64,000 bases of DNA. It comes from Sinorhizobium terangae. GTDB taxonomy: Bacteria > Pseudomonadota > Alphaproteobacteria > Rhizobiales > Rhizobiaceae. The DNA lies in the NCBI RefSeq assembly GCF_029714365.1, contig NZ_CP121659.1, forward strand, positions 1,736,001-1,800,000. The letters run 5' to 3'. The notes under the pieces are model-generated. The model saw only the letters and a list, made by a program, of their open reading frames with translations. It was not told where the DNA came from and made no database searches. Of the stretch, positions 1 to 64,000 are shown piece after piece. The position numbers were made by a program, and so were the translations under genes. Positions within the stretch are counted from its first letter, which is position 1. Every line of letters starts with the position of its first letter.

Positions 1-257
1 CAGTCCTTGTGCGCGACCCATTGCACTTCGGCCTCGTTCCGGCCGGCATAGGGATCTGCAATGATGCCCGCCTGCTGCAACGCGCTGTGCACATCGCCCG
101 GAAGCGCAATGGTGAGCGCGTGGCTGTTGTCGGTCGATGCAAGCAGCCAGTCACCGGACAAGTCGATGCGGATGGCGTCGCGGTTCAAGGTTTCGGAGGG
201 CATTTCCTCAAATCCATTCACTGGCCGGCGATCGAGGCCGACGTCATTCTTGTTCAT
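1..257 (-). CDS. Beta-mannosidase-like glycoside hydrolase family 2, N-terminal part only
   Basis: Only the first ~85 residues are inside the window; the gene runs off the left edge. The minus-strand frame reads DLSGDWLLAST, then LPGDVHSALQQAG, then DPYAGRNEAEVQWVAHKDW-like residues. This is the start of the jelly-roll sugar-binding domain of GH2 beta-mannosidases, where PG-x-VH and DPY-x-G-x-NE are characteristic. The family hydrolyses terminal beta-mannosides in the cytoplasm. It follows the ABC importer ATPase by 42 bases on the same strand, so it is probably the last gene of that operon and suggests a mannoside-containing substrate. The ATG at 257 has no strong ribosome binding site; an in-frame ATG at 203 is preceded by GAGGAA and is an alternative. 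Family call is fairly secure; substrate is inferred. Confidence 0.72.
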   Translation of the reverse strand, partial: MNKNDVGLDRRPVNGFEEMPSETLNRDAIRIDLSGDWLLASTDNSHALTIALPGDVHSALQQAGIIADPYAGRNEAEVQWVAHKD

Positions 258-299
258 TGCGAGCCCGGACAGCGTCGCCCGGGCTAAATATTGCTTCTC

Positions 300-1385
300 T
301 CAAATACGGTTTTCGCTGGCAGCGTCGAAAATCGAGGCGACCCCCATGTCGAAGGAAAGGCGCACGTTGGTGCCAGGCTTGTAGCGCCGCTGGCCGGCGA
401 TGCGCACGGACATCGATTGGCCGGCCAAGGTCAGCCACAAAAGGTTGTCGGCGCCCATCGGCTCTTCGATGTCGACGACAGCCTGATGCGCTGCATCTCC
501 TGCCGCAGCCTCATCGACCTTGACGTGCTCCGGCCGGAGCCCGAGCACGACCTTCTGCCCCGGCTGCAATCCTGCGCGCGCCGGATAGGCGGTGACATCG
601 AAGGCCACGCCATCGACCTGCACGAAGGTGCCGCCGTCCCTGGCGGCGACCTCGCCACGGAAGAAGTTCATCGATGGCGAACCGATAAAGCCGGCGACGA
701 AGAGGTTCTCCGGCGCGTTATAGATCGTCATCGGATCGGCAAGCTGCTGGATGACGCCACCCTTCATGACGGCGATGCGGTCGGCCAAGGTTAGCGCCTC
801 AATCTGGTCGTGGGTGACATAGATCATCGTGTTCTTGAGAGACTGGTGCAGTCGCTTGATTTCGACGCGCAGTTCCGAACGCAGCTTGGCGTCAAGGTTC
901 GACAGGGGCTCGTCGAAGAGGAAAACGTCGACGTCACGCACAAGTGCGCGCCCGATCGCCACGCGCTGGCGCTGGCCGCCGGAAAGCTCGGCGGGCTTGC
1001 GCTTCAGAAGCGGCTGGATCTGCAGGATTTCCGCAGCGCGTGCGACACGCTTGTCGATTTCCGCCTGCGGCACCCTGGCAACCTGGAGCCCGAAGGAAAG
1101 GTTCTTCTCGACCGACATCTGCGGGTAGAGCGCGTAAGACTGGAACACCATGCCGATGCCCCGGTCCTTCGGCTCCTCCCATGTGACATTGCGGTCCTTG
1201 ATGAAGATCTGCCCTTCCGAAACGTCAAGCAGGCCGGCGATGCAGTTCAAGAGCGTGGACTTGCCGCATCCGGACGAGCCGAGCAGGACAAGGAACTCGC
1301 CATGATTGATGTCGAGATTGAGCCTGTCGAGAACGGTGACGGCGCCGAAGTTCAGCGACAGGTCCCTGACTGAAACACTGGTCAT
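300..1385 (-). CDS. Sugar ABC importer ATP-binding protein (UgpC/MalK type)
   Basis: 361-residue ATPase that powers carbohydrate import from the inner face of the membrane. Walker A GSSGCGKSTLLN lies near residue 40, the signature LSGGQRQRVAIGRAL near 135, Walker B DVFLFDEPLSNLDAKLR follows, and the H-loop is in YVTHDQIEA. The last ~120 residues form the extra OB-fold (TOBE) regulatory domain typical of the MalK/UgpC subfamily, with GLRPEHVKV. It begins 6 bases after the second permease stop and is third of the transporter genes after the binding protein. The substrate is not shown by this subunit; the downstream beta-mannosidase points to an oligosaccharide. Confidence 0.93.
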   Translation of the reverse strand: MTSVSVRDLSLNFGAVTVLDRLNLDINHGEFLVLLGSSGCGKSTLLNCIAGLLDVSEGQIFIKDRNVTWEEPKDRGIGMVFQSYALYPQMSVEKNLSFGLQVARVPQAEIDKRVARAAEILQIQPLLKRKPAELSGGQRQRVAIGRALVRDVDVFLFDEPLSNLDAKLRSELRVEIKRLHQSLKNTMIYVTHDQIEALTLADRIAVMKGGVIQQLADPMTIYNAPENLFVAGFIGSPSMNFFRGEVAARDGGTFVQVDGVAFDVTAYPARAGLQPGQKVVLGLRPEHVKVDEAAAGDAAHQAVVDIEEPMGADNLLWLTLAGQSMSVRIAGQRRYKPGTNVRLSFDMGVASIFDAASENRI

Positions 1386-1391
1386 GCTTGC

Positions 1392-2336
1392 TTATCCTTT
1401 CACTGCGCCGGCGGCGATGCCGCGCACGAACAGCCGGCCGGAGATGAAGTAGATCGTCAGCGGCACGAGGCCGGTCAGCAGCGTTGCCGCCATGTTGACG
1501 TTGTATTCCTTCACGCCCTGCACCGAGTTGACGATGTTGTTGAGCTGCACGGTCATCGGGTAGTACTCCGGCCGCGTGAAAACCACGCCGAACAGGAAGT
1601 CGTTCCAGATGCCGGTCACCTGGAGGATCATTGCAACGACGAAGATCGGCAGCGACATCGGCAGCATGATCTTGAAGTAGATCGTCCAGAACCCGGCGCC
1701 ATCGACACGCGCCGCCTTGAACAACTCCTCGGGCAAGCCGGCGAAATAGTTGCGGAACAGGAGGGTCAGGATCGGCATGCCGAAGATCGTATGGACGATG
1801 ATGAGGCCTGTCAGCGTCCCGTAGACACCCATTTCCCTCAGCACGATCACAATCGGATAGATCATCACCTGATAGGGAATGAAGGCGCCGATAATGAGGA
1901 TGGTGAAAAACAGATCGGCCCCTTTGAAGCGCCAGTTCGCCAGCGCGTAGCCGTTCACCGAGGCGACCGCGATCGAGATGATCACCGAAGGAACGGTGAT
2001 GCGCACCGAATTCCAGAAGCCGCGCGAAAGCCCGTCGCAATTTAGGCCGGTGCAAGCCTGGGCCCAGGCCTTCACCCAGGGCTCGAAGGTGATTTCGATC
2101 GGAGGCGCAAAGATGTTGCCGATGCGAATCTCCGGCATGCCCTTGAGCGACGTCATGATCATCACGTAGAGCGGCAGCAGATAGTAGAGAGCGACTACGA
2201 ACAACGTGCCGTAGACGACGATGTTGCGGCGCGAGAGCGTTCTGCGCGGCTTGGCGCCGCGCGGGCCGGACGTGATCCTGCCGGGAACCGCTTCATACTC
2301 GATAACGGTGCTGTTGTTGGCGACGAGATTAAGCAC
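1392..2336 (-). CDS. Sugar ABC importer permease, MalG type
   Basis: 314-residue inner-membrane permease of the carbohydrate CUT1 family. A cytoplasmic N-terminus of about 35 residues precedes the first membrane span (VVYGTLFVVALYYLLPLYV), and about six spans follow. The EAA loop that docks on the ATPase is seen as LFKAARVDGAGFWTIYFKIM around residue 215. Its start overlaps the end of the upstream permease by 8 bases, which indicates translational coupling. The extracytoplasmic loop carries CTGLNCDG, a possible disulphide. Partner of the permease encoded just upstream. Confidence 0.92.
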   Translation of the reverse strand: MLNLVANNSTVIEYEAVPGRITSGPRGAKPRRTLSRRNIVVYGTLFVVALYYLLPLYVMIMTSLKGMPEIRIGNIFAPPIEITFEPWVKAWAQACTGLNCDGLSRGFWNSVRITVPSVIISIAVASVNGYALANWRFKGADLFFTILIIGAFIPYQVMIYPIVIVLREMGVYGTLTGLIIVHTIFGMPILTLLFRNYFAGLPEELFKAARVDGAGFWTIYFKIMLPMSLPIFVVAMILQVTGIWNDFLFGVVFTRPEYYPMTVQLNNIVNSVQGVKEYNVNMAATLLTGLVPLTIYFISGRLFVRGIAAGAVKG

Positions 2337-3237
2337 GCTTGCGACCTCCTCCGAATTCCAGATACGCCCACGGCACGATGATGATTGCGACCGTCACGAG
2401 CATCATGGTGGAGGCGGCAAAGCCCTGGCCCAGGTTCTGGGCCTGGAACATGTAATCGTAGACGTATTTGGCGGGCACTTCGGAGGCGATGCCGGGACCG
2501 CCGCTCGTCTGCGCCACGACGAGATCGTAAACCTTGACGATGCCGCTCGCGATGATGACGAGCGTCGTGATGAAGACGCCGCGCATCATCGGGATGATGA
2601 CCAGCACATACGTCTTCCACATCGGGATGCCGTCTACCCGCGCAGCCTTCCAGATATCTTCGTCGATGCCGCGCAACCCGGCGAGCATCAGGCACATGAC
2701 GAGGCCGGTGCCCTGCCAGAGCGCTGCGATCAGAATGCCGTAGATGACGATGTCGGAATTATAGAGCGGGTCGAAGTTGAAGTTCGTCCAGCCAAGCGAC
2801 CGCACGATCGACTGTATTCCGTATTGCGGATTGAGCAGCCATTGCCAGACCAGGCCCGTGACGATGAACGACAGGGCGAATGGATAGAGCATGATCGTTC
2901 GAAACGTATTTTCGAACCGGATCTTCTGATCCATCAGTGCCGCCAGCACAAAACCGATCACGAGGCTGAAAATCAGCGAGAAAAATCCGTAGATGGCAAG
3001 ATTCTCGATCGAGATGAGCCAACGCGGTGCCGCCCATAGCCGCTCATATTGGTCGAGGCCGACGAACGAAAGCCGTGGCAGCAGCTTCGAGTTGGTGAAG
3101 GAATAGAGAACCGTCCAGGCGGTGCCGCCGACGAAGATGACCACGGCTGTCAGGATCATCGGAATAGAGGCGATCTTCGCATTCAGGTTCCGCAACCACT
3201 GATTCGGGCGAGCCGAGCCGCGTGTTTGGCCTGTCAT
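2329..3237 (-). CDS. Sugar ABC importer permease, MalF type
   Basis: 302-residue permease, first membrane subunit of the importer. The reading frame stays open upstream to 3429, but the ATG at 3237 is preceded by a strong GGAGGAG seven bases away and gives a normal length, so it was chosen. Six predicted spans start at IPMILTAVVIFVGGTAW. The EAA loop reads DIWKAARVDGIPMWKTYVLV, and the final spans are followed by a short cytoplasmic tail GGGRKRA. It lies 218 bases downstream of the binding-protein gene, a gap that contains a perfect palindrome, and overlaps the next permease. Confidence 0.92.
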   Translation of the reverse strand: MTGQTRGSARPNQWLRNLNAKIASIPMILTAVVIFVGGTAWTVLYSFTNSKLLPRLSFVGLDQYERLWAAPRWLISIENLAIYGFFSLIFSLVIGFVLAALMDQKIRFENTFRTIMLYPFALSFIVTGLVWQWLLNPQYGIQSIVRSLGWTNFNFDPLYNSDIVIYGILIAALWQGTGLVMCLMLAGLRGIDEDIWKAARVDGIPMWKTYVLVIIPMMRGVFITTLVIIASGIVKVYDLVVAQTSGGPGIASEVPAKYVYDYMFQAQNLGQGFAASTMMLVTVAIIIVPWAYLEFGGGRKRA

Positions 3238-3417
3238 GTTTGCTCCTCCGGAACTGCAATGTTTCGATGGGCGGTACTCGCGGCGAAAAACGCCACCGCT
3301 CCCCGGCCGCCTCACCATCGTAATGGCCCCTGCCCGGCACATCTCTTGTACCGACACCAGCAGACGTCGGCACGGAGGCCTGGCGCGAACACGTCGTGCC
3401 GAATGGGGCATGAGGGC

Positions 3418-3439
3418 GGCCCCGCGCATGCGCGGGGCC
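3418..3439. promoter_or_regulatory. 22-base perfect palindrome between binding protein and permease genes
   Basis: GGCCCCGCGC-ATGC-type sequence that equals its own reverse complement over 22 bases. It lies 16 bases after the binding-protein stop codon and about 180 bases before the first permease. It has no T-run on the minus strand, so it resembles an mRNA-stabilising or attenuating hairpin that gives more binding protein than membrane subunits, as is common in ABC operons. The function is inferred. Confidence 0.55.
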
Positions 3440-3455
3440 CTTCAAGCGGCTGTAA

Positions 3456-4691
3456 TCAGTCCGCCGCCGCGATGATTTCGGCGAAGCGCTTTTGCGCATC
3501 CTCCGGCGTCATCGACGCGTTTGCGAAGAACTCGGAGAAGAGGTCCTCCTTCTGCTTCTGGCTGTCGGCGGACAGAAGCTGGTCGGTGCCCTTGATCACA
3601 TTGCCCTTGGCAAGGATATCGAGCCCCTTCTTCATGCAATCATTGGCGGCTGCGAGGTCCACGTCGCCGCGCACCGGCAGCGAGCCCTTCTTCAGGTTGA
3701 ACGCAACCTGCGTCTCCGGCTTCAGCAGGGTCGATGCCAACGCTTCCTGCGCCTTCGACTTTTCCTCATCGTCCAGCAGCGGGAAGTAGAATGCGTCACC
3801 GCCGGTCGAGATCACTTCGTTGACGCCGAGCCCCGGAAGGCAGGTGTAGTCGACACCGGCCTTCTGGCCTGCAAGCTGGAACTCACCCTGGGCCCAGTCA
3901 CCCATGATCTGGCCGCCGGCCTTGCCGGTGATGACGAGGTTGGTTGCCTGGTTCCAGTCTTGAACATTGCTGCCCTTCGACATGCGGCGCGCATCGTCGG
4001 CAGCCTTGAAGACCTTGGCGATCTCCGGACCTGCAGCCACTTCCTCGTCCTTCTGGGCGAAGACCTTCTCGAACGTGTCTTTTCCGGCGATCGCCACCAT
4101 CAGCACGTCGAAGGCACCTGCTGCCTGCCACGGCTGACCGCCGACGGCGAGCGGCACGATGCCGGCTTTTTCCAGTGCCGGTGCTGCCGCGACGAATTCA
4201 TCCCAGTTCTTCGGGACCGGGACGCCGGCCTGCTTGAAAGCGGCATTCGAAAGCCAGAGCCACTGCCACGAATGGATGTTGACGGGCGCGCAATAGATCT
4301 TGCCCTCGATGGTGCAGGACTCCAGCAGGCTTGCCGGCTTGATGATCTCCTTCCAGTTTTCGCGGGTGGCGAGATCCGTCAGGTCGCGCATCAGGCCCGC
4401 TTGTACGAGTTCTTCCGCCTGTCGGCCGTGGTTGAACTGGGTTGCACCCATCGGATCGCCGCCGGTGATGCGGCTGATCATGATCGGACGCGCGGTCCCG
4501 CCCGAGCCGGCGATTGCACCGTCGACCCACTTGTTGCCGGTCGCATCGAAAGCCTTGGCCAGTTCGGCGACCGCCGCGGCTTCACCGCCGGAAGTCCACC
4601 AATGCGTAACCTCCAGATCGGTGGCATTGGCCAGGCCGAATGGCAGGGCGACGGTTGCGGCCAAAGCGGCGGCCATGGAACGCAATTTCAT
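3456..4691 (-). CDS. Sugar ABC importer periplasmic binding protein
   Basis: 411-residue solute-binding protein of the extracellular family 1 (carbohydrate) type. A cleavable signal peptide MKLRSMAAALAATVALPFG with ANA near residue 23 directs it to the periplasm. The mature start TDLEVTHWWTSGGEAAAVAE is typical of the oligosaccharide/polyol binders, and NIHSWQWLW, NWDEFVAAA and MGDWAQGEFQ are family landmarks. It is the first gene of the operon, with a good GGAGGAG site before its ATG, and is divergent from the LacI regulator. Two cysteine pairs are possible disulphides. The ligand cannot be read from the sequence. Confidence 0.93.
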   Translation of the reverse strand: MKLRSMAAALAATVALPFGLANATDLEVTHWWTSGGEAAAVAELAKAFDATGNKWVDGAIAGSGGTARPIMISRITGGDPMGATQFNHGRQAEELVQAGLMRDLTDLATRENWKEIIKPASLLESCTIEGKIYCAPVNIHSWQWLWLSNAAFKQAGVPVPKNWDEFVAAAPALEKAGIVPLAVGGQPWQAAGAFDVLMVAIAGKDTFEKVFAQKDEEVAAGPEIAKVFKAADDARRMSKGSNVQDWNQATNLVITGKAGGQIMGDWAQGEFQLAGQKAGVDYTCLPGLGVNEVISTGGDAFYFPLLDDEEKSKAQEALASTLLKPETQVAFNLKKGSLPVRGDVDLAAANDCMKKGLDILAKGNVIKGTDQLLSADSQKQKEDLFSEFFANASMTPEDAQKRFAEIIAAAD

Positions 4692-5206
4692 GAGTTCTCC
4701 TCCCTCACTGTAACGTTGCCGTAAAAACTTAGTTCAAACGATTTTCCGACGCAACACCCACAACGAATAATTCGGGATATAATTTCTAATACAGCTTATG
4801 ATTGTACATGGCCCAACCTCAAAGGAGACAACATCGGCTTCGGCGCAGCGATGCGAGGCTCCAAATTCCTGCTGTACCGCATTGTTTCAAAGGACTTTTT
4901 TGGTCGAAACCAATCGCTAGGCACCTGGGTGGAGCTTCGCACATGCAATATCTCGCTTCGCAAGTGCAGGATTCAACCAGATGGTTATGTTCTTCGCAGT
5001 GCAGCAACAAAAATGCTCGACATCGCTACTGTATCGTTACAGATTTTGTTCCGCGACACAGCTCTGGGAAATCTGGCCACCGGTCACAATTCGTATATAA
5101 GGCGGGAACCGAGACGGATCGGGCGTGTTCGCAACGAAGCTGCGGGGCAAAGCGGGGTGCTTGATCGTGGCGGTTCGCACGAAGGTCTCATAAGGGGACG
5201 GGGCTG
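4692..5206. other. Divergent promoter region between binding-protein gene and lacI-type regulator
   Basis: 515 bases with lower GC than the flanks, especially 4720-4810 and 4860-5060. The only open frames are short and unlike real proteins in composition. It should hold promoters for both the transporter operon and the regulator, and the LacI operator; I could not single out a convincing palindromic operator by eye. Confidence 0.5.
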
Positions 5207-6277
5207 GTGACGGGAATGGACGGCAAGACGAAAAACAGGGCGGCGGCAGCGCCGCCACCGGACGGCGGTAGGCCGACGCTGAAGACGATCGCCTTCATGA
5301 CCGGTCTTGGGATCACCACGGTTTCCCGAGCGTTGAAGGATGCGCCCGACATCGGCGCCGAGACCAAGGAAAGGGTGCGCCTCGTCGCCAAGCAGATCGG
5401 CTACCAGCCGAACCGTGCCGGCGTGCGCCTCAGGACCGGCAAGACCAATGTCATCAGCCTCGTGCTGACGTTGGAGGAAGAGATCATGGGCATCACCAGC
5501 CCCATGGTCGTTGGCATCACCGAAATCCTCGCGGGCACGCAATATCATCTGGTGGTAACGCCTTACAGCTCCACAAAGGATCCGCTGGGGCCAATCCGCT
5601 ATATCCTCGACACGGGCGCCGCAGACGGCGTCATCATATCGCGGACGGAGCCGCACGATGCGCGCGTGACGCTGATGACCGAGCGCCGCCTGCCCTTTGT
5701 CACCCACGGCCGCACGGAAATGGGGATCGTCCACCCGTTCCATGACTTCGACAACGAACGTTTCGCCTATGAGGCGGTGCGCCGGCTCACCGAGCGCGGC
5801 AGACGCCGGCTGGTGCTGTTGGAGCCGCCGCCGAACCTCACCTTCCATTCCCACATGCGCACCGGCTTCGAGCGCGGGCTTAAGGATTTTGGTGCGGAGG
5901 CGGTGAGCTTCCACCATGTCAACATCGACCACAGCCTTGTCGCCATCCGCGACGCCTTCGAACAACTGATGCGCTCGGTCGATGCCCCGGACGGTATCGT
6001 TTCCGGCAGCGGCTCCGGCGCTGTCGCCCTGGTCGCGGCAATCGAATCAGCCGGAAAGAAGGTCGGCCCGGATGTCGACATGGTCACCAAGGTACCCAGC
6101 GACTTCCTGCGCTGGCTGCGCCCCGAAGTCATGACCATGTACGAGGACATCCGCCTTGCCGGGCGCGAGCTCGCCAAGGCCGTAATCGGCCACATCGAAG
6201 GAAAGCCACCCGAGACGCTGCAAAGTCTCAGTCAGCCGGAATTCCAGCGGCCCATGTCAAAGGCGCGGAAGGTATAG
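5207..6277 (+). CDS. LacI-family transcriptional regulator
   Basis: 356-residue repressor-type protein. The helix-turn-helix is in residues ~20-45 (PTLKTIAFMTGLGITTVSRAL), with the hinge helix region GYQPNRAGVRLRTGKT, then a periplasmic-binding-protein-like effector domain to the end. The first 18 residues form an unusual poly-Ala/Pro leader. GTG at 5207 and ATG at 5216 are both possible starts; AAGGGGACGGGG lies upstream. It is divergent from the sugar importer operon and is most likely its substrate-responsive regulator, which is the usual arrangement for this family. The effector is unknown. Confidence 0.9.
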   Translation: MTGMDGKTKNRAAAAPPPDGGRPTLKTIAFMTGLGITTVSRALKDAPDIGAETKERVRLVAKQIGYQPNRAGVRLRTGKTNVISLVLTLEEEIMGITSPMVVGITEILAGTQYHLVVTPYSSTKDPLGPIRYILDTGAADGVIISRTEPHDARVTLMTERRLPFVTHGRTEMGIVHPFHDFDNERFAYEAVRRLTERGRRRLVLLEPPPNLTFHSHMRTGFERGLKDFGAEAVSFHHVNIDHSLVAIRDAFEQLMRSVDAPDGIVSGSGSGAVALVAAIESAGKKVGPDVDMVTKVPSDFLRWLRPEVMTMYEDIRLAGRELAKAVIGHIEGKPPETLQSLSQPEFQRPMSKARKV

Positions 6278-6372
6278 CGGAGACGTCCGAGCTAATGCTT
6301 CCGCGCGGCGCCTCACTGCCTCGGAAGCGGCATGCCGCCGCCGTCGGTTAAATTGAGCACTGGGACAACCTC

Positions 6373-6386
6373 TACCATTAATGGTA
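6373..6386. promoter_or_regulatory. Perfect 14-base palindrome upstream of small ABM-like gene
   Basis: TACCATTAATGGTA is a perfect dyad about 36 bases before the ATG of the next gene, in a local AT-rich patch. It has the shape of an operator for a dimeric regulator, and overlaps the probable promoter. The regulator is unknown. Confidence 0.4.
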
Positions 6387-6421
6387 TTATTGAGCCTAAA
6401 AGCTGTATACGGGGGTGCATC

Positions 6422-6727
6422 ATGACGGCATACAACGTCGTTCGTTTCCGTACGAAGCCGGGCTCGGAGGATGAATTCGAGGAATGGTTCCGTAAACTCC
6501 GTCGCGATTTTGAGGGATTACGGAAAATGGCGCTCATCAAGACCGGCGAACGTTCCTACTGCTCGATCGGCGAATGGGAGAGTTTCGATCATATCGTTGC
6601 AGCGCGGCCCAAAATGATCAGCAATCTCGACAAGTTCCGCCACTCCCTCGAGGCGCAGGGAGAGGGCTCAGATGTCACGGACGCGGTTTCCGGTGAGGCA
6701 ATCTACGAGAGCGCGCCGACCAAATAG
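6422..6727 (+). CDS. Small antibiotic-biosynthesis-monooxygenase-like protein
   Basis: 101 residues. The start YNVVRFRTKPGSEDEFEEWFRKL, followed by a hydrophobic strand, fits the dimeric alpha-beta barrel (ABM) superfamily, whose members range from monooxygenases to heme- or quinone-related and purely structural proteins. No catalytic residue can be assigned. ATG at 6422 follows ACGGGGGTGC, a modest ribosome binding site; the longer frame from 6332 crosses the palindromic operator-like site and is unlikely. It stands alone between the LacI gene and a convergent small gene. The fold assignment is moderate; the function is unknown. Confidence 0.6.
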   Translation: MTAYNVVRFRTKPGSEDEFEEWFRKLRRDFEGLRKMALIKTGERSYCSIGEWESFDHIVAARPKMISNLDKFRHSLEAQGEGSDVTDAVSGEAIYESAPTK

Positions 6728-6831
6728 CGACGAAGGCGCACTGAGCAGATCTATTTGCCCGTGCTGTCGCCGGACCGGTTTCATTTGCAGTCTTCGCCTG
6801 TCGCGCCGGGAGGTCGCGGGAGGCGCCGACT

Positions 6832-7098
6832 TCACGCTCCGATAGTTGGCCAGTACTTGTCGTCCGTGAAATCGCCGGGAATGGGATTAAGCTGCTCGAG
6901 TTTCTCGGCGACGAATTCGATCTGCATCTTCGAAAATTGGATAGACTTCGGGATCGGCGAGCCGGTTGCGAGACTGCGAACCCGCCATTGCTCGTAGCCG
7001 GTTGCCTTTATCCGTCGATCCGCTTCCGCGCGGATGGTTGGGCTATCGGCGGACATGGCTTCATTGACTTTGCCGCCGTCGATCACTCTGAACTTCAT
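6832..7098 (-). CDS. Conserved-looking small hypothetical protein
   Basis: 88 residues if it starts at the ATG at 7098 (MKFRVIDGG). The frame is open for another 22 residues upstream, but those look non-coding. The middle section EADRRIKATGYEQWRVRSLATG is a charged amphipathic stretch and the end (FTDDKYWPTI) is aromatic; no signal peptide or membrane segment is present. No known family was recognised. Codon third-position GC is lower than in the neighbouring gnd gene. It is convergent with the ABM-like gene and lies 123 bases upstream of the gnd end on the opposite side. Confidence 0.5.
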   Translation of the reverse strand: MKFRVIDGGKVNEAMSADSPTIRAEADRRIKATGYEQWRVRSLATGSPIPKSIQFSKMQIEFVAEKLEQLNPIPGDFTDDKYWPTIGA

Positions 7099-7220
7099 GC
7101 TGGTATTCGATGATTTTCTGGTTGGAACTCTGGAGAAATTCAATCCGGAATTGCGTAGTTGCAAAGATTGGAGGTGGCGGCGAGCGCCGCCCCTCTATTT
7201 GAGCGAATTCCGATCCGGCC

Positions 7221-8651
7221 CTATGCGTTCAGCCCACTGCCCCACGGACCGTGGTGGCTATCGGCGCCATCGACGCGGTCGAAGCCGTGGGCGCCGAAGA
7301 AGTCGCGCTGCGCCTGGATGACGTTGGCCGTGCCGCGGCCGCGGCGGTAGCTGTCGAAATAGCCGAGCGCGGAGGCGAGCGCCGGTACCGGCAGACCGCC
7401 GAGCACGGCGGCGGAAACCACGCGGCGCAGCGCTCCGTCCGTCTCCTTGACCATCGCCGCAAAGGCCGGGGTCACGATCAGGTTCGCGGCATCCGGCGCC
7501 TTGGTAAAGGCCGTGGTGATCTCGTCGAGGAACTGCGAGCGAATGATGCAGCCGGCGCGCCAGATTTTTGCGATCGTCGGCATCGGCAGGTTCCAGCCGA
7601 ACTCCTTCGAGGCGGCCGACATCACCGCGAAGCCCTGCGCATAGGCCCCGATCTTGGCGGCAAGCAGTGCGTTTTCAAGATCCTTGAGGAAGGCCGCCTT
7701 ATCGGCCACCGTGAAGTCGCCGACCCGCGGCAGGCCGAGAATCTTCTCGGCTGCTTCACGCTCTTCCTTCATCGAGGAAATGCTGCGGGCGGCGACGGCT
7801 GCCTCGATGCCGGTCGCCGGAATGCCCATGTTCTGCGCCTCGATCACCGACCATTTGCCGGTGCCCTTCTGGCCGGCCTTGTCGAGGATCATGTCGACGA
7901 TCGGCTTGCCGGTCAGCGGGTCGGCGGCTTTCAGCACCTTTTCGGTGATTTCGATCAGATAGGAGTTCAGCCGGCCCTTGTTCCAGGCGCCGAAGACCTC
8001 GCCGATCTCGGCGGCGCTCATCTTCAGCCCGTCGCGCAGGATGCCGTAGATTTCGGCGATCATCTGCATGTCGGCATATTCGATGCCGTTGTGGATCGTC
8101 TTGACGAAGTGGCCGGCGCCGTTTTCACCGAGCCAGGCGACGCAAGGGTCGTTCTCGTATTTAGCGGCGATCGAGGTCAGCACCTTCTCGACGCGGCGGT
8201 AGGAGTCCTCCGTGCCGCCGACCATGATCGACGGACCATGACGCGCGCCCTCCTCGCCGCCGGAGACGCCCATGCCGATGAAGGTGAGGCCGGAATCCTT
8301 CAGCGCCTCGAAGCGGCGCATCGTGTCGCGGAAATTGGCGTTGCCGGCGTCGATCATGATGTCGCCCTTGGCAAGATAGGGCTTCAGGATCTCCATCTGC
8401 TGATCGACCGGGTCGCCGGCCTTGATCATGATGATGATCGGCCGTGGTGGGCGGATCGCGGCAACAAACTCTTCGATCGTCTCGCAGGGAACGATCTGCT
8501 CCTTGAGCGCACCGGCCTCGGCATAGAACTTGCGCGTCGCCTCGACCGTGCGGTTGAAGACCGCGACCTTGTTGCCCTTTTCAGCGATGTTGAGCGCGAG
8601 GTTCGACCCCATGACGCCGAGGCCGATAAGCCCGATTTCCGCCTGTGACAC
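7221..8651 (-). CDS. gnd: 6-phosphogluconate dehydrogenase, decarboxylating
   Basis: 476-residue cytoplasmic enzyme of the oxidative pentose phosphate pathway; it converts 6-phosphogluconate to ribulose 5-phosphate with CO2 and NADPH. The Rossmann start IGLIGLGVMGSNLALNIAEKG carries GxGxxG. NRT (residues ~33-35) binds NADP phosphate, and GVSGGEEGARHGPSIMVGG and GENGAGHFVKTIHNGIEY are the substrate and catalytic (Lys/Glu) blocks. The C-terminal IQAQRDFFGAHGF tail is characteristic. GTG at 8651 was chosen as the start because CGGAGG lies eight bases upstream and the length fits the family; the longer frame to 8795 has no family sequence. It is followed on the same strand by nothing obvious and preceded by fixS. 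Confidence 0.97.
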   Translation of the reverse strand: MSQAEIGLIGLGVMGSNLALNIAEKGNKVAVFNRTVEATRKFYAEAGALKEQIVPCETIEEFVAAIRPPRPIIIMIKAGDPVDQQMEILKPYLAKGDIMIDAGNANFRDTMRRFEALKDSGLTFIGMGVSGGEEGARHGPSIMVGGTEDSYRRVEKVLTSIAAKYENDPCVAWLGENGAGHFVKTIHNGIEYADMQMIAEIYGILRDGLKMSAAEIGEVFGAWNKGRLNSYLIEITEKVLKAADPLTGKPIVDMILDKAGQKGTGKWSVIEAQNMGIPATGIEAAVAARSISSMKEEREAAEKILGLPRVGDFTVADKAAFLKDLENALLAAKIGAYAQGFAVMSAASKEFGWNLPMPTIAKIWRAGCIIRSQFLDEITTAFTKAPDAANLIVTPAFAAMVKETDGALRRVVSAAVLGGLPVPALASALGYFDSYRRGRGTANVIQAQRDFFGAHGFDRVDGADSHHGPWGSGLNA

Positions 8652-8830
8652 GTGATTGCCTCCGTTGGAAGAAGAGCCACCGCGATCCGAACAGACACGC
8701 GGGATAGCCCCTCGATATTGATCTGCGCATGTTCGGTCCGCTCCGGAAGTGGATGGGCGGCTGGGGACATGCGGCGGCGGAGGTTCTTTTGGCACTCAAA
8801 TCGATTTACGACAAGCCACTCCTGCGAAAA

Positions 8831-8989
8831 TCAATCCTTTTCAGGCCTGCCGTCGCCATCGTCGAGGACACGCCAGGAGGCTCCGTCCAGGTCCTCGTAT
8901 TGCCCGCTCTTCAGCGCCCAGAGAAACGCTGCAAGGCCCAGCCCTCCGAGGAAGAGTGCGATCGGAATGAGATAGATGAGTGTGTTCAT
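8831..8989 (-). CDS. fixS: cbb3-type cytochrome oxidase assembly protein CcoS/FixS
   Basis: 52-residue inner-membrane peptide needed for cofactor insertion into cbb3 oxidase. It starts MNTLIYLIPIALFLGGLGLA, a single membrane span, followed by FLWALKSGQYEDLDG and then WRVLDD, the FixS/CcoS family signature. It was found by reading the minus strand and is too short for most gene tables. Its ATG overlaps the fixI stop (ATGA), so it is the last gene of fixGHIS and translationally coupled. Length and motif match the family. Confidence 0.95.
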   Translation of the reverse strand: MNTLIYLIPIALFLGGLGLAAFLWALKSGQYEDLDGASWRVLDDGDGRPEKD

Positions 8990-11268
8990 GGCACGCTCCT
9001 GACCGGCCGCAGCCCTGCCCCATGCGGCGCTGCCGGAGCCGTGGCCGTTCCAAGCCCCTTCAGCCGCAACGCATTGAAAACCACGATCAGCGATGAGGTC
9101 GACATGGCGACGGCGGCAACAAGCGGCGTCGCATAGCCGAAGATCGCAACCGGCACGGCGATGACGTTGTAACCGATCGCCAGCGCGAAATTTTGGCGGA
9201 TAAGCCGACCGGCGCGACGCGAGGTCTCGATGGCGAAGGGAACGGCGTCGAGGCCCTGATGCATGAAGACGAAATCCGCCGCCTGCCGGCCGACATCGGC
9301 CGCGGTCGCGGGCGCCATCGAGACGTGGGCCGCCCGCAGGGCCGGCGCATCGTTGATACCGTCGCCGACCATCAGGACCCTATGCCCCCCTTCGGCGGCA
9401 GCGGCGCAGGCCTCGACCTTGCCGCGCGGCGAAAGCTCGGCGCGCCATTTCGCGATGCCAAGCCTGCGGGCAAGTGCGGCGACGACCGGCTCGCGGTCGC
9501 CGGAAAGGATGCCGTTCGTAAGCCCCAGGCGAAAGAGGGCGTCGGCGCTTTCGCGAGCGGCAGGACGCAGCCGATCCTCGAAGCGGAAGCAGGCTAGCTC
9601 GCGGCCATCGAGCGACAGGATCGCTTCCGATTGGCCGTTCGCCGCACCCGCGTCGCCGCAGGCAAAGGCGCGACTGCCGAGCCGATAGACGCCGTCGCTT
9701 GTCCCCGCCTCGATGCCCGCACCCGGTATTTCGCGGATCTCGCCCACGAGCGGCTGCACCGCTGCCGTCGCCTCGTGCAGCGCTGTCGCAATCGGATGGC
9801 GCGAATGGAGAGCGATTGCGGCGGCAGTCGCGAGCGCGCCCGGATCGACCTCGCCCGCATTGACGAGTCGCGGCTCGCCCATGGTGAGCGTGCCGGTCTT
9901 GTCGAGCAGCACGGTGTCGATTTCGGAAAGGCGCTCCATTGCCGATCCGTCCTTGACCATGACGCCGCCCTGGAAGAGCCGGCCCGCGGCAACGACCTGA
10001 ACCACCGGCACCGCAAGGCCGAGTGCGCAGGGGCAAGTGATGATGAGAACCGCAACCGCGATCAGCATCGCATGGCGAACATCGCCCTCGATCAGCATCC
10101 AGCCGATGAAGGAAAGCAGCGCCAACAGGTGGACGGCCGGCGAATAATAGCGCGCCGCACGATCCGCAATTCGTCGATAACGCGCCCTGCCCCCTTCGGC
10201 CGCCTCCATCAATCCCATGATCTCGGCGAGGAAAGAATCGCGCGCCGCCGCCGTCGCCTCGAGCGTCAGCGGGCCGGTGAGATTGAGCGTGCCGGCCTGC
10301 ACGGTGTCGCCAGTGCTCACCGCGACCGGCGCGCTTTCGCCGTTGACGACCGAGCGATCGAGATCGCTCGCGCCGGAAAGCACGCGCCCGTCGACCGGGA
10401 TGCGCTCGCCGGCGGCAACGAGCAGGCGCTCGCCGGGCTTGATCTCATCGACCGGACGATAGTCGCGCGAGCCGTCAGGGTTGACGACCGTCGCGCCGCG
10501 CGGCGAGAGGCGCGCAAGGCCGCTGATCGCCGATCTAGCGCGCCCGCGCATCATGTGATCGAGCGTGCGGCCAATCAGCAGGAAGAAGAGCAGCGTCACC
10601 GAGGCGTCGAACCAGGCGTGCTCGCCATGGCCGATCGTCTCGTGGAGCGACATGCCGTAGGAAAGCGTCACAGCGAGCGCGATCGGCACATCCATATTGG
10701 TGTGGCCATGGCGAAGCGCATTCCAGGCCGACTGGTAGAAGAAACGTCCCGAATAGATCATTGCCGGCGCCGCTATCATCGCCGAGATCCAGTGAAACAG
10801 GTCGCGGGTCGCCGCATCAGCACCCGACCAGACGGAAACCGACAGCAGCATGATGTTGGTCGCCGCGAAGCCGGCAACGGCGACGGCACGGATTAGCTGC
10901 TTGAGCAAGACGTCGCCCTCCTCTACGCCGGCGGCGAAGAGATGCGCTTCGTAGCCGCAATCCCGGATGGCGCGCGCGATCTCGCGCGGGTCGCTGCGCC
11001 GGCCGGCGACCTCTTCTTTCCAGACGACAGAGACACGCCGCGACGAAAGATTGACGCGCGCCCTCTCGACGTCTGGCCTCTTGCGAAGGGCCCCTTCGAT
11101 AGTCGTGATACAGGCACCGCAGTGAACGCCCGGGGCGCTGAGTTCGGTCTGGCGCAGGCCGTCTCCGAGCGCGTGGCTCGCAAGCCACAGCTCTTCGGAT
11201 GGAGGTAGCCCCTGCCCGGGCCGATCGATGTCCAGTGCGCCTTCGACGCCCGCGGCACAGCAGCTCAT
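8986..11268 (-). CDS. fixI: Copper-transporting P1B-type ATPase FixI/CcoI
   Basis: 760-residue copper-exporting P-type ATPase that supplies copper for cbb3 oxidase assembly. An N-terminal Cys-rich segment (MSCCAAG) precedes a heavy-metal-associated domain with GVHCGACITTIEGAL near residue 50. Eight membrane spans follow, with the metal site CPC in TCPCALGLAVP, the phosphorylation motif DKTGTLTMGEP, and the hinge MVGDGINDAPALRAA. ATG at 11268 overlaps the fixH stop (ATGA) and follows GGGAGAG; the frame open to 11352 runs into fixH and is rejected. Part of the coupled fixGHIS operon. Confidence 0.97.
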   Translation of the reverse strand: MSCCAAGVEGALDIDRPGQGLPPSEELWLASHALGDGLRQTELSAPGVHCGACITTIEGALRKRPDVERARVNLSSRRVSVVWKEEVAGRRSDPREIARAIRDCGYEAHLFAAGVEEGDVLLKQLIRAVAVAGFAATNIMLLSVSVWSGADAATRDLFHWISAMIAAPAMIYSGRFFYQSAWNALRHGHTNMDVPIALAVTLSYGMSLHETIGHGEHAWFDASVTLLFFLLIGRTLDHMMRGRARSAISGLARLSPRGATVVNPDGSRDYRPVDEIKPGERLLVAAGERIPVDGRVLSGASDLDRSVVNGESAPVAVSTGDTVQAGTLNLTGPLTLEATAAARDSFLAEIMGLMEAAEGGRARYRRIADRAARYYSPAVHLLALLSFIGWMLIEGDVRHAMLIAVAVLIITCPCALGLAVPVVQVVAAGRLFQGGVMVKDGSAMERLSEIDTVLLDKTGTLTMGEPRLVNAGEVDPGALATAAAIALHSRHPIATALHEATAAVQPLVGEIREIPGAGIEAGTSDGVYRLGSRAFACGDAGAANGQSEAILSLDGRELACFRFEDRLRPAARESADALFRLGLTNGILSGDREPVVAALARRLGIAKWRAELSPRGKVEACAAAAEGGHRVLMVGDGINDAPALRAAHVSMAPATAADVGRQAADFVFMHQGLDAVPFAIETSRRAGRLIRQNFALAIGYNVIAVPVAIFGYATPLVAAVAMSTSSLIVVFNALRLKGLGTATAPAAPHGAGLRPVRSVP

Positions 11269-11759
11269 TTGCGCTCTCCCGGCACCATGAAGCGAATGGC
11301 CTGGCGATAGACGATTTCCTCGCCCGCCATTGCCGTCACGTCGGCGATCCACTGGCCGGGCTTGAGCGTCCGTACGGCGACAAAGGCGCCGGGAGCCTCA
11401 CGACCGAGTTCGACACGCACGTCCTCATGTTCTTCGACCGGACGTTTGAATACCGCGACGACCCTGTCGGCCGTCCGTTCCGCTTCGCCGTTGCGGGCCA
11501 AGGCATAGCGGATCGACCTCGGTTCGGCGGCGAGCGTACCTTCTATACCGCTTGCCGCGAAAGCCCGCGTCTTCGCCACCTTGCCGTTGAACTGCTGGCT
11601 GGCGATATAGGTGTTCTCGACGACAAGGCCGCTCCAGCTGCGGCTGGCGTTCCAGGCCATGATCAGGTTGATGGAAATGATGGTGCCGAAGAAAAGCCCC
11701 ATCACACCCAGCATGTGCCAACCGGTAAATCCCCGCGGAACCCGCTGTTCCCTAGTCAT
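11265..11759 (-). CDS. fixH: cbb3 oxidase assembly protein FixH/CcoH
   Basis: 164-residue membrane-anchored protein required for stable cbb3 oxidase assembly. A single span (GWHMLGVMGLFFGTIISINLIM) near residues 12-35 anchors a periplasmic domain with FNGKVAKTRAFAASGIEG, RIDY-type strands and a C-terminal half ending in VYRQAIRFMVPG. The N-terminal half matches the FixH family. Start overlaps the fixG stop and its stop overlaps fixI, showing tight coupling. Confidence 0.93.
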   Translation of the reverse strand: MTREQRVPRGFTGWHMLGVMGLFFGTIISINLIMAWNASRSWSGLVVENTYIASQQFNGKVAKTRAFAASGIEGTLAAEPRSIRYALARNGEAERTADRVVAVFKRPVEEHEDVRVELGREAPGAFVAVRTLKPGQWIADVTAMAGEEIVYRQAIRFMVPGERK

Positions 11760-13330
11760 CTTGCTACTCCAGGACGGTTGAAATTGGCCTCATAGACATC
11801 GCGTTCATGACTGGACGGGTCTTCGGCTGTCAGCATGAAGCCCTCTTCGGCCTCGGGGAGTTTTTCCAGCGGCAGCGTGACGAAAACCTTGAGGGCCGTG
11901 ACCTTGTCCGGATCGACGCCAACAGCGAAACGGCGACCATCGCCCGGCGCCTGTCCGGCGATCCGCATCGTTGCCGACGGCATGCCATCGAGCGTCAGAG
12001 TGATCGTGCGCTGTTCCGGTATCATGTTGAGAAGCTTGACCATGTAGCCGTTTCGCACGGAGCCGTCCGACTCGACTACGAATTGCGGATTGCGGTCGTG
12101 CAGCACGTTAAGCTCCAGTCGGTCACGCGACACCAGCGCGTAGACGAGGCCGATGCCGACCAGCGCCCAGACGCCGAAATAGAGAAGAACGCGCGGCCGG
12201 AAGATGATGCGCCAGTTGAAGTGGCGCACCTTGTCGACGAAGGCGCCGGTCGCGTCACGCACGCGGGTCGGGTCGATCGCCGTCGTACCGTTGTTTGTGG
12301 CGAGCGCCATGTTCGACGCGTAGTCGCTGAGCGTTGCGTAGGCGATCAGGCCGCGTTCGCGCCCGAGCTTGTCCATCACGCCGTCGCAGGCGTCGATGCA
12401 GAGCGCGCAGGTGATGCATTCAAGCTGCTGGCCATCGCGAATGTCGATGCCCATCGGGCAGACCGCGACGCAGGCGTTGCAATCGACGCAATCGCCAACC
12501 ACCTCACCCGCTGCTGCCGCCTTCTTGGCATGGCGCGAGCGCGGTTCGCCGCGCCAGTCGTTATAGGTGACGACGAGTGAACTCTCATCCAGCATCGCCG
12601 CCTGGATGCGCGGCCATGGGCACATGTAGGTGCAGACCTGCTCGCGCATCAGACCTCCGAACACGTAGGTCGTCGCCGTCAGGATCGCGACCGTGATGTA
12701 GGCGACCGGTGGCGCTTCCAGCATGACGAAGCTCTTCAGCAGCGAGGGCGCGTCGGCGAAATAGAAGATCCACGCGCCACCGGTGGCGATGCCGATCAGC
12801 AGCCATGCCGCGTGCTTGACGACGCGTTTCCAGATCTTGTCGAGTGTCCACGGTCCCGCGTCGAGGCGCATGCGCGCATTGCGGTCGCCCTCGATGAAGC
12901 GCTCGATCACAAGGAAAAGATCGACCCAGACCGTCTGCGGGCAGGTGTAGCCGCACCAGGCACGCCCGACGGCGGTGGTGACGAGGAAGAGGCCGAAGCC
13001 AGCCATGACGAGCAAACCGGCGACGAAGAAGAACTCCTGCGGCCAGATCTCGATGAAGAAGAAGTAGAAGCGACGGGCGGCAAGATCGACGAGCACGGCT
13101 TGGTCCGGCGCATGCGCACCCCGATCCCAACGGATCCACGGCGTCAGATAGTAGATACTTAGCGTGACCAGCATCACCAGCCACTTGAAGCGGCGGAAGC
13201 GGCCTTCGGCTCTCTTCGGAAAGATCTTGCGGCGCTTCTCGTAAAGCGGCTTGCGCATATGCGCGGCGTTGACCGGTTCGGCCTGGAGCCGTTCGACGGA
13301 CGCAGCTGTGGTGACGGGCTGGGGACGCAT
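11756..13330 (-). CDS. fixG: Cytochrome c oxidase accessory ferredoxin-like protein FixG/CcoG
   Basis: 524-residue polytopic membrane protein with two 4Fe-4S clusters, thought to reduce copper during cbb3 oxidase assembly. Spans include WLVMLVTLSIYYLTPWI, EFFFVAGLLVMAGFGLFLVT and later segments. Cluster motifs are CVDCNACVAVCPMGIDIR and CITCALCIDACD. The sequence RAWCGYTCPQTVWVDLF and LMREQVCTYMCPWPRIQAAM are family signatures. The C-terminal domain is immunoglobulin-like. It is first in fixGHIS and has its own FNR/FixK-type box 60 bases upstream. The ATG at 13330 has a weak ribosome binding site; a downstream start (MRKPLYEKRRK) is possible. Confidence 0.96.
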   Translation of the reverse strand: MRPQPVTTAASVERLQAEPVNAAHMRKPLYEKRRKIFPKRAEGRFRRFKWLVMLVTLSIYYLTPWIRWDRGAHAPDQAVLVDLAARRFYFFFIEIWPQEFFFVAGLLVMAGFGLFLVTTAVGRAWCGYTCPQTVWVDLFLVIERFIEGDRNARMRLDAGPWTLDKIWKRVVKHAAWLLIGIATGGAWIFYFADAPSLLKSFVMLEAPPVAYITVAILTATTYVFGGLMREQVCTYMCPWPRIQAAMLDESSLVVTYNDWRGEPRSRHAKKAAAAGEVVGDCVDCNACVAVCPMGIDIRDGQQLECITCALCIDACDGVMDKLGRERGLIAYATLSDYASNMALATNNGTTAIDPTRVRDATGAFVDKVRHFNWRIIFRPRVLLYFGVWALVGIGLVYALVSRDRLELNVLHDRNPQFVVESDGSVRNGYMVKLLNMIPEQRTITLTLDGMPSATMRIAGQAPGDGRRFAVGVDPDKVTALKVFVTLPLEKLPEAEEGFMLTAEDPSSHERDVYEANFNRPGVAR

Positions 13331-13389
13331 TGATGGGGATCCGAAATTGCTATTCCAGCCGCTTTTGCCGGATCTGTAGGGGCCGAGCC

Positions 13390-13403
13390 TTGATCTGCGT
13401 CAA
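13390..13403. promoter_or_regulatory. FNR/FixK-type anaerobox upstream of fixG
   Basis: TTGATCTGCGTCAA fits the TTGAY-N4-RTCAA consensus exactly. It lies 60 bases before the fixG start and 130 bases before the AraC-type gene, so it most likely activates fixGHIS under low oxygen through an FNR/FixK protein such as the one encoded at 28178-28915. Confidence 0.85.
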
Positions 13404-13532
13404 GTTTGCGCCCTATTGCCACACGGTGCGTCGAAACGTCCAAATCCGCGCACCCATCGCAGCTTGCCTGCACGCTTTGTGCCCGATTTCCGGTGTAAGA
13501 TTGGAGGAGCCTTGCACGACGGATCGCTTCGC

Positions 13533-14372
13533 ATGAAGGGAATCACGCAAGACCAGTCCGACTGTCCCAGCCTTGCCCAAAGCCGGGGCATCTATCGCGA
13601 GCAAGCGTCATCCGGCGCGCTGGCGGGCGACGTCAAGTGCTTCTGGACGCACCACCTGCCCGAGCCAGCGCGCGTCGCGGTGGTGCCGGATGGCTGCGTC
13701 GACATAATCTGGATTTCCGGCGGTCTTGCGGTTGTCGGGCCGGACAAGGTGGCGGCCTTTCCCCAACTCGTCGCCGGTGAAACCGTCGTCGGCGCTCGCT
13801 TCCGCATCGGTGCGGCCGCCTCCTGGCTGCGCACGCCGCTCGACGCGATCACCGGGAAGACCGTTGCGCTCGATGCTTTCTGGGGGCGCGTGGCGCGCGT
13901 GCTGGAGGCGCAGATTGCAGAAGCGGCAGATGCCGAGACCCGGATTGCCGTTCTCCGGGCGGCCCTGCAAAATCGGCTCCCTACGGTGAAACCGCCATCG
14001 CCCGAGATCGCCGCCTGTGTCTCGCTTCTCGAAAACGAAAGGATGAACTCAGTCGAGCCGATCCGCGCGCTCGTGGAAGAAACCGGAACCAGCGAGCGGA
14101 CGCTGCGTCGTCGCTGCCGCGAGCATTTCGGCTACGGCGCCAAGACGCTTGACCGCATCCTCCGGCTGCAGCGCTTTCTCGTCGCCTGTCGCGCCTCGCC
14201 GCAATCCACATTGGCGACGCTCGCACTCGATGCAGGTTATGCCGATCAGGCGCACCTCAACCGTGAGGCGAAGCAACTGACGTCGTTGACCCCCGGCGAT
14301 ATCCAGCAGCAGCTCGCGGACGTGATGCAGGACTTTAGAAAGAGCACGCAACCCATTTATCAGGAATGGTAG
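13533..14372 (+). CDS. AraC-family transcriptional regulator
   Basis: 279 residues. The C-terminal ~100 residues are an AraC DNA-binding domain: SERTLRRRCREHFGYGAKTL is the first recognition helix, and ATLALDAGYADQAHLNREAK with LTSLTPGDI the second. The N-terminal part (CFWTHHLPEPARVAVVPDGC, DIIWISGG, VGARFRIGAAASWL) resembles the DUF6597 domain often found in front of AraC domains. ATG at 13533 was used, but a TTG at 13512 sits right after GGAGGAG and could be the real start. It heads a plus-strand trio with the SRPBCC and VOC genes and may control them. The inducer is unknown. Confidence 0.85.
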   Translation: MKGITQDQSDCPSLAQSRGIYREQASSGALAGDVKCFWTHHLPEPARVAVVPDGCVDIIWISGGLAVVGPDKVAAFPQLVAGETVVGARFRIGAAASWLRTPLDAITGKTVALDAFWGRVARVLEAQIAEAADAETRIAVLRAALQNRLPTVKPPSPEIAACVSLLENERMNSVEPIRALVEETGTSERTLRRRCREHFGYGAKTLDRILRLQRFLVACRASPQSTLATLALDAGYADQAHLNREAKQLTSLTPGDIQQQLADVMQDFRKSTQPIYQEW

Positions 14373-14479
14373 ATCCTCTAGCCGCGCTCAGAGCAGCCGC
14401 GCATCCGACCGGCGTTGGCCGTTTCGTTCAAGACGGCAGCGCCGGGGCGTGGTAGCGATAGCGTCAAAGGGAGCAACGC

Positions 14480-14920
14480 ATGGCAACCATGGCCACCAGG
14501 ATCATACACACGTCGATCGCGCGCGACTGGCGCGAGGTCTATGCCTTCATGGCCGATCACGAGAAGATGCCGCTTTGGGCCTCAGGGCTTTCATCCGGGC
14601 TCTCCCGCGACGGCGACGACTGGATCGCGCCCGGTCCGCTTGGCAACGCACGCGTGCGCTTTGCGCCGGACAATGATTTCGGCGTCGTCGATCATCTGGT
14701 GACGCTCGAAAGCGGGCTCACGGTGCACAACGCTCTACGCGTCGTGCCGAACGGCGACGGCGCGGAGGTCATGTTCACCCTGCTCCGGCAGCCGGGCATG
14801 AGCGACGAGCAATTCGCCGACGATGCGGCATGGGTCGAAAAGGACCTCGCAGCGCTCAAGTCCATCATGGAATCCCACCAGGAACCCAGGCAACCCACAG
14901 AAAGAACGGCACACAAATGA
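14480..14920 (+). CDS. SRPBCC-family (START/Bet v1-like) protein
   Basis: 146 residues. The opening IIHTSIARDWREVYAFMADHEKMPLWASG and the alternating strands with GPLGNARVRFAPDNDFGVVDH fit the polyketide-cyclase/SRPBCC ligand-binding fold. The long C-terminal helix includes WVEKDLAALKSIME. It has AAAGGGAG before its ATG. Its stop overlaps the start of the next gene (ATGA), so it is co-translated with the VOC protein, a pairing typical of small detoxification or ligand-binding cassettes next to AraC regulators. The substrate is unknown. Confidence 0.8.
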   Translation: MATMATRIIHTSIARDWREVYAFMADHEKMPLWASGLSSGLSRDGDDWIAPGPLGNARVRFAPDNDFGVVDHLVTLESGLTVHNALRVVPNGDGAEVMFTLLRQPGMSDEQFADDAAWVEKDLAALKSIMESHQEPRQPTERTAHK

Positions 14921-15270
14921 GCAACAAGGACAACGATCGCCGTATCGACTATATCGAGTTCAACGTGGCAAGCATCGAAGCGAGCAAGGCCTTTTACGGC
15001 GGCGCCTTCGGCTGGACCTTCACAGACTTCGGCCCGGAATATTGCGAATTCGCCGACGGTCGCCTGACGGGCGGGTTCACGATACTTGGTCCCGTCCGAA
15101 GCGGCGGGCCGCTCGTCATCCTCTACGCCAACGATCTTGAGGACACGGTGCGAAGGGTCGAGGCGGCCGGCGGCAAGATCGTCAAGCCGATCTACTCCTT
15201 CCCCGGCGGCCGCCGCTTCCATTTCGCCGACCCGGACGGATACGAGCTCGCGGTCTGGTCGGCCCAGTAA
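14917..15270 (+). CDS. VOC-family (glyoxalase/dioxygenase superfamily) protein
   Basis: 117 residues, one vicinal-oxygen-chelate domain. The motif RRIDYIEFNVASIEASKAFYGGAFGW opens the first beta-alpha-beta-beta unit, and PGGRRFHFADPDGYELAVWSA closes the second. Possible metal ligands are Glu in the first strand, His near residue 105 and the final Glu, the usual VOC pattern. It is translationally coupled to the SRPBCC gene. Members include glyoxalases, dioxygenases and resistance proteins; which activity applies is not visible. Confidence 0.85.
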   Translation: MSNKDNDRRIDYIEFNVASIEASKAFYGGAFGWTFTDFGPEYCEFADGRLTGGFTILGPVRSGGPLVILYANDLEDTVRRVEAAGGKIVKPIYSFPGGRRFHFADPDGYELAVWSAQ

Positions 15271-15279
15271 GAGTGGCGG

Positions 15280-15366
15280 CTACTCGCCGAACCGGATGAA
15301 CAGCGCGCCGACGAGGCCGAAGACGACGATGCACTGTAGAATGAACATTGGCCACTCCGGTGACAT
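15280..15366 (-). CDS. Putative 28-residue single-span membrane peptide downstream of fixP
   Basis: A short minus-strand frame MSPEWPMFILQCIVVFGLVG... ending RFGE. Residues ~6-24 form one clear hydrophobic span, bounded by an acidic start and Arg/Glu end. AGGAG lies eight bases before the ATG, a near-ideal ribosome binding site. It starts 206 bases after the fixP stop on the same strand. Nothing else explains this stretch. Small single-span subunits are known in cbb3 oxidases and respiratory complexes, so an association is possible, but this is inference. No homologue was recognised. Confidence 0.5.
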   Translation of the reverse strand: MSPEWPMFILQCIVVFGLVGALFIRFGE

Positions 15367-15544
15367 CTCGATTTCTCCTCTCGAGCATCACTAAGGTACC
15401 GCCTTCCGGCGCATGGTCAGAACGCCCAGCCCCAGCGAGGTTCCCAATGATGATGAACCGAAGCCGCAACAATAGCGAGTCCAACCTCCGGGTGACCTTG
15501 ACGGCAAGCGGCCCCGCGCCCGTTTAAGACGCGAGGCCTCTTGC

Positions 15545-15565
15545 CCCTCTTCTCCCAAAAGAGGG
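15545..15565 (-). terminator. Possible hairpin after fixP
   Basis: CCCTCTT and AAGAGGG form a perfect 7-base stem with a 7-base loop, 8 bases after the fixP stop codon. There is no long T-run after it on the minus strand, so it may stabilise the transcript or end it inefficiently. Confidence 0.35.
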
Positions 15566-15572
15566 CCCCCCG

Positions 15573-16436
15573 CTATTCCCCGCCGCCAAGCGAGTGAACA
15601 AAGACCGCGAGTTGCTTGACTGTCGTATCGCCGATGCGAGGCAGCCAGGCGGGCATGACACCGTGCTTCGGTGCCTTCATCTGATTGATGATCGCCTGCT
15701 CGCCCTCGCCTTTCAGCCAGATGGCGTCGGCAAGATTGGGTGCGCCCATCTCGCGGCTGCCTTTCGCGTCGGCGCCGTGGCACGAAGCGCAATTATCGGC
15801 GAAGAGCTGCTTGCCCGGCTCGACCAGTTCCCGGTTCGACGGCGTGCCGGTGAGGCTCGCGACATAGGCCGCCGTCTGCTTCATCTGCTCGGGGTCGAGC
15901 ATTTCCGCAAAGGACGGCATCTCCGAGACCCGCGTCTCGCCGTCGGCGGAATGACGAATACCGTGCGCGATCGTCTGGTAGATCTCAGCCGGCTTTCCGC
16001 CCCAAAGCCAGTCGTCGTCGTTGAGGTTGGGGAAGCCCTGCCCACCGGCGGCACCCGAGCCATGGCACTGCGCACAGTTCACCTTGAAGGCGGAAGCGCC
16101 GGCCGAAACGGCGAACTGCTGCAATTGCGGATCGGCAATGATTTCGTCGAGCGACCTCGACGCGATCCGCTCCAGGTTGCCGGCCTGTGCCGCCTTGGCA
16201 TTGGCGAGCTCGACGCTGAACTCGGAGCGGCTCGAATAGCCGAGCACGCCCCGCGTGGCTTCGGTCAGCATCGGCCATGAAGGGTACGCGATTGCGTAGC
16301 CGATTGCCCAGATGATCGTCGCATAGAAGCTATAGACCCACCAGCGCGGCATTGGGTTGTTGAGCTCGCGAATGCCGTCCCACTCGTGACCGGTGGTTTC
16401 GACGCCGCTGATCTCGTCAATGTGCTTGTCCGCCAT
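15573..16436 (-). CDS. fixP: cbb3-type cytochrome c oxidase dihaem subunit FixP/CcoP
   Basis: 287-residue membrane-anchored dihaem cytochrome c that passes electrons to the oxidase core. A short cytoplasmic N-terminus (DGIRELNNPMPRWW, a CcoP signature) precedes one span (VYSFYATIIWAIGYAIAYP). Two periplasmic cytochrome c domains follow, with CAQCH near residue 121 and CASCH near 218, and axial Met candidates in VSEMPSF and HGVMPAWL. It lies 3 bases after fixQ, whose end contains its AAAGGAGGA ribosome binding site. Last subunit gene of fixNOQP. Confidence 0.97.
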   Translation of the reverse strand: MADKHIDEISGVETTGHEWDGIRELNNPMPRWWVYSFYATIIWAIGYAIAYPSWPMLTEATRGVLGYSSRSEFSVELANAKAAQAGNLERIASRSLDEIIADPQLQQFAVSAGASAFKVNCAQCHGSGAAGGQGFPNLNDDDWLWGGKPAEIYQTIAHGIRHSADGETRVSEMPSFAEMLDPEQMKQTAAYVASLTGTPSNRELVEPGKQLFADNCASCHGADAKGSREMGAPNLADAIWLKGEGEQAIINQMKAPKHGVMPAWLPRIGDTTVKQLAVFVHSLGGGE

Positions 16437-16439
16437 GGA

Positions 16440-16673
16440 TCAATCCTCCTTTCGAGCGGCATGAGGAAAAGTGTGCAGCGGTTTTCCGCCCGGGTGCCGC
16501 TCTGACTTCTCAGAGCCGATCACATCGTGATCGAAGGGGATGGAAGCGGCCCGCTCGGCGGCCTTCTTGGCGCCGGGCAGGAAGATAAAAGCGACGACGC
16601 CGAGGAAGAAGAGCATCATGGCAAGGAGGCCCCAGCTGTCGGCGAAGTGACGCATGAGCGTGTAGGTTTCCAT
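16440..16673 (-). CDS. fixQ: cbb3-type cytochrome oxidase small subunit FixQ/CcoQ
   Basis: 77-residue single-span subunit that stabilises cbb3 oxidase. The start METYTLMRHFADSWGLLAMM, followed by LFFLGVVAFIFLPGAKKAAE, is the family pattern: one membrane helix then a charged cytoplasmic tail. The tail (SIPFDHDVIGSEKSERHPGG) is somewhat longer than the shortest homologues. ATG at 16673 lies 13 bases after fixO; the frame extending to 16766 overlaps fixO and is rejected. Confidence 0.93.
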   Translation of the reverse strand: METYTLMRHFADSWGLLAMMLFFLGVVAFIFLPGAKKAAERAASIPFDHDVIGSEKSERHPGGKPLHTFPHAARKED

Positions 16674-16686
16674 GTCGGTTCCCTCC

Positions 16687-17418
16687 TCAACGATAGCCAG
16701 TGGTGTCGTCGTAGGTGGAGAAGTCGACGAGCGTGCCGAGCATCTGGAGATAGGCGATGAGCGCATCCATCTCCGTCAGCCTCTGCGCGTCACCGTCGAA
16801 ATCGCCGAGCTTGGCCTTCGGGTAGCGCGCCTCGATGCCGGACGTGTCGGCATTGGGATCGGCCTGCGCCTTGAGGTCTGCGGCCGCGTTGTCGATCATC
16901 TCGTCCGTGTAGGGGACGCCGACCGCCCTGTTGGCCTTGAGGTTCATGGCGACGTTCGTCACCTCGAGCGGCGTTTCCTTCAGGAAGGCGTAGCTCGGCA
17001 TGACCGATTCCGGCACCACCGAGCGCGGCTCGGTCATGTGCTGGACGTGCCATTCGTTGGAGTAGCGGTCGCCGACGCGGGCGAGGTCCGGCCCGGTGCG
17101 CTTCGAACCCCACTGGAACGGGTGGTCGTACATCGACTCCGCGGCGAGCGAGTAATGCCCGTAGCGTTCGACCTCGTCGCGGAACGGCCGGATCATCTGG
17201 CTGTGGCAGACATAGCAGCCTTCGCGCACATAGATGTCGCGTCCGGCAAGCTCCAGCGGCGAATAGGGCCGCATGCCTTCGACCTTCTCGATGGTGTTCT
17301 CGAGATAGAAGAGCGGCGCGATTTCCACGATTCCGCCGATCGAGACGACGAGCAGCGAACTGACCAGGAGGAGTGTGGCGTTGCGTTCGAGTATGGTGTG
17401 TTTGTCGAGAATGGACAT
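16687..17418 (-). CDS. fixO: cbb3-type cytochrome c oxidase monohaem subunit FixO/CcoO
   Basis: 243-residue membrane-anchored monohaem cytochrome c. One N-terminal span ([22 protein letters not shown]) is followed by the haem-binding motif [12 protein letters not shown] near residue 71. [30 protein letters not shown] is a CcoO hallmark, and the axial Met is probably in VMPSYAFL. The end [17 protein letters not shown] is also typical. It is 12 bases downstream of fixN with AGGAGGAC before the start. Confidence 0.97.
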
Positions 17419-17430
17419 GGATCTGTCCTC

Positions 17431-19050
17431 CTATTCCGCAGGCTGCGGTACCGGCGTCGCACCGAGGATCGGGGCTTCGTCCCGCACGCGTCCGAGGATC
17501 GTCATTGTTACGTTGAAGGCCATGAGCAGCGCTCCCGTGAGGAACAGGCCGCCGCCGACGGCACGCAGCACGTAGTACGGGAACATGGCCGCGACCGATT
17601 CCGCGAAGGAATAGACGAGGAAGCCCTGGTCGTCGTATTCGCGCCACATCAAGCCCTGCTGGATGCCGGCGACCCACATGACGGCGGCGTAGACGACGAT
17701 GCCGAGGGTGGCGAGCCAGAAGTGCCAGTTGACCATGCGCACGCTATAGAGCCGCTCGCGGTTCCAGAGCTTCGGAACGAGATAATAGATCGCGCCGAAG
17801 GTGATGAGCCCGTTCCAGCCGAGCGCGCCGGAATGGACGTGGCCGATGGTCCAGTCGGTGTAGTGGCTGAGCGAGTTGACCGTCTTGATCGACATCATCG
17901 GCCCCTCGAAGGTCGCCATGCCGTAGAAAGCGACGGCCATGATCAGCATGCGCACGATGGGGTCGGTGCGGACCTTGTCCCATGCGCCGGAAAGCGTCAT
18001 CAGGCCGTTGATCATGCCGCCCCAGGAGGGCATCCAGAGCATAACTGAGAAGACCATGCCGAGCGTCTGCGCCCAGTCGGGCAGCGCGGTATAGTGGAGG
18101 TGGTGCGGCCCCGCCCAGATGTACATGAAGATCAGCGCCCAGAAGTGGATGATCGACAGCCGGTAGGAATAGATGGGCCGGTTCACCTGCTTGGGGATGA
18201 AGTAGTACATCATCGCCAGGAAGCCGGCCGTCAGGAAGAAGCCGACGGCGTTGTGCCCGTACCACCATTGCGTCAGCGCATCCTGAACGCCTGAGAAGGC
18301 CGAATAGCTCTTCGAACCGAGGAAGGAAACCGGCACCGCCAGATTGTTGACGATGTGCAGCATGGCGATGGTGACGATGAAGGCGAGATAGAACCAGTTT
18401 GCCACATAGATATGCGGCTCCTTGCGCACGAGGATCGTGCCGAGGAAGGCGATGAGATAGGCAACCCAGACGATCGTGAGCAAGAGATCGACATACCATT
18501 CAGGCTCGGCGTATTCGCGGCTCTGGGTGATGCCGAGCAGGTAGCCGGTCGCCGCCATCACGATGAAAAGCTGATAGCCCCAGAATACGAACCAGCCGAG
18601 ATTGCCGCCGAAGAGGCGCGCACGGCTGGTGCGCTGGACGACATAGAAGGACGTCGCGATCAACGCGTTGCCGCCGAAGGCGAAGATGACGGCCGAGGTG
18701 TGGAGCGGCCGCATGCGTCCGAAATTGAACCACGGCTCGATATTGAGGTCCGGGAAGGCGAGCTGCAGCGCCACGATGACGCCGACCAGGAAGCCGACGA
18801 CGCCCCAGAAAACCGTGGCGACAACACCGTATTTCACGACCTCGTCGAAATATTCCGACTGCGGGGGCGCCGCTCCTGCGATAGCCGGGCGGAAGTCGAT
18901 CCGCCGTAGGAGCACGATCGTGCCGCCGAGCAACGCGAAGAACAGCACCCACATATGTGCGCCAAACAGGCGGTCCTGAGCGAAGCCGGCCCCAACCAGC
19001 GCCAGGAAGGCGCCGACCCCGAGCACGATCATCTCGAATGTATATTTCAT
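17431..19050 (-). CDS. fixN: cbb3-type cytochrome c oxidase catalytic subunit FixN/CcoN
   Basis: 539-residue, ~12-span haem-copper oxidase subunit I that reduces oxygen at high affinity in the inner membrane. Conserved residues are visible: [14 protein letters not shown] (haem b His), [13 protein letters not shown] (CuB His with the cross-linked Tyr region), [13 protein letters not shown] (two further CuB His) and [12 protein letters not shown] (haem b and b3 His). ATG at 19050 was chosen over a frame open to 19104 because it matches the family start ([18 protein letters not shown]). A perfect FNR/FixK-type box lies 101 bases upstream. First gene of fixNOQP; expression in low oxygen is expected. 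Confidence 0.98.
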
Positions 19051-19150
19051 GGTTGGGTCCCCAACTTTCTCAACTCGTTGACGACGGCGCACTGAACGAC
19101 GCATGCCGCCGCAACCTGCCCTGATCTGTCAGAATCGCTCATCGTCAACC

Positions 19151-19164
19151 TTGATCCAGATCAA
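19151..19164. promoter_or_regulatory. FNR/FixK-type anaerobox between fixN and hemerythrin-like gene
   Basis: TTGATCCAGATCAA is a perfect TTGAT-N4-ATCAA dyad. It is 101 bases before the fixN start and 48 bases before the GTG of the divergent hemerythrin-like gene, so it could serve one or both. Confidence 0.88.
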
Positions 19165-19212
19165 GGCTGGCCCTGGCGCTCTGACGCATTCTGTAGCCAT
19201 GGAGGGCTGCAC

Positions 19213-19758
19213 GTGAGGCGATGGTGGGAAGGGTCGGAGCGCATGAGAGTAAAGATCAACGGCCGAACGCTATCGAACGGAGCGCGGCCTACTGCATCAC
19301 GTGAGCCGCCGGTCGAACCGCTGGCCTGGCTGGCCGGCGCTCATCATGACCAGTTGGCGCTCTGCGACAGTCTGGAAGCGATTGCAGACAGCCTCCCGGG
19401 AGAGATCAACCGCGAGACCTGTGCCTACGCGGCAAAGGTGATCGGACCGATGATGCGCGATCTCCATGCCGGCGAGGAACAGCGGGTTTTTGCCTGGATC
19501 GAGCACCGCTTTGCAGACGACGCTTCCGTGCATGCCCTGCTGGAGCGCCTGAAATACGAGCACTGCGAAGACGAGTGTTTCGCCGAGGAACTGACCGAAA
19601 TGCTCGATCGCCTGGGCGCAGCCGACAGGACCGTCAATGCCGAGACCGCCGGCTACATGTTGCGCGGCTTCTTCACCAGCGTGCGACGGCACATCAGCTT
19701 CGAGAAGGAGTGCTTGCGGGGGATCCTCGTCCAACACCTCGGTGGCAAGCCGGCCTAA
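19213..19758 (+). CDS. Hemerythrin (HHE) domain protein
   Basis: 181 residues, all-helical, cytoplasmic. The run of metal ligands fits a hemerythrin-like four-helix bundle: LAGAHHDQLALCDSLE, LHAGEEQRVFAWIEHRF, LERLKYEHCEDECFAEEL and SVRRHISFEKECL, each giving His with a nearby Glu. Such proteins bind a di-iron centre and sense or handle oxygen, NO or iron. GTG at 19213 is preceded by GGAGGG; ATG at 19243 is an alternative. Divergence from fixN across one anaerobox suggests low-oxygen control and a role in oxygen or NO handling, which is inferred. Confidence 0.85.
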   Translation: MRRWWEGSERMRVKINGRTLSNGARPTASREPPVEPLAWLAGAHHDQLALCDSLEAIADSLPGEINRETCAYAAKVIGPMMRDLHAGEEQRVFAWIEHRFADDASVHALLERLKYEHCEDECFAEELTEMLDRLGAADRTVNAETAGYMLRGFFTSVRRHISFEKECLRGILVQHLGGKPA

Positions 19759-19772
19759 TCCCACTGAAGAGA

Positions 19773-19857
19773 CGCTACTGCATGTCTCCTTAAATCCTAT
19801 CCGATTCAAGGATAAAACATGCAGCACTTCAGAGTGCTACAGCGTCCTTTGCGCGTC
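19773..19857. repeat. Rhizobial intergenic palindromic repeat, copy 1
   Basis: An imperfect hairpin (GCATGT...AAACATGC with inner AAATC/GATT arms) followed by AGCACTTCAGAGTGCT and ACAGCGTCCTTTGCGCGTC. In reverse orientation the same order recurs at 47146-47246 and, more diverged, at 51093-51199. Several intergenic mosaic repeat families of this sort are known in Sinorhizobium. Confidence 0.7.
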
Positions 19858-19912
19858 GTGCAGTAAAGCGGGAAACGCGGAGGCAACGAGTGCGCCTCAC
19901 CTACTCCAGCCG

Positions 19913-20749
19913 TCAGGCCGCAATCGCCCTGCGCCGATCCGCATGTTCCTGAATGACCAGGATCGCGCCGATCAGCTTGCCGTTGCACGAGAGGCACGGC
20001 GTCATGCGGCAGCGAACGACCACCGTGCGTGCATCGACGGTCTTGGCAAAAGTGTACTCGACGACTTCGCCGCCGAAGCAACGGTCGAGATAGGCCTTCA
20101 CACGCTGCTCGAAGCGTTGGAGGCCGATGAACTCCACGATGTGCCGGCCGATGAGATCCATCGGCCTGCTTTCCAGATGACTCGCATTCGCCGGGTTGGT
20201 GTAGAGGTAGCGGTAATCCGGAGTGATCACGGCGATCCGGTCGGTAAGACAGTCGAGAATCGCCTCGTTGAGCAGCCCTTCGTCGGCAAGCCCCTTGCTG
20301 GGCAATCTCGCCGGGCGCTCGAGGTCGAGACCGGTGAGATCCGCCAATCCGGTCGCCGCGAAATAACGATCGATCAGCGATTGAAGCAACTTCGAATGGC
20401 GCAGCACGCAGGCCATGTCTGCCGCCTCGGCACGCAGTATATCGATCAGGAAGTGGAACTGCAGACGCGCGTCCTCGACGCTCACGGCCTTCTGGTCGTA
20501 AACTGCCTTCAGAATAGGATCGAGCTCACGATCCAGAATCCCAATCAAATGTTCGTCCGCCATTTTCACGGCATGCTGCAACTGCGAATACTTGAACCAG
20601 AACAGCTCAATCAGCGCCTTCAATTCGAATCCCCATTCCCCCACGGCAAAGCCGTGTCGATGCACTTCAAGACAGACGGTGTTGCAGACAAATTCGGATT
20701 TTGATGATTGCCCCTCAATGCCACGCATAACTGCGTTTGCGCTTGTCAT
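19913..20749 (-). CDS. PAS-domain protein without visible output domain
   Basis: 278 residues if started at ATG 20749; a TTG at 20773 or ATG at 20728 are other options and none has a strong ribosome binding site. The N-terminal ~160 residues are helical, with Cys in SEFVCNTVCLEV and the segment FGFELKALIEL-like WGFELKALIELFWFKY. The last ~110 residues form a PAS fold (AILDCLTDRIAVITPDYRYLYTNPANASH, then HIVEFIGLQRF, then VEYTFAKTVDARTVVVRCRM). No kinase, GGDEF or DNA-binding domain follows. It lies 217 bases downstream of lpxXL on the same strand. A sensor role is inferred; ligand and partner are unknown. Confidence 0.7.
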   Translation of the reverse strand: MTSANAVMRGIEGQSSKSEFVCNTVCLEVHRHGFAVGEWGFELKALIELFWFKYSQLQHAVKMADEHLIGILDRELDPILKAVYDQKAVSVEDARLQFHFLIDILRAEAADMACVLRHSKLLQSLIDRYFAATGLADLTGLDLERPARLPSKGLADEGLLNEAILDCLTDRIAVITPDYRYLYTNPANASHLESRPMDLIGRHIVEFIGLQRFEQRVKAYLDRCFGGEVVEYTFAKTVDARTVVVRCRMTPCLSCNGKLIGAILVIQEHADRRRAIAA

Positions 20750-20966
20750 CCAAAGCGCTTGCAGTTGCCCCAAACCACAACGATGAGTTTACACCCATTG
20801 CGGCATCGTTCAACAGGAGAAAGTCGAAGCCTAAGCCCGCGCCCCCCGCGACACCTATATGCGCCTCATCAAGAAATGCGGCCTCTTCGGCCTGACGCAC
20901 ACAGTCGTGAGCAATGCCGCCGGGGTGCGAAGCAAGGCGACGCTTTGGATAGACAGCGGAACGCCT

Positions 20967-21896
20967 TTACAGACTGCGCTTGATGTTCCAGCGGTCGTGA
21001 TACCAGAGCCATTGACCCGGATATTCACGAACCCAGCTCTCGACCTTGTCGTTCAGCATCTGCGCGGTCGCATTGACGTCGACGCTGCCATCCGCCCGGC
21101 GCGGGATCGCAATCGCCGGTTCGAGCTCCAGCCGGAACCGCCCACCGGGCAGACGGATGCAACGGGCGGGATAGACCTCGCAATTGAACTGACGCACGAG
21201 CTTGGCAAGCAGCGGATTGGTCTGCACGTCCCGGCCGAAGAACTTCGTCTTCAACCCCTTGCGGAATTTCTGGTCGACCAGAACGCCGACACCACCACCG
21301 CGCTCGAGCTGACGGGCGAGCGCGAAGGAGGAACCGGCATGCGAGGGCACAAGATTGCCCATCCGCGCCTTGCGGAACTCGAAGACCTTGTCGGCCATGT
21401 ACGGGTTGTTCGGCGGGCGGAAGAGGACGGTAACCTCCAGTCCGAAGGCCGAGCCCGCAACGGGCAGCATCTCGAAATTGCCGCTATGGGCGGTAAAGAC
21501 AATGAACGGCCGCGGATTGTCGCGCAGGTCAAGGAACAGCGGGATGCCGGAGACCTCCACCCTGCCCGGCTCCGACTTGTATGGATCGAAATCGAAAAGC
21601 TGGTCGAGGAAGACGTATTCCGCCGCCATTCGCCCCATGTTGCCCCAACTTTCGAGCGCAATCTCCTGAAGCTCCGCCTCGCTCTTTTCCGGAAAGGCGT
21701 TGCGCAGATTGGTGAGCGTCAGCTTGTAACGCCCGGTCTTCGGGCCGATCCAGCGGGCGACGCGGTCCATGAAGTTAATCGCCGTGTCAGCCGGGAAGAG
21801 CTTCAGAACGGTCAGCAGCAGGAACACGAATTGCGCAATCAGCCATTGCCGAAAATGGTTGGCGGCCAGCACCAGCCGCGTGATCAGCATGCGCAC
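20967..21896 (-). CDS. lpxXL: Lipid A very-long-chain acyltransferase (LpxXL, LpxL/HtrB family)
   Basis: 309-residue inner-membrane acyltransferase. The N-terminal span (LIAQFVFLLLTVLKLFPADTAI) precedes the catalytic HX4E motif TAHSGNFEML near residue 138. GVGVLVDQKF and PARCIRLPGGRFRLELEPAI are LpxL-family landmarks. In rhizobia, LpxXL moves the C26-C28 hydroxyacyl chain from AcpXL to lipid A. Its position at the end of acpXL-fabZ-fabF2-fabF1-adh, 5 bases after adh, supports that assignment over ordinary LpxL. Confidence 0.93.
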   Translation of the reverse strand: MRMLITRLVLAANHFRQWLIAQFVFLLLTVLKLFPADTAINFMDRVARWIGPKTGRYKLTLTNLRNAFPEKSEAELQEIALESWGNMGRMAAEYVFLDQLFDFDPYKSEPGRVEVSGIPLFLDLRDNPRPFIVFTAHSGNFEMLPVAGSAFGLEVTVLFRPPNNPYMADKVFEFRKARMGNLVPSHAGSSFALARQLERGGGVGVLVDQKFRKGLKTKFFGRDVQTNPLLAKLVRQFNCEVYPARCIRLPGGRFRLELEPAIAIPRRADGSVDVNATAQMLNDKVESWVREYPGQWLWYHDRWNIKRSL

Positions 21897-21901
21897 GATG
21901 T

Positions 21902-22930
21902 TCAGTCCATCCGAAGGATGATCTTGCCGAAGACCTGACGCGATTCCATGCGCTCAAGCGCGCGATCGATATCGTTGAAGCCAACTTCCGTATCGATCAC
22001 CGGGTGCACAAGGCCGCGGCCCATCTTCTGCATGGCGTTCGCCATATTTTCCTTTCGGCAGCCGAAGGAGCCGAGCAGCTTCAACTGCTGCTGAAAGAGC
22101 ATCATCAGGTTCATATCGGTCGAAACGCCGGAGGTAGAGCCGCAGGTGACGAGACGCCCGCCCCGCTTCATCGACAACATGGAGCCCGCCCAGGTGTCCT
22201 TGCCGACATGTTCGAAGACGACGTCCACGCCCTTCTTTTTGGTAAGCTTACGCACCACGCCCTCGAAGCGGTCGGTGCGGTAGTTGATGACATGATCCGC
22301 GCCGAGCGCCTTTGCCCTCTCGATCTTGTCGTCCGAACCGACCGTCGTGATCACGGTGCAGCCGATCTTCTTGGCAAGCTGGATCGCCGCCGTGCCGATG
22401 CCGGAACCGCCTGCATGGACGAGGATCGTTTCGCCGGGTTCGAGTTTGGCGTTGTCGAAGAGCATGTGCTCGACCGTGCCGAAGGTGACGGGCGCCAGCG
22501 CAGCACCGACGGCATCGACGCCCGGAGGCGCCGGAACGAGCAGGCGCGCCGGGAGGTTTACCAGTTCCTGCGCGAAACCGTCGAGGTGGAAGCCGTGCAC
22601 GCCGCCTACATGTTCGCAGAGATTGTCGCGACCCTCGCGGCAGGGGCGGCAGAGGCCGCAGGTGCGCGCGCCGTAGATCGAGACGAGCTGGCCGGGCAGC
22701 ACATTGGCGACGCCCGGACCGATGCTCTCGACCACGCCGGACGCTTCCGCGCCGATCACCAACGGCATCTTGCGCTTGGCGAAGGCCATGCCGCGCCAGC
22801 CCCAGACGTCGATATGGTTGAGCGCGACCGCCTTGACGCGCAGGGTGACTTCACCGGGACCCGGCGTTTCCGGTTCCGGAAGGTCGGTGATTTCAAGCTT
22901 GCGGTCATCGAGCAGTTGCAGGGCGCGCAT
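21902..22930 (-). CDS. Zinc-containing alcohol dehydrogenase-family protein of the VLCFA cluster
   Basis: 342-residue medium-chain dehydrogenase/reductase. The N-terminal GroES-like domain includes GAEASGVVESIGPGV, and CGLCRPCREGRDNLC gives the four-cysteine structural zinc lobe. The Rossmann domain starts ILVHAGGSGIGTAAIQLAKKIG. AAAGGAA precedes the ATG. Its place between fabF1 and lpxXL, conserved in rhizobial lipid A clusters, suggests that it works in formation of the 27-hydroxyoctacosanoyl chain, perhaps as an enoyl-type or keto/hydroxy reductase; that step is not established by the sequence. Confidence 0.85.
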   Translation of the reverse strand: MRALQLLDDRKLEITDLPEPETPGPGEVTLRVKAVALNHIDVWGWRGMAFAKRKMPLVIGAEASGVVESIGPGVANVLPGQLVSIYGARTCGLCRPCREGRDNLCEHVGGVHGFHLDGFAQELVNLPARLLVPAPPGVDAVGAALAPVTFGTVEHMLFDNAKLEPGETILVHAGGSGIGTAAIQLAKKIGCTVITTVGSDDKIERAKALGADHVINYRTDRFEGVVRKLTKKKGVDVVFEHVGKDTWAGSMLSMKRGGRLVTCGSTSGVSTDMNLMMLFQQQLKLLGSFGCRKENMANAMQKMGRGLVHPVIDTEVGFNDIDRALERMESRQVFGKIILRMD

Positions 22931-23051
22931 GGTGTTTCCTTTGAGTATTACGTCGTCGAAGGGCCGGTCGTGCCGACTCCCACGGCATATACACGTGTCG
23001 TGAACGTGTCGCTATGCTGCGGAAAGCGGCGCTGTACCGCTTGCACCATCC

Positions 23052-24335
23052 TCAAGCCGGCTCGGCGGTCATGACCAAACTGGCGTTCTGGCCGCCGAAG
23101 CCAAAGGAGTTCGACAGCACGGCAGTGACCTGCTGGCTGCGTTTCACGTTCGGCACGACATCGAGAACGATCGCCGGGTCGGGATTCTGGTAGTTGATGG
23201 TCGGCGGCAGTGTGCCGGTCAGCATCGTCTGGAGCGAGAAAACCGCCTCGACCGCGCCGGCGGCCGTCAGCGTATGGCCGATCATCGACTTGTTCGACGA
23301 AACCGGGATCGTCGGCAGGCGCTCGCCGAAGACGGACGACATCGACAGATACTCCATCTTGTCGTTTTCCGGCGTCGAAGTGCCGTGGGCATTGATATAG
23401 CCGATGCCGCTCTCGTCGATGCCGGCGTCCTCGAGTGCGGCGCGGATCGTCGCGATCGCCGGGCCGCCATCCGGAGACGAACGCGTGCGATGGAAGAGGT
23501 CAGCCTTCTCGCCACACCCCTTGAGGATGCCGTAGATGCGAGCGCCGCGGGCAATCGCCGCTTCCAGCGACTCAAGCACCAGCGTCGCGGCACCTTCCGC
23601 AATGACGAAACCGTCGCGGTCCTTGGTGAAGGGCTTCGATGCCTTCTCCGGCGGATCGTTCTGGGTCGAGAGCGCGGAAAGCAGCGAGAAGCGGATCAAT
23701 GCCTCGGCGCTGACCGAGCCGTCGGTTGCGACCGTCAAGGCGCGATCGGTGCGTCCCTGGCGGATCGCCTCGACACCGAGCTGGATCGCGGTCGCACCGG
23801 AAGCGCAAGCCGTCGAAAGCGTCACCGGCAGGCCGCGCGTGCCGAAACGATCGGCAAGCCGCTCCGAGATCGAGCCGAAGAGCACGGCCTCGTGGAATAC
23901 CGGATCCGGCTTCTGCCGCATGGCGGCAAGGAAACGGTTATAGGCGTCACCCGGCCGCTCGGACGGCGGCGAACGGTCGGCAAGCTCGAAGCGTGCGCTC
24001 CATTCCGGCTCTATCGGCGGGGCAGCGAGAAACAGCGGACCATTGAAATCCCCGGAAAGGCCGGCCTGCGCCAAGGCTTCCAGCGTCGTTTCGCGCGCCA
24101 TCGCGTAGGAGCGCTCGACCGCGTTTTCGGCCGGCAGTTCGATGAAATCGACCGTGCCGCTGATGCGGGTCGAAAGCCCCTCGGTCGGAAAGCGGGTGAT
24201 CTTGTGAATACCGGAGACGCCGCCGGAAAGCGCCGCCCAGTTGTCTTCGAGACCCTGGCCGAGCGAGGTGATGACGCCCATGCCGGTAACGGCGACGATC
24301 GGGCGGCCGAGATGATCCGTATATGCCTTGCTCAT
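23052..24335 (-). CDS. fabF1: Beta-ketoacyl-ACP synthase FabF1 of the VLCFA cluster
   Basis: 427-residue thiolase-fold condensing enzyme. The catalytic triad is intact: Cys177 in STACASGATAIQLG, His317 in INAHGTSTPENDKME and His354 in SNKSMIGHTLTAAG. The C-terminal SNSFGFGGQNASLVM is typical of KAS II. It elongates fatty acyl chains on AcpXL to very long chains. ATG at 24335 has AAGGGGGC upstream; the frame to 24374 overlaps fabF2. It starts 13 bases after fabF2, which encodes a KAS-like protein lacking this triad, suggesting that the two form a heterodimer. Confidence 0.93.
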   Translation of the reverse strand: MSKAYTDHLGRPIVAVTGMGVITSLGQGLEDNWAALSGGVSGIHKITRFPTEGLSTRISGTVDFIELPAENAVERSYAMARETTLEALAQAGLSGDFNGPLFLAAPPIEPEWSARFELADRSPPSERPGDAYNRFLAAMRQKPDPVFHEAVLFGSISERLADRFGTRGLPVTLSTACASGATAIQLGVEAIRQGRTDRALTVATDGSVSAEALIRFSLLSALSTQNDPPEKASKPFTKDRDGFVIAEGAATLVLESLEAAIARGARIYGILKGCGEKADLFHRTRSSPDGGPAIATIRAALEDAGIDESGIGYINAHGTSTPENDKMEYLSMSSVFGERLPTIPVSSNKSMIGHTLTAAGAVEAVFSLQTMLTGTLPPTINYQNPDPAIVLDVVPNVKRSQQVTAVLSNSFGFGGQNASLVMTAEPA

Positions 24336-24348
24336 GGTTCGAGCCCCC

Positions 24349-25551
24349 TTATTCCGCAGAAAGCACGGCGACACCTTCGCCGCGGGCGTGGCCGATCGTC
24401 GTGACGACCGCCGTCTTGGCCGGTGCCGTCATCACGGCTTCAGCATCGGCATCGAAGGGCGGTACCTTGGCGGCGTGGCCGAGCGAAAGTGCCGCGAGCG
24501 CCAGGCCCACGGGAAACTGTGCCTCGATGCCATGCCCGACGAGACCGCCATAGGCGCGGACAGGCCGACCAGCGAGTTCAGTTTCAAGAAAAGCCTTCTC
24601 GCGGCGAGCGAGATCGTGGAAGCCGGTGGTTCCCGAAAAGACGACGGTCGACTGCGGCTCGAACGCGGCCGCCGGTGCCGCGAGATCGGCAAGACGTGCC
24701 TCAAGCCGCCCATCCTGGCGGCTGCCGCGATCGCCGCCGACCGCCTCGATCGAGGCATAGATGCGGGCGCCGCGCGCCTCGGCATATTGGCGCGATTCGA
24801 GCACGAGGAAGGCGCCGACCGAACCGAGGATGAGACCGCCGCCGTCCTCCGGCTTACGCGACCAGATCGGATGCCAGTCGCCAACCGCGCAGCCCTGGAT
24901 GGCTTCGATCAGCAGGATGATGTCGATGCGCTCGGCCGAAAACGCACCGCCGACTAGCGTATGGGTCGACTGGCCGGCCTTGATGCGGGCGAAGGCGGTT
25001 TCGAAGGCCGAAATGCCCGCGGCCTCCTCGCCCATGAAGGTGCGCGAAGAGCCCGTAACCTTGTGGACGATGGAAATATTGCCGGCGAGCAGGTTGGAGA
25101 GCTGTGCAAGAAAGAGCGTCGGGCGCAATTCCGTGGTCAGCTTCTCGTTCAGGAGTTGCTCGCGATCGTTGCGCTTCAGACCCTCGTCCACGATCAGCGA
25201 GTCGACGTTGATGTCACGCTCGCCGCCGCCGGCGGCCACAATCATGTCCATGCTGCCGCAGGCTTCGAGATTGTCCTTGAGCCCGGCGTCATCCAGGGCC
25301 AAGCCGGCGGCAAAGACGCCGAGGCGCTGCCAGTTTTCCATCTGCCGCTGGTCGCCACGCTTGGCGATCTGGTGGGACCAGTCGATTTCCGGCAGCGGAT
25401 GGACCGGATAGGGAGCGAAACGTTCGGTTTCGATGCGCACTTTCGGCGGTTCAGCAGCGCTCAACAACGCCACATGCGGCTCGACGCCGACGCCCTGGCT
25501 CGTCACGATGCCGACGCCAGTGATCACCACGTCGTTTGCGGATTTCCTCAT
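24349..25551 (-). CDS. fabF2: KAS-like protein FabF2 of the VLCFA cluster, catalytic cysteine missing
   Basis: 400 residues, clearly thiolase-fold (VVITGVGIVTSQG at the start, HARGEGVAVLSAE at the end). At the nucleophile position, where FabF1 has TACASGATAIQ, it reads GEEAAGISAF, which by eye puts Glu176 in place of Cys. The first catalytic His region reads VFSGTTGFHD instead of NAHGTS; only the second GH (LVGHGIEAQ) remains. This resembles the chain-length-factor partners of type II polyketide synthases, where Cys is replaced by Gln. GGAGAAG precedes ATG 25551, 2 bases after fabZ. It probably pairs with FabF1 and sets chain length (inferred). Confidence 0.9.
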   Translation of the reverse strand: MRKSANDVVITGVGIVTSQGVGVEPHVALLSAAEPPKVRIETERFAPYPVHPLPEIDWSHQIAKRGDQRQMENWQRLGVFAAGLALDDAGLKDNLEACGSMDMIVAAGGGERDINVDSLIVDEGLKRNDREQLLNEKLTTELRPTLFLAQLSNLLAGNISIVHKVTGSSRTFMGEEAAGISAFETAFARIKAGQSTHTLVGGAFSAERIDIILLIEAIQGCAVGDWHPIWSRKPEDGGGLILGSVGAFLVLESRQYAEARGARIYASIEAVGGDRGSRQDGRLEARLADLAAPAAAFEPQSTVVFSGTTGFHDLARREKAFLETELAGRPVRAYGGLVGHGIEAQFPVGLALAALSLGHAAKVPPFDADAEAVMTAPAKTAVVTTIGHARGEGVAVLSAE

Positions 25552-25553
25552 AT

Positions 25554-26030
25554 TCACTTCTCCGAACCGGCCGTCGCGGCCATCAATCCGAGCTCCTCGG
25601 CGCGCTTGCGAACTATATCGCCGAGCGGCACCTGGTCGAACGGCATCGTTCTCAGCTTCAGCTGGGCATCGCATATCTTCTTGCCGCCCGAGGTGATCTT
25701 GGCCTTGGTTACGGCAAAGCCGGATCCTTCATGCTCCAGCAGCGCCTCGATCTCAAGCTCGGTGGAAGGCTCCACGAAGGTGCGCATCTTGGCGCCGTCG
25801 ACCGACATCAGGAAGGGCATCGTTGCAAATTTCGTCGCGGCGAGCACGAGGAAACCCGAGGCCTGCGCCATGGTCTCGATCAGGAGTACGCCCGGAACCA
25901 AGGGATAACCCGGAAAATGCCCCTCGAAGACGGGGCTCTTTTCCGGAACGACGGACCGCGCCGTCAGGCGGCCCACCGCAAGATCCACCGTTTCGACGCG
26001 GTCGATCATCTGGAAGTATTCAAGGAGCAT
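25554..26030 (-). CDS. fabZXL: FabZ-like 3-hydroxyacyl-ACP dehydratase of the VLCFA cluster
   Basis: 158-residue hot-dog-fold dehydratase. The catalytic stretch FEGHFPGYPLVPGVLLIETMAQ contains the FabZ His in GHFPG, and Glu in LLIE aligns with the catalytic acidic residue. It dehydrates 3-hydroxyacyl chains on the acyl carrier during very-long-chain synthesis. It overlaps no gene but ends 2 bases before fabF2 and starts 114 bases after acpXL. Confidence 0.92.
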   Translation of the reverse strand: MLLEYFQMIDRVETVDLAVGRLTARSVVPEKSPVFEGHFPGYPLVPGVLLIETMAQASGFLVLAATKFATMPFLMSVDGAKMRTFVEPSTELEIEALLEHEGSGFAVTKAKITSGGKKICDAQLKLRTMPFDQVPLGDIVRKRAEELGLMAATAGSEK

Positions 26031-26144
26031 GAAGGCTGATCCCCGTTTGGTTTCGGGCTCAAGTAAAAACGCCCATGCCGCCTGTCAAGCGCGGTACGCG
26101 ACAGGCGGCATCGTGAAACGGGTCGAACCGCGTCAGCGGAAGGG

Positions 26145-26423
26145 TCAGGCTTTAGCGGCCCGAAGTTCGTCGATCTTCGCACAAAGATTCTTCAGCACGA
26201 AGTATTCCTCGGTCGACACCTTGCCTTCGTTGACTTCCTGAGTCCACTGCTCGAGCGGGATCTTGATCCCGAATTCCTTGTCGATCGCAAAAACGATGTC
26301 GAGGAAGTCCAGGCTGTCAATGCCGAGATCATCGATCGTGTGGCTTTCCGGCTTGATCGTCTCGCGATCGATCTCGCTGGTTTCCGCAATAATATCGGCG
26401 ACCTTGTCGAATGTTGCTGTCAC
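26145..26423 (-). CDS. acpXL: Acyl carrier protein AcpXL for very-long-chain fatty acids
   Basis: 92-residue specialised acyl carrier. The 4'-phosphopantetheine site is [11 protein letters not shown] with Ser near residue 37. The sequence closely matches the rhizobial AcpXL that carries 27-hydroxyoctacosanoate for lipid A. GTG at 26423 gives the 92-residue length I recall for AcpXL (start [18 protein letters not shown]) and sits seven bases after GAGG; the ATG six bases upstream (26429) is the alternative. It heads acpXL-fabZ-fabF2-fabF1-adh-lpxXL. Only about 40 bases separate it from the hemN terminator, so its promoter must overlap that region. Confidence 0.96.
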
Positions 26424-26459
26424 GCGCATACCTCATGAAAATCGAGTCTTGGCGATCCC

Positions 26460-26508
26460 TATAGAAAAATGCACGGCAAAAGCCAATGCCTCTTGGCTTT
26501 TGCCGTGC
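26460..26508 (-). terminator. Rho-independent terminator of hemN
   Basis: A 16-base perfect stem (26471-26486 with 26493-26508, core GGCAAAAGCCAA) and 6-base loop, followed on the minus strand by ATTTTTC. It begins 33 bases after the hemN stop codon. Confidence 0.9.
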
Positions 26509-26540
26509 CGATTGCTTTAGCGATTAAAAATGCGGTGTTG

Positions 26541-27890
26541 CTAAACAGCGACCGAATGGCGGCCGGGCCCGCCGGAAAGATGAGCGTCGAATGCGGCTGC
26601 AACCGAGCGGGCGAAGGGCCGTCCGCGCGCCGTCAGCTTGAAGACGCCAGCCTCGATCGTCGAAAGGCCGTCGGCATCGCGCGCGCGGAAAAGCCGGGCC
26701 TCCTCGATGATCGATGCGGCGAGCGCCGGGAACTCCGCTTCGATGCGCGCGAAGGAAAAGCCGAACTCGCACATGACGAGCGAGATCACCCGTGCCCGCA
26801 GCCGGTCCTCCGGGGTGAGCGCATAACCGCGAACGGCGGCAAGACCGCCCTGCTCCGCCCGGCGCAGATACTCTCCGGTCGCCGGCATGTTCTGCACATA
26901 GCCCTCGCGGAACTGACCGATCGACGACGCGCCGAGACCAATCAGCGTTTCGGCCGTGTCGTCGGTGTAACCCTGGAAATTCCGCCGCAACCGCCCTTCC
27001 CGGCTGGCAACGGCGAGCGTGTCCGCAGGCCGAGCGAAATGGTCGATGCCAATCGCCTCGTAACCGGCGGCGACGAGCATTTCCGCCGCCCGCGACATCT
27101 GCGCGTAGCGCGCGAGGACGTCTGGCAAGCTCTCCTCCGGGATCATCTGCTGATGCTTCTTCATCCAAGGCACATGGGCGTAGCCGAACAGCGCGACCCG
27201 ATCGGGCCTAAGCGACAGTACCGCATCGATGGTCCGCTCAAGTGTCGTCATCGTTTGGTGCGGCAGTCCGTAGAGCACATCGCAATTGACGGAACGCACG
27301 CCGCGCGCTCGCGACGCCTCGATCGCGTCGCGCGTCTGCTCATAGGTCTGGATACGGTTGATCGCTTGCTGCACGACCGGATCGAAATCCTGGATGCCGA
27401 AACTCGCCCTGGTCATGCCGATCGCCGCCAGCGCATCATGGCGCGCCTCGTCGAGGTCGTTCGGATCCATCTCGACGCTGATCTCGCAATCCTGGCCAAA
27501 GGTGAAATGCCGCGAGAATTGGCTCTTGAGCGCGACGAGATCGTCGGGCCGGACGAGAGTCGGCGAGCCGCCGCCGAGGTGCAAGGCAGTGACGCGCGCG
27601 CCGCCATTCACCCGTTTGCCGATCGCCTCGATCTCGCGCTGCAAGCCCGCCAAATAGTCGGCCACTGGATCATAGCGAAGCGTCTGCTTCGTATGGCAGG
27701 CGCAGAACCAGCAAAGACGATCGCAATAGGGAATATGTGCGTAAAGCGACAGGCTCTCGCCGTCGCCGATCGCGCCAAGCCAGCTCTCGTATTCCGCGTT
27801 GCCGATTGCGTCCGAAAAATGCGGCGCGGTCGGATAGCTGGTGTAGCGCGGCACCGGCGCCGCATGCTTCAAGACGAGTGCATCTTCCAT
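26541..27890 (-). CDS. hemN: Oxygen-independent coproporphyrinogen III dehydrogenase
   Basis: 449-residue radical-SAM enzyme that converts coproporphyrinogen III to protoporphyrinogen IX without oxygen, for haem synthesis in low oxygen. The start VPRYTSYPTAPHF and AHIPYCDRLCWFCACHTK (CxxxCxxC plus the extra Cys of HemN) are diagnostic. LHLGGGSPTLV and EMDPNDL follow, and the C-terminal domain has DHFARP and RNFQGYTDD. ATG at 27890 is preceded by GGAGATTAGG. A perfect anaerobox lies 131 bases upstream, shared with the divergent fnrN, so low-oxygen activation is expected. Confidence 0.97.
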   Translation of the reverse strand: MEDALVLKHAAPVPRYTSYPTAPHFSDAIGNAEYESWLGAIGDGESLSLYAHIPYCDRLCWFCACHTKQTLRYDPVADYLAGLQREIEAIGKRVNGGARVTALHLGGGSPTLVRPDDLVALKSQFSRHFTFGQDCEISVEMDPNDLDEARHDALAAIGMTRASFGIQDFDPVVQQAINRIQTYEQTRDAIEASRARGVRSVNCDVLYGLPHQTMTTLERTIDAVLSLRPDRVALFGYAHVPWMKKHQQMIPEESLPDVLARYAQMSRAAEMLVAAGYEAIGIDHFARPADTLAVASREGRLRRNFQGYTDDTAETLIGLGASSIGQFREGYVQNMPATGEYLRRAEQGGLAAVRGYALTPEDRLRARVISLVMCEFGFSFARIEAEFPALAASIIEEARLFRARDADGLSTIEAGVFKLTARGRPFARSVAAAFDAHLSGGPGRHSVAV

Positions 27891-28021
27891 CCTAATCTCC
27901 ACTCTGACACGTCGTTTATTGCTATCGCCGGAGCCGATCGCCGACGGTTCTTGGCCCGCCATGGCGCCGGCGCCGGGGACCATTGTGGACGCGAGAATAA
28001 ATTGCCGCGGACAAGCTTTTT

Positions 28022-28035
28022 TTGATCTTGATCAA
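28022..28035. promoter_or_regulatory. FNR-type anaerobox between hemN and fnrN
   Basis: TTGATCTTGATCAA, a perfect dyad. It is 131 bases from the hemN start and 142 bases from the fnrN start. It suggests direct FnrN control of hemN and autoactivation of fnrN. Confidence 0.88.
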
Positions 28036-28060
28036 ATGCCCGCTTACGGAGCGAGCTAAA

Positions 28061-28074
28061 TTGACATTCGTTAA
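28061..28074. promoter_or_regulatory. Second, imperfect anaerobox in front of fnrN
   Basis: TTGACATTCGTTAA matches TTGAY-N4-RTCAA except for one base (TTAA for TCAA). It lies 26 bases inside the perfect box and 103 bases before fnrN. In Rhizobium leguminosarum, fnrN also has two boxes, the weaker of which damps expression; a similar role is inferred here. Confidence 0.55.
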
Positions 28075-28177
28075 GTCCGGCTGAGACATTGTTTCGCGCT
28101 TTGCGGATTTACCCGGGCCAACTCTTGATTTGGCAGCGACGTTCCTCTTTGGTCTGGACAAACGGCGAGGCAGAAAG

Positions 28178-28915
28178 ATGCAAATCGTGAGCGAACAAAG
28201 CCGCAAGGACATCCATAATTCAGACATTCCAGTCGTCTGCCTCGCCTGCGAGGCACGCCACGGCGGAGTCTGCGGCACCCTCACGCCAAGCCAGTTGACT
28301 GAGCTCAGCCGTCATTCGACGCGCCGGCGGGTCGATCCCGGCAGCGAGATGGTCGGCCAGGGCGAAACGACCAGCAATTACGCCAACATCATTCGCGGTG
28401 TCGTGAAGCTCAGCAAGATGCTCTCCGACGGCCGCCAGCAGATCGTCGGCCTGCAGTTCGCGCCCGACTTCATGGGTCGACCCTTTACCCGCGAAAGCGC
28501 GCTGAGCGCCGAGGCCGCAACCGGCATCGACATCTGCGCTTTCCCGCGTGCGGTCGTCGAGCGGCTTGTCACGGAAGCGCCTGGCCTTGAGCACCGGCTG
28601 CACGAACAAGCTCTGAAAGAACTTGACGAGGCACGCGACTGGATGCTGACGCTCGGCCGCAAGACCGCCCAGGAAAAGGTCGCGAGCTTCCTCTACCTCA
28701 TCGCCACCCACATCGACCCGGAGCACGGCACCGCCACAGAATTCGACCTGCCGCTGTCTCGCGCCGACATCGCCGACTATCTCGGCCTCACCATCGAAAC
28801 CGTGAGCCGCCAGGTCACCAAGCTGCGCAAGGACGGCGTAATCCGTGTCGAAAACAGCCGTCGCGTCATTGTCCCCGACATCGGCCGTCTGATGCGCTTC
28901 GCCGGCATTGATTGA
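28178..28915 (+). CDS. fnrN: Oxygen-sensing FNR/FixK-family regulator with iron-sulfur cysteines (FnrN)
   Basis: 245-residue Crp-Fnr protein. Cys21, Cys24 and Cys32 (VVCLACEARHGGVCG) plus Cys120 (GIDICAF) fit the FNR/FnrN oxygen-labile 4Fe-4S centre, unlike FixK, which lacks the N-terminal cysteines. The cNMP-like roll is followed by the dimer helix and the helix-turn-helix SRADIADYLGLTIETVSRQV, whose E-xx-SR contacts recognise TTGAT boxes. Such boxes stand before fixN, fixG, hemN and its own gene. ATG at 28178 is used; upstream residues of the open frame look non-coding. Confidence 0.95.
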   Translation: MQIVSEQSRKDIHNSDIPVVCLACEARHGGVCGTLTPSQLTELSRHSTRRRVDPGSEMVGQGETTSNYANIIRGVVKLSKMLSDGRQQIVGLQFAPDFMGRPFTRESALSAEAATGIDICAFPRAVVERLVTEAPGLEHRLHEQALKELDEARDWMLTLGRKTAQEKVASFLYLIATHIDPEHGTATEFDLPLSRADIADYLGLTIETVSRQVTKLRKDGVIRVENSRRVIVPDIGRLMRFAGID

Positions 28916-28949
28916 CGCAAAAGCACCGCGTTGCGTCGTAGTCAGCCCT

Positions 28950-29714
28950 CTATCTGTAGACGCCTGCCGTAGCCAAACGCGGATCATCGAGAAGAATTGC
29001 GTCCGGCGCTATCGTTCGCAGCCTATCAAGCCCTTCCCGATCGACCTGACCGACAGGAAACGGCGGGTACTCCGCACGAGGGATCGTCCGCGGTTGACCA
29101 ACCATCACAGCGAGACACATGCCCGCGTCACGCACGGCAGCAGCGCGTTCAGACGTCGCATCACCCTGCCACAGCCTGAACCAGTTGGCTCCTGCTCGCC
29201 GCGCCTCTGGAGCAGAGTCTGGCTCCTCCAGGAAAGCGAGAACAGCGATACCCGCCGTGATATCTTGCGCGGCGCCGATGAGCCCGATGTCACGCAAACC
29301 AAGCAGCGTCCGCTCGGCCGCATCCATGAGCACGATTTCGCCGATAATCTGAGGAAGATGCCGTTCTTCCATGAGCTTGACGTCGAGCAGAATGCCCAGC
29401 GGATGTGAAGCAGCAAGGGCGTCTCTTAATGTCATTACCGCCGGCAACAAGCTCCGCAGTGTCGCCAGATGAAACTCTGCAACCGTACGCGTGTCGCCGC
29501 ATAGTCGCCGAAGATCCGCGTCGTGCATGCAGACAAGGGCTCCATCCCTTGCCCTGCGAACATCGGTCTCGATGGCATCGGCGCCGGCCGCCGCTGCCGC
29601 ATTGAGGGCGCCGATAGTATTCTCCGCAGCAAGAGCCGCGCCAGCGCGATGGGCGATGATGAGCGGCCTGCGTTTCGATGTCTCATTCCACAATGCAGTC
29701 ACTACCCGCGACAA
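28950..29714 (-). CDS. Glycerophosphodiester phosphodiesterase-like protein
   Basis: 254 residues, TIM-barrel GDPD family. The motif LIIAHRAGAALAAENTIGAL with ETDVRRARDGALVCMHDADLRR carries the catalytic His and Glu/Asp metal ligands (the usual HRG is HRA here). Later strands include GILLDVKL and the end DAILLDDPRLA. It hydrolyses glycerophosphodiesters to glycerol 3-phosphate. No signal peptide is evident. It starts 24 bases after cobD on the same strand, but its role is unrelated to B12, so it may only be co-transcribed. The C-terminal half is less well conserved to the eye. Confidence 0.82.
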   Translation of the reverse strand: MSRVVTALWNETSKRRPLIIAHRAGAALAAENTIGALNAAAAAGADAIETDVRRARDGALVCMHDADLRRLCGDTRTVAEFHLATLRSLLPAVMTLRDALAASHPLGILLDVKLMEERHLPQIIGEIVLMDAAERTLLGLRDIGLIGAAQDITAGIAVLAFLEEPDSAPEARRAGANWFRLWQGDATSERAAAVRDAGMCLAVMVGQPRTIPRAEYPPFPVGQVDREGLDRLRTIAPDAILLDDPRLATAGVYR

Positions 29715-29738
29715 ACGGAATGGAGAAATAGAAGAAAA

Positions 29739-30722
29739 TTAAAACAGCGACGCGATCAGAGCGGCGACGGCAAAGGCCAGCGTCATCGCCGAGCAGGCGC
29801 CATAAAAGACGGAAACGGCGGCGTCGATATCCTCCGGCGTCACGATCGATCGGCCGGGCTCGTTGATCATCGGCTCGTCGACCTTCACGCCGCCATAGGT
29901 CCGCGGCCCGGCAAGCTGGATGTTCAGGGCCCCAGCCATCGCCGCCTCCGGCCAGCCGGAATTCGGCGATCGATGGAGGCCGTGGTCGCGGCGTGCCACT
30001 TCGAGTGCAGTTCTCGCTTCCTCTGCACCCCGCTTGAAATGGGCGCCGGCGGCTACCAGCAGGATCGAAAGGCGCGCAGCGGGCCAGTTGGCGAGGTCAT
30101 CCAGCCGCGCCGAGGCCCAGCCGAAATGCAGGTATTTCGGGCTCTTGTGGCCGATCATCGAATCCGCCGTATTCAGCATCTTGTAGGCGAACAGGCCCGG
30201 AAGCCCGGCGATGGCGTACCAGAGGGCAGGTGCGACGACGCCATCGGAGAAATTTTCCGCAAGGCTTTCGATCGCGGCCCGGCAGACGCCGGGCTCGTCG
30301 AGCGTCTTCGGATCGCGGCCGACGATCATCGACACGGCCGCCCTGCCGCCTTCAAGCCCGTTTTGACGCAGGGCCTCCGCCACGCGTATCACGTGAACCG
30401 CGAGGCTCTTCTGCGCAAGAAAGACGGCAACCACGATGGCTTCCAGCAGGAAGCCAATGGCACCGAGCACGTCGAACAAGCGATGAAAGACGACGCCGAC
30501 CAATATGCTTGCTGCGAGCAGGAGGAGGATCGCCGCCAGCCCCCTCATCTTCAGGGCTGCCGCTCCCGCGCTGGCGCGATTGAGCGCCTCATCCAAAAGT
30601 CCGATCCCCTTGCCAAAAAAGACGACCGGATGGGTCACGCGCTCCCAGAGCCAGTCGGGATCGCCGACCAGGCGGTCGATGACCAGTGCGACAACGAGGA
30701 TGAGGAAAATTTCAAAAGTCAA
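29739..30722 (-). CDS. cobD: Cobalamin biosynthesis protein CobD (adenosylcobinamide-phosphate synthase, CbiB type)
   Basis: 327-residue polytopic membrane protein that attaches the aminopropanol arm to cobyric acid. Landmarks are LVGDPDWLWERVTHPVVFFG, SLAENFSDGVVAPALWYAIAG, KMLNTADSMIGHKSPKY and the C-terminal GPRTYGGV. The start is TTG at 30722, immediately adjacent to the cobC stop, so translation is coupled. No ATG is better placed. Last cob gene of cobEABCD in transcription order. Confidence 0.95.
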   Translation of the reverse strand: MTFEIFLILVVALVIDRLVGDPDWLWERVTHPVVFFGKGIGLLDEALNRASAGAAALKMRGLAAILLLLAASILVGVVFHRLFDVLGAIGFLLEAIVVAVFLAQKSLAVHVIRVAEALRQNGLEGGRAAVSMIVGRDPKTLDEPGVCRAAIESLAENFSDGVVAPALWYAIAGLPGLFAYKMLNTADSMIGHKSPKYLHFGWASARLDDLANWPAARLSILLVAAGAHFKRGAEEARTALEVARRDHGLHRSPNSGWPEAAMAGALNIQLAGPRTYGGVKVDEPMINEPGRSIVTPEDIDAAVSVFYGACSAMTLAFAVAALIASLF

Positions 30723-31724
30723 TTACACACCTGTCCGCTGCAAAGCTTCGGCAAGGCGCCGATCGCCGTTTTCGTCCGGGGTGAGTCCGATCCTGAGCCA
30801 GTGCGGATTGTAGTCGAACTTGCGCGTCAGGATGTGCGCTTCGCAAAGCGCGGCATGAACTTCGCATGCCCGATCGTTATCGACCAGTGTGAAAAGGCCC
30901 GTGCCGCCCGCGATCTTCAGGCCGGCCGCACTGAGTACCGTATCGAGACCGGCCTTGCGCGCGAGAATGCCCCTCGCGATCACCTCAGTGTCGCCTTCCA
31001 TGAGTTTCGTCGAAATGGCGAGCGCCGGGCCGGAAACGGCCCAGGGACCGAGCCACTCGCGGAACGCCGCGAGCACAGAGGCGCGAGCGATAACGAAGCC
31101 GAGCCTCAGGCCCGCGAGGCCGAAGAACTTGCCGAAGGAGCGGAAGACGATGAGATTGTCAGAGGTTGCTGCATAGCGGGCGACGCTCGCATCCGGCTCG
31201 AGATCGCCGAAGGCCTCGTCGACCACCAAGAAGCCGCCATGGGCTTTCATGGCCACCGCCATGGCAAGGATTTCCTCGGGCGGAAAAAGCCGACCGGTCG
31301 GGTTGTTGGGATTGACGACCACGGCGAGACCGTGCGCGGCGGCAAGATCGTCGACGTGCCGGACGGGATCAATCGTGAAGCCCGCAGCGGAAAGCACGCG
31401 GGCGTATTCGCCATAGGTCGGCGCGAAGACGGCGGCGCGTCGCCCGGCGTCGACGAGCCGCGGCAGCAACTGGATCGCGGCCTGGGTGCCGGGCACCGGC
31501 AGGGGCATGGCGTCACCGGTTCCATAGTAGCGGCTCGCGGCAAGACGTGCCGCCTCCTCGACATGCCGGTCCGGAAGGCGGTGCCAGACGCTCAGATCGA
31601 TCTCCGGCAATGAAACCGGGCACGGGTTGATCCCTGTCGAAAGGTCGAGCCACTCGGCCGGGGTACCGCCGAAACGCGCGGCGGCCTCGGTGACGCCGCC
31701 GCCATGAAGGATGGGAGCGGTCAT
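30723..31724 (-). CDS. cobC: Threonine-phosphate decarboxylase CobC
   Basis: 333-residue PLP enzyme of aminotransferase fold type I, which makes aminopropanol phosphate for the B12 nucleotide loop. HGGGVTEAAARFGGTP and LDLSTGINPCP are CobC signatures, VNPNNPTGRLFPPEE is the cofactor loop, and the PLP Lys is in FRSFGKFFGLAGLR. Its start overlaps the cobB stop (ATGA). Confidence 0.95.
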   Translation of the reverse strand: MTAPILHGGGVTEAAARFGGTPAEWLDLSTGINPCPVSLPEIDLSVWHRLPDRHVEEAARLAASRYYGTGDAMPLPVPGTQAAIQLLPRLVDAGRRAAVFAPTYGEYARVLSAAGFTIDPVRHVDDLAAAHGLAVVVNPNNPTGRLFPPEEILAMAVAMKAHGGFLVVDEAFGDLEPDASVARYAATSDNLIVFRSFGKFFGLAGLRLGFVIARASVLAAFREWLGPWAVSGPALAISTKLMEGDTEVIARGILARKAGLDTVLSAAGLKIAGGTGLFTLVDNDRACEVHAALCEAHILTRKFDYNPHWLRIGLTPDENGDRRLAEALQRTGV

Positions 31725-33025
31725 TGTCTGCCCGAGAGATCGATAAGGTGCATGAAGGAGCCGGCGACATTCCCGCGCCTGAGGCCGGCCTGGCCGAGAT
31801 CGTTGCCCGCCGCGTCATGAACCGTAAAGAGCGGTTCGGCCGCCCCTTCGGATACAATGGTTGCGTAGTGGAACTCGTGCGCCGTCATCGGTCCATCGAA
31901 AAATGCGTTGTCGAGCGGCGCGACGCGCCGGTAGCCGAGATGCCGCTTGCGCTCGGCAAAACTGGTCACCAGCGGCAAAAGGCCAAGCATTTCGTAACGC
32001 CTGCCATCCGCCCCGACAAGCCCTTCGCCGAGCGTCATGTAGCCGCCGCACTCGCCGAAGATACGCACGCCCGCCTCCACGGCGCTTTGCAAGCCCTTGC
32101 GGAACTGCGTCGCCCCGGCCAGTTTTTCGGCGTGCAGCTCGGGATAGCCGCCGGGGAGATAAATCGCGTCAACGCCCCTTTCGGGCGCTTCGTCGTCTAG
32201 CGGCGAGAAGAAGGAAATTTCCGCACCCTGCCCGCGCCAACCGGCAATAAGGTGCGCATAGCAGAAGGCGAAGGCGACGTCGCGGGCGATGGCGATTCGC
32301 TGGCCGAGCGGCTTCAGAGTGGCGATTTCGGACTTGGCCGTCTGCGGTGGTGGGGGTGTTGCGGCAGCCAGCATCGCATCGAGATCGCAATTTGCCTCGA
32401 CAAGATCCGCCGCGTGCTCGATAAACGGTTCCAGTCCTCCGTGCTCGCCGGCCTGCACAAGGCCCAGGTGCCGCTCCGGCAGCTTCAACGAGCTATCTTG
32501 CCGGAGGACGCCGAAAATCGTCACACCTGCCCTGTCGAGCGCATCGCGCAGCATCATCTCATGTCGGTCGCTGCCCACTTTGTTGAGGATGACGCCGGCG
32601 ACGCGGATCTCGTCGCGGTAATCGGCGTAACCGCGCACCAGCGCCGCCACCGAATGGGACAGGCGGGCACAATCGACGACGAGAACCACGGCGAGCCCTA
32701 GCGTCGCTGCGAGATCCGCCGGCGCGCCCGTGCCGTCGGCGGCACCGTCGTAGAGTCCCATCATCGCCTCGACGACCAGCGTCCGACCGCCGGCCACCGC
32801 CCGCCCGGCGTTGTCGATAAGCAATTCGGAGCGCATCGCCCAGGGGTCGAAGTTAAAGCAAGGTTCGCCGCTTGCAGCGGTGTGGAAGGCGGGATCGATA
32901 TAGTCAGGCCCGGCCTTGCCGGGTGCAATGGCAACGTCACGCCTCCTCAGCGCCCGCATCAGTCCGAGCGTCACCGTGGTCTTGCCCGAGCCGGAACTCG
33001 GGGCAGCAATCAGAAGACCGCTCAT
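31721..33025 (-). CDS. cobB: Hydrogenobyrinic acid a,c-diamide synthase CobB
   Basis: 434-residue glutamine- and ATP-dependent amidase of the aerobic corrin pathway. The N-terminal dethiobiotin-synthetase-like P-loop reads APSSGSGKTTVTLGLM, then APGKAGPDYIDPAFH. The C-terminal class I glutaminase domain has YLPGGYPELHAEKL and the nucleophile Cys in FGECGGYMTLGEGL. ATG at 33025 overlaps the cobA stop (ATGA); the frame open to 33706 is a shadow over cobA. Length matches the family. Confidence 0.96.
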   Translation of the reverse strand: MSGLLIAAPSSGSGKTTVTLGLMRALRRRDVAIAPGKAGPDYIDPAFHTAASGEPCFNFDPWAMRSELLIDNAGRAVAGGRTLVVEAMMGLYDGAADGTGAPADLAATLGLAVVLVVDCARLSHSVAALVRGYADYRDEIRVAGVILNKVGSDRHEMMLRDALDRAGVTIFGVLRQDSSLKLPERHLGLVQAGEHGGLEPFIEHAADLVEANCDLDAMLAAATPPPPQTAKSEIATLKPLGQRIAIARDVAFAFCYAHLIAGWRGQGAEISFFSPLDDEAPERGVDAIYLPGGYPELHAEKLAGATQFRKGLQSAVEAGVRIFGECGGYMTLGEGLVGADGRRYEMLGLLPLVTSFAERKRHLGYRRVAPLDNAFFDGPMTAHEFHYATIVSEGAAEPLFTVHDAAGNDLGQAGLRRGNVAGSFMHLIDLSGRQ

Positions 33026-33864
33026 GCGCGATCCCGGAGAACACGGTTTGCAAAGGGATCCGCCGCCAGCACGCGGCCATCGCGAGCCCCGAGCCAGTCG
33101 AGAGCGGCGCGCAAGCGCACGACCTCGCCGACGACCACGATTGCCGGCGGCTCGAGGCCGGAGGCCGCGACATCGGCTTCGGCGCGCAAAAGGGTCGTCT
33201 CCAGCACCGCCTGCTCTGGCGTCGCGGCATTGCAGACGAAGGCGACCGGCTCCTCCGGCGAGCGGCCGCCGGCAATGAGATTGGCGGTAATCTGGCCGAT
33301 ATGCTTCATCGCCATGTACATGACGATCACCGGCGAGCCCTTGGCAATGCCTTCCCAGTTGATCCGGTCCGGCACGACGCCCGAGGAATCGTGACCGGTC
33401 AGGAATGTGACGGCATGGTTGACCTCGCGGTGCGTCACCGGAATTCCGGCATAGGCAAGCCCGCCGATGCCGGCGGTGATGCCGGGCACGATGCGGAACG
33501 GAATGTGATGCTCGACGAGCGTCAGGGCTTCCTCGCCGCCCCGGCCGAAGACGAAGGGATCGCCGCCCTTGAGGCGGAGCACGCGGTTCCCGGCGCGCGC
33601 CAGTTCGACGAGGCGCAGCGAGATGTCGCGCTGTTTCGGCGAAGGTTTTCCGCCGCGCTTGCCGGCATATTCGAGGGCGGCGCCCGGCTTTGCGAGCTTC
33701 AGGCAATCGCTGTTCACCAGCGCATCATGAACGATGACATCGGCTTGCCGCAGCGCATTGGCGGCGTGCAGAGTCAAAAGCCCGGGGTCGCCCGGCCCGG
33801 CGCCGACCAGCCAGACGGAACCGGGTTCGAGTTCGGGTAGGCCGGCGAAAATTGCATCCGTCAT
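33022..33864 (-). CDS. cobA: Uroporphyrinogen III C-methyltransferase CobA
   Basis: 280-residue SAM-dependent enzyme that methylates uroporphyrinogen III at C2 and C7 to precorrin-2, the entry to B12 and sirohaem. VWLVGAGPGDPGLLTLHAANAL is the N-terminal signature, and LRLKGGDPFVFGRGGEEALTL the central one. VPGITAGIGGLAYAGIPVTHR completes the substrate site. It is coupled to cobB by ATGA overlap. An intergenic stretch of 136 bases separates it from cobE. Confidence 0.97.
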   Translation of the reverse strand: MTDAIFAGLPELEPGSVWLVGAGPGDPGLLTLHAANALRQADVIVHDALVNSDCLKLAKPGAALEYAGKRGGKPSPKQRDISLRLVELARAGNRVLRLKGGDPFVFGRGGEEALTLVEHHIPFRIVPGITAGIGGLAYAGIPVTHREVNHAVTFLTGHDSSGVVPDRINWEGIAKGSPVIVMYMAMKHIGQITANLIAGGRSPEEPVAFVCNAATPEQAVLETTLLRAEADVAASGLEPPAIVVVGEVVRLRAALDWLGARDGRVLAADPFANRVLRDRA

Positions 33865-34000
33865 GGCATAATCCTTGAGGTCTCGCTGGACCGCAGACCT
33901 GATTCAACCTGTGAGGCAGGTGATTTGCTTTCATAGAAATTGGCGACAGAGCATTGAATCTGCTCTTTAACCGGCGCAGGAATACGAAAGGGCGCAGCCA

Positions 34001-34456
34001 TTATCCGGTCCCCGCGCGCTTTGCCTTGATGCCGGCCCCTTCGGTCACAGCCAAGGGACCGGCGATTGCCGCTGTCACCCGAGCCGAACGGATTCTGGGC
34101 ACGATCAGCACTGCATCCGGGCCTGCGCCAGCGAGCGCCGCACCTTCCGCCACGCCGTGGCAGCCGGTATGGGCAAAGACCATCTCTGAAGGGTTCTGCA
34201 GGCGGGCGGTTTCCGCCTCCAGCGTCGGGGCGTCAAAGAAGCGCACCGGCACGGAAAAATGGCGCGCGGCGGCATGAATCGCCGGCTCTTCCGCACGGGC
34301 ATCAAGCGAGGCAACGAAGTCGACATCACCCCGGTCTAAGCCAGCCTCGACAAGCGCCTGCTCTGCAAGTTCGATCACTTCCTCGGGCGCGGTGTTTCGC
34401 TCGCAACCGAGGCCGAGTACAAGCATGGTGACAGTTGGTCCATTGACCGAAGGCAT
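34001..34456 (-). CDS. cobE: Cobalamin biosynthesis protein CobE (CbiG C-terminal domain type)
   Basis: 151 residues if started at ATG 34456, which has GGGGGAG upstream; ATG 34426 (MLVLGLGCERNT) is the alternative with 141. LVLGLGCERNTAPEEVIELAEQAL and VFAHTGCHGVAEGAALAGAG are characteristic of the CobE/CbiG C-terminal family. Its exact biochemical role in the aerobic pathway is not settled. It is transcribed toward cobA, probably as first gene of cobEABCD. No riboswitch was found in front of it. Confidence 0.88.
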   Translation of the reverse strand: MPSVNGPTVTMLVLGLGCERNTAPEEVIELAEQALVEAGLDRGDVDFVASLDARAEEPAIHAAARHFSVPVRFFDAPTLEAETARLQNPSEMVFAHTGCHGVAEGAALAGAGPDAVLIVPRIRSARVTAAIAGPLAVTEGAGIKAKRAGTG

Positions 34457-34945
34457 CTGCTGCGCGGCTCCCCCTGCAGCTCCGCGCATCCGCCTCGATA
34501 CGCAAAGCTGCTCTGTGATTTGCTGCACAGCTTCCGGAAGCCTCCGGATACGCGCAGCGGTCGGCGTTCCATACGAAGCGCCGGCCTGGCAGATTGCCGT
34601 ACCGGTCTGGACAGCACCGGATCAGGCCCCCTGCATGGGTCGGCCGCACCGGACGCTCTTACAGTCCGCTCGAAGCAGACGCCGTCGCATGTTTGTCATT
34701 TCTACCGGAGGCCCTCTGGCCGGTCAAACCGGATTGCGCCATCGACGTGTCGCAATCTGCGCAGGCCATGTTTGCCCCCGCACCATCCTCTTCCCGCTCG
34801 CGGAGAGAGGATGGCCGACAGGCCGGATGAAGGGCGTTTCCTGGCGAACGAGAGCCTAGTTCGCGAATTGCCCCTTTGCATTTTCACGCGGGCTCTGACA
34901 CAAGGCGGAAACAATTGCGCTGCCACTCCGCCTGCTGAGCCTCCT
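34457..34945. other. Intergenic region between cobE and TauE/SafE gene, with a decayed palindromic repeat
   Basis: 489 bases between divergent genes. Positions 34786-34843 (CATCCTCTTCCCGCTCGCGG..., ending GGATGAAGGGCG) resemble one arm of the repeat pairs at 54539-54590 and 58066-58115, with several changes. No B12-riboswitch core was found on either strand. Open frames here look like coincidental GC-rich frames. Confidence 0.5.
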
Positions 34946-35731
34946 GTGCACGACCTCGCCCTCCACATCCTGCTCTTCCTCTTCGCCGCCGCCTTCATTG
35001 CCGGGTTCATTGATTCGATCGCCGGCGGCGGGGGAATGATCACCATTCCTGCCATGCTGATCGCGGGCATTCCGCCGCTCGAAACGCTCGGCACCAACAA
35101 GCTGCAATCGCTCTTTGGCTCCGGCTCCGCGAGCCTCGCCTACGCGCGGTACGGCCATGTGAGCCTAAAGGAGCAACTGCCGATGGCGGCCATGGCGGCG
35201 CTTGGCTCCATCTTCGGCGCCCTGCTCGCAACGGTCGTTCCAGCCGATGCGCTCAAGGCCGTTCTGCCCTTCCTGCTGATCGCAATCGCCGTCTATTTCG
35301 GTTGCAAGCCCAACATCGGCGACGTTGAAAGACATCACCGCATCTCGAAGCTCGTCTTCACGCTCACCTTCGTGCCGCTCATCGGCTTCTATGACGGCGT
35401 CTTCGGACCCGGTACCGGGTCCTTCTTCATGCTGGGCTTCGTCACCCTCGGCGGCTTCGGCATCATCAAGGCGACGGCGCACACTAAGTTCCTGAATTTC
35501 GGCTCCAATCTCGGCGCCTTCCTCATCTTTCTTGCCTATGGCGTGGTGCTCTGGAAGGTCGGTCTGACAATGGGCGCGGGTCAGTTCCTCGGCGCGCAGG
35601 TCGGCTCGCGCTTCGCGATGGCGAAGGGCGCGAAGATCATCAAGCCGCTGCTCGTCGTTGTCTCAATCGCGTTGGCGGTCCGACTGCTGGCCGACCCGAC
35701 GCATCCGCTGCGGATCTGGCTTGGTATGTGA
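34946..35731 (+). CDS. TauE/SafE (TSUP) family membrane transporter
   Basis: 261 residues, about eight membrane spans. The family signature AGFIDSIAGGGGMITIPAML lies near the N-terminus, repeated as GFYDGVFGPGTGSFFMLGFV in the second half. ETLGTNKLQSLFGSGSASLAYAR and KATAHTKFLNFGSNLGA are also typical. TSUP proteins export or import sulfite, sulfonates or other small anions. GTG at 34946 gives the normal length; the longer frame begins in non-coding sequence. It interrupts the cob genes on the opposite strand, convergent with cobO; a link to B12 (for example cobalt uptake) is only speculative. Confidence 0.88.
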   Translation: MHDLALHILLFLFAAAFIAGFIDSIAGGGGMITIPAMLIAGIPPLETLGTNKLQSLFGSGSASLAYARYGHVSLKEQLPMAAMAALGSIFGALLATVVPADALKAVLPFLLIAIAVYFGCKPNIGDVERHHRISKLVFTLTFVPLIGFYDGVFGPGTGSFFMLGFVTLGGFGIIKATAHTKFLNFGSNLGAFLIFLAYGVVLWKVGLTMGAGQFLGAQVGSRFAMAKGAKIIKPLLVVVSIALAVRLLADPTHPLRIWLGM

Positions 35732-35784
35732 CGGTTCTGCGGCGCCGAGCAGCGCGGCGCCGCATAGCTGCCAGCTTTGAACCA

Positions 35785-36429
35785 TCAGAATTCGACGCCC
35801 TTCTGCCCCTTGATACCGGACCGGAACGGATGCTTGACGAGTTCCATCTCGGTCACCAGATCGGCGATCTCGATCAGATCTTCCTTGGCGTTGCGGCCGG
35901 TCAGAACCACATGGGTCATGTGCGGCTTTTCCTCTTTCAGGAAGCGCACGACCTCGCCGATATCGATGTAGTCGTAACGCAACGCGATGTTGATCTCGTC
36001 AAGCAGCACCATGGAGTTGCGCTCGTCGCGGATCAGTTCCTTGGCCTTTTCCCAGGCTTTTTCGGCCGTCGCCACGTCGCGGGCGCGGTCCTGCGTTTCC
36101 CAGGTGAAACCTTCACCAAGTGTGTAAAACTGGCAGAGGTCGCCGAAATGCTTCTCGATCAGGTCGCGCTCGCCGGTCTGCATGGCGCCCTTGATGAACT
36201 GCACGACGGCACAGGGCATGCCGTGTGCGATGTGGCGGAAGATCATGCCGAAGCCGGCAGTCGACTTGCCCTTGCCCTTGCCGGTGTGGACGATGATCAG
36301 GCCTTTTTCGTCCGTCTTCGTCGCCATGATCTTTTCGCGCGCGGTCTTCTTCTTCGCCATCTTCATGGCGTGGCGGGCTTCGTCCTTTTCCGGAGCGGCT
36401 TCGCCGCTCTTTACCGTTTCGTCGCTCAT
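35785..36429 (-). CDS. cobO: Cob(I)yrinic acid a,c-diamide adenosyltransferase CobO
   Basis: 214-residue ATP:corrinoid adenosyltransferase of the CobA/CobO/BtuR type. The P-loop IIVHTGKGKGKSTAGFGMIF, then QFIKGAMQTGERD, LLDEINIALRYDYID and HVVLTGRNAKEDLIEIADLVTEM are all family motifs. The first 40 residues are a charged extension. ATG at 36429 has GGGAGATC upstream and lies 10 bases after cobN, so it is the last gene of cobPWNO. Confidence 0.97.
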   Translation of the reverse strand: MSDETVKSGEAAPEKDEARHAMKMAKKKTAREKIMATKTDEKGLIIVHTGKGKGKSTAGFGMIFRHIAHGMPCAVVQFIKGAMQTGERDLIEKHFGDLCQFYTLGEGFTWETQDRARDVATAEKAWEKAKELIRDERNSMVLLDEINIALRYDYIDIGEVVRFLKEEKPHMTHVVLTGRNAKEDLIEIADLVTEMELVKHPFRSGIKGQKGVEF

Positions 36430-36439
36430 GGTGATCTCC

Positions 36440-39400
36440 CTATTGGTTTCCGGTACGCAGCCGAGGAGCGGCCGCATTGCCGGACAGACTGGTCAGTTCA
36501 AAACGCGCCGAGTTGGAGCGCGGATTCCAGAGGCCGCGATCGATTGCCTCCAGGAAGCGTTCCGACATTTCGGCGAGCGCCGCCGGGTTCCTGTCGCGCA
36601 GGAAGTCGAGGACCTTTTCGTCGCTGATGAAGGCGCGGTAGGCGGCCTCGAAATGATGGTCGCGCACGGCCCCGCTGGTCGCGGCAAAGGCGAACATGTA
36701 GTCGACCGTCGCGGCAATCTCGAAGGCGCCCTTGTAACCATGGCGCATGACGCCATCGATCCATTTCGGGTTGACGACGCGGGCGCGCACGACGCGGCCG
36801 ATTTCCTCTTCCAGCGAGCGGATCACCGGCTTTTCCGGGCGCGAATGGTCGTTGTGATAGATCGCCGGGCGCTGGCCGCCGAGGTGCTCCACCGCAGCAC
36901 TCATGCCGCCCTCGAATTGGTAATAGTCGTCACTGTCGAGCAGGTCGTGTTCGCGATTGTCCTGATTCTGGACGACAGCCTCGATCGACCGCAGCCGTTC
37001 TTCGAAAATACCGCGCTCGGCCTTGCCGTCCTCGCCGGCGCCATAGGCATAGCCGCCCCAGGTGAGATAGGCATCAGCGAGATCGCTGCGCTTGTCCCAG
37101 CCCTTCTCGTCGATCAGCGCCTGCAGGCCGGCCCCGTAGGCACCCGGCTTGGCACCGAAGACGCGGTAGGAGGCACGCCGCGCCGCTTCCTTCGCTTCGA
37201 CACCCTTCTCCTCAAGCCGCTTCGTCTCGGCACGCATGCGCGCGGCGATCATGTTGTCGGCGTCGTCCTCTTCCAACGCCCCGACGGCGCGGATCGCCTT
37301 GTCGAACAAAGCGATTTGCTCCGGAAATGCGTCACGGAAGAAACCGGAAATGCGGAGCGTGACATCGACGCGCGGCCGCCCGAGCATCGCCAGCGGCACG
37401 ATCTCGTAGCCGGTCACGCGGCGCGAGGCCATGTCCCAGACCGGCTTGGCGCCGATCAACGCCAGCGCCTGGGCGATATCGTCGCCGCCGGTGCGCATGT
37501 TGGAGGTCCCCCATGCGGTGAGCCCGAAGGAGGACGGCCATTCGCCATGGTCCTGCAGATAGCGGCGGATGAGCAATTCGGCCGATTTCTTGCCGAGCTC
37601 ATAGGCCGCCGGCGTCGGCACGGCGCGGCTGTCGACGGAATAGAAATTGCGGCCGGTCGGCAGCACGTCCGGCCGCCCACGCGTCGGCGCACCGGACGGC
37701 CCGGGTGCCACGAAGCGGCCGTCGAGCCCGGTGAGCAGGCCTTTGATTTCCGCGTCGCCCGAGCCTTCGATCGAGGGCTTCAGTCGATCGTCGATCTCGT
37801 CAAGGACAGCGCGTGTCGCGGCCCAGTTCTCGGGGCAGGCGATCTCGCCGGAGACCAGCTTCGCCGCGAGGAGTTCGATACGCTCGACGGTATCGCCGGC
37901 GGTGCGCCAGGGTGCATCCGAGAGAGAAGCGAGAGGCGCGGGTACCGGGCCGGTCCAGGGTGCGGACATGACGCAGTCGAGCGGGTCGAAAGGTTGCGGC
38001 TGCTGAGGCGTACCCCCCTCTGCCCTGCCGGGCATCTCCCCCACAAGGGGGGAGATTGGCAGGTGGCGACTGCTCGGTTCCCCGGCGCCGCCGCCGATAC
38101 TCGGGTCGACGCTACCGCTAACAATTGCACCTTCTGCCGTCAGACCCGCCTGGCGTGGCCGGGCCATGAGACTTGCATCACGTCCTCGAGCCGGTGGGCC
38201 CGCCTCATGTTGGGGCGCCGTGGAAGCATGAGAGCTCTCCTCCCTGATCTCCCCCCTTGTGGGGGAGATGTCCGGCAGGACAGAGGGGGGTACTTGCGCC
38301 GACCCGCCTAGCCCCAAGTCCGACGCAATGGCCCGCTGCAAGCTCTGGTCGCCGCCCTCGCCCAAGCCACGCGGCACCCGCGCCAGTGCCACGGTGAGGT
38401 CGGTCAGCAAACGCCCTTCCGGCGCGACGCCGAAGATATGCAGCCCGTCGCGGATCTGCATCTCCTTCAGGTCGCAGAGATAGGCGTCGAGCTTTTCCAG
38501 CGCCTTGTCGTCACTGTCGGCCTTTTCGATCCCGGCATCATGATCGAGGCCGATGTCGCGGACGAGGTCGAGGATCTGCCGGCTCAGGAGCCTGAGCCGG
38601 CGCGGGTCGCCGCCCGCCGCCTCGTAATACTCGTCGACCAGCGCCTCCAGATCCTTGAGCGGCCCGTAGGATTCCGCCCGCGTCAAGGGCGGCGTCAGAT
38701 GGTCGATAATGACGGCGCTGGTGCGGCGCTTGGCCTGCGTGCCTTCGCCCGGATCGTTGACGATGAAGGGGTAAAGATGCGGTGTCGGGCCGAAGACCGC
38801 CTCGGGATAACAATTCTCCGAAAGTGCCAGCGCCTTGCCAGGCAGCCATTCGAGATTGCCATGCTTGCCCATGTGGATGATCGCGTCAGCTTTGAAGACC
38901 TGCCGCAGGAAAGCATAGAAGGCGAGATAGCCGTGCGGCGGAACGAGGTCCGGCGCGTGATAGGTTTCCTTTGGATCGATGTTGTAGCCGCGCGCAGGCT
39001 GGATGCCGACGAGGACCTCGCCGAAGCGCGCGAGCGGTAGCGCGAAGGCTCCGTCCAAGAAGAAGGGATCGGCTTCGGGATCGCCCCAGCGCGCCGTCAC
39101 CTCGTCCTGGATCTGCCGCGGAAGAGAGGCGAGGAAATCCTTATAACGATCGAGCGAAATGAACTCGCGGATTTCGCGGTCATGGCTCGCCGCATTGGTC
39201 GGACCGGCCATCAGGAAGCGCATAAGCGCGTCGCCGTCCTCGGGAAGGTCACCGATGGGATAGCCTTCCGCGGCCATCGCCTTCAGCACCTCGATGGTGC
39301 CGGCCGGCGTGTCGAGGCCAACGCCGTTGCCGAGGCGCCCATCGCGGTTGGGATAATTGGCCATGACGATGGCAACGCGGCGTGCCTCCGGCCTCGCCCG

Positions 39401-40777
39401 GCGCAGTCGCGCCCAGTTGGCAGCAAGCCGTGCGGCAAAGCGGACGCGGTCCAAGAGCGGTTCGTGCCCGACGATGTTGGCTTCTACCGCCGGATCGTAG
39501 ACGGACGCCGCCTTGAACGAGACGGCGCGGGAGAGAATGCGGCCGTCTACCTCCGGCAGCGCAACGTTCATGCCGAGATCACGCGCCATCAGCCCTTGCG
39601 GCGACGCCGCCCAGGCGGCGCGCGAGGAGCCGGAAAAGATCACCTGCAACACCGGCGCGCCGGTCGATTCGAGCACGGTCGGCTGACGGTCGGCACCGGG
39701 CGCGGAAACCGCAAAGCCGGTGGCGTTCATCACCACGTCCGGTGCGGCTTCAGCGAAGATCGCCTGCAGCGTACCGATCGAGACCCGATCCTTCAGGCTC
39801 GAAACGAAGACCGGGAGCGCCCGCATGCCTTCAGTCGCAAGCGCCCCGATCAAGGCTTCGACGGGTCTCGTTTCGCCGCTTTGGACGAGCGCGCGGTAGA
39901 AGCAGATGGCGACCGTGGGTTCGGCTTCCTTCTTCTCCTCCGAACTCTGCGCGGCATTACCCCCCTCTGTCCTGTCGGACATTTCCCCCACAAGGGGGGA
40001 GATCAGCGCGCCGCTACCGCTCGATTCCCAAGTTTCAGACCGTCGATTTGCATGATCGTCACGCACAGGCTTGCTCGCCGAGGCAGGCTTGGCCTCGAAC
40101 TCGGCAGAACCAGATGGGCGAAGCGTTGCACCCCCGTTCTCCCCCCTTGTGGGGGAGATGTCCGGCAGGACAGAGGGGGCTGTTCCCGGCAGACCCGCAA
40201 TCGCGCGCCATCGCTCAACGCCGATCACACCCTCGCTCGGCCACCAAATACCCGCCTTCAAGAGCGGCCGCGCCGGCTGCGGCTTCTCGCCTCCATCAAT
40301 CAGCGCGTCGGCATAGTCGAGGAAGAGCCCCGCATTGTCGGCGCCGCCCTCGGTGAAATAGGCCCAGAGGCGCTCGCGGTCATTGGCGGACACCGTAGAG
40401 AACGGATCGAGACCCGGATCCGGCTTGTCGTCGCCGGGGAGCACCGCGATCTGGAATTTATTCGCAATCGCCGCCGCATAGAGCGCCTCGAGCACATAAC
40501 GGAAATAGCTGGCGCCCCCGAGCGGGCGAACGACGATCAGCCTCGCATGCCGTGCCGTGCGCTCGACATAAGTGTCGACCGACATCGGGTGCATCAGGTT
40601 CATCAGACTGGCGATGCGCAGTGTCCTTGCCCCCGTCCGCCGCCCGTAGGCCGCGGCGATCGAGGCGAGTTCCGTGTCGGCGGCGGAGAGGAACAGGATG
40701 TCGGCCGGGCTTTGCCCGAGATCGATCGCCTCGTTGCCATCGGCGATCGTGCCTTTCTGGGCTAGGAGGAGATGCAT
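36440..40777 (-). CDS. cobN: Cobaltochelatase large subunit CobN with two repeat-encoded insertions
   Basis: 1445-residue subunit of the ATP-dependent cobalt chelatase (CobNST), which inserts Co2+ into hydrogenobyrinic acid diamide. Family blocks include HLLLAQKGTIADG, MHPMSVDTYVERTARHARL, VVMNATGFAVSAPGAD, KADAIIHMGKHGNLEWLPGK, PFIVNDPGEGTQAKRR, GTSNMRTGGDDIAQALALIG and QFEGGMSAAVEHLGG. GGAGGAG precedes ATG 40777. Two segments do not belong to CobN: about 75 residues from 40182 to 39957 and about 95 from 38294 to 38010. Both are bounded by palindromic repeats read as VLPDISPTRGE and ISPLVGEM. Removing them gives about 1275 residues, the length I recall for Pseudomonas denitrificans CobN. Confidence 0.96.
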   Translation of the reverse strand: MHLLLAQKGTIADGNEAIDLGQSPADILFLSAADTELASIAAAYGRRTGARTLRIASLMNLMHPMSVDTYVERTARHARLIVVRPLGGASYFRYVLEALYAAAIANKFQIAVLPGDDKPDPGLDPFSTVSANDRERLWAYFTEGGADNAGLFLDYADALIDGGEKPQPARPLLKAGIWWPSEGVIGVERWRAIAGLPGTAPSVLPDISPTRGENGGATLRPSGSAEFEAKPASASKPVRDDHANRRSETWESSGSGALISPLVGEMSDRTEGGNAAQSSEEKKEAEPTVAICFYRALVQSGETRPVEALIGALATEGMRALPVFVSSLKDRVSIGTLQAIFAEAAPDVVMNATGFAVSAPGADRQPTVLESTGAPVLQVIFSGSSRAAWAASPQGLMARDLGMNVALPEVDGRILSRAVSFKAASVYDPAVEANIVGHEPLLDRVRFAARLAANWARLRRARPEARRVAIVMANYPNRDGRLGNGVGLDTPAGTIEVLKAMAAEGYPIGDLPEDGDALMRFLMAGPTNAASHDREIREFISLDRYKDFLASLPRQIQDEVTARWGDPEADPFFLDGAFALPLARFGEVLVGIQPARGYNIDPKETYHAPDLVPPHGYLAFYAFLRQVFKADAIIHMGKHGNLEWLPGKALALSENCYPEAVFGPTPHLYPFIVNDPGEGTQAKRRTSAVIIDHLTPPLTRAESYGPLKDLEALVDEYYEAAGGDPRRLRLLSRQILDLVRDIGLDHDAGIEKADSDDKALEKLDAYLCDLKEMQIRDGLHIFGVAPEGRLLTDLTVALARVPRGLGEGGDQSLQRAIASDLGLGGSAQVPPSVLPDISPTRGEIREESSHASTAPQHEAGPPARGRDASLMARPRQAGLTAEGAIVSGSVDPSIGGGAGEPSSRHLPISPLVGEMPGRAEGGTPQQPQPFDPLDCVMSAPWTGPVPAPLASLSDAPWRTAGDTVERIELLAAKLVSGEIACPENWAATRAVLDEIDDRLKPSIEGSGDAEIKGLLTGLDGRFVAPGPSGAPTRGRPDVLPTGRNFYSVDSRAVPTPAAYELGKKSAELLIRRYLQDHGEWPSSFGLTAWGTSNMRTGGDDIAQALALIGAKPVWDMASRRVTGYEIVPLAMLGRPRVDVTLRISGFFRDAFPEQIALFDKAIRAVGALEEDDADNMIAARMRAETKRLEEKGVEAKEAARRASYRVFGAKPGAYGAGLQALIDEKGWDKRSDLADAYLTWGGYAYGAGEDGKAERGIFEERLRSIEAVVQNQDNREHDLLDSDDYYQFEGGMSAAVEHLGGQRPAIYHNDHSRPEKPVIRSLEEEIGRVVRARVVNPKWIDGVMRHGYKGAFEIAATVDYMFAFAATSGAVRDHHFEAAYRAFISDEKVLDFLRDRNPAALAEMSERFLEAIDRGLWNPRSNSARFELTSLSGNAAAPRLRTGNQ
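38010..38294. repeat. Palindromic repeat pair inserted in frame in cobN (downstream copy)
   Basis: Inverted copies of ~46 bases at 38011-38056 and 38247-38293 differ at about two positions (core CATCTCCCCCACAAGGGGGG). Each arm is itself a hairpin. They bracket about 190 bases, and the whole unit is a multiple of three, keeping cobN open. The encoded peptide is rich in Ser, Pro, Gly, Ala and Arg, as in a flexible linker. Both ends carry GTAC. Confidence 0.85.
39957..40182. repeat. Palindromic repeat pair inserted in frame in cobN (upstream copy)
   Basis: Inverted ~45-base copies at 39958-40003 and 40137-40182 of the same element as at 38010-38294, here with a ~135-base centre of unrelated sequence. 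It encodes about 75 residues, including SVLPDISPTRGE and ISPLVGEMSDRTEGG, that have no counterpart in the flanking CobN domains. Confidence 0.85.
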
Positions 40778-40806
40778 GGGATCTCCTCCAACGTCGCAAG
40801 GAAGCG

Positions 40807-40966
40807 CCCCTCCCCAACCCCTCCCCACAAGGGGGAGGGGCTAAGCGCCTGCGGCGCCCACCTGCCCGTATTCAGCGTTTGCGTCTGGCTGAACCGTCTA
40901 GGACGGACGCAAAGACGGTGGGACCGGCCAAGCCCCTCCCCCTTGTGGGGAGGGTTTGGGGAGGGG
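40807..40966. repeat. Palindromic repeat pair between cobW and cobN
   Basis: Inverted ~38-base arms at 40804-40842 and 40931-40968 (core CCCTCCCCACAAGGGGGAGGGG) with a partly symmetrical centre (GTTTGCGTC/GACGCAAAG). Same architecture as the cobN insertions but different arm sequence. It ends about 25 bases before the cobN ribosome binding site. Confidence 0.85.
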
Positions 40967-40993
40967 AAATTCTCGCGCCCGTTCAAGACCACC

Positions 40994-42058
40994 TCACACC
41001 AGCGCCGCAATCGCCGCGCGCACTGCCGCTTCGTCCATGTCGTGCAGGCCGATGACGACGAGGCGCGTGCCGCGTGCCTCGCCGGCCGCCCAGGCCCGGT
41101 CGTAATACTGGTCGATGCGGCTGCCGACCGCCTGGATCAGGAGGCGCATCGGCTTGCCGGGGACGTCGGCGAAGCCTTTGAGGCGCAGAACGTCGTGCTC
41201 CGCGATCACGCCCTTCAGCCGATCGATGAAGGCGGCGGGATCGCTGATCGCGCCGAGTTCGACGACAAAACTGTCGAATTCGTCGTGATCGTGCTCTTCG
41301 CCGGCCTCATGCTCCATCTCGTGATGGGACTTGCGGTTGGCGATCTCGCCCTCGGTGCCAACGCCAAGGCCGAGCAGGATGGCGGCAGCCACCTCGCCGT
41401 TCTTCGCCTCGATCATCGTCGGCTTGCGGCTGATGCGGGAAGCCACCTCATCGCGCACCGACTTCAGGCCGGATGCATCGATCAGGTCGGTCTTGTTGAG
41501 AACGATGAGGTCGGCGGCGGTCAACTGATCCTCGAAGAGCTCTTCGAGCGGGCTTTCATGGTCGAGATTGTCGTCATTGACGCGCAACGCATCGACCTTG
41601 TCGTGGTCGTCGGCAAAGCGGCCGGCGGCAACCGCGGCGCTGTCGACGACGGTCACGACGCCGTCGACGGTCACTTCGCTGCGGATGTCCGGCCAGTTGA
41701 AGGCGGCGACCAGCGGCTGCGGCAGGGCGAGACCCGAGGTCTCGATGACAATGTGGTCCGGACGGTTCTCGCGTTCGAGCAGCTTCGTCATGGTCGGGAT
41801 GAAGTCATCGGCGACCGTGCAGCAGATGCAGCCATTGGTGAGTTCGATGATATCGTCCTCGGAGCAGGCGTCCGCGCCGCAGCCCTTCAGGACATCGCCG
41901 TCGACTCCGAGATCGCCGAACTCGTTGATGATTAGCGCGATGCGCTTGCCGTCGGCGTTCTGCAAAAGATTGCGGATCATCGTCGTCTTGCCGGCGCCGA
42001 GGAAGCCGGTGATGACTGTGGCCGGGATCTTGCCCTGCTGAGCCTTTGCGAGTGTCAT
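40994..42058 (-). CDS. cobW: Cobalamin-cluster metal chaperone GTPase CobW
   Basis: 354-residue G3E GTPase that probably delivers cobalt to the chelatase. P-loop VITGFLGAGKTTMIRNLL, metal motif CICCTVADDF (CxCC), switch and NKxD (LIVLNKTDLID) are visible. A His/Asp/Glu-rich stretch HHEMEHEAGEEHDHDEFD near residue 255 is a likely metal-binding region. The C-terminal CobW domain ends AAVRAAIAALV. It starts 3 bases after cobP and precedes cobN. Confidence 0.96.
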   Translation of the reverse strand: MTLAKAQQGKIPATVITGFLGAGKTTMIRNLLQNADGKRIALIINEFGDLGVDGDVLKGCGADACSEDDIIELTNGCICCTVADDFIPTMTKLLERENRPDHIVIETSGLALPQPLVAAFNWPDIRSEVTVDGVVTVVDSAAVAAGRFADDHDKVDALRVNDDNLDHESPLEELFEDQLTAADLIVLNKTDLIDASGLKSVRDEVASRISRKPTMIEAKNGEVAAAILLGLGVGTEGEIANRKSHHEMEHEAGEEHDHDEFDSFVVELGAISDPAAFIDRLKGVIAEHDVLRLKGFADVPGKPMRLLIQAVGSRIDQYYDRAWAAGEARGTRLVVIGLHDMDEAAVRAAIAALV

Positions 42059-42061
42059 GGA

Positions 42062-42589
42062 TCAACCCTTCATTTTCAGCGGCAATCCGGCCGCGACAAA
42101 GTAAACTTCGGCGGATTTCTCCGCGACCATCTGGTGGAGGCGGCCGGCATGGTCGCGAAAGTCGCGCGCCATGCGGTTTTCCGGCACGATGCCAAGGCCA
42201 ACCTCATTGGAAACGAAGATGAGGCGCGCCCTCGCCTCGGGCAGGAAGGCCGCGAGCGCCGCGAATTCGGCCGCCATGTCGCGCTCTTCCATCATCAGGT
42301 TGGTGACCCAGAGCGTCAGGCAATCGACGAGGATCGCGCGTGCCGGATCGTCGATCCGGCGAAGCAAGGCAACGAGATCGAGAGGCTCCTCATGGGTGAT
42401 CCAGCCCTTGCCGCGCCGCGTGTCCTGGTGGTGGCGGATGCGATCGCGCATCTCGTCGTCCCAGGCTCGCCCTGTGGCGACGTAATGCATCGGCAGCCCG
42501 GAGGCCTCGACGAGTTTTTCAGCGAAAGAGGATTTGCCGGAGCGGGCGCCGCCAAGCACGAGAATCGGCCCGGCACTGGAATTGGACAT
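42062..42589 (-). CDS. cobP: Adenosylcobinamide kinase/guanylyltransferase CobP
   Basis: 175-residue bifunctional enzyme for nucleotide-loop assembly: it phosphorylates adenosylcobinamide and transfers GMP to it. P-loop [19 protein letters not shown], then [20 protein letters not shown] (guanylylation His region), [22 protein letters not shown] and [20 protein letters not shown] are all present. First large gene after the B12 riboswitch; a 25-codon ORF ends 10 bases upstream. Confidence 0.97.
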
Positions 42590-42599
42590 GCGGCCGGCC

Positions 42600-42677
42600 T
42601 CAGTTCACTGACGGCTTCGACCGGAAATAGGCGGACAACACGCCTGTCGCGCGTTCAAAAGACAATTCGTGAGCCAC
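42600..42677 (-). CDS. Putative 25-residue leader ORF between B12 riboswitch and cobP
   Basis: GTG start at 42677 with GGAGG five bases upstream, encoding [20 protein letters not shown] and five more residues before TGA at 42600. It lies wholly between the riboswitch core and cobP and ends 10 bases before cobP. The ribosome binding site is stronger than that of cobP itself. It could couple riboswitch control to cobP translation, or be a small protein. No homologue was recognised. Confidence 0.5.
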
Positions 42678-42734
42678 GACAACCTCCGTGCTGGCGTTGG
42701 GGATTGACTCCCCTTCGGGCGGAATGCCCTGACG

Positions 42735-43104
42735 GATGGCAGGTCTCCTGGCTCACGGCGTCACGGCTACAGACAGCCAGCGTTCAAGCGAACACAAGCC
42801 ACCAAAGCTGAACGGGCCCGCCTCGCCTTCCCGGCACATTCGACATCGTGAAAGGCGGACGATTCGTAGAAGAAGAGGCGTCCAGCCCGGCTGATCACAA
42901 TGCCATGCCAGTGGCTTTTCCGGCCTGCCGCCCCCTCCTCCTGCGGAACCGCCCCATGCGGTCCGTCTGAAAGCGGCGACAAGCCCGATGGCGAACCCTG
43001 ACCGTTCTACAGTCGCGGGGTCGGCTGTGATAAGGGCGCCCGGTGTGGGTCCGCCCCGTCACATTCCCATTTACTCCCCCGCTCCGCTCCGGCGCGGGGG
43101 AACC
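42735..43104 (-). promoter_or_regulatory. Cobalamin riboswitch in front of cobPWNO
   Basis: On the minus strand the order is GGTTCCCC (43104-43097), GGGAATGTGACGG, CCGCGACTGTAGAACGG, GCCACTGGCATGG (the GCCACTG box, near 42902-42914), CCGGGAAGGCGAGGC and AGCCAGGAGACCTGCC (42753-42738). These are the conserved blocks of the AdoCbl riboswitch. A short inverted repeat GCGGGGGAG/CCCCCGC opens it. It should lower cobPWNO expression when B12 is plentiful. Confidence 0.93.
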
Positions 43105-43211
43105 ATCCATTGACGTTAATTATGAAGCGGCACTGGCAAAGTCAATCGACGGCCTGCGACATGGGCAGCGCTGAAAGCGGAAAACCGCTACGCGCTTTTC
43201 CTGGCGTCACT

Positions 43212-44969
43212 TTATTCGATGAGCGGGAACCCCGCCTTGCGCAGCCCGTCAATGAGATGCGCATAGTGGTTGGGATCGACGTAGGGCGTGAGGATCTTCC
43301 AGTAATGGCTAATGTCTGCCGGCACGTGAGCCATGATTTCCGGTATGAGCTCGCGCGCCTCCTGGTCGTGGCCAAGCTGTCCCAGGCTCGCGAGAAGCAC
43401 CACCCGATTAAAGTAGGCCCGGCGGAGTGAAATGCCGCGCTCCGAATAGTGCAGCGCCTCCTCGTAATTGCCGAGATGATAGTGGGCAAGCGCGATGTGG
43501 TTGAGGAACAGGTAGGTCATCGGGTCATGCGGACTGAGCCTCAGGGCCATGTGGAGCGGGTCAAGCGCCTCGGCGAAATGTCCCGCGAAGATCCGGGCCC
43601 AGCCGAGGCCCATGTGCGCAAGCGCCAGGTTGGGGTTGAGGTCAATCGCCCGCTGCGCCTCTTCCACGGCCGCGGGCGCACGGTGCGCCACGAAATGGGC
43701 AAGGCACATCGCGTAGTGCGAATAGGGGTCGCGCTCTTCCAGCGCGACAGCGCGCTCGGCCGCCGCATAGAGTTCGGCACTGTCGCGGTCGACATCGTCG
43801 CTGAAGCCGTGGAAGCAACGTGCGTAGAGCGTGCGAGCAAGCATCATGTGCGCGCGGCCGAAATCGGGATCAAGAGCGATCGCCCTCCGATGCCACATGA
43901 TTGCTTCCTTAAAGTGCTCGGCGGTGTCCTGCGCATTGTGCAGCCAGGTGCCGCGCATGTGACATTCATAGGCATCGAGGTTGTTGGTAAGGCTGAACTG
44001 GGCACGCCGGCTCTCCCCGATGAGGATTTCCGGTTCGATCGCGCCGACGACGTTCTGCGTGAGTTCGTCCTGGATGGCGAAGATATCCGCAAGTTCGCGG
44101 TCGTAGCGCTGGGCCCAGAGATGGACGCCGGTCTCGGCTTCGATGAGCTGTCCGGTCACGCGCAGACGCGTCCCGGCCCGGCGCACACTCCCCTCGACGA
44201 TATAGCGCACGCCAAGATCGCGGCCGACCTGCTTCACGTCGACGGCACGCCCCTTATAGGCGAAGGAAGAGTTGCGGGCGATGACGAAGAACCAGCGGTA
44301 GAGCGAAAGCGCGGTGATGATGTCCTCGGTTAGCCCGTCGGCAAAATACTCCTGTTCCGGGTCGCCCGACATGTTGACGAAGGGAAGGACGACGATCGAG
44401 GGCTTGTCCGGAAGGACGAGTGGGCCGCCGAGCACCCCGGCCTCGACCGGGTCCTCGCGACGCCAGTCGACCCTGTGCACCGGCACGGGACGCGGAATGT
44501 TCTTGAGGTTGCGGTCGCCAAGGTGAACCAGCGGAAAATCGAGCTTGCCCTCGATCTGGTCGTGGAGCGCACCCGAAATACAGATTCCTCCCGGCTGCGC
44601 GACTTCTTGCAGCCGGGCAGCCACGTTGACGCCGTCACCGAGAAGATTGTCGCCTTCGACGACGACATCACCAAGGTTGAGGCCGATGCGAAACTCCATT
44701 CGGTGGTCGGGGGGAAGGTCGGCGTTGCGGCGATAAAGCACACGCTGGATGGCGACCGCGGCCCGCACAGCCTGCACGGCGCTGTGGAACTCCGCGACGA
44801 CGCTGTCGCCGGCCGAACCAAATATGCGCCCGCCATGTTCGGCAACGAGGTCGCCGATCGCCGCGCTGTAGGTGCCAAGCGTCTGAAGCGCGCCTTCCTC
44901 GTCGGCAGCGACAAGCCGGCTGTAACCAGCAACGTCAGCGGCAAGGATCACTGCGAGCTTCCGTTCCAC
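43212..44969 (-). CDS. Class III adenylate cyclase with TolB-like and TPR regions
   Basis: 585-residue cytoplasmic cyclase. The catalytic domain occupies residues 1-170: metal Asp in LAADVAGYSRLVAADE, second Asp in FGSAGDSVVAEFHSAV, and the transition-state Asn/Arg in DGVNVAARLQEVAQPGG. A middle domain (SIVVLPFVNMSGDPEQEYFADGL, then WFFVIARNSSFAYKGR) is the TolB-N-like segment common in rhizobial cyclases. The C-terminal 250 residues are TPR-like helices (AIMWHRRAIALDPDFGRAHMML). It converts ATP to cAMP, its input being probably protein-bound. It sits between the cobPWNO leader and cobQ without functional link. Confidence 0.93.
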   Translation of the reverse strand: MERKLAVILAADVAGYSRLVAADEEGALQTLGTYSAAIGDLVAEHGGRIFGSAGDSVVAEFHSAVQAVRAAVAIQRVLYRRNADLPPDHRMEFRIGLNLGDVVVEGDNLLGDGVNVAARLQEVAQPGGICISGALHDQIEGKLDFPLVHLGDRNLKNIPRPVPVHRVDWRREDPVEAGVLGGPLVLPDKPSIVVLPFVNMSGDPEQEYFADGLTEDIITALSLYRWFFVIARNSSFAYKGRAVDVKQVGRDLGVRYIVEGSVRRAGTRLRVTGQLIEAETGVHLWAQRYDRELADIFAIQDELTQNVVGAIEPEILIGESRRAQFSLTNNLDAYECHMRGTWLHNAQDTAEHFKEAIMWHRRAIALDPDFGRAHMMLARTLYARCFHGFSDDVDRDSAELYAAAERAVALEERDPYSHYAMCLAHFVAHRAPAAVEEAQRAIDLNPNLALAHMGLGWARIFAGHFAEALDPLHMALRLSPHDPMTYLFLNHIALAHYHLGNYEEALHYSERGISLRRAYFNRVVLLASLGQLGHDQEARELIPEIMAHVPADISHYWKILTPYVDPNHYAHLIDGLRKAGFPLIE

Positions 44970-45087
44970 GAGGACAGCCGCTCCTGCGGCGTACAGTCAG
45001 GACATTTCAACCGTAGCTTAAATACAGAAGCCGGAGAAGCAACAAAATGGTGCCAGGCGGCCCGACCCTTCGGCGCTCGCCGCGGCT

Positions 45088-46560
45088 TCACGCCATCTTG
45101 CACTCGCCGCAGAACAGCCGGTCGAGCCAGGCAGGGTCGAGCACGGCCTCGAGCTCGCCGGCGATATCATCGAGTGCCGCATCGACCGATTGACGATAGT
45201 TGCCGCCGCCAGCCTCAATGCCAAAGCTCTTGAGCAGCGCGGCCCGATAGGGGTCGCTGCCGAAAAGCCCGTGCAGATAGGTGCCCATCACCTTGCCGTC
45301 GGCCGACATCGCCCCGTCACGGCGACCGTCGATCGAGACCGGCGCGCGGTCGCAATCGGTGCCGGTGGTCTTACCGAGGTGGATCTCATAGCCGTCGAGC
45401 GGCACGTCATGTTCCAGCGACCAGGCGCGGCTGTTACGCACTGTCTTCTCCGGCGCCATTTCCGTTTCGACGGCAAGCAGGCCGAGGCCCGCGATTTCGC
45501 GTTCGCTGCCTTCGATGCCGAGCGGATCGGTGACCCGCGCGCCGAGCATCTGGTAGCCGCCGCAAATTCCGATCACTCGCCCGCCACGGCGCAGGTGGCG
45601 CTCGAGGTCCCGGTCCCAGCCCTCGGCGCGAAAATCCTTGAGGTCGGCAATCGTCGATTTCGAGCCGGGAATGACGACGAGGCCGGCATCGTCGGGAACC
45701 GGCGTGCCCGGCCGCACGAAGACGAGATCGACCTCCGGCTCGGCCATCAGCGGATCGAGATCGTCGAAATTCGCGATCCGCGACAGGACCGGCACCGCGA
45801 CCTTGAGCGCCTTGCCGTCGCCGCGGGCGAGCTTTTCCAGCACGACCGAATCCTCCGCAGGCAGCCGTGCGGCACTCTTCAGCCACGGCACCACGCCGAA
45901 GCAAGGCCAGCCGGTGAACCGGTGAATCGCCGCAATCCCCTCGTCGAAGAGCGTCACGTCACCACGGAATTTGTTGATGAGATAGCCGCTCACCATGCGC
46001 CGATCCTCTTCGGGCAAGATCGCGTGCGTGCCAACAAGCGAGGCGATGACGCCGCCGCGGTCGATATCGCCGACAAGCACCACGGGCGCGCCGGCGCGCG
46101 TGGCAAAGCCCATGTTGGCGATATCGCCGGCCCTCAAATTGATTTCCGCCGGCGACCCCGCACCTTCGACAATGACGAGATCGGCACCGGCGCAGACACG
46201 TTCGAAACTTTCCATCACGGCGCCCAGCAGCTTCGGCTTCAGCGCCTGATAATCCCTGCCCTTCGCCTGGCCTGCCACCTTGCCCTGCAGGATGATCTGG
46301 CTCCCAACGTCCGATTGCGGCTTCAGAAGCACCGGATTCATGTGGACAGAGGACGGCACACGCGCGGCCACCGACTGCAGCCATTGCGCCCGGCCAATCT
46401 CGCCGCCGTCATCGGAAACGGCGGCGTTGTTGGACATGTTCTGCGGCTTGAACGGCCTGATCTTCAATCCACGATTGGAGGCGAGCCGGCAGAGCCCGGC
46501 CACCAATACCGATTTTCCGACATCCGAGCCGGTTCCCTGCAGCATGATCTTCTTTGTCAT
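45088..46560 (-). CDS. cobQ: Cobyric acid synthase CobQ
   Basis: 490-residue glutamine-dependent amidase that amidates positions b, d, e and g of adenosylcobyrinic acid diamide. The N-terminal ATPase-like domain has MLQGTGSDVGKSVLVAGLCR and RPFKPQNMSNNAAV; VEGAGSPAEINLRAGDIANM follows. The glutaminase domain shows VVIPGSKSTIADL and the nucleophile Cys in GICGGYQMLGARV, with HGLFGSD near the end. Its promoter and start lie 248 bases from a divergent short ORF. No riboswitch is seen in front of it. Confidence 0.97.
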   Translation of the reverse strand: MTKKIMLQGTGSDVGKSVLVAGLCRLASNRGLKIRPFKPQNMSNNAAVSDDGGEIGRAQWLQSVAARVPSSVHMNPVLLKPQSDVGSQIILQGKVAGQAKGRDYQALKPKLLGAVMESFERVCAGADLVIVEGAGSPAEINLRAGDIANMGFATRAGAPVVLVGDIDRGGVIASLVGTHAILPEEDRRMVSGYLINKFRGDVTLFDEGIAAIHRFTGWPCFGVVPWLKSAARLPAEDSVVLEKLARGDGKALKVAVPVLSRIANFDDLDPLMAEPEVDLVFVRPGTPVPDDAGLVVIPGSKSTIADLKDFRAEGWDRDLERHLRRGGRVIGICGGYQMLGARVTDPLGIEGSEREIAGLGLLAVETEMAPEKTVRNSRAWSLEHDVPLDGYEIHLGKTTGTDCDRAPVSIDGRRDGAMSADGKVMGTYLHGLFGSDPYRAALLKSFGIEAGGGNYRQSVDAALDDIAGELEAVLDPAWLDRLFCGECKMA

Positions 46561-46808
46561 GCGACCTCCCGTAACATCGAAACCAGCACCGGCAAAGGCC
46601 TGTTTTCGACGCGGTTCAGCGTGATTTTGCCGTGCGTGATCACGGCCCGTTTCGGACGCTCATGAAGCTTGTTCTAAATAGCGACAGGACTGGCGGAATT
46701 GCGACATGCGATGGCGACATTGGCATTTGAGTTCCACCCGTTCGCGCTTATATCGACGGCATCGAAACAACCCCGGGCGAAGCCCCGGACTCCCAAGGTA
46801 GAAAAGCC

Positions 46809-46952
46809 ATGCTGTTCGTCTTCAGCAAACCCAATTTCGTTCAGATCGCCTGGAACTCCAAGGCGCCGTCGAGCCAGTCCCGCGTGCGCAATATCGAGAT
46901 GGATGCGCCTCGTGGCCCGCTCGGTTTCATCCGCACTTCCAACATTGGATGA
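46809..46952 (+). CDS. Putative 47-residue protein with its own terminator
   Basis: MLFVFSKPNFVQIAWNSKAP... ending FIRTSNIG. It is basic, has no membrane span, and carries a hydrophobic first strand. AAGGTAG lies ten bases upstream of the ATG and a promoter-like TTGAGT...TTATAT lies at about 46727-46753. An intrinsic terminator follows 20 bases after the stop. The independent promoter, ORF and terminator argue for a real transcription unit. No family was recognised. Confidence 0.55.
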   Translation: MLFVFSKPNFVQIAWNSKAPSSQSRVRNIEMDAPRGPLGFIRTSNIG

Positions 46953-46971
46953 TCAGGCGCGTTCCCGCTTC

Positions 46972-46999
46972 AAGCCGCTCCTTTCGGGGCGGCTTTTTT
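46972..46999 (+). terminator. Rho-independent terminator
   Basis: AAGCCGCTCC-TTTC-GGGGCGGCTT stem (one G-T pair) followed by six T residues, 20 bases after the stop of the 47-residue ORF. Confidence 0.9.
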
Positions 47000-47145
47000 G
47001 TTGCCGTTTGCTGGTTGAGTAGACCACAATGCGAAAACCGCACCCGACCTCCTGCGAGGGGATGCGGCCGCTAGTAACGCATGGTCTCTCCGGCAGAATA
47101 CACCGGAGATCGCGGCGCTCTTCGAGGTCAGAGCGCCCCGCCGTC

Positions 47146-47246
47146 CTACAGCGCCGCGCGTCTTATCAGACGCGCAAAGGGACGCTGCAGCACCTCGAAT
47201 TGCTGCATCTTTCCTCAAATCGGATAGGATTTGAGGAAAGATGCAA
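47146..47246. repeat. Rhizobial intergenic palindromic repeat, copy 2
   Basis: TACAGCGCCGCGCGTCTTATCAGACGCGC hairpin segment, GACGCTGCAGCACCTCGAATTGCTGC segment, then a perfect 17-base stem (47205-47221 with 47228-47244) around loop GGATAG. Same modular order as copies at 19773-19857 (reverse) and 51093-51199. Confidence 0.78.
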
Positions 47247-47250
47247 TAGG

Positions 47251-47830
47251 GCGCGGGATGTTCCAGGTCCGGTACGCAACACCTGATCCGGACCTGCGAC
47301 AGTCGCCCGCCGCATGCAAACAATTAGCCTGACATCGTTACCGGATGGTTATTGATCGCTTAAGCAATGGTGAATTGCGATTTTTTTTGATTTTTTTCGT
47401 GACATCTTCGGATGGATGCGCGGGCGCAATCGCGACAGGAAACGTCCCGATTGAAACAGGCCCTGAGGTGCCGCAGTTTCCCAGAGCCCCATTTTGCGGC
47501 AATTTTGTCGTAAATGCTCAAATTTGCGGCCGGAAAGCCAGAAATCGCACGCATGACGACGGTGCCGTTCGACGCGGCAATCCAATTGAAGAGGTTGATT
47601 TCTCTTTGGGAATACTTAGGCTTGCCACAGCGGTGAAGAGGAGATCCGGCCGGCGACAGGGTTCCGCGGCCAGGATAGGATAGAACTCCCACACTGCAGC
47701 AGCGGGGGCATGATTTTGGCCTTCCGATGTCGAACCTCAGGCTGCACTGAATAATCGGGCGTCGGGACAGCGGTAACCCGCACGGCACTCGCGATCGTTG
47801 GCTGCACAAAGACTGGGAGGTCTTGCAAAC
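47251..47830. other. Long leader/promoter region of the betaine-type ABC operon
   Basis: 580 bases without a convincing gene. It holds an AT-rich block near 47340-47400 with two T-runs (GATTTTTTTTGATTTTTTTC), and the promoter of the downstream binding-protein gene is expected here. GGGAGG at 47817-47822 is the ribosome binding site of that gene. Longer frames in this stretch have poor codon composition. Confidence 0.5.
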
Positions 47831-48829
47831 ATGAAGAAGCTCCTCGCGTCCACCTTTCTCGCCGTGGGCCTTTACGCCGTGGCGGGCGCGGCGCAAGCCG
47901 CGGAATGCGGCGAAGTCAGCATTGCCGAAATGAACTGGGCCTCGGCGGGCGTCGCCGCCCATGTCGACAAATTCATTCTTGAAAACGGATATGGTTGCAC
48001 CGTCGAGCTCGTCACCGGGGACACGATGCCGACCTTCGCCTCGATGAACGAGAAAGCGCAGCCCGACATGGCACCCGAACTCTGGGTCAACGCGGTGCGC
48101 ACGCCGCTCGACGCAGCCATCAAGGAAGGACGTCTTATCCAGGCCGCGCCACTCTTAAGCGAGGGCGGCGTCGAGGGCTGGTGGATACCGAAGTTCCTCG
48201 CCGATGCACACCCGGAAATCAAGACCGTGCAGGACGCTCTGAAACATCCGGACCTATTCCCTGCGCCGGAAGATGCGTCAAAAGGCGCGATCCACAACTG
48301 CCCCTCCGGATGGAACTGCCAGGTCTCGACCGCCAATCTGTTCAAGGCGCTTGACGCCGAAAAAGCCGGCTTCGAACTGGTCGATACAGGCTCGGCCGCC
48401 GGCCTCGACGGCTCCATTGCCAACGCTTTCGAGAAGAAAACCGGCTGGCTCGGCTATTACTGGGCCCCGACCGCGATCCTCGGCAAGTATGAAATGACCC
48501 GCCTCTCCTTCGGCGTCGACCATGACAAGAAGGAGTGGGACGCCTGCTCCGCCGTTCCCGATTGCCCGAACCCCAAGGTCAATTCCTATCCGGTCTCGGA
48601 TGTCTACACCGTCGTGACGAAGTCCTTCGCGGAAAAGGCCGGCGTCGCCATGGATTACATCAAGGTGCGCAAGTGGGATAACGGCACCGTCAACAAGGTC
48701 CTGGCCTGGATGGACCAGAACCAGGGCACCAACGAGGACGCGGCCAAACACTTTCTCCAAGAGTTTCCCGAGATGTGGACCCAATGGGTCAGTCCCGAGG
48801 TGGCCGAGAAGGTCAAGGCAGCCCTCTGA
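47831..48829 (+). CDS. Glycine betaine/choline-type ABC importer binding protein
   Basis: 332-residue periplasmic protein of the OpuAC/ProX family. Signal peptide MKKLLASTFLAVGLYAVAGA ends at AQAA near residue 24. The mature part opens CGEVSIAEMNWASAGVAAHV, and WVNAVRTPLDAAIKEGRL, GWWIPKFLADAHPEIKTV and GYYWAPTAILGKYEM supply Trp and Tyr residues typical of quaternary-ammonium cages. CSAVPDCPNP is a likely disulphide. It is first in a three-gene importer; 252 bases separate it from the permease. The ligand could be choline, glycine betaine, proline betaine or carnitine. Confidence 0.9.
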   Translation: MKKLLASTFLAVGLYAVAGAAQAAECGEVSIAEMNWASAGVAAHVDKFILENGYGCTVELVTGDTMPTFASMNEKAQPDMAPELWVNAVRTPLDAAIKEGRLIQAAPLLSEGGVEGWWIPKFLADAHPEIKTVQDALKHPDLFPAPEDASKGAIHNCPSGWNCQVSTANLFKALDAEKAGFELVDTGSAAGLDGSIANAFEKKTGWLGYYWAPTAILGKYEMTRLSFGVDHDKKEWDACSAVPDCPNPKVNSYPVSDVYTVVTKSFAEKAGVAMDYIKVRKWDNGTVNKVLAWMDQNQGTNEDAAKHFLQEFPEMWTQWVSPEVAEKVKAAL

Positions 48830-49081
48830 CAACAGGCGTCGCGGTGGACGCAGCCGGACCGGGCCGCCGCGCCTGGGCAAACAATTGCCGCCTGACTGGG
48901 CCCATAGCGGTGAAGTGCTTCGCTGACGTCGCAAACAGTAAAGCGGGAACGTTGTTCCGCTGTCACATTCTCGCGCCGGGACACGTAAGAGGTCACGAGC
49001 AAGTCTGCGCAGGACGGCCGCACGCGGCCGTACCAAAGACGCAGCCGGCGGCACAGGACTTCCGGCCGGAAGGGGAAAAAT

Positions 49082-49990
49082 ATGGCTATCTGCACTTTCT
49101 TGCCGGAACTGCTTTGCAAGTTCCCGGCCATTGACGATGGCACCATTCGCATGGCGCGCAAGAGCGTCGACGACGGATTCAAGGGATTCGTGCGCAGCTA
49201 CGGTGATGCGATCGATGCAGTGGTCCAGCCATTGCAATGGTTCCTGAACTACCTGGAACGGGCGTTCGTCAGTTCGCCCTGGATCTTAGTGCTGATCATC
49301 ATGATCGCCATCGTTTATGTTGGCAGCCGTCACGTAAAGATCACCATCGGCACGGCGCTGTCGATGCTGGCGATCGGGCTCGTCGGGCTTTGGAACGACA
49401 CCATGGTCACGCTCGCCATGGTCACCGTCTGCACGTTGATCTCGATCGTGATCGGCATCCCGATCGGCATTCTGATGGCCCGCTCCGACCGCGTGCAGGC
49501 CTTCGTCAATCCGATCCTCGACGTCATGCAGACGATGCCGAGCTTCGTCTATCTCATTCCGGTGGTCATGATCTTCGGCATCGGCAAGGTGCCGGGCCTG
49601 ATCGCCGTCGTCATCTACGCCGTGCCGCCGATGATCCGACTCACCAATCTCGGTATCCGGCTCGTCGACAAGGAAGTGTTGGAGGCTGCCGACGCCTTCG
49701 GCTCCTCCGCCTGGCAGAAACTGAAGAACGTGCAGATGCCACTGGCCCTGCCGACCATCATGGCCGGCATCAACCAGACGATCATGATGTCGCTGGCAAT
49801 GGTCGTCGTCGCCTCGATGATCGGCGTCGGCGGGCTCGGCAAGAACGTGCTCCAGGCGATCGCCAACCAGTTCTTCACCGTCGGTTTCCTCAACGGCTTT
49901 GCCCTCGTCGGCATCGCTATCATTTTCGATCGTACCAGCCAGGCCTTCGGAAGGCGGCTGCAAAAGCACTCGGAGGTTATTCATGGCTAG
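49082..49990 (+). CDS. Quaternary-amine ABC importer permease (ProW type)
   Basis: 302 residues with about six to seven spans. A cytoplasmic N-terminus (VDDGFKGFVRSYGDAIDAVVQPL) precedes the first span (SPWILVLIIMIAIVYVG). The ProW/OpuAB core is seen in ILDVMQTMPSFVYLIPVVMI, and the coupling loop in LEAADAFGSSAWQKLKNVQMPLALPTIMAG with the family motif INQTIMMSLAMVVVASMIG. The start is preceded by GGAAGGGG. It overlaps the ATPase gene by 8 bases. Confidence 0.93.
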   Translation: MAICTFLPELLCKFPAIDDGTIRMARKSVDDGFKGFVRSYGDAIDAVVQPLQWFLNYLERAFVSSPWILVLIIMIAIVYVGSRHVKITIGTALSMLAIGLVGLWNDTMVTLAMVTVCTLISIVIGIPIGILMARSDRVQAFVNPILDVMQTMPSFVYLIPVVMIFGIGKVPGLIAVVIYAVPPMIRLTNLGIRLVDKEVLEAADAFGSSAWQKLKNVQMPLALPTIMAGINQTIMMSLAMVVVASMIGVGGLGKNVLQAIANQFFTVGFLNGFALVGIAIIFDRTSQAFGRRLQKHSEVIHG

Positions 49991-51029
49991 TCACGCAATC
50001 GAGGTAAAGAACCTCTACAAGATCTTCGGCCCCCGCGGCGAAGACTACGTCGACGTCGTCAAGAAGGGCATGGGCAAGGCCGAGCTCAACGAGAAGCATG
50101 GTCACGTGCTCGGCTTGCAGGACATCAATATCCTGATGCCCGGCGGCTGCATCACGGTGGTCATGGGTCTGTCCGGTTCCGGCAAGTCGACGCTGATCCG
50201 TCACATCAACCGGCTGATCGACCCGACCGCCGGCGAGGTGCTCTATGACGGCACCGACGTCTGCAAGATGAACGAAAACGACCTTCGCCAATTCCGTCGC
50301 AACAAGACGGCAATGGTGTTCCAGAAGTTCGCGCTGCTGCCGCACCGCACCGTTCTCGAGAACACGATATACGGCCTCGAGATCCAGGGCATCGAGCGGC
50401 GCGAAAGCGAAAAGCGGGCGCGCGGCTGGATCGAGCGCGTCGGCCTCAAGGGGTTCGAGAACCACTATCCGAACCAACTTTCGGGCGGCATGCAGCAGCG
50501 CGTCGGCCTTGCCCGGGCGCTCACCAACGACGCCGACATCCTGCTGATGGACGAGGCCTATTCGGCGCTCGATCCGCTGATCCGCATGGACATGCAGACG
50601 GTGCTGCTCGACCTGCAGAAGGAACTGAAAAAGACTGTGGTCTTCATCACCCACGACCTCGACGAAGCGCTGAGGTTGGGCGACAAGATCGCGATCCTGC
50701 GTGACGGCCGCGTCGTACAGCAGGGCACCGGCCAGCAGATCGTGCTGTCGCCGGCCGACGACTACATCACCGCCTTCGTCAAGGAAGTGAACCGTGGCCG
50801 CGTCGTGCACGTCGAGACGATCATGCGGCCGCTCTCCGGCAATCCAGAGGGCGTGCCGCTTTTGGCCGGCACGGTTCTCGAAGCGGCCGCCCGCACGATG
50901 ACCGGCGCGCATGTCGCCACGGCCCACGTCGTCGATGAGAACGGCCGGCCGATCGGCGCGATCGACCTGCAGACGATCATCGCCGCCATGGTGACGCCGA
51001 CGAGCCACGCCGACCGCCAGGCGGCATAG
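49983..51029 (+). CDS. Quaternary-amine ABC importer ATPase (ProV type)
   Basis: 348 residues. Walker A MGLSGSGKSTLIRHINRLID is near residue 65, signature QLSGGMQQRVGLARAL near 165, Walker B ILLMDEAYSALDPLIR, and H-loop VFITHDLDEALRLGD. The ProV-specific insertion before Walker A (GKAELNEKHGHVLGLQDINI) is present. The C-terminal region keeps only part of a CBS-like regulatory module (TAHVVDENGRPIGAIDL), so osmotic gating as in OpuA is doubtful. Last gene of the importer operon. Confidence 0.94.
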   Translation: MASHAIEVKNLYKIFGPRGEDYVDVVKKGMGKAELNEKHGHVLGLQDINILMPGGCITVVMGLSGSGKSTLIRHINRLIDPTAGEVLYDGTDVCKMNENDLRQFRRNKTAMVFQKFALLPHRTVLENTIYGLEIQGIERRESEKRARGWIERVGLKGFENHYPNQLSGGMQQRVGLARALTNDADILLMDEAYSALDPLIRMDMQTVLLDLQKELKKTVVFITHDLDEALRLGDKIAILRDGRVVQQGTGQQIVLSPADDYITAFVKEVNRGRVVHVETIMRPLSGNPEGVPLLAGTVLEAAARTMTGAHVATAHVVDENGRPIGAIDLQTIIAAMVTPTSHADRQAA

Positions 51030-51092
51030 GCAGCCACGGCATTCTCACCGCACAGACGAAGGGCGCCCAGACGGCGCCCTTTTCCTACGCGG

Positions 51093-51199
51093 CTCGTTAC
51101 AGCGCCGTGCGGCCTTTAGGACGCACAAAGGACGCTGTAACTCTTTGATTCCGCGCATTGTGCTTTCCGAAAATCGGGTCCGATTTTCGGGCCGATGCG
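51093..51199. repeat. Rhizobial intergenic palindromic repeat, copy 3 (diverged)
   Basis: ACAGCGCCGTGCGGCCTTTAGGACGCAC, then AAAGGACGCTGTAA, then a perfect 11-base dyad (51167-51177 with 51180-51190, CCGAAAATCGG/CCGATTTTCGG). The same module order as copy 2 shows common origin. It directly abuts the tautomerase stop codon. Confidence 0.68.
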
Positions 51200-51619
51200 C
51201 TAGACCCGCGACACAGCCGACTGGAGCTTGCCGCTGATGAAGCGGAACTCCTGCGTCTTGCCGCCATAACCATAGGCTGCTGCGGAGACTTCGTGAACGA
51301 GCACATAACTCTCCGGATGGACCTTTCCGAGTAGCTTCCCGAAGGCGCCGTAGATCGCTTCGATGTAAGCGGCCATTTCCTGTTTGGTGTTGGTGCCGTC
51401 CACGACCTTGATATCGAGCCAGAAGCTGTTGGTCTCCTGCGACGCGATCGACTTTCCGCCAGCAAACCAGTGCTGTGGATCGACATAACCCACCGCAACG
51501 GCGGTGACGGTCGGATCCTTGCGCAGGTACGCTTGCGTCAGGTCGCTGACTTCTGCAGCGATCCTCGCGGACAGGTCCGGGTCCGGGCGCCCGGTGACGG
51601 TGACATTGATGATGGGCAT
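51200..51619 (-). CDS. Tautomerase-superfamily protein (4-oxalocrotonate tautomerase/MIF type)
   Basis: 139 residues. After Met removal the protein begins Pro-Ile-Ile-Asn-Val, giving the catalytic amino-terminal Pro1 of this superfamily. The segment DPTVTAVAVGYVDPQHWFAGGK and the later SYVLVHEVSAAAYGYGGKTQEF fit a double beta-alpha-beta unit, as in longer members such as cis-CaaD-like proteins. Substrate is unknown. AAGGAG precedes the ATG. It is divergent from a LysR gene that probably controls it. Confidence 0.82.
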   Translation of the reverse strand: MPIINVTVTGRPDPDLSARIAAEVSDLTQAYLRKDPTVTAVAVGYVDPQHWFAGGKSIASQETNSFWLDIKVVDGTNTKQEMAAYIEAIYGAFGKLLGKVHPESYVLVHEVSAAAYGYGGKTQEFRFISGKLQSAVSRV

Positions 51620-51724
51620 AGCCAGCTCCTTTCGACTGCAGTTGTTCTTCAGGTTCAGCTTGCCACCACAGACACATCAATAAAATCAAATTGTCTTGCA
51701 TCAATAGTTCGATATCATCGAAGC

Positions 51725-52594
51725 ATGAATTTCATCGATCCCGATCTTCTGCGTACATTTCTTGCCTTCGCTGAAGGGGGCTCGCTTGCGCACGCCGCAG
51801 CGGCAGTCAATCGGTCGCCCTCCGCCGTGACGGCGCAAATGCAGCGCCTCGAAGCTCTGATCGGAGAACCGCTGCTGGCGCCGGCCGGGCGCGGGCGCAC
51901 ACTGACTCCGATCGGCGAGGAACTTGTGGACCACGCCCGCCGCATCCTCGACGCACATCGCGATGCCTGGCTCAGCCTCCGGGGCGCACGCGCCGACGGA
52001 CGAATCTCGCTCGGCAGCACGCAGGATTTTGCAGATACGACGCTGCCCGACCTCCTGCGCCGCTTCGCTCGCACCCATCCGCGGGTTCGCCTCGATCTCA
52101 GGATTGGCAGATCAAAGGAACTGACGACGGCATTCGATCAGGGCCAGGTCGACATTCTCCTGACGATGCGACAGGCGCCTGCGGCAGATGAGGTGCTTAT
52201 GCTGAAAGAAGAGATGATCTGGCTTTGCGCCGACAAAGGTCTGGCAACGATCGACGCCGAAGTGCCGCTGGCCGTGCTCGATCCGCCCTGCGGGTTCCGG
52301 GCCGCGGCGATCTTGGCGCTCGAAGCGGCAGGCCGCCCCTTCCGGATCGCGGCGACGAGTCCGAGCCTGTCGGGTCTGCGCGCCGCCGTCATGAGCGGCA
52401 TCGCCGTCACGACTCGCACGGCACGGTTCCGGGGGCCAGGGATCGAGCGCGCTCCGACGCATCTCGACCTGCCGCCCCTGCCCGCAGCCGAATTCAGCCT
52501 GCGTTTGCGTGCCCATGCGGACAAGGCCGTGACGGATCTTGCCGCTCTGCTCGCGGACGACTTGCCTTCCAGCGCCATCCGGACGCAGGCGTAG
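51725..52594 (+). CDS. LysR-family transcriptional regulator
   Basis: 289 residues. The N-terminal winged helix-turn-helix reads DLLRTFLAFAEGGSLAHAAAAVNRSPSAVTAQMQRLE-like sequence over residues 5-45, followed by the linker helix and a two-lobed effector domain (GRISLGSTQDFADTTLPDLL onwards). The 105-base gap to the divergent tautomerase holds ATC-rich dyads suitable for LysR binding. The effector is unknown. Start ATG 51725 gives the normal LysR length; the open frame from 51470 overlaps the tautomerase. Confidence 0.92.
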   Translation: MNFIDPDLLRTFLAFAEGGSLAHAAAAVNRSPSAVTAQMQRLEALIGEPLLAPAGRGRTLTPIGEELVDHARRILDAHRDAWLSLRGARADGRISLGSTQDFADTTLPDLLRRFARTHPRVRLDLRIGRSKELTTAFDQGQVDILLTMRQAPAADEVLMLKEEMIWLCADKGLATIDAEVPLAVLDPPCGFRAAAILALEAAGRPFRIAATSPSLSGLRAAVMSGIAVTTRTARFRGPGIERAPTHLDLPPLPAAEFSLRLRAHADKAVTDLAALLADDLPSSAIRTQA

Positions 52595-52649
52595 GCATAT
52601 CGGCTTTCCGACTTTTCCGGCGCGCAACAGCAAAGGCGGTTGCATTCAC

Positions 52650-52665
52650 ATAAAGATATCTTTAT
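52650..52665. promoter_or_regulatory. 16-base palindrome upstream of bmt, SahR-like operator
   Basis: ATAAAGATATCTTTAT is a perfect dyad, followed at once by ATCTT as a further half-repeat, 35 bases before the bmt ATG. From memory it resembles operators proposed for the ArsR-family regulator SahR (S-adenosylhomocysteine responsive) in alphaproteobacterial methionine genes. The palindrome is certain; the regulator is inferred. Confidence 0.6.
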
Positions 52666-52700
52666 ATCTTGTTGCAATCTCTTTCAGCCGGGAAAAACCG

Positions 52701-53720
52701 ATGTCTGCTTCCGCCAATGCCCTTTCCTATCTCCTTGCCCAGAAGGGCGTTCTGCTTGCCGATGGCGCGACCGGGACGTCGCTCTTTGCCATGGGGCTCG
52801 AAGCCGGCGAAGCGCCGGAGCTCTGGAACGAGGCAAAGCCGCAGAACATCACCAAGCTGCATCAGGATTTCGTCGATGCTGGCGCCGACATCATCCTCAC
52901 CAATTCCTTCGGCGGCACGCGCCATCGCCTGAAACTGCACCAGGCCGAAGATCGCGTGCATGCGCTGAACAAGCGCGCTGCCGAGATCGCCCGCGCCGTT
53001 GCCGATAAGGCGCCGCGCAAGGTCATCACCGCTGGCTCCGTCGGCCCGACCGGCGAACTCCTGGTCCCGCTCGGCGCGCTTTCCTATGAGGATGCCGTTG
53101 CGGCCTTTGCCGAGCAGATCGAAGGCCTGAAGGCGGGGGGCGCGGAAGTGGCCTGGATCGAGACCATGTCCTCGCCGGACGAGATCCGCGCGGCGGCTGA
53201 AGCAGCAACCAAGGTGGGCCTCCCTTACGTTTATACCGGCTCGTTCGATACCGCCGGCAAGACGATGATGGGCCTGCACCCGAAGGACATTCACACCGTC
53301 GCCGGCGATATTGGCGAAGGCCCGGTCGCGGTTGGCGCAAATTGCGGCGTCGGCGCCTCCGACATCCTCTCTTCGCTGCTCGACATGACCGCGGCGAAGC
53401 CTGAGGCGACCGTCGTCGTCAAGGGCAATTGCGGCATTCCGGAATTCCGTGGCTCCGAGATCCATTATTCCGGCACCCCGCCGCTGATGGCGGAATATGT
53501 GCGGCTCGCGGTTGATGCCGGGGCGAAGATCATAGGCGGCTGCTGCGGCACCTCCTGCAACCATCTTGCCGCCATGCGGCTTGCGCTCGACAATCACGCG
53601 AAGGGCGAACGCCCGACGCTCGACCTCATCGTCGAAAAAATCGGTCCGCTGCGCAACAAGACCGCCGACGCAGGCGCCTCCGCACCGACCCGCGAACGCG
53701 CTGGCCGCCGCCGCGCCTGA
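52701..53720 (+). CDS. bmt: Betaine-homocysteine S-methyltransferase
   Basis: 339-residue zinc-dependent methyltransferase that makes methionine from homocysteine with glycine betaine, yielding dimethylglycine. The substrate-barrel opening LLADGATGTSLFAMGL, the strand ILTNSFGGTRHRLKLH, ITAGSVGPTGELL and the three zinc ligands (Cys in VGANCGVGASD and the pair in IGGCCGTSC) are visible. It fits the rhizobial Bmt (betaine-specific, cobalamin-independent), known in S. meliloti. It lies 1.7 kb after the betaine-type importer. The final 15 residues are basic. A palindromic operator precedes it and a terminator follows. Confidence 0.93.
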   Translation: MSASANALSYLLAQKGVLLADGATGTSLFAMGLEAGEAPELWNEAKPQNITKLHQDFVDAGADIILTNSFGGTRHRLKLHQAEDRVHALNKRAAEIARAVADKAPRKVITAGSVGPTGELLVPLGALSYEDAVAAFAEQIEGLKAGGAEVAWIETMSSPDEIRAAAEAATKVGLPYVYTGSFDTAGKTMMGLHPKDIHTVAGDIGEGPVAVGANCGVGASDILSSLLDMTAAKPEATVVVKGNCGIPEFRGSEIHYSGTPPLMAEYVRLAVDAGAKIIGGCCGTSCNHLAAMRLALDNHAKGERPTLDLIVEKIGPLRNKTADAGASAPTRERAGRRRA

Positions 53721-53747
53721 GACAGACTGCGCAGAACGAAACGACAA

Positions 53748-53781
53748 ACGCTCCGGAGCGATGTGCTCGGAGCGTATTTTT
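53748..53781 (+). terminator. Terminator after bmt
   Basis: ACGCTCCG and CGGAGCGT form an 8-base stem with a 12-base loop, followed by ATTTTT. It begins 28 bases after the bmt stop. Confidence 0.8.
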
Positions 53782-54021
53782 GCTCTCCGGCAAGAATCAG
53801 ACGTTGCGGTCTGTCGCGCCGGGCGTCGTGCGCCGGTCGCGATATTTTGCGACCGAGGCCGACGCAGTCGGCGGCGCACATCGGCAATATCAAGCGGCAA
53901 ATAGCTTTTCGGCCCCAAGGCCACGTCAGTCACCGCCGCGGCGCTCGTTGCCGGCAACGCTTGCAGGCGCCGGGTTGCTGTCCTATCCCCGGAGACGTTT
54001 CGATTCGACGGGAGACGATTC

Positions 54022-54369
54022 ATGAGTGTCGGGCCAGCCGCGTTTCCGGACAGAGACACGACCGCCGCCAAGCTTTCGAGCTTCGGCGAAGCAGATCAGG
54101 CTTTCGTCAAGCTGCTGATGGAAAACCCCGAGCAGGACGAAAACCTCATGGAAGGCCTGTACCGACATCTCCAACTCGCCGCCGAGGCACCCCTCCTGAA
54201 TTCATTGAAGTTGGAGAAGCTCGGACAGTGGCTTGGCAACGAGGCCCCGGCCCGGCTTCAGATGCGCCTCATGGAAGCAGCGCGCTCCAGCCAGCACCCG
54301 GCCTGCCAAGCGTTCCGGGCTGGGCTGGCGAATTCCGGCGGCCTGCAGCGGGCTTACCCGAAGGCCTAG
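54022..54369 (+). CDS. Hypothetical helical protein
   Basis: 115 residues, no signal peptide or membrane span. The middle (DQAFVKLLMENPEQDENLME then LYRHLQLAAEAPLLNSLKLEKLGQWLG) is strongly helical, and the end carries a Cys and Gly-rich turn. GGGAGACG is eight bases before the ATG. Codon third-position GC is consistent with a real gene. It is 301 bases after bmt, a stretch with only the terminator visible, and is followed by a palindromic repeat pair. No family was recognised. Confidence 0.6.
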   Translation: MSVGPAAFPDRDTTAAKLSSFGEADQAFVKLLMENPEQDENLMEGLYRHLQLAAEAPLLNSLKLEKLGQWLGNEAPARLQMRLMEAARSSQHPACQAFRAGLANSGGLQRAYPKA

Positions 54370-54414
54370 CAACTTCGATGCAGCAGCAGGCACCGGCTTC
54401 ACTGGCAGCGCTCC

Positions 54415-54590
54415 TTGCCCCTCACCCTGCCCTCTCCCCGCAAGCGGGGCGAGGGTGAGTCGCGCCCGCGGCTCGTGACTCGCCCCTTCAACAGCCCTGA
54501 CAGAATGGCTTGGAATTTGCCGAAGCCCGCGCGGCGTCGCCCCTTCTCCCCGCCCGCGGGGAGAAGGTGCCGGCAGGCGGATGAGGGGCG
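54415..54590. repeat. Palindromic repeat pair between hypothetical gene and VWA gene
   Basis: Arm 54415-54458 (CCTCACCCTGCCCTCTCCCC, then GCAAGCGGGGCGAGGGTGAG) and arm 54539-54590 (CCTTCTCCCCGCCCGCGGGG, then AGAAGGTGCCGGCAGGCGGATGAGGGG) are each strong hairpins separated by ~80 bases. They are the same kind as at 58067-58247. Confidence 0.8.
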
Positions 54591-54601
54591 GTTCCGCGGA
54601 G

Positions 54602-56611
54602 TCACTCGCCAGAAAGCCCCTTCGCCAGGCGCACCAGATTGACGAACTCGCCGCGATAGCCGAAGGGATCGGCCCCCTTGGCGCCCGCCGCCAGCTCGGA
54701 GATCGCCGCATAGGAATAGCCGGCAAGCGCCGGGTTTCTCGCAAGCTTCTGGCCGAAGGCGGCGACGGCTGTGGAGAATCGGACGTCTGCCGAGGCTTCG
54801 CCGAGCGAAGGCTCCGCATTCGCCTCAGTGACCGGCGTGGTGATCAACTCGCTCTTGTCGCTGTCCGGCTTTTTGTAGCGGATCTTGAGATAGGCTAGCT
54901 CGCCCGAATGCGCCGTTGCGTCCGCGTCCGGCTTCTCCGCCGTCGCATAGCGCAGGTCGTCGTTGAGGACAGCCGGGCTTCCCTTCGGCGTCACTTCGTA
55001 GATCGCGGTGACGCTGTGGCCCGAGCCGATATCGCCGGCATCCACCCGGTCATTGTTGAAATCCTCGCGTTTCAGTGCCCGGGTCTCGTAGCCGATCAAA
55101 CGATACTCCGCGATTGCTGCCGGATTGAACTCCACTTGCAGCTTGACGTCCTTGGCGATCGGGAAGAGCGACGAGCCCGCCTCCTCGACCAGGGTTTTCT
55201 GGGCTTCGGCGAGGGTGTCTATATAGGTTGCAACGCCGTTGCCGTTCTGGGCGATCGCCTGCATCAGTGCGTCGTTGTAGTTGCCGCGGCCGAAGCCAAG
55301 CACCGAGAGAAAGACTCCGCTCTTGCGCTTTTCCTCGACCAGCCGCTTGAGCTCCTCGTCGCTTGACGGGCCGACATTGAAGTCGCCGTCGGTCGCCAGC
55401 AGGATGCGGTTGACGCCGTCCTTGACGCGGGCCTTTTCAGCCAGCTGGTAGGCCGCGTCGATGCCGGCAGCGCCGGCCGTCGAACCGCCGGGCGTCAGCG
55501 TATCGATCGCCGCCAGGATCTTCGCCTTATCCTTGACCGCCGTCGGCTCGAGCACCGTGCCGGCGTTGCCGGCATAGGTGACGATCGACACCGTGTCTTC
55601 CGGCTTCAGCTTGTCGACGAGCAGCCGGAAGGCGTTCTTCAACAGCGGCAGTTTGTCCGGCTCGTCCATGGAACCGGAAACGTCGATCAGGAAGACGAGG
55701 TTGGCCTTCGGCGCCTCCGCCGGCACGACCTCGTAGCCCTTGATTGCCACATGCATCAGGCGCGTGCCCGCGTTCCATGGGGTGGGCGTGACGGTAACCG
55801 TCGCCCTGAAGGGTTCCCTGGCCGACGCCGGGCGCGGCCAGTCGTAGGGGAAATAATTGACCATCTCCTCGATCCGCACGGCATCGGGGTTGGGCATCTC
55901 ACCCGCCATCAGCGAGCGGCGGACGAAGGAATAGGAGGCCGTATCGACATCGGCGGAGAAGGTCGAGACCGGCTCGGCCGCCACGGCCTTCACCGGATTG
56001 GCATCGGCGTTGCCAAAACGCTCGCGGTTTTCGATCGGCGGCGGAAGAATGTCGCCCGGTGTCGTCGGCGCCGGCATGATCTCCATGCGCCCGCGCGCAG
56101 CAAAGCCGGCGGCTCCACCGAGCGTGCTCATCGGAGCGGCGGCATCGGCGGCCGTTCCGCTCGCCATCGCGTCGGCTTCCGCGGCCGCCGGTGCTTCGCT
56201 TTCCACTTCTTCCGCAATTTTTGCAGCGGCCTGTGCCGGCTGCGAGCGAGCAAGCGACGCGGCGCCCTGCGCTTCAGGCGCGGCCGGCTTCGATTCGGTG
56301 TTTGCAGCAATCTCGGTTTGCTGCTCGGGCAGCCGATCATTGCGGGCTGTTTCCAGTGTCAGGTACATGGCGGCGGGGACGACGATCAGCGTTGCCAGCG
56401 CCGATCCGGCAAGCAATTTCCGGTTCATAATGGGGCTCCGAATCCGGTTGAGGATGGAGCTTGGACGAAGGGATGGCGCGGATCCTTGGGGGGCACCCGA
56501 ATTTTCCGCCGTATCATAGGCTTCCATAGCCGCAGCGAGCGCGCGCGCCCGCGCCTCGCCCGAAGGCATCGGCGGCAGCTTTCCGGCAAGCTTTTCGAAA
56601 TCGTCGGTCAT
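54602..56611 (-). CDS. VWA-domain protein with N-terminal anti-sigma-like segment (YfbK type)
   Basis: 669 residues. A ~60-residue cytoplasmic start (MTDDFEKLAGKLPPMPSGEA) is followed by one membrane span (LLAGSALATLIVVPAAMYLTL, around 68-88), a long Ala/Pro/Glu-rich linker, the VWA-N region (STFSADVDTASYSFVRRSL) and a VWA domain with MIDAS motif VFLIDVSGSMDEPDK, Thr in TLTPGGST and ATDGDFNVG. A DUF3520-like C-terminus follows. The ATG at 56611 or a GTG at 56617 both follow AAGGAGG. It overlaps the ECF sigma gene stop region by 3-4 bases, so the cytoplasmic part likely restrains that sigma factor (inferred). Confidence 0.87.
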   Translation of the reverse strand: MTDDFEKLAGKLPPMPSGEARARALAAAMEAYDTAENSGAPQGSAPSLRPSSILNRIRSPIMNRKLLAGSALATLIVVPAAMYLTLETARNDRLPEQQTEIAANTESKPAAPEAQGAASLARSQPAQAAAKIAEEVESEAPAAAEADAMASGTAADAAAPMSTLGGAAGFAARGRMEIMPAPTTPGDILPPPIENRERFGNADANPVKAVAAEPVSTFSADVDTASYSFVRRSLMAGEMPNPDAVRIEEMVNYFPYDWPRPASAREPFRATVTVTPTPWNAGTRLMHVAIKGYEVVPAEAPKANLVFLIDVSGSMDEPDKLPLLKNAFRLLVDKLKPEDTVSIVTYAGNAGTVLEPTAVKDKAKILAAIDTLTPGGSTAGAAGIDAAYQLAEKARVKDGVNRILLATDGDFNVGPSSDEELKRLVEEKRKSGVFLSVLGFGRGNYNDALMQAIAQNGNGVATYIDTLAEAQKTLVEEAGSSLFPIAKDVKLQVEFNPAAIAEYRLIGYETRALKREDFNNDRVDAGDIGSGHSVTAIYEVTPKGSPAVLNDDLRYATAEKPDADATAHSGELAYLKIRYKKPDSDKSELITTPVTEANAEPSLGEASADVRFSTAVAAFGQKLARNPALAGYSYAAISELAAGAKGADPFGYRGEFVNLVRLAKGLSGE

Positions 56612-56613
56612 GA

Positions 56614-57141
56614 TCACACAGCCTCCTTACCGAGCATTGTCCGCAGACGCCTGCGCGCCTCATGAACATGCCAGGAGATGGTCGCCTCGGAGCAGCCGAG
56701 CACGTCTGCCGCTGCGGCATGGCTCAAGCCTTCGGCGTAGACGAGCAGGACGGCATCGCATTGTTTCTCCGGCAGCGCCCGGACTGCCGTCCAGAGCGCT
56801 TCCTGCCGGTTCTCGTCCTCTCCGTCCGGTGTGCCCTGCGCCGCTAGATCCGACGCATAGGCTGCGATCTTGCGCTCGTCACACACTCGACGGCGGCGAT
56901 GGTCGCGCGCGGCATTAAGCGTCAGCGTATAGAGCCAGGTGCGGAAACGACTGGTGCCACGAAAGCCGCGGATCGCGGAACCGAGGCGAATGCAGACATC
57001 CTGCGCGATATCCTCCGCATCGGTCACGTTGCCGGTCCAGCGCCAGGCAACCGCGTGGACGAAATCATAGTGGCGCTCGACCAGAAGGCTGAACGCCTCC
57101 CTGTCGCCCCTCACCGCCCTTTCAACGAGTTCCGCGTCCAA
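56614..57141 (-). CDS. ECF-type RNA polymerase sigma factor
   Basis: 175 residues with sigma region 2 (FSLLVERHYDFVHAVAWRWT then DAEDIAQDVCIRL, RFRTWLYTLTLNAARDHRRR) and region 4 (ALPEKQCDAVLLVYAEGLSH, AAAADVLGCSEATISWHVHEARRRL). The start is TTG at 57141 with GGAAGGCGGG upstream; no ATG fits. It is coupled to the VWA/anti-sigma-like gene. A GGAAC...TCTAA pair at 57172-57196 may be its own promoter. Signal and regulon are unknown. Confidence 0.92.
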   Translation of the reverse strand: MDAELVERAVRGDREAFSLLVERHYDFVHAVAWRWTGNVTDAEDIAQDVCIRLGSAIRGFRGTSRFRTWLYTLTLNAARDHRRRRVCDERKIAAYASDLAAQGTPDGEDENRQEALWTAVRALPEKQCDAVLLVYAEGLSHAAAADVLGCSEATISWHVHEARRRLRTMLGKEAV

Positions 57142-57171
57142 GTCCGTGCCCGCCTTCCACCTGTTTTCCCG

Positions 57172-57196
57172 TTAGACGTCCGCCGCCGACCGTTCC
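57172..57196 (-). promoter_or_regulatory. Possible ECF-type promoter
   Basis: On the minus strand GGAAC (57196-57192) and TCTAA (57176-57172) are separated by 15 bases, about two fewer than a standard sigma-E-like promoter. It is 31 bases before the TTG start, so autoregulation is possible. Confidence 0.3.
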
Positions 57197-57215
57197 TTGG
57201 GCCCTCGGGAAAAAA

Positions 57216-57983
57216 TTATCGCGGGAACGAAGCGACAACGGCGATAATCGGACCGAGCGGAAACAGACGATCGTGGCGATTGATCTCGGGCGCATAGAGG
57301 CTCGAAATCGTGCCATCGAGAAAGAGCGCGTTCGGGCAATCAAGCGCGTCACGAAACAGCGTCGCGAAATCATGAAAGCGCACCGGCCGTTTCGACACCG
57401 CGAAGACCACCTCGCCCCCGCTTGTCACGCCGACGCCGTTTCGGGTTTTCAAACTGTCGCTGTTTGCCAGGAAGCGCGGATGCAGCGCCCCGTCGATCAC
57501 CAGCATCGGACCGGATTGCGTCGCAAAGCGCGGCTTGATACCTGCGGCGCGATAGGCCTCCGCCGCCATAACGCCGGCTTTGCCGTCGCCGATGTAGAAG
57601 ACGCCGTTCGGCAGCAGGTGGAAATTGCCCCAGCCGGAATTGGTGTTGAGCGACGCCTGCTCCACGCCCTCTTCCACATACAGGCCAACGGGCGAGAGAT
57701 CCTCATGGTACATGCCGCCATTCATGGCGAAGACGAGATATTCGTCGCGGTGGCGCAGTTCGAGCGACAGCGCCTTGAAGGATTTGAACGGTACGCCCCC
57801 CTGGCCCTTGTTGTAGAGGCGAATGTCGCTCGCCGCCGGATCGAAGGAACAGACGACATAGTCCTCGCCCAGGTGGCTAACGCTCCGGCAGGCGGTGTCT
57901 GCCGCGTCGGCTGGCGAGGGCTTGGCAAAGCCGGCGGTGAGGATGGCGGCGCCGACGAGGAAGGCTTTCGGAAACAGCGGCAT
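57216..57983 (-). CDS. Secreted phosphodiester glycosidase (NAGPA)-family protein
   Basis: 255 residues. Signal peptide MPLFPKAFLVGAAILTAGFA, cleavage near ADAA. The domain has DYVVCSFDPAASDIRLY, VFAMNGGMYHEDLSPVGLYVE, NFHLLPNGVFYIGD, FATQSGPMLVIDG and FLDGTISSLYAPE, which are typical of the DUF2233/NAGPA family found in bacterial exported proteins. Members cleave sugar phosphodiesters; substrate here is unknown. ATG at 57983 is chosen; an in-frame ATG at 58019 adds a basic leader. It follows the ECF gene tail to tail with the same orientation, 75 bases upstream. Confidence 0.85.
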   Translation of the reverse strand: MPLFPKAFLVGAAILTAGFAKPSPADAADTACRSVSHLGEDYVVCSFDPAASDIRLYNKGQGGVPFKSFKALSLELRHRDEYLVFAMNGGMYHEDLSPVGLYVEEGVEQASLNTNSGWGNFHLLPNGVFYIGDGKAGVMAAEAYRAAGIKPRFATQSGPMLVIDGALHPRFLANSDSLKTRNGVGVTSGGEVVFAVSKRPVRFHDFATLFRDALDCPNALFLDGTISSLYAPEINRHDRLFPLGPIIAVVASFPR

Positions 57984-58066
57984 GGTTCGCGACTCGAAGC
58001 GGATCGTGAGGCGTAGCATCGCACGGATTGCGGCGAAAATTGCAGCGTGCGTTCGCCATCGCGGAA

Positions 58067-58247
58067 GGCCCCTCATCCGCCTGCCGGCACCTTCTCCCCG
58101 CAAGCGGGGCGAAGGGATCCGCCGCGCCCGCTCGCCCGGCTAGCCGAAGCCCCCTCGCCCAGCTAGCCGAATTGGAGACGAAAGGGCAAGCGGCGGCCTC
58201 TTAAGTCCCCTCTCCCCGCGTGCGGGGAGAGGGTTAGGGTGAGGGGC
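58067..58247. repeat. Palindromic repeat pair between NAGPA-like and iron-sulfur genes
   Basis: Arm 58067-58115 (CCCTCATCCGCCTGCCGGCACC, then TTCTCCCCGCAAGCGGGG) and arm 58206-58247 (CCTCTCCCCGCGTGCGGGGA, then GAGGGTTAGGGTGAGGGG) are hairpins in inverted relation to each other and match the elements at 54415-54590. Confidence 0.8.
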
Positions 58248-58259
58248 AATCCGCGTCGG

Positions 58260-58958
58260 CTACAAACTGAGCGCTGCCATGTGGAACCGGAGTTGCTGAG
58301 CCGGATAACGATAATCCCGCCCCACCGGACAGGCATCGCGCGAAAGACAGCCATGGGCGAGACAGCCGCCTGCCCCCGCCTGCGTCCTCAGATGTGTGCG
58401 GCAGCGGCCGACATCGAATGTGCCGGCGGCCAAGGCATCAGCCGGACAGGCGGAGCTGCACGGTTTTTCCACACAGGCGTCGCAAGGATGGCCAACCGAA
58501 ATGCTGCCCGTCCGCGGCAGTACCTGATCGAAGCCGAGCGCTCCCCGATACCCGTGCCAGAGGCCGTACTGCGGGTGGATAAGGATCCCGAGCGGCGAAG
58601 TCTTCAGCCTCTCGGCCCGCATTGCCCACTGCTGGAAGGGCTGCCAGGGCGGATCGGAAGGGAAATAGGCGATCGCTCCGGCGGCTTCCGCAACAGGCCG
58701 GATTACCTGCTTCGACCAATTGTCGAGCGGGTCGGCTCCTCCGCGAGCGGGCTCACCATCGCGCCAGCGGCTGAAAGGCTCCCAGAGCGAGCCGCCGATA
58801 TTGCCGATGAGCACGATGCTCGCGGCGGGTCTGCCGTCCGCCAGCATCGGAGCTTCCTCGCCATCGGCAAAACTCACCGTGCCACGCAAAAAAAGACCGT
58901 GCGGCGCGAGCGCCGCACGGATCGTTTCAAGCAATTCGTCCGCCGAGGGAACCGTCAT
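58260..58958 (-). CDS. Ferredoxin-like iron-sulfur protein next to the MttB gene
   Basis: 232 residues. The first ~150 residues carry no recognised motif except SIVLIGNIGGSLWEPFSRW and hydrophobic strands like epoxyqueuosine-reductase-type proteins. Cysteines cluster near residues 150-205: HPCDACVEKPCSSACPADAL gives one 4Fe-4S-like set, and GGCLAHGCLSRDACPVG a second, irregular set. It begins 4 bases inside a 19-codon ORF that follows mttB, so it is co-expressed. A role in reducing the corrinoid protein is plausible by context (inferred). It could also be an unrelated reductase. Confidence 0.72.
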   Translation of the reverse strand: MTVPSADELLETIRAALAPHGLFLRGTVSFADGEEAPMLADGRPAASIVLIGNIGGSLWEPFSRWRDGEPARGGADPLDNWSKQVIRPVAEAAGAIAYFPSDPPWQPFQQWAMRAERLKTSPLGILIHPQYGLWHGYRGALGFDQVLPRTGSISVGHPCDACVEKPCSSACPADALAAGTFDVGRCRTHLRTQAGAGGCLAHGCLSRDACPVGRDYRYPAQQLRFHMAALSL

Positions 58959-59014
58959 TTCGGTTTCGGCCCGTGTAGTTCGTAATGCGGGCGCCAGACG
59001 TCCTTCTGGATCAT
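58955..59014 (-). CDS. 19-codon ORF in frame with, and after, the mttB stop codon
   Basis: MIQKDVWRPHYELHGPKPK, ending TGA that overlaps the next ATG (ATGA). It is in the same frame as mttB and no other stop lies between the mttB TGA at 59068-59066 and this stop. GGCAGGGCGCAG precedes it weakly. It may serve translational coupling to the iron-sulfur gene, or be the remnant of a longer MttB tail. Confidence 0.4.
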   Translation of the reverse strand: MIQKDVWRPHYELHGPKPK

Positions 59015-59065
59015 GTCGGCCACCTGCGCCCTGCCGCCTTGCTCCCTGGCTCGCTCGGGAGCCTT

Positions 59066-60640
59066 TCAGGTGAAGGCGTCGGGCATCGAGTCCTTGCGCT
59101 TGGCGATGTAGTCCTTCAATGCCTCGTCGATTGCCGGGTCGAGGTAAGGCGCCTCGTAGTGCTCGAGCCAGCTGCGCGCCAGCGCATTGGCGCGCTGTTC
59201 GATCCGCTTCTCACCTTCGATTTCCCACTGCTCGAATGAATTGTTGTCGGCGAGCGGCGAGCGGTAGAAGGCGGTCTGGAAGTTCGCCTGCGTGTGGGCG
59301 CAGCCGAGATAGTGGCTGCCCGGTCCGACCTCGCGGATCGCGTCGAGCGCCTGGGCGTTTTCGGAAAGGTCCACGCCCTCGGCCATCTTCTGCATCATGC
59401 CGAGTTGGTCCTGGTCGATCATGAACTTCTCGTAGGACGAGACGAGGCCACCTTCGAGCCAACCGGCCGCATGCAGCACGAAGTTTGTGCCGGCGAGCAA
59501 CGTCATGTTGAGCGTGTTGGCAGACTCGTGCGCCGCCTGCGCATCCGGAACCTTGGAGCCGCAGAGCGAGCCGCCGGTACGGAACGGCAGGCCAAGGCGG
59601 CGCGCAAGCTGCGCCGCGCCGTAGGAAACGAGCGACGGTTCCGGCGTACCGAAGGTCGGCGCACCCGACTGCATCGAAATCGAGGCCGCGAAGGTGCCGA
59701 AGAGCACCGGCGCGCCCTTACGGATGAGCTGAGTGAAGGAGGCACCCGCGAGCACTTCGGCCAGAATCTGCGTCAGCGTGCCGGCGACCGTGACTGGGCT
59801 CATCGCGCCGGAGAGAATGAACGGCGAAAGCACGCACGCCTGGTTGTGCCGTGCATAGACCTTGAGCGCGCCCACCATGGTTTCATCGAAGACCATCGGC
59901 GAGTTGGCGTTGATGAGATTCAACGTCACCGTGTTCTTCTCGACGAAGTCGTCACCGAAGACGATCTTCGCCATAGCGATCGTGTCTTCGGCGCGTTCCG
60001 GCGCCGTGACCGAGCCCATGAACGGCTTGTCGGAATATTTGATATGGCTGTAGACCATATCGAGGTGACGCTTGTTGACCGGGATGTCGACCGGCTCGCA
60101 GACGGTTCCGCCGGACGAATGCATCGACGGGGCCATGTAGGCGAGCTTCACGAAATTGCGGAAATCCTCGATCGTCGCATAGCGGCGGTTGCCGTCGAGA
60201 TCGCGCACGAAGGGTGGTCCGTAGACCGGCGCAAAGATCGTGGCCTTGCCGCCGACATGGGCGCTGCGCTCGGGATTGCGCGCGTGCCAGGTGAAGTCCG
60301 ACGGCGCGGTCTTCAGCAGCTCACGGCAGAGCCCCTTCGGGAAATGAACGCGCTGGCCCCGCACGTCGGCGCCGGCGGCCTTCCAGAGATCGAGCGCTTC
60401 GGCGTCGTCGCGGAACTCGATGCCGATCTCCTCGAGCACAGTGTCGGCGTTGCGCTCGATGAGCTGCAGGCCTTCCTCGTCAAGCACCTCATATTCGCGA
60501 ATCTTGCGTTGGATATAGGGCAGAGACGGTCCCGGACCGCCGCCGGTGCGCGATGCACGGCGCGCCGCCGCTCCCCGTCCCTCGCCACGCGCACGGCGTC
60601 CGCCGCCTTCAACCGCGCCTTGATCTGTCACGTCGCTCAT
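59066..60640 (-). CDS. MttB-superfamily (trimethylamine/quaternary amine) corrinoid methyltransferase, non-pyrrolysine
   Basis: 524 residues. The MttB family core shows QRKIREYEVLDEEGLQLIER, FHWHARNPE-like FTWHARNPERSAHVGG, MHSSGGTVCEPVDIPVNKRHLDM, NANSPMVFDETM, GTFAASISMQSGAPTFGTPE and GPGSHYLGCAHTQANFQTAF. There is no in-frame TAG, so it is a non-pyrrolysine member; such proteins are known to demethylate glycine betaine, proline betaine or carnitine, passing methyl to a corrinoid protein. The first ~45 residues are Arg/Gly-rich. ATG at 60640 is chosen over a frame open to 60736. It is divergent from the corrinoid protein gene. Confidence 0.9.
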   Translation of the reverse strand: MSDVTDQGAVEGGGRRARGEGRGAAARRASRTGGGPGPSLPYIQRKIREYEVLDEEGLQLIERNADTVLEEIGIEFRDDAEALDLWKAAGADVRGQRVHFPKGLCRELLKTAPSDFTWHARNPERSAHVGGKATIFAPVYGPPFVRDLDGNRRYATIEDFRNFVKLAYMAPSMHSSGGTVCEPVDIPVNKRHLDMVYSHIKYSDKPFMGSVTAPERAEDTIAMAKIVFGDDFVEKNTVTLNLINANSPMVFDETMVGALKVYARHNQACVLSPFILSGAMSPVTVAGTLTQILAEVLAGASFTQLIRKGAPVLFGTFAASISMQSGAPTFGTPEPSLVSYGAAQLARRLGLPFRTGGSLCGSKVPDAQAAHESANTLNMTLLAGTNFVLHAAGWLEGGLVSSYEKFMIDQDQLGMMQKMAEGVDLSENAQALDAIREVGPGSHYLGCAHTQANFQTAFYRSPLADNNSFEQWEIEGEKRIEQRANALARSWLEHYEAPYLDPAIDEALKDYIAKRKDSMPDAFT

Positions 60641-61166
60641 TCGCTCATTCCTCTCCCGCCGCGCCGTCTGGCTCTCCAAGGGTCGCGGCAACGCTTTGAT
60701 TAAGTGGCGCATATTCCTTCCGAAGGTCGATACCAATGGTCGAAACCATGCACCGGGATCGATTTTGGGCTAATGCTATCAAGCCGCCGAACCGGTACGG
60801 GTCTCAATGCGCCAACGCGTGGCGCATCTCAGACACTCAACCTTGAGATCCGTCAAGGACCCACGGCGGCCGAGAATGGGTGCCTCGCAGACCAAATCTA
60901 TTATGCGAAATCGATACAACAAAATGTAACATCTTGAACTGTTGCAGAATTTTACCGAGCGCCCGATTCCGTACGCGGCTGAGATGCGGTAGGACACAGA
61001 TCCGCGGACGAACCATCAGCGCCGTCGCTTTTCATCATATGCGACGTCGCTTTCGAAAAGAGATTTTTAGGTTTGGACCGCTAAGGATGGGCAACGCGTC
61101 CGGATCGTGCCCGACCGAGCCAGATCACCGCGAAGACTACCGTGCCAGGAACCGAGGAACCCTAAT
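60641..61166. other. Divergent promoter region between mttB and corrinoid protein gene
   Basis: 526 bases. Two direct copies GGTCGATACC (60725-60734) and GGTCGAAACC (60738-60747), 13 bases apart, lie about 90 bases before mttB and could bind a regulator. A lower-GC patch at 60895-60960 probably holds promoters. No gene is supported here. Confidence 0.5.
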
Positions 61167-61865
61167 ATGGCAGACGATGAAATCATTCTCGCGGACCTTT
61201 CCGACGAGGAACTCGTGCAGCAGATGCATGACGACCTTTACGACGGTCTCAAGGAGGAAATCGAGGAAGGGACGCGAATCCTCCTCGAACGGGGCTGGAC
61301 GCCCTACGACATCCTGACCCAAGCGCTCGTCGAGGGCATGCGCATCGTCGGCATCGACTTCCGCGACGGCATTCTTTTCGTGCCGGAAGTTCTGCTTTCG
61401 GCCAATGCGATGAAGGCCGGCATGGCGATCCTGCGTCCTCTGCTTGCCGAAACCGGCGCGCCGAAGCTTGGCAAGATGGTCATCGGCACCGTCAAGGGCG
61501 ATATCCACGACATCGGCAAAAATCTCGTCGGCATGATGATGGAAGGCGCCGGCTTCGACGTTGTCGACCTCGGCATCAACAACCCCGTCGAGAACTATCT
61601 GGAAGCGATCGAACGCGAACAGCCGGATATCCTCGGCATGTCGGCCCTGCTGACGACCACGATGCCCTACATGAAGGTCGTTATCGACACGATGAAGGAA
61701 AAGGGCCTCCGCGACGACTACGTCGTTCTCGTCGGCGGCGCGCCGCTCAACGAGGAATTTGGCAAGGCCGTCGGTGCAGACGCCTATTGCCGCGATGCCG
61801 CCGTCGCCGTCGAGACTGCCAAGGACTTCATGAAGCGCAAGCACAACCGACTGGCAGCCGGCTGA
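61167..61865 (+). CDS. Corrinoid-binding methyl-carrier protein (MttC/MetH B12-domain type)
   Basis: 232 residues. The helical cap domain (LYDGLKEEIEEGTRILLERGW, then FVPEVLLSANAMKAGMAIL) is followed by a Rossmann B12-binding domain with the base-off motif GDIHDIGKNLVGMM (DxHxxG near residue 114), SALLTTTMPYMKVVIDTM and VLVGGAPLNEEFGKAVGADAY. Its cobalamin is probably methylated by the divergent MttB-like protein. GAGGAACC lies upstream of the ATG. No methyl-acceptor methyltransferase gene is within the window. Confidence 0.94.
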   Translation: MADDEIILADLSDEELVQQMHDDLYDGLKEEIEEGTRILLERGWTPYDILTQALVEGMRIVGIDFRDGILFVPEVLLSANAMKAGMAILRPLLAETGAPKLGKMVIGTVKGDIHDIGKNLVGMMMEGAGFDVVDLGINNPVENYLEAIEREQPDILGMSALLTTTMPYMKVVIDTMKEKGLRDDYVVLVGGAPLNEEFGKAVGADAYCRDAAVAVETAKDFMKRKHNRLAAG

Positions 61866-61888
61866 GATTAGAAGTCTCTTTAAAAAAG

Positions 61889-61923
61889 AAGCCGGCTGCG
61901 TGGATGAACACCGCAGCCGGCTT
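61889..61923. terminator. Bidirectional terminator
   Basis: 12-base perfect stem (61889-61900 with 61912-61923; AAGCCGGCTGCG) with an 11-base loop. The minus-strand side continues as TTCTTTTTT, so it ends the entericidin transcript strongly and probably also the corrinoid-protein transcript. Confidence 0.85.
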
Positions 61924-61988
61924 TCCTATATTCAGGGGCAGCTAGGAACGACGCCACTCTCAGGGGCGCCCGTCCTGCTGGTCGGAGG

Positions 61989-62147
61989 TCAGTTGGCGGC
62001 CTTGGCGACCCTGTGGCCGGCCCCCTGTGTCGCGTTCACGGCGTTTGCCGTATCCTGTCCCATGCCGCGTATCGTGTTGGCGCAGGAACTCAGGGTTGTC
62101 AGGGCCACCAGGAGGGCGGCGATCGTCGCGAGAGTTTTTGTCGTCAT
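61989..62147 (-). CDS. Entericidin-family small lipoprotein
   Basis: 52 residues: MTTKTLATIAALLVALTTLS then lipobox SCANTIRGMGQDTANAVNAT. The lipobox (LSSC), short length and NTIRGMGQD match EcnA/EcnB antidote/toxin lipoproteins of the bacterial cell-death locus, widespread in rhizobia as single genes. AAGGAA is nine bases before the ATG. It lies on the opposite strand between the corrinoid and DUF1638 genes. Confidence 0.88.
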   Translation of the reverse strand: MTTKTLATIAALLVALTTLSSCANTIRGMGQDTANAVNATQGAGHRVAKAAN

Positions 62148-62186
62148 GACAATGATTCCTTCATGTTGCTGCAAGGCGGAATAAAG

Positions 62187-62807
62187 ATGGAAAACAGACC
62201 GTCGGCAAGAGAACGTGCACAACCGAAGAAAGTTCACGTCATTGGTTGTGGAGCGATCGCGCGCGAAATCCTTGCCATCTGCGAGGCCAACGGGCTCGAT
62301 CACATCGATCTCCATTGCCTCCCCGCCATCTGGCACAATACTCCGGAAAAGATCACACCGGGCCTTCGCGAGGCGATCGCCCGGGCGCGTGATGAGGGCT
62401 TCGAGCGCATCTTCATCGCCTATGCAGATTGCGGCACCGGCGGTGAACTTGATCGGCTCTGCGAGGAGGAAGGCGTGACACGCATTCCCGGGCCGCACTG
62501 TTATTCCTTCTTCGCCGGCAACGCCGATTTCGCAAAGCGCTGGGACGACGACCTCAGCGCCTTCTTCCTCACCGACTTCCTCGCCCGCCAGTTCGAGGCC
62601 TTCGTGATCGAACCGCTCGGCCTCGACCGCCATCCGGAACTGCGCGACATGTATTTCGGGCACTACCGCAAGCTCGTCTACCTCTCGCAGGTGGAGGACA
62701 AGGCGCTACAGGAAAAGGCCCGCCGCGCCGCTGAAAGGCTCGGCCTCGAATACGAATATCGCTTCACCGGCTACGGCGACCTGACGCGGTCACTGATCGA
62801 CGCTTGA
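62187..62807 (+). CDS. DUF1638-family protein associated with MttB/corrinoid genes
   Basis: 206 residues. KKVHVIGCGAIAREILAICEANG opens a Rossmann-like strand; DLHCLPAIWHNTPEKITPGLREAI, FIAYADCGTGGELDRLCEEEG, RIPGPHCYSFFAGN and FFLTDFLARQFEAFV with conserved Cys/His are DUF1638 hallmarks. Function is not established, but the family commonly accompanies corrinoid methyltransferases. Cys, His and Asp residues suggest metal or cofactor binding. It starts 40 bases from the divergent entericidin and 322 bases after the corrinoid gene, so it probably has its own promoter. Confidence 0.87.
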   Translation: MENRPSARERAQPKKVHVIGCGAIAREILAICEANGLDHIDLHCLPAIWHNTPEKITPGLREAIARARDEGFERIFIAYADCGTGGELDRLCEEEGVTRIPGPHCYSFFAGNADFAKRWDDDLSAFFLTDFLARQFEAFVIEPLGLDRHPELRDMYFGHYRKLVYLSQVEDKALQEKARRAAERLGLEYEYRFTGYGDLTRSLIDA

Positions 62808-62821
62808 GTTTTGGATCGAAT

Positions 62822-63085
62822 TCAGGCCCGCTGCTCGACGAACACTCCAACGATCCGGCGAACGACCGGAAGCAGCAGCATCAAACTGGGAAAGGCAATG
62901 AGCCACGACGCACCCCAGGCGTGCGGCCAGGTCGCGGTGAAGCGATCCCACCCGGCATTCATCAGCGTCGATACCGCCGACACGATTCCGGACATGAGCA
63001 CCGAAAGTATCAGAGGCATGAGGACGACCGCATAGCGCGAGGGAAGTTTCTTGATCGTCACTGAATTGCGCACGAGCGTAAGCAT
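62822..63085 (-). CDS. DUF2798-family two-span membrane protein
   Basis: 87 residues. The span KLPSRYAVVLMPLILSVLMS is followed by GIVSAVSTLMNAG, a loop WPHAWGASWLIAFPS and a second span ending LPVVRRIVGVFV. This pattern fits DUF2798. ATG at 63085 follows AAGGA; a TTG at 63109 is weaker. It is convergent with the DUF1638 gene by 14 bases. Function unknown. Confidence 0.8.
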   Translation of the reverse strand: MLTLVRNSVTIKKLPSRYAVVLMPLILSVLMSGIVSAVSTLMNAGWDRFTATWPHAWGASWLIAFPSLMLLLPVVRRIVGVFVEQRA

Positions 63086-63130
63086 TCGAAAATCCTTCAG
63101 TTGCTTCAAATATGTCGGTGATAAATCCGG

Positions 63131-63985
63131 TCATGCGGCCTGGCACGCCAGTTCCTCTACATATCCTCGCAGCGACCGCGGCTCGCGGCCGAGCGCTGCT
63201 CGGAGCGTCAGACTGTTTCCGCCGAGGCCATAGAGCGCATAATGCTCATGCACCTTGGACAGGAGGGCCAGTTCGCGATCGGTGTAGCCGTGGCGGATGG
63301 CTTTCGCCCATGTCTCAAAGCTTGGCTCACCAGCGGCGATCGGACGCCCCAGCGCCTCGGACATGAGAGCCGCAATCTCTTCCCGAGTCGGTCGCCCCTC
63401 GGCAGCGAGTTCCAGCGACGCAAAGGACAAGCGATCACTCGTGAGCGCAATGGCGGCAACCTCCGCCACATCGCGATAGTCGACGCGCGCGACCTTCGCC
63501 GTCTTTGGAAAGGGTTCGGAAAAGACGCCGGTTTCGACGATCGACGGCCAGGCCGATGCAATGTTCTGCATGAAGTTGACCGGCTGCAGGATCGTGTAAT
63601 CCAAAGTGGAAGAATAGAGCGCATCCTCGACCGGTATCTTGCTTGCATGGTTCTTAAGACGAATGTTCGCCGGCTGGGCGACCGAGGAGAAGACGAACTT
63701 TTGGACACCTGCCCTCTTCGCCGCCTCGATCAGCGTGACGCCCAGCGCAGCCTCGTCCGGCGCGAAGGCGGGTCCGATGTGAAAGACGCCAACGACGCCA
63801 CGGACGGCTTCATCGAGGCTGTCCCGATTTCGCAGATCACCGATCACCACCTCCGAAAGCCCTGAGCCTTTCGCGGCGCCGAGCTTGGCCGGATCGCGGA
63901 TGAGAGCCCGGACTCTTGCTCCGCGACGGACGAGTTCCGGTATGACTAGACCTGCGAACCTGCCGGTCGCACCGATTACGAGCAC
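63131..63985 (-). CDS. NAD(P)-binding (NmrA-like) oxidoreductase-family protein
   Basis: At least 284 residues. The cofactor motif VIGATGRFAGLVIPELVRRG is at the N-terminus, then VVIGDLRNRDSLDEAVRGV, FVFSSVAQPANIRLKNHAS and ILQPVNFMQNIASAW, which is the NmrA/NAD(P)H-azoreductase pattern (SDR a7-like) that lacks the usual YxxxK tyrosine. GTG at 63985 is a possible start, but the frame remains open to the window edge, so the true start may lie outside. No partner is visible. Confidence 0.82.
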   Translation of the reverse strand: MLVIGATGRFAGLVIPELVRRGARVRALIRDPAKLGAAKGSGLSEVVIGDLRNRDSLDEAVRGVVGVFHIGPAFAPDEAALGVTLIEAAKRAGVQKFVFSSVAQPANIRLKNHASKIPVEDALYSSTLDYTILQPVNFMQNIASAWPSIVETGVFSEPFPKTAKVARVDYRDVAEVAAIALTSDRLSFASLELAAEGRPTREEIAALMSEALGRPIAAGEPSFETWAKAIRHGYTDRELALLSKVHEHYALYGLGGNSLTLRAALGREPRSLRGYVEELACQAA

Positions 63986-64000
63986 GGTCGGGTATGTAGC

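Follow-up and report, generated by a model that had tools for sequence, protein, structure and literature searches.

The cobN gene of Sinorhizobium terangae carries two palindromic elements that are read in frame with its coding sequence, and the same two positions of CobN change repeatedly across many genera through repeats of several kinds. We consider it likely that these inserts are nonautonomous, MITE-like palindromes that are tolerated at disordered linkers, where they invert and from which they are lost. Near-neutral tolerance is the best-supported reading of what the sequence comparisons suggest about them.

Two palindromic elements lie in frame within cobN

The 64-kb stretch of S. terangae DNA analyzed here (the window) contains cobN, encoding the large subunit of cobaltochelatase, a vitamin B12 enzyme, on the minus strand (36440 to 40777). 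The stop-free reading frame extends from 36440 to 40828 and specifies 1,462 amino acids from a GTG or 1,445 amino acids, including the two inserts, from the ATG at 40777. The assignment follows from likeness in sequence to the CobN chains 9uk9 and 7c6o and from a single Pfam match (PF02514; 1287.7 bits) that covers protein residues 155 to 1439 and profile positions 1 to 1088 of 1090, spanning both inserts. The cobN of S. terangae USDA4894 matched the cobN query at 100% over the length of the query.

Element 1 (39957 to 40182, minus strand; 226 bp, ~75 amino acids) occupies linker site 1, ahead of the conserved VAICFYR segment. In the coding sense it consists of a left (F) arm read APSVLPDISPTRGE (40138 to 40182), a 135-nt spacer (40003 to 40137), and a right (R) arm read ISPLVGEMSDRTEGG (39957 to 40002); its inverted arms are 88% complementary over 51 nt (39952 to 40002 and 40138 to 40188). 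Element 2 (38010 to 38294, minus strand; 285 bp, ~95 amino acids) occupies linker site 2, between LQRAIA.DLGLG and FDPLDC. Its left (F) arm, read PPSVLPDISPTRGE (38247 to 38293), and its right (R) arm, read ISPLVGEMPGRAEGG (38010 to 38056), are 96% complementary over 47 nt and enclose a 190-nt spacer (38057 to 38246). A preliminary description of this DNA had proposed two in-frame palindromic inserts in cobN, and both the open frame and the inverted arms found at each position bear it out. The peptides VLPDISPTRGE and ISPLVGEM, which it reported at both sites, are seen in the translation, and its estimate of ~1,275 residues for CobN without the inserts agrees with subtraction (1,445 − 75 − 95 = 1,275). 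Pseudomonas denitrificans CobN has 1,275 residues.

A related palindrome, also with two arms but of type B (arms of 36 nt, 97% complementary), lies just upstream of cobN (40807 to 40966, strandless), and this kind also sits in cobN site 2 of several Rhizobium species. An Rfam search of the 64-kb window returned nothing above threshold.

Inverted repeats can mislead short-read assembly, and inserts of this kind could in principle reflect an assembly or annotation artifact or mark a pseudogene. We find this scarcely credible: cobN formed an uninterrupted frame in 33 of 33 Sinorhizobium genomes (1,265 to 1,474 amino acids, with and without inserts), the complete record of Rhizobium johnstonii 3841 (L076) includes inserts, and those of the S. 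terangae genome are identical in another genome of the species (L112 and L111).

The arm repeat is dispersed in the genome and enters other genes

The arm core matched four times in the window, compared to 0.00 matches expected in shuffled sequence. A genome-wide search for the arm sequence, suggested in the preliminary description, gave 40 matches in the 6.63-Mb S. terangae genome (the four in the window included) when up to 3 mismatches were allowed, and a reversed control pattern gave none. The two copies in cobN and, in ftsY, two arm pairs plus one half are genic; most of the others in this genome lie between genes or at the ends of open reading frames. Among the other arm pairs of this genome, 8 of 17 were in phase and only 4 of 17 were both in phase and open, and we rejected the idea that the elements are purpose-built coding units.

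TA is present at both edges of element 2 and at the right edge of element 1 and is absent at the left edge of element 1. Genome-wide, the arm edges vary (TA, CA, or other). A typical outer edge of an arm is TACCCCCC or CACCCCCC, and edges are mostly ACCCCCCTCTG-like, with no GTAG or CGTC tag at the stem base as judged by eye. One CobN locus (L126) has a single TA where another (L031) has TA on both sides of its insert; the flank lengths differ by 5 nt, unlike a simple duplication. A TA target duplication at the element ends is therefore suggested only.

Two further conserved genes carry the arm in frame. The variable N-terminal region of FtsY contains two to five in-frame A-type arms (the kind in the window) in 30 of 30 Sinorhizobium loci (L197 to L226; L154:2877-4760 in S. 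terangae), and these precede the SRP54 domains, as checked in the S. terangae genome. In four genomes (L227 to L230), the C-terminal tail of UvrB contains one right arm (ISPPVGEMSGRTEGG-like), which lies beyond the UVR motif in the two genomes on which Pfam was run. Separately, a PBP1C-like reading frame in several Sinorhizobium genomes (L161:2939-5377, L231, L232, and L245) has an element before its transglycosylase domain, and its true start may be downstream. We make no claim for the inserts in PBP1C-like, FGE-sulfatase-like, and other reading frames, because either the element comes ahead of the first domain or the search yielded no domain at all.

CobN inserts are concentrated at two sites

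We aligned 110 CobN loci, comprising 80 from named genomes (the best 80 of 539 relatives) and 30 from 33 Sinorhizobium genomes, three of which (G014, G015, and G023) yielded no CobN locus. Because the query itself contained inserts, the set of 80 favors insert-bearing genes. Positions refer to L131, a Sinorhizobium CobN without inserts. Each of the 260 insertions of at least 12 residues fell at reference positions 178 to 207 (102 insertions) or 734 to 748 (158 insertions), and 104 of the 110 proteins had at least one. After removal of eight duplicates, segments of at least 40 residues were counted at site 1 in 57 and at site 2 in 85 of 102 proteins; the aligner clipped some of the site borders (e.g., L053 and L056 at site 1; L061, L075, and L093 at site 2). 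An inverted-repeat score above 13 was obtained for 120 of 142 long inserts, compared to none of 3,860 length-matched control segments from the same genes (maximum, 13).

Both sites appear to be linkers, judging from sequence and composition. In the 9uk9 CobN sequence (1,263 amino acids), only 10 residues (187 to 196) at site 1 and 1 residue (745) at site 2 lie between aligned parts, as expected from the preliminary description, which had placed the inserts at linkers. The alignment of homologs that it recommended upheld this placement, but the inserts are not a double insertion specific to one species, since the same two sites change repeatedly across many genera. The description had further reasoned that its reading would fail if close homologs outside the rhizobia contained the same segments or if the segments fell in the catalytic core. 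Such homologs do, taken literally, exist in Oceaniradius (L081), Phyllobacterium (L042 and L051), Ciceribacter, and further genera, and they extend the phenomenon instead; the inserts lie outside the conserved core of cobN. Two irregularities were seen among the loci. In L060, L061, and L106, the tblastn match to CobN starts ~1.8 kb upstream of the cobN reading frame, and in L096 (Rhizobium sp. CCGE 510) the frame is open only from inside the site 1 insert, where a frameshift or sequencing error may exist.

A sample of 71 genomes from 70 genera of the family, 61 of them with a PF02514 match, gave a fairer picture than the 80 loci. A CobN-type match was present in 39 genomes (38 with one match of at least 1,180 bits and one, G327, with two adjacent matches). 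Twenty of these were examined, namely, the 14 with the longest spans besides S. terangae and G025, and 6 with short spans. Element-like inserts occupied site 1, site 2, or both in 12 of the 20, of which 11 were recognized by an inverted-repeat score above 13 and one (L259) by motif only. With the S. terangae genome and G025 (L119, the same as L034) added, 14 of the 39 CobN-type genomes carry inserts; in the remaining 17 genomes the match spans reach up to 3,303 bp, like those of insert-free genes. Outside both site ranges, the 20 proteins had two insertions of at least 12 residues, one of 25 residues at reference position 447 (L247) and one of 35 residues at position 177, at the edge of site 1 (L255), and neither was palindromic (inverted-repeat score of 7 each).

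At the level of the order, 30 loci less S. terangae itself and two that were misread as other reading frames left 27 usable loci, one of which (L175) belongs to the same family. In these 27, which are the best-scoring loci of their search and may underrepresent inserts, neither site exceeded 30 residues or an inverted-repeat score of 7. One of the 27, a CobN from another family of the order (L189), has a 64-residue palindromic insert (score of 26) at reference position 798, ~50 residues past site 2, so the two sites are not the sole tolerant positions in CobN.

Several repeat kinds replace one another at the two sites

The arms of the inserts were classified as type A (the kind in the window), B, C, or D, together with A/B and A/D hybrids; long segments that fitted none of the arm patterns numbered 8 at site 1 and 4 at site 2. 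By blastn clustering, 144 of 147 inserts joined one cluster via shared cores, and since nearly all are linked in this way, the kinds are better seen as mosaic variants than as unrelated families. Types A, B, C, and D are dispersed repeats in their own genomes. Type B gave 19 to 69 own-genome matches (5 genomes), type C 38 to 66 (3 genomes), and type D 32 to 116 (3 genomes), with arms and strands counted separately, so that actual copy numbers are lower.

A tree of the CobN core with 97 rows required at least 34 changes of insert type at site 1 and 32 at site 2, and at least 23 and 10 changes, respectively, between presence and absence. This tree is a quick, unrooted one from which five partial loci were dropped and in which 32 of 94 inner branches are open, and the direction of change was not inferred from it. 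Remnants in which the outer arms are fused (L130, L140, and L135), together with near-empty sites (L125, L126, and L131), show loss or an empty state, and two genes without either insert (L131 and L133) encode an otherwise intact CobN.

The segments might instead be old CobN domains that were repeatedly lost in other lineages. Many Rhizobiaceae carry segments at both sites, and gain cannot be told from loss on an unrooted tree; nevertheless, the identity of the segments as dispersed repeats of several kinds, and the short, nonpalindromic sites of the 27 order-level proteins, make such an origin very improbable.

Inserts evolve under little protein-level constraint

We estimated dN/dS for 93 pairs hand-picked within six groups; one pair gave no ratio. 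The insert ratio lay between 0.4 and 1.2 in 85 of 92 pairs (extremes, 0.17 and 1.43), compared to at most 0.17 in the flank (150 codons ahead of the insert). The inserts thus evolve under little constraint at the protein level. They are also distinct in composition: the fraction of disorder-promoting residues was 0.68 in 142 inserts versus 0.54 in the core, and that of aromatic residues was 0.017 versus 0.079.

In some pairs dS was far lower in the insert than in the flank (0 versus 0.36 for L060/L109; 0.057 versus 0.385 for L114/L032), as expected if the inserts are younger than, or were exchanged after, the species split. Spacer identity was below 0.55 in 43 and at least 0.8 in 16 of 107 same-site pairs with close flanks; among same-site pairs with distant flanks, it reached at least 0.85 in only 2 of 1,344. 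Replacement is therefore common and wide sharing rare. Within one gene, the site 1 and site 2 spacers are often alike (identity above 0.6 in six genes), so copying between sites occurs. The arms remain similar while the spacers diverge.

Right arms are read in a nearly uniform phase

All 109 recognized type A right arms were read in one phase (102 CobN proteins of the main sample), and the right arms in FtsY and UvrB share it. Type A left arms in CobN were read in two phases (81 and 18 arms). Measured at exact edges, left edges fell in one phase in 93 cases and in another in 4, and right edges were split 104 to 2. Arm stops do not explain this uniformity, because none of the six frames of the consensus arm contains a stop. 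The preliminary description had proposed that the frame of insertion is constrained. We first accepted a strict constraint and then weakened it: the phase is uniform for the recognized right arms of the 102 CobN proteins, but other frames are used in four proteins, so the constraint is not absolute. Of these, L249 reads the R arm as LPPCGGDARQGRGG, L248 reads SPPLWWRC, L258 reads a B arm in another frame, and L081 reads SPPMWGRC, which the pattern missed, so that it stands outside the 109. A choice of frame that avoids Cys or Trp was dropped as an explanation, given that the B arm is read with Trp and that inserts and core are alike in their scarcity of Cys. The uniform phase may stem from descent, from exchange between copies, or from mild selection.

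The right-arm phase that FtsY and UvrB share with the two CobN sites would also fit domesticated inserts, whose mRNA hairpin or peptide tunes the translation, mRNA processing, or folding of cobN. The predicted RNA fold of element 2 is far more stable than that of shuffled sequence (−189.7 kcal/mol, whereas 200 shuffles averaged −134.8; z = −9.5), and the conservation of arms around diverging spacers points in the same direction. However, exchange with other copies in the genome should likewise keep the arms alike, repeat kinds that are unrelated substitute for each other, as do orientations, the insert dN/dS is mostly 0.4 to 1.2, and close relatives lacking one or both inserts (both in L131 and L133) keep an intact CobN. 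We therefore judge domestication to be quite unlikely and retain near-neutral tolerance, with the reservation that a right-arm phase more regular than predicted in CobN, FtsY, and UvrB speaks against a purely neutral view.

Spacers are found in either orientation without loss of the reading frame

In R. johnstonii 3841 (L076), the site 1 spacer matches the site 2 spacer of the same gene at 80% when inverted and at 56% when direct, and it matches the site 1 spacer of R. laguerreae (L049) at 86% inverted and 52% direct. Among 84 type A spacers, 50 pairs were clearly more similar when inverted and 107 pairs had a direct identity of at least 0.68, compared to at most 0.60 for 300 shuffled pairs. 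Signed clustering placed 62 of the 84 in 13 families without conflict, leaving 22 outside families, and parsimony called for at least six changes of orientation at site 1 and at least three at site 2, in five families. Both spacer orientations are therefore represented, and the frame is preserved in each.

In the five families that flip within a site, both arms are in equal phase, and because both arms are read in the same phase, the arm peptides are unchanged by inversion. Family 1 (n = 10), the cobN family whose arms are in unequal phases, showed no flip, and neither did six equal-phase families (n = 2 to 5). In L051, the site 1 spacer is inverted relative to the site 2 spacer of the same gene despite unequal arm phases. 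The inverted spacer frame was open in 59 of 72 inserts versus 52.5 expected (z = 2.1 if independent), a slight excess that makes a weak case for selection keeping that frame open.

Opposite orientations could also have arisen by separate insertions or by copying across sites rather than by inversion in place. The frequent likeness of the two spacers within a gene, noted above for six genes, suits this account, as does the fact that most of the 50 inverted pairs come from one spacer family in the R. leguminosarum group, and the left flanks differ in some rows of opposite orientation (L076 versus L049). On the other hand, both junctions agree, at the same base and with similar flanks, in spacers of opposite orientation at site 1 (L073/L075) and at site 2 (L038/L044), and the left junction and flank agree in two further such pairs at site 1 (L044/L049 and L038/L040). 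In FtsY, where the arm cores are in unequal phases, 43 spacers gave 98 direct and no inverted pairs. Separate insertion or copying is thus a serious possibility, but inversion in place appears to be the likelier course.

A stronger version of inversion in place would make the inserts living invertible cassettes. Equal-phase arms would let the spacer flip harmlessly, giving each insert two alternative linkers, with populations holding both; with spacers also swapped with other copies, the two linkers would form a standing site of protein diversification. We regard this version as rather doubtful.

A proposed mechanism and its relation to known repeats

In the reading that we prefer, tolerance of MITE-like palindromes, the starting point would be an element with two ~46-bp inverted arms around a spacer, of a kind dispersed mostly between rhizobial genes. 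Insertions elsewhere in cobN would mostly be purged by selection, whereas both linkers may tolerate any in-frame disordered segment that is free of stops. The inverted arms could then allow the spacer to invert in place or to be replaced via recombination with other copies, and with equal-phase arms an inversion would alter the spacer peptide alone and keep the reading of the arms. Loss would result from slippage across the hairpin, a deletion after which the outer arms are fused. Several observations weigh against this reading: spacers are rarely shared between distant species, a TA target duplication is suggested only, the inverted spacer frame is open in slight excess, L189 has its palindromic insert at a third position, and the site 1 spacer of L051 is inverted despite unequal arm phases.

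Rickettsia palindromic elements (RPE; Ogata 2000) are described as dispersed palindromes of ~150 bp that are read in frame inside conserved protein genes (PMC10969869, PMC2229807). The preliminary description had called the cobN inserts a rhizobial counterpart of these, and the in-frame copies in cobN, ftsY, and uvrB (a single arm only in uvrB) support the comparison at the level of description. The cobN elements differ from RPE in that they occur in free-living Rhizobiaceae, have ~46-bp arms around a variable spacer, and lie mostly between genes in S. terangae; moreover, the same two linkers of one gene are reused by several repeat kinds, in both orientations per site.

Intragenic GTAG/CGTC REPs have been reported inside open reading frames, where flexible linkers were suggested to be permissive; two Xanthomonas species have different REPs at about the same recB site, and Rickettsia conorii uvrB is interrupted by REPs (PMC3733652). 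These REPs are 20 to 40 bp long with a GTAG or CGTC tag at one end, whereas the cobN elements have two large arms and a spacer and, with edges judged by eye, fall outside that definition. Rhizobium-specific intergenic mosaic elements (RIME; Osteras 1995) are described as rhizobial, repeated, intergenic, and mosaic (PMC2573895, PMC3233446). Judged by that description, elements of the cobN type resemble them in being rhizobial, mosaic (the A/B and A/D hybrids), and mostly intergenic in S. terangae, but the copies read as protein in cobN, ftsY, and uvrB depart from a strictly intergenic definition. Bacterial MITEs with TA ends, such as Correia and ERIC, are described as having terminal inverted repeats and many copies, some of them fused in frame (PMC2229807). 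The elements studied here likewise have terminal inverted repeats, many copies, no coding capacity of their own, and TA at many edges; the probable exchange and inversion of spacers between the arms set them apart from the Correia and ERIC descriptions, in which the passages concerned make no mention of either (PMC2229807). Among the matches listed in a search of the open-licence literature, there was no paper on in-frame palindromes in cobN or in rhizobial proteins, which is weak evidence of novelty because open-licence papers alone were covered. In-frame palindromes are already known from Rickettsia and others; the shared hotspot with inversion appears to be a new variation on the theme.

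The cobN inserts give a clear example from nature of a conserved enzyme taking up mobile DNA. Our data indicate that dozens of species, spread over a broad set of free-living bacteria, have absorbed palindromic mobile DNA in frame at one and the same pair of CobN linkers. These two linkers amount to a natural experiment in insertion tolerance that allows a comparison of insertion, inversion, exchange, decay, and loss, and they offer a direct test of how mobile DNA may become a protein linker and of whether intragenic inverted repeats may flip coding sequence harmlessly.
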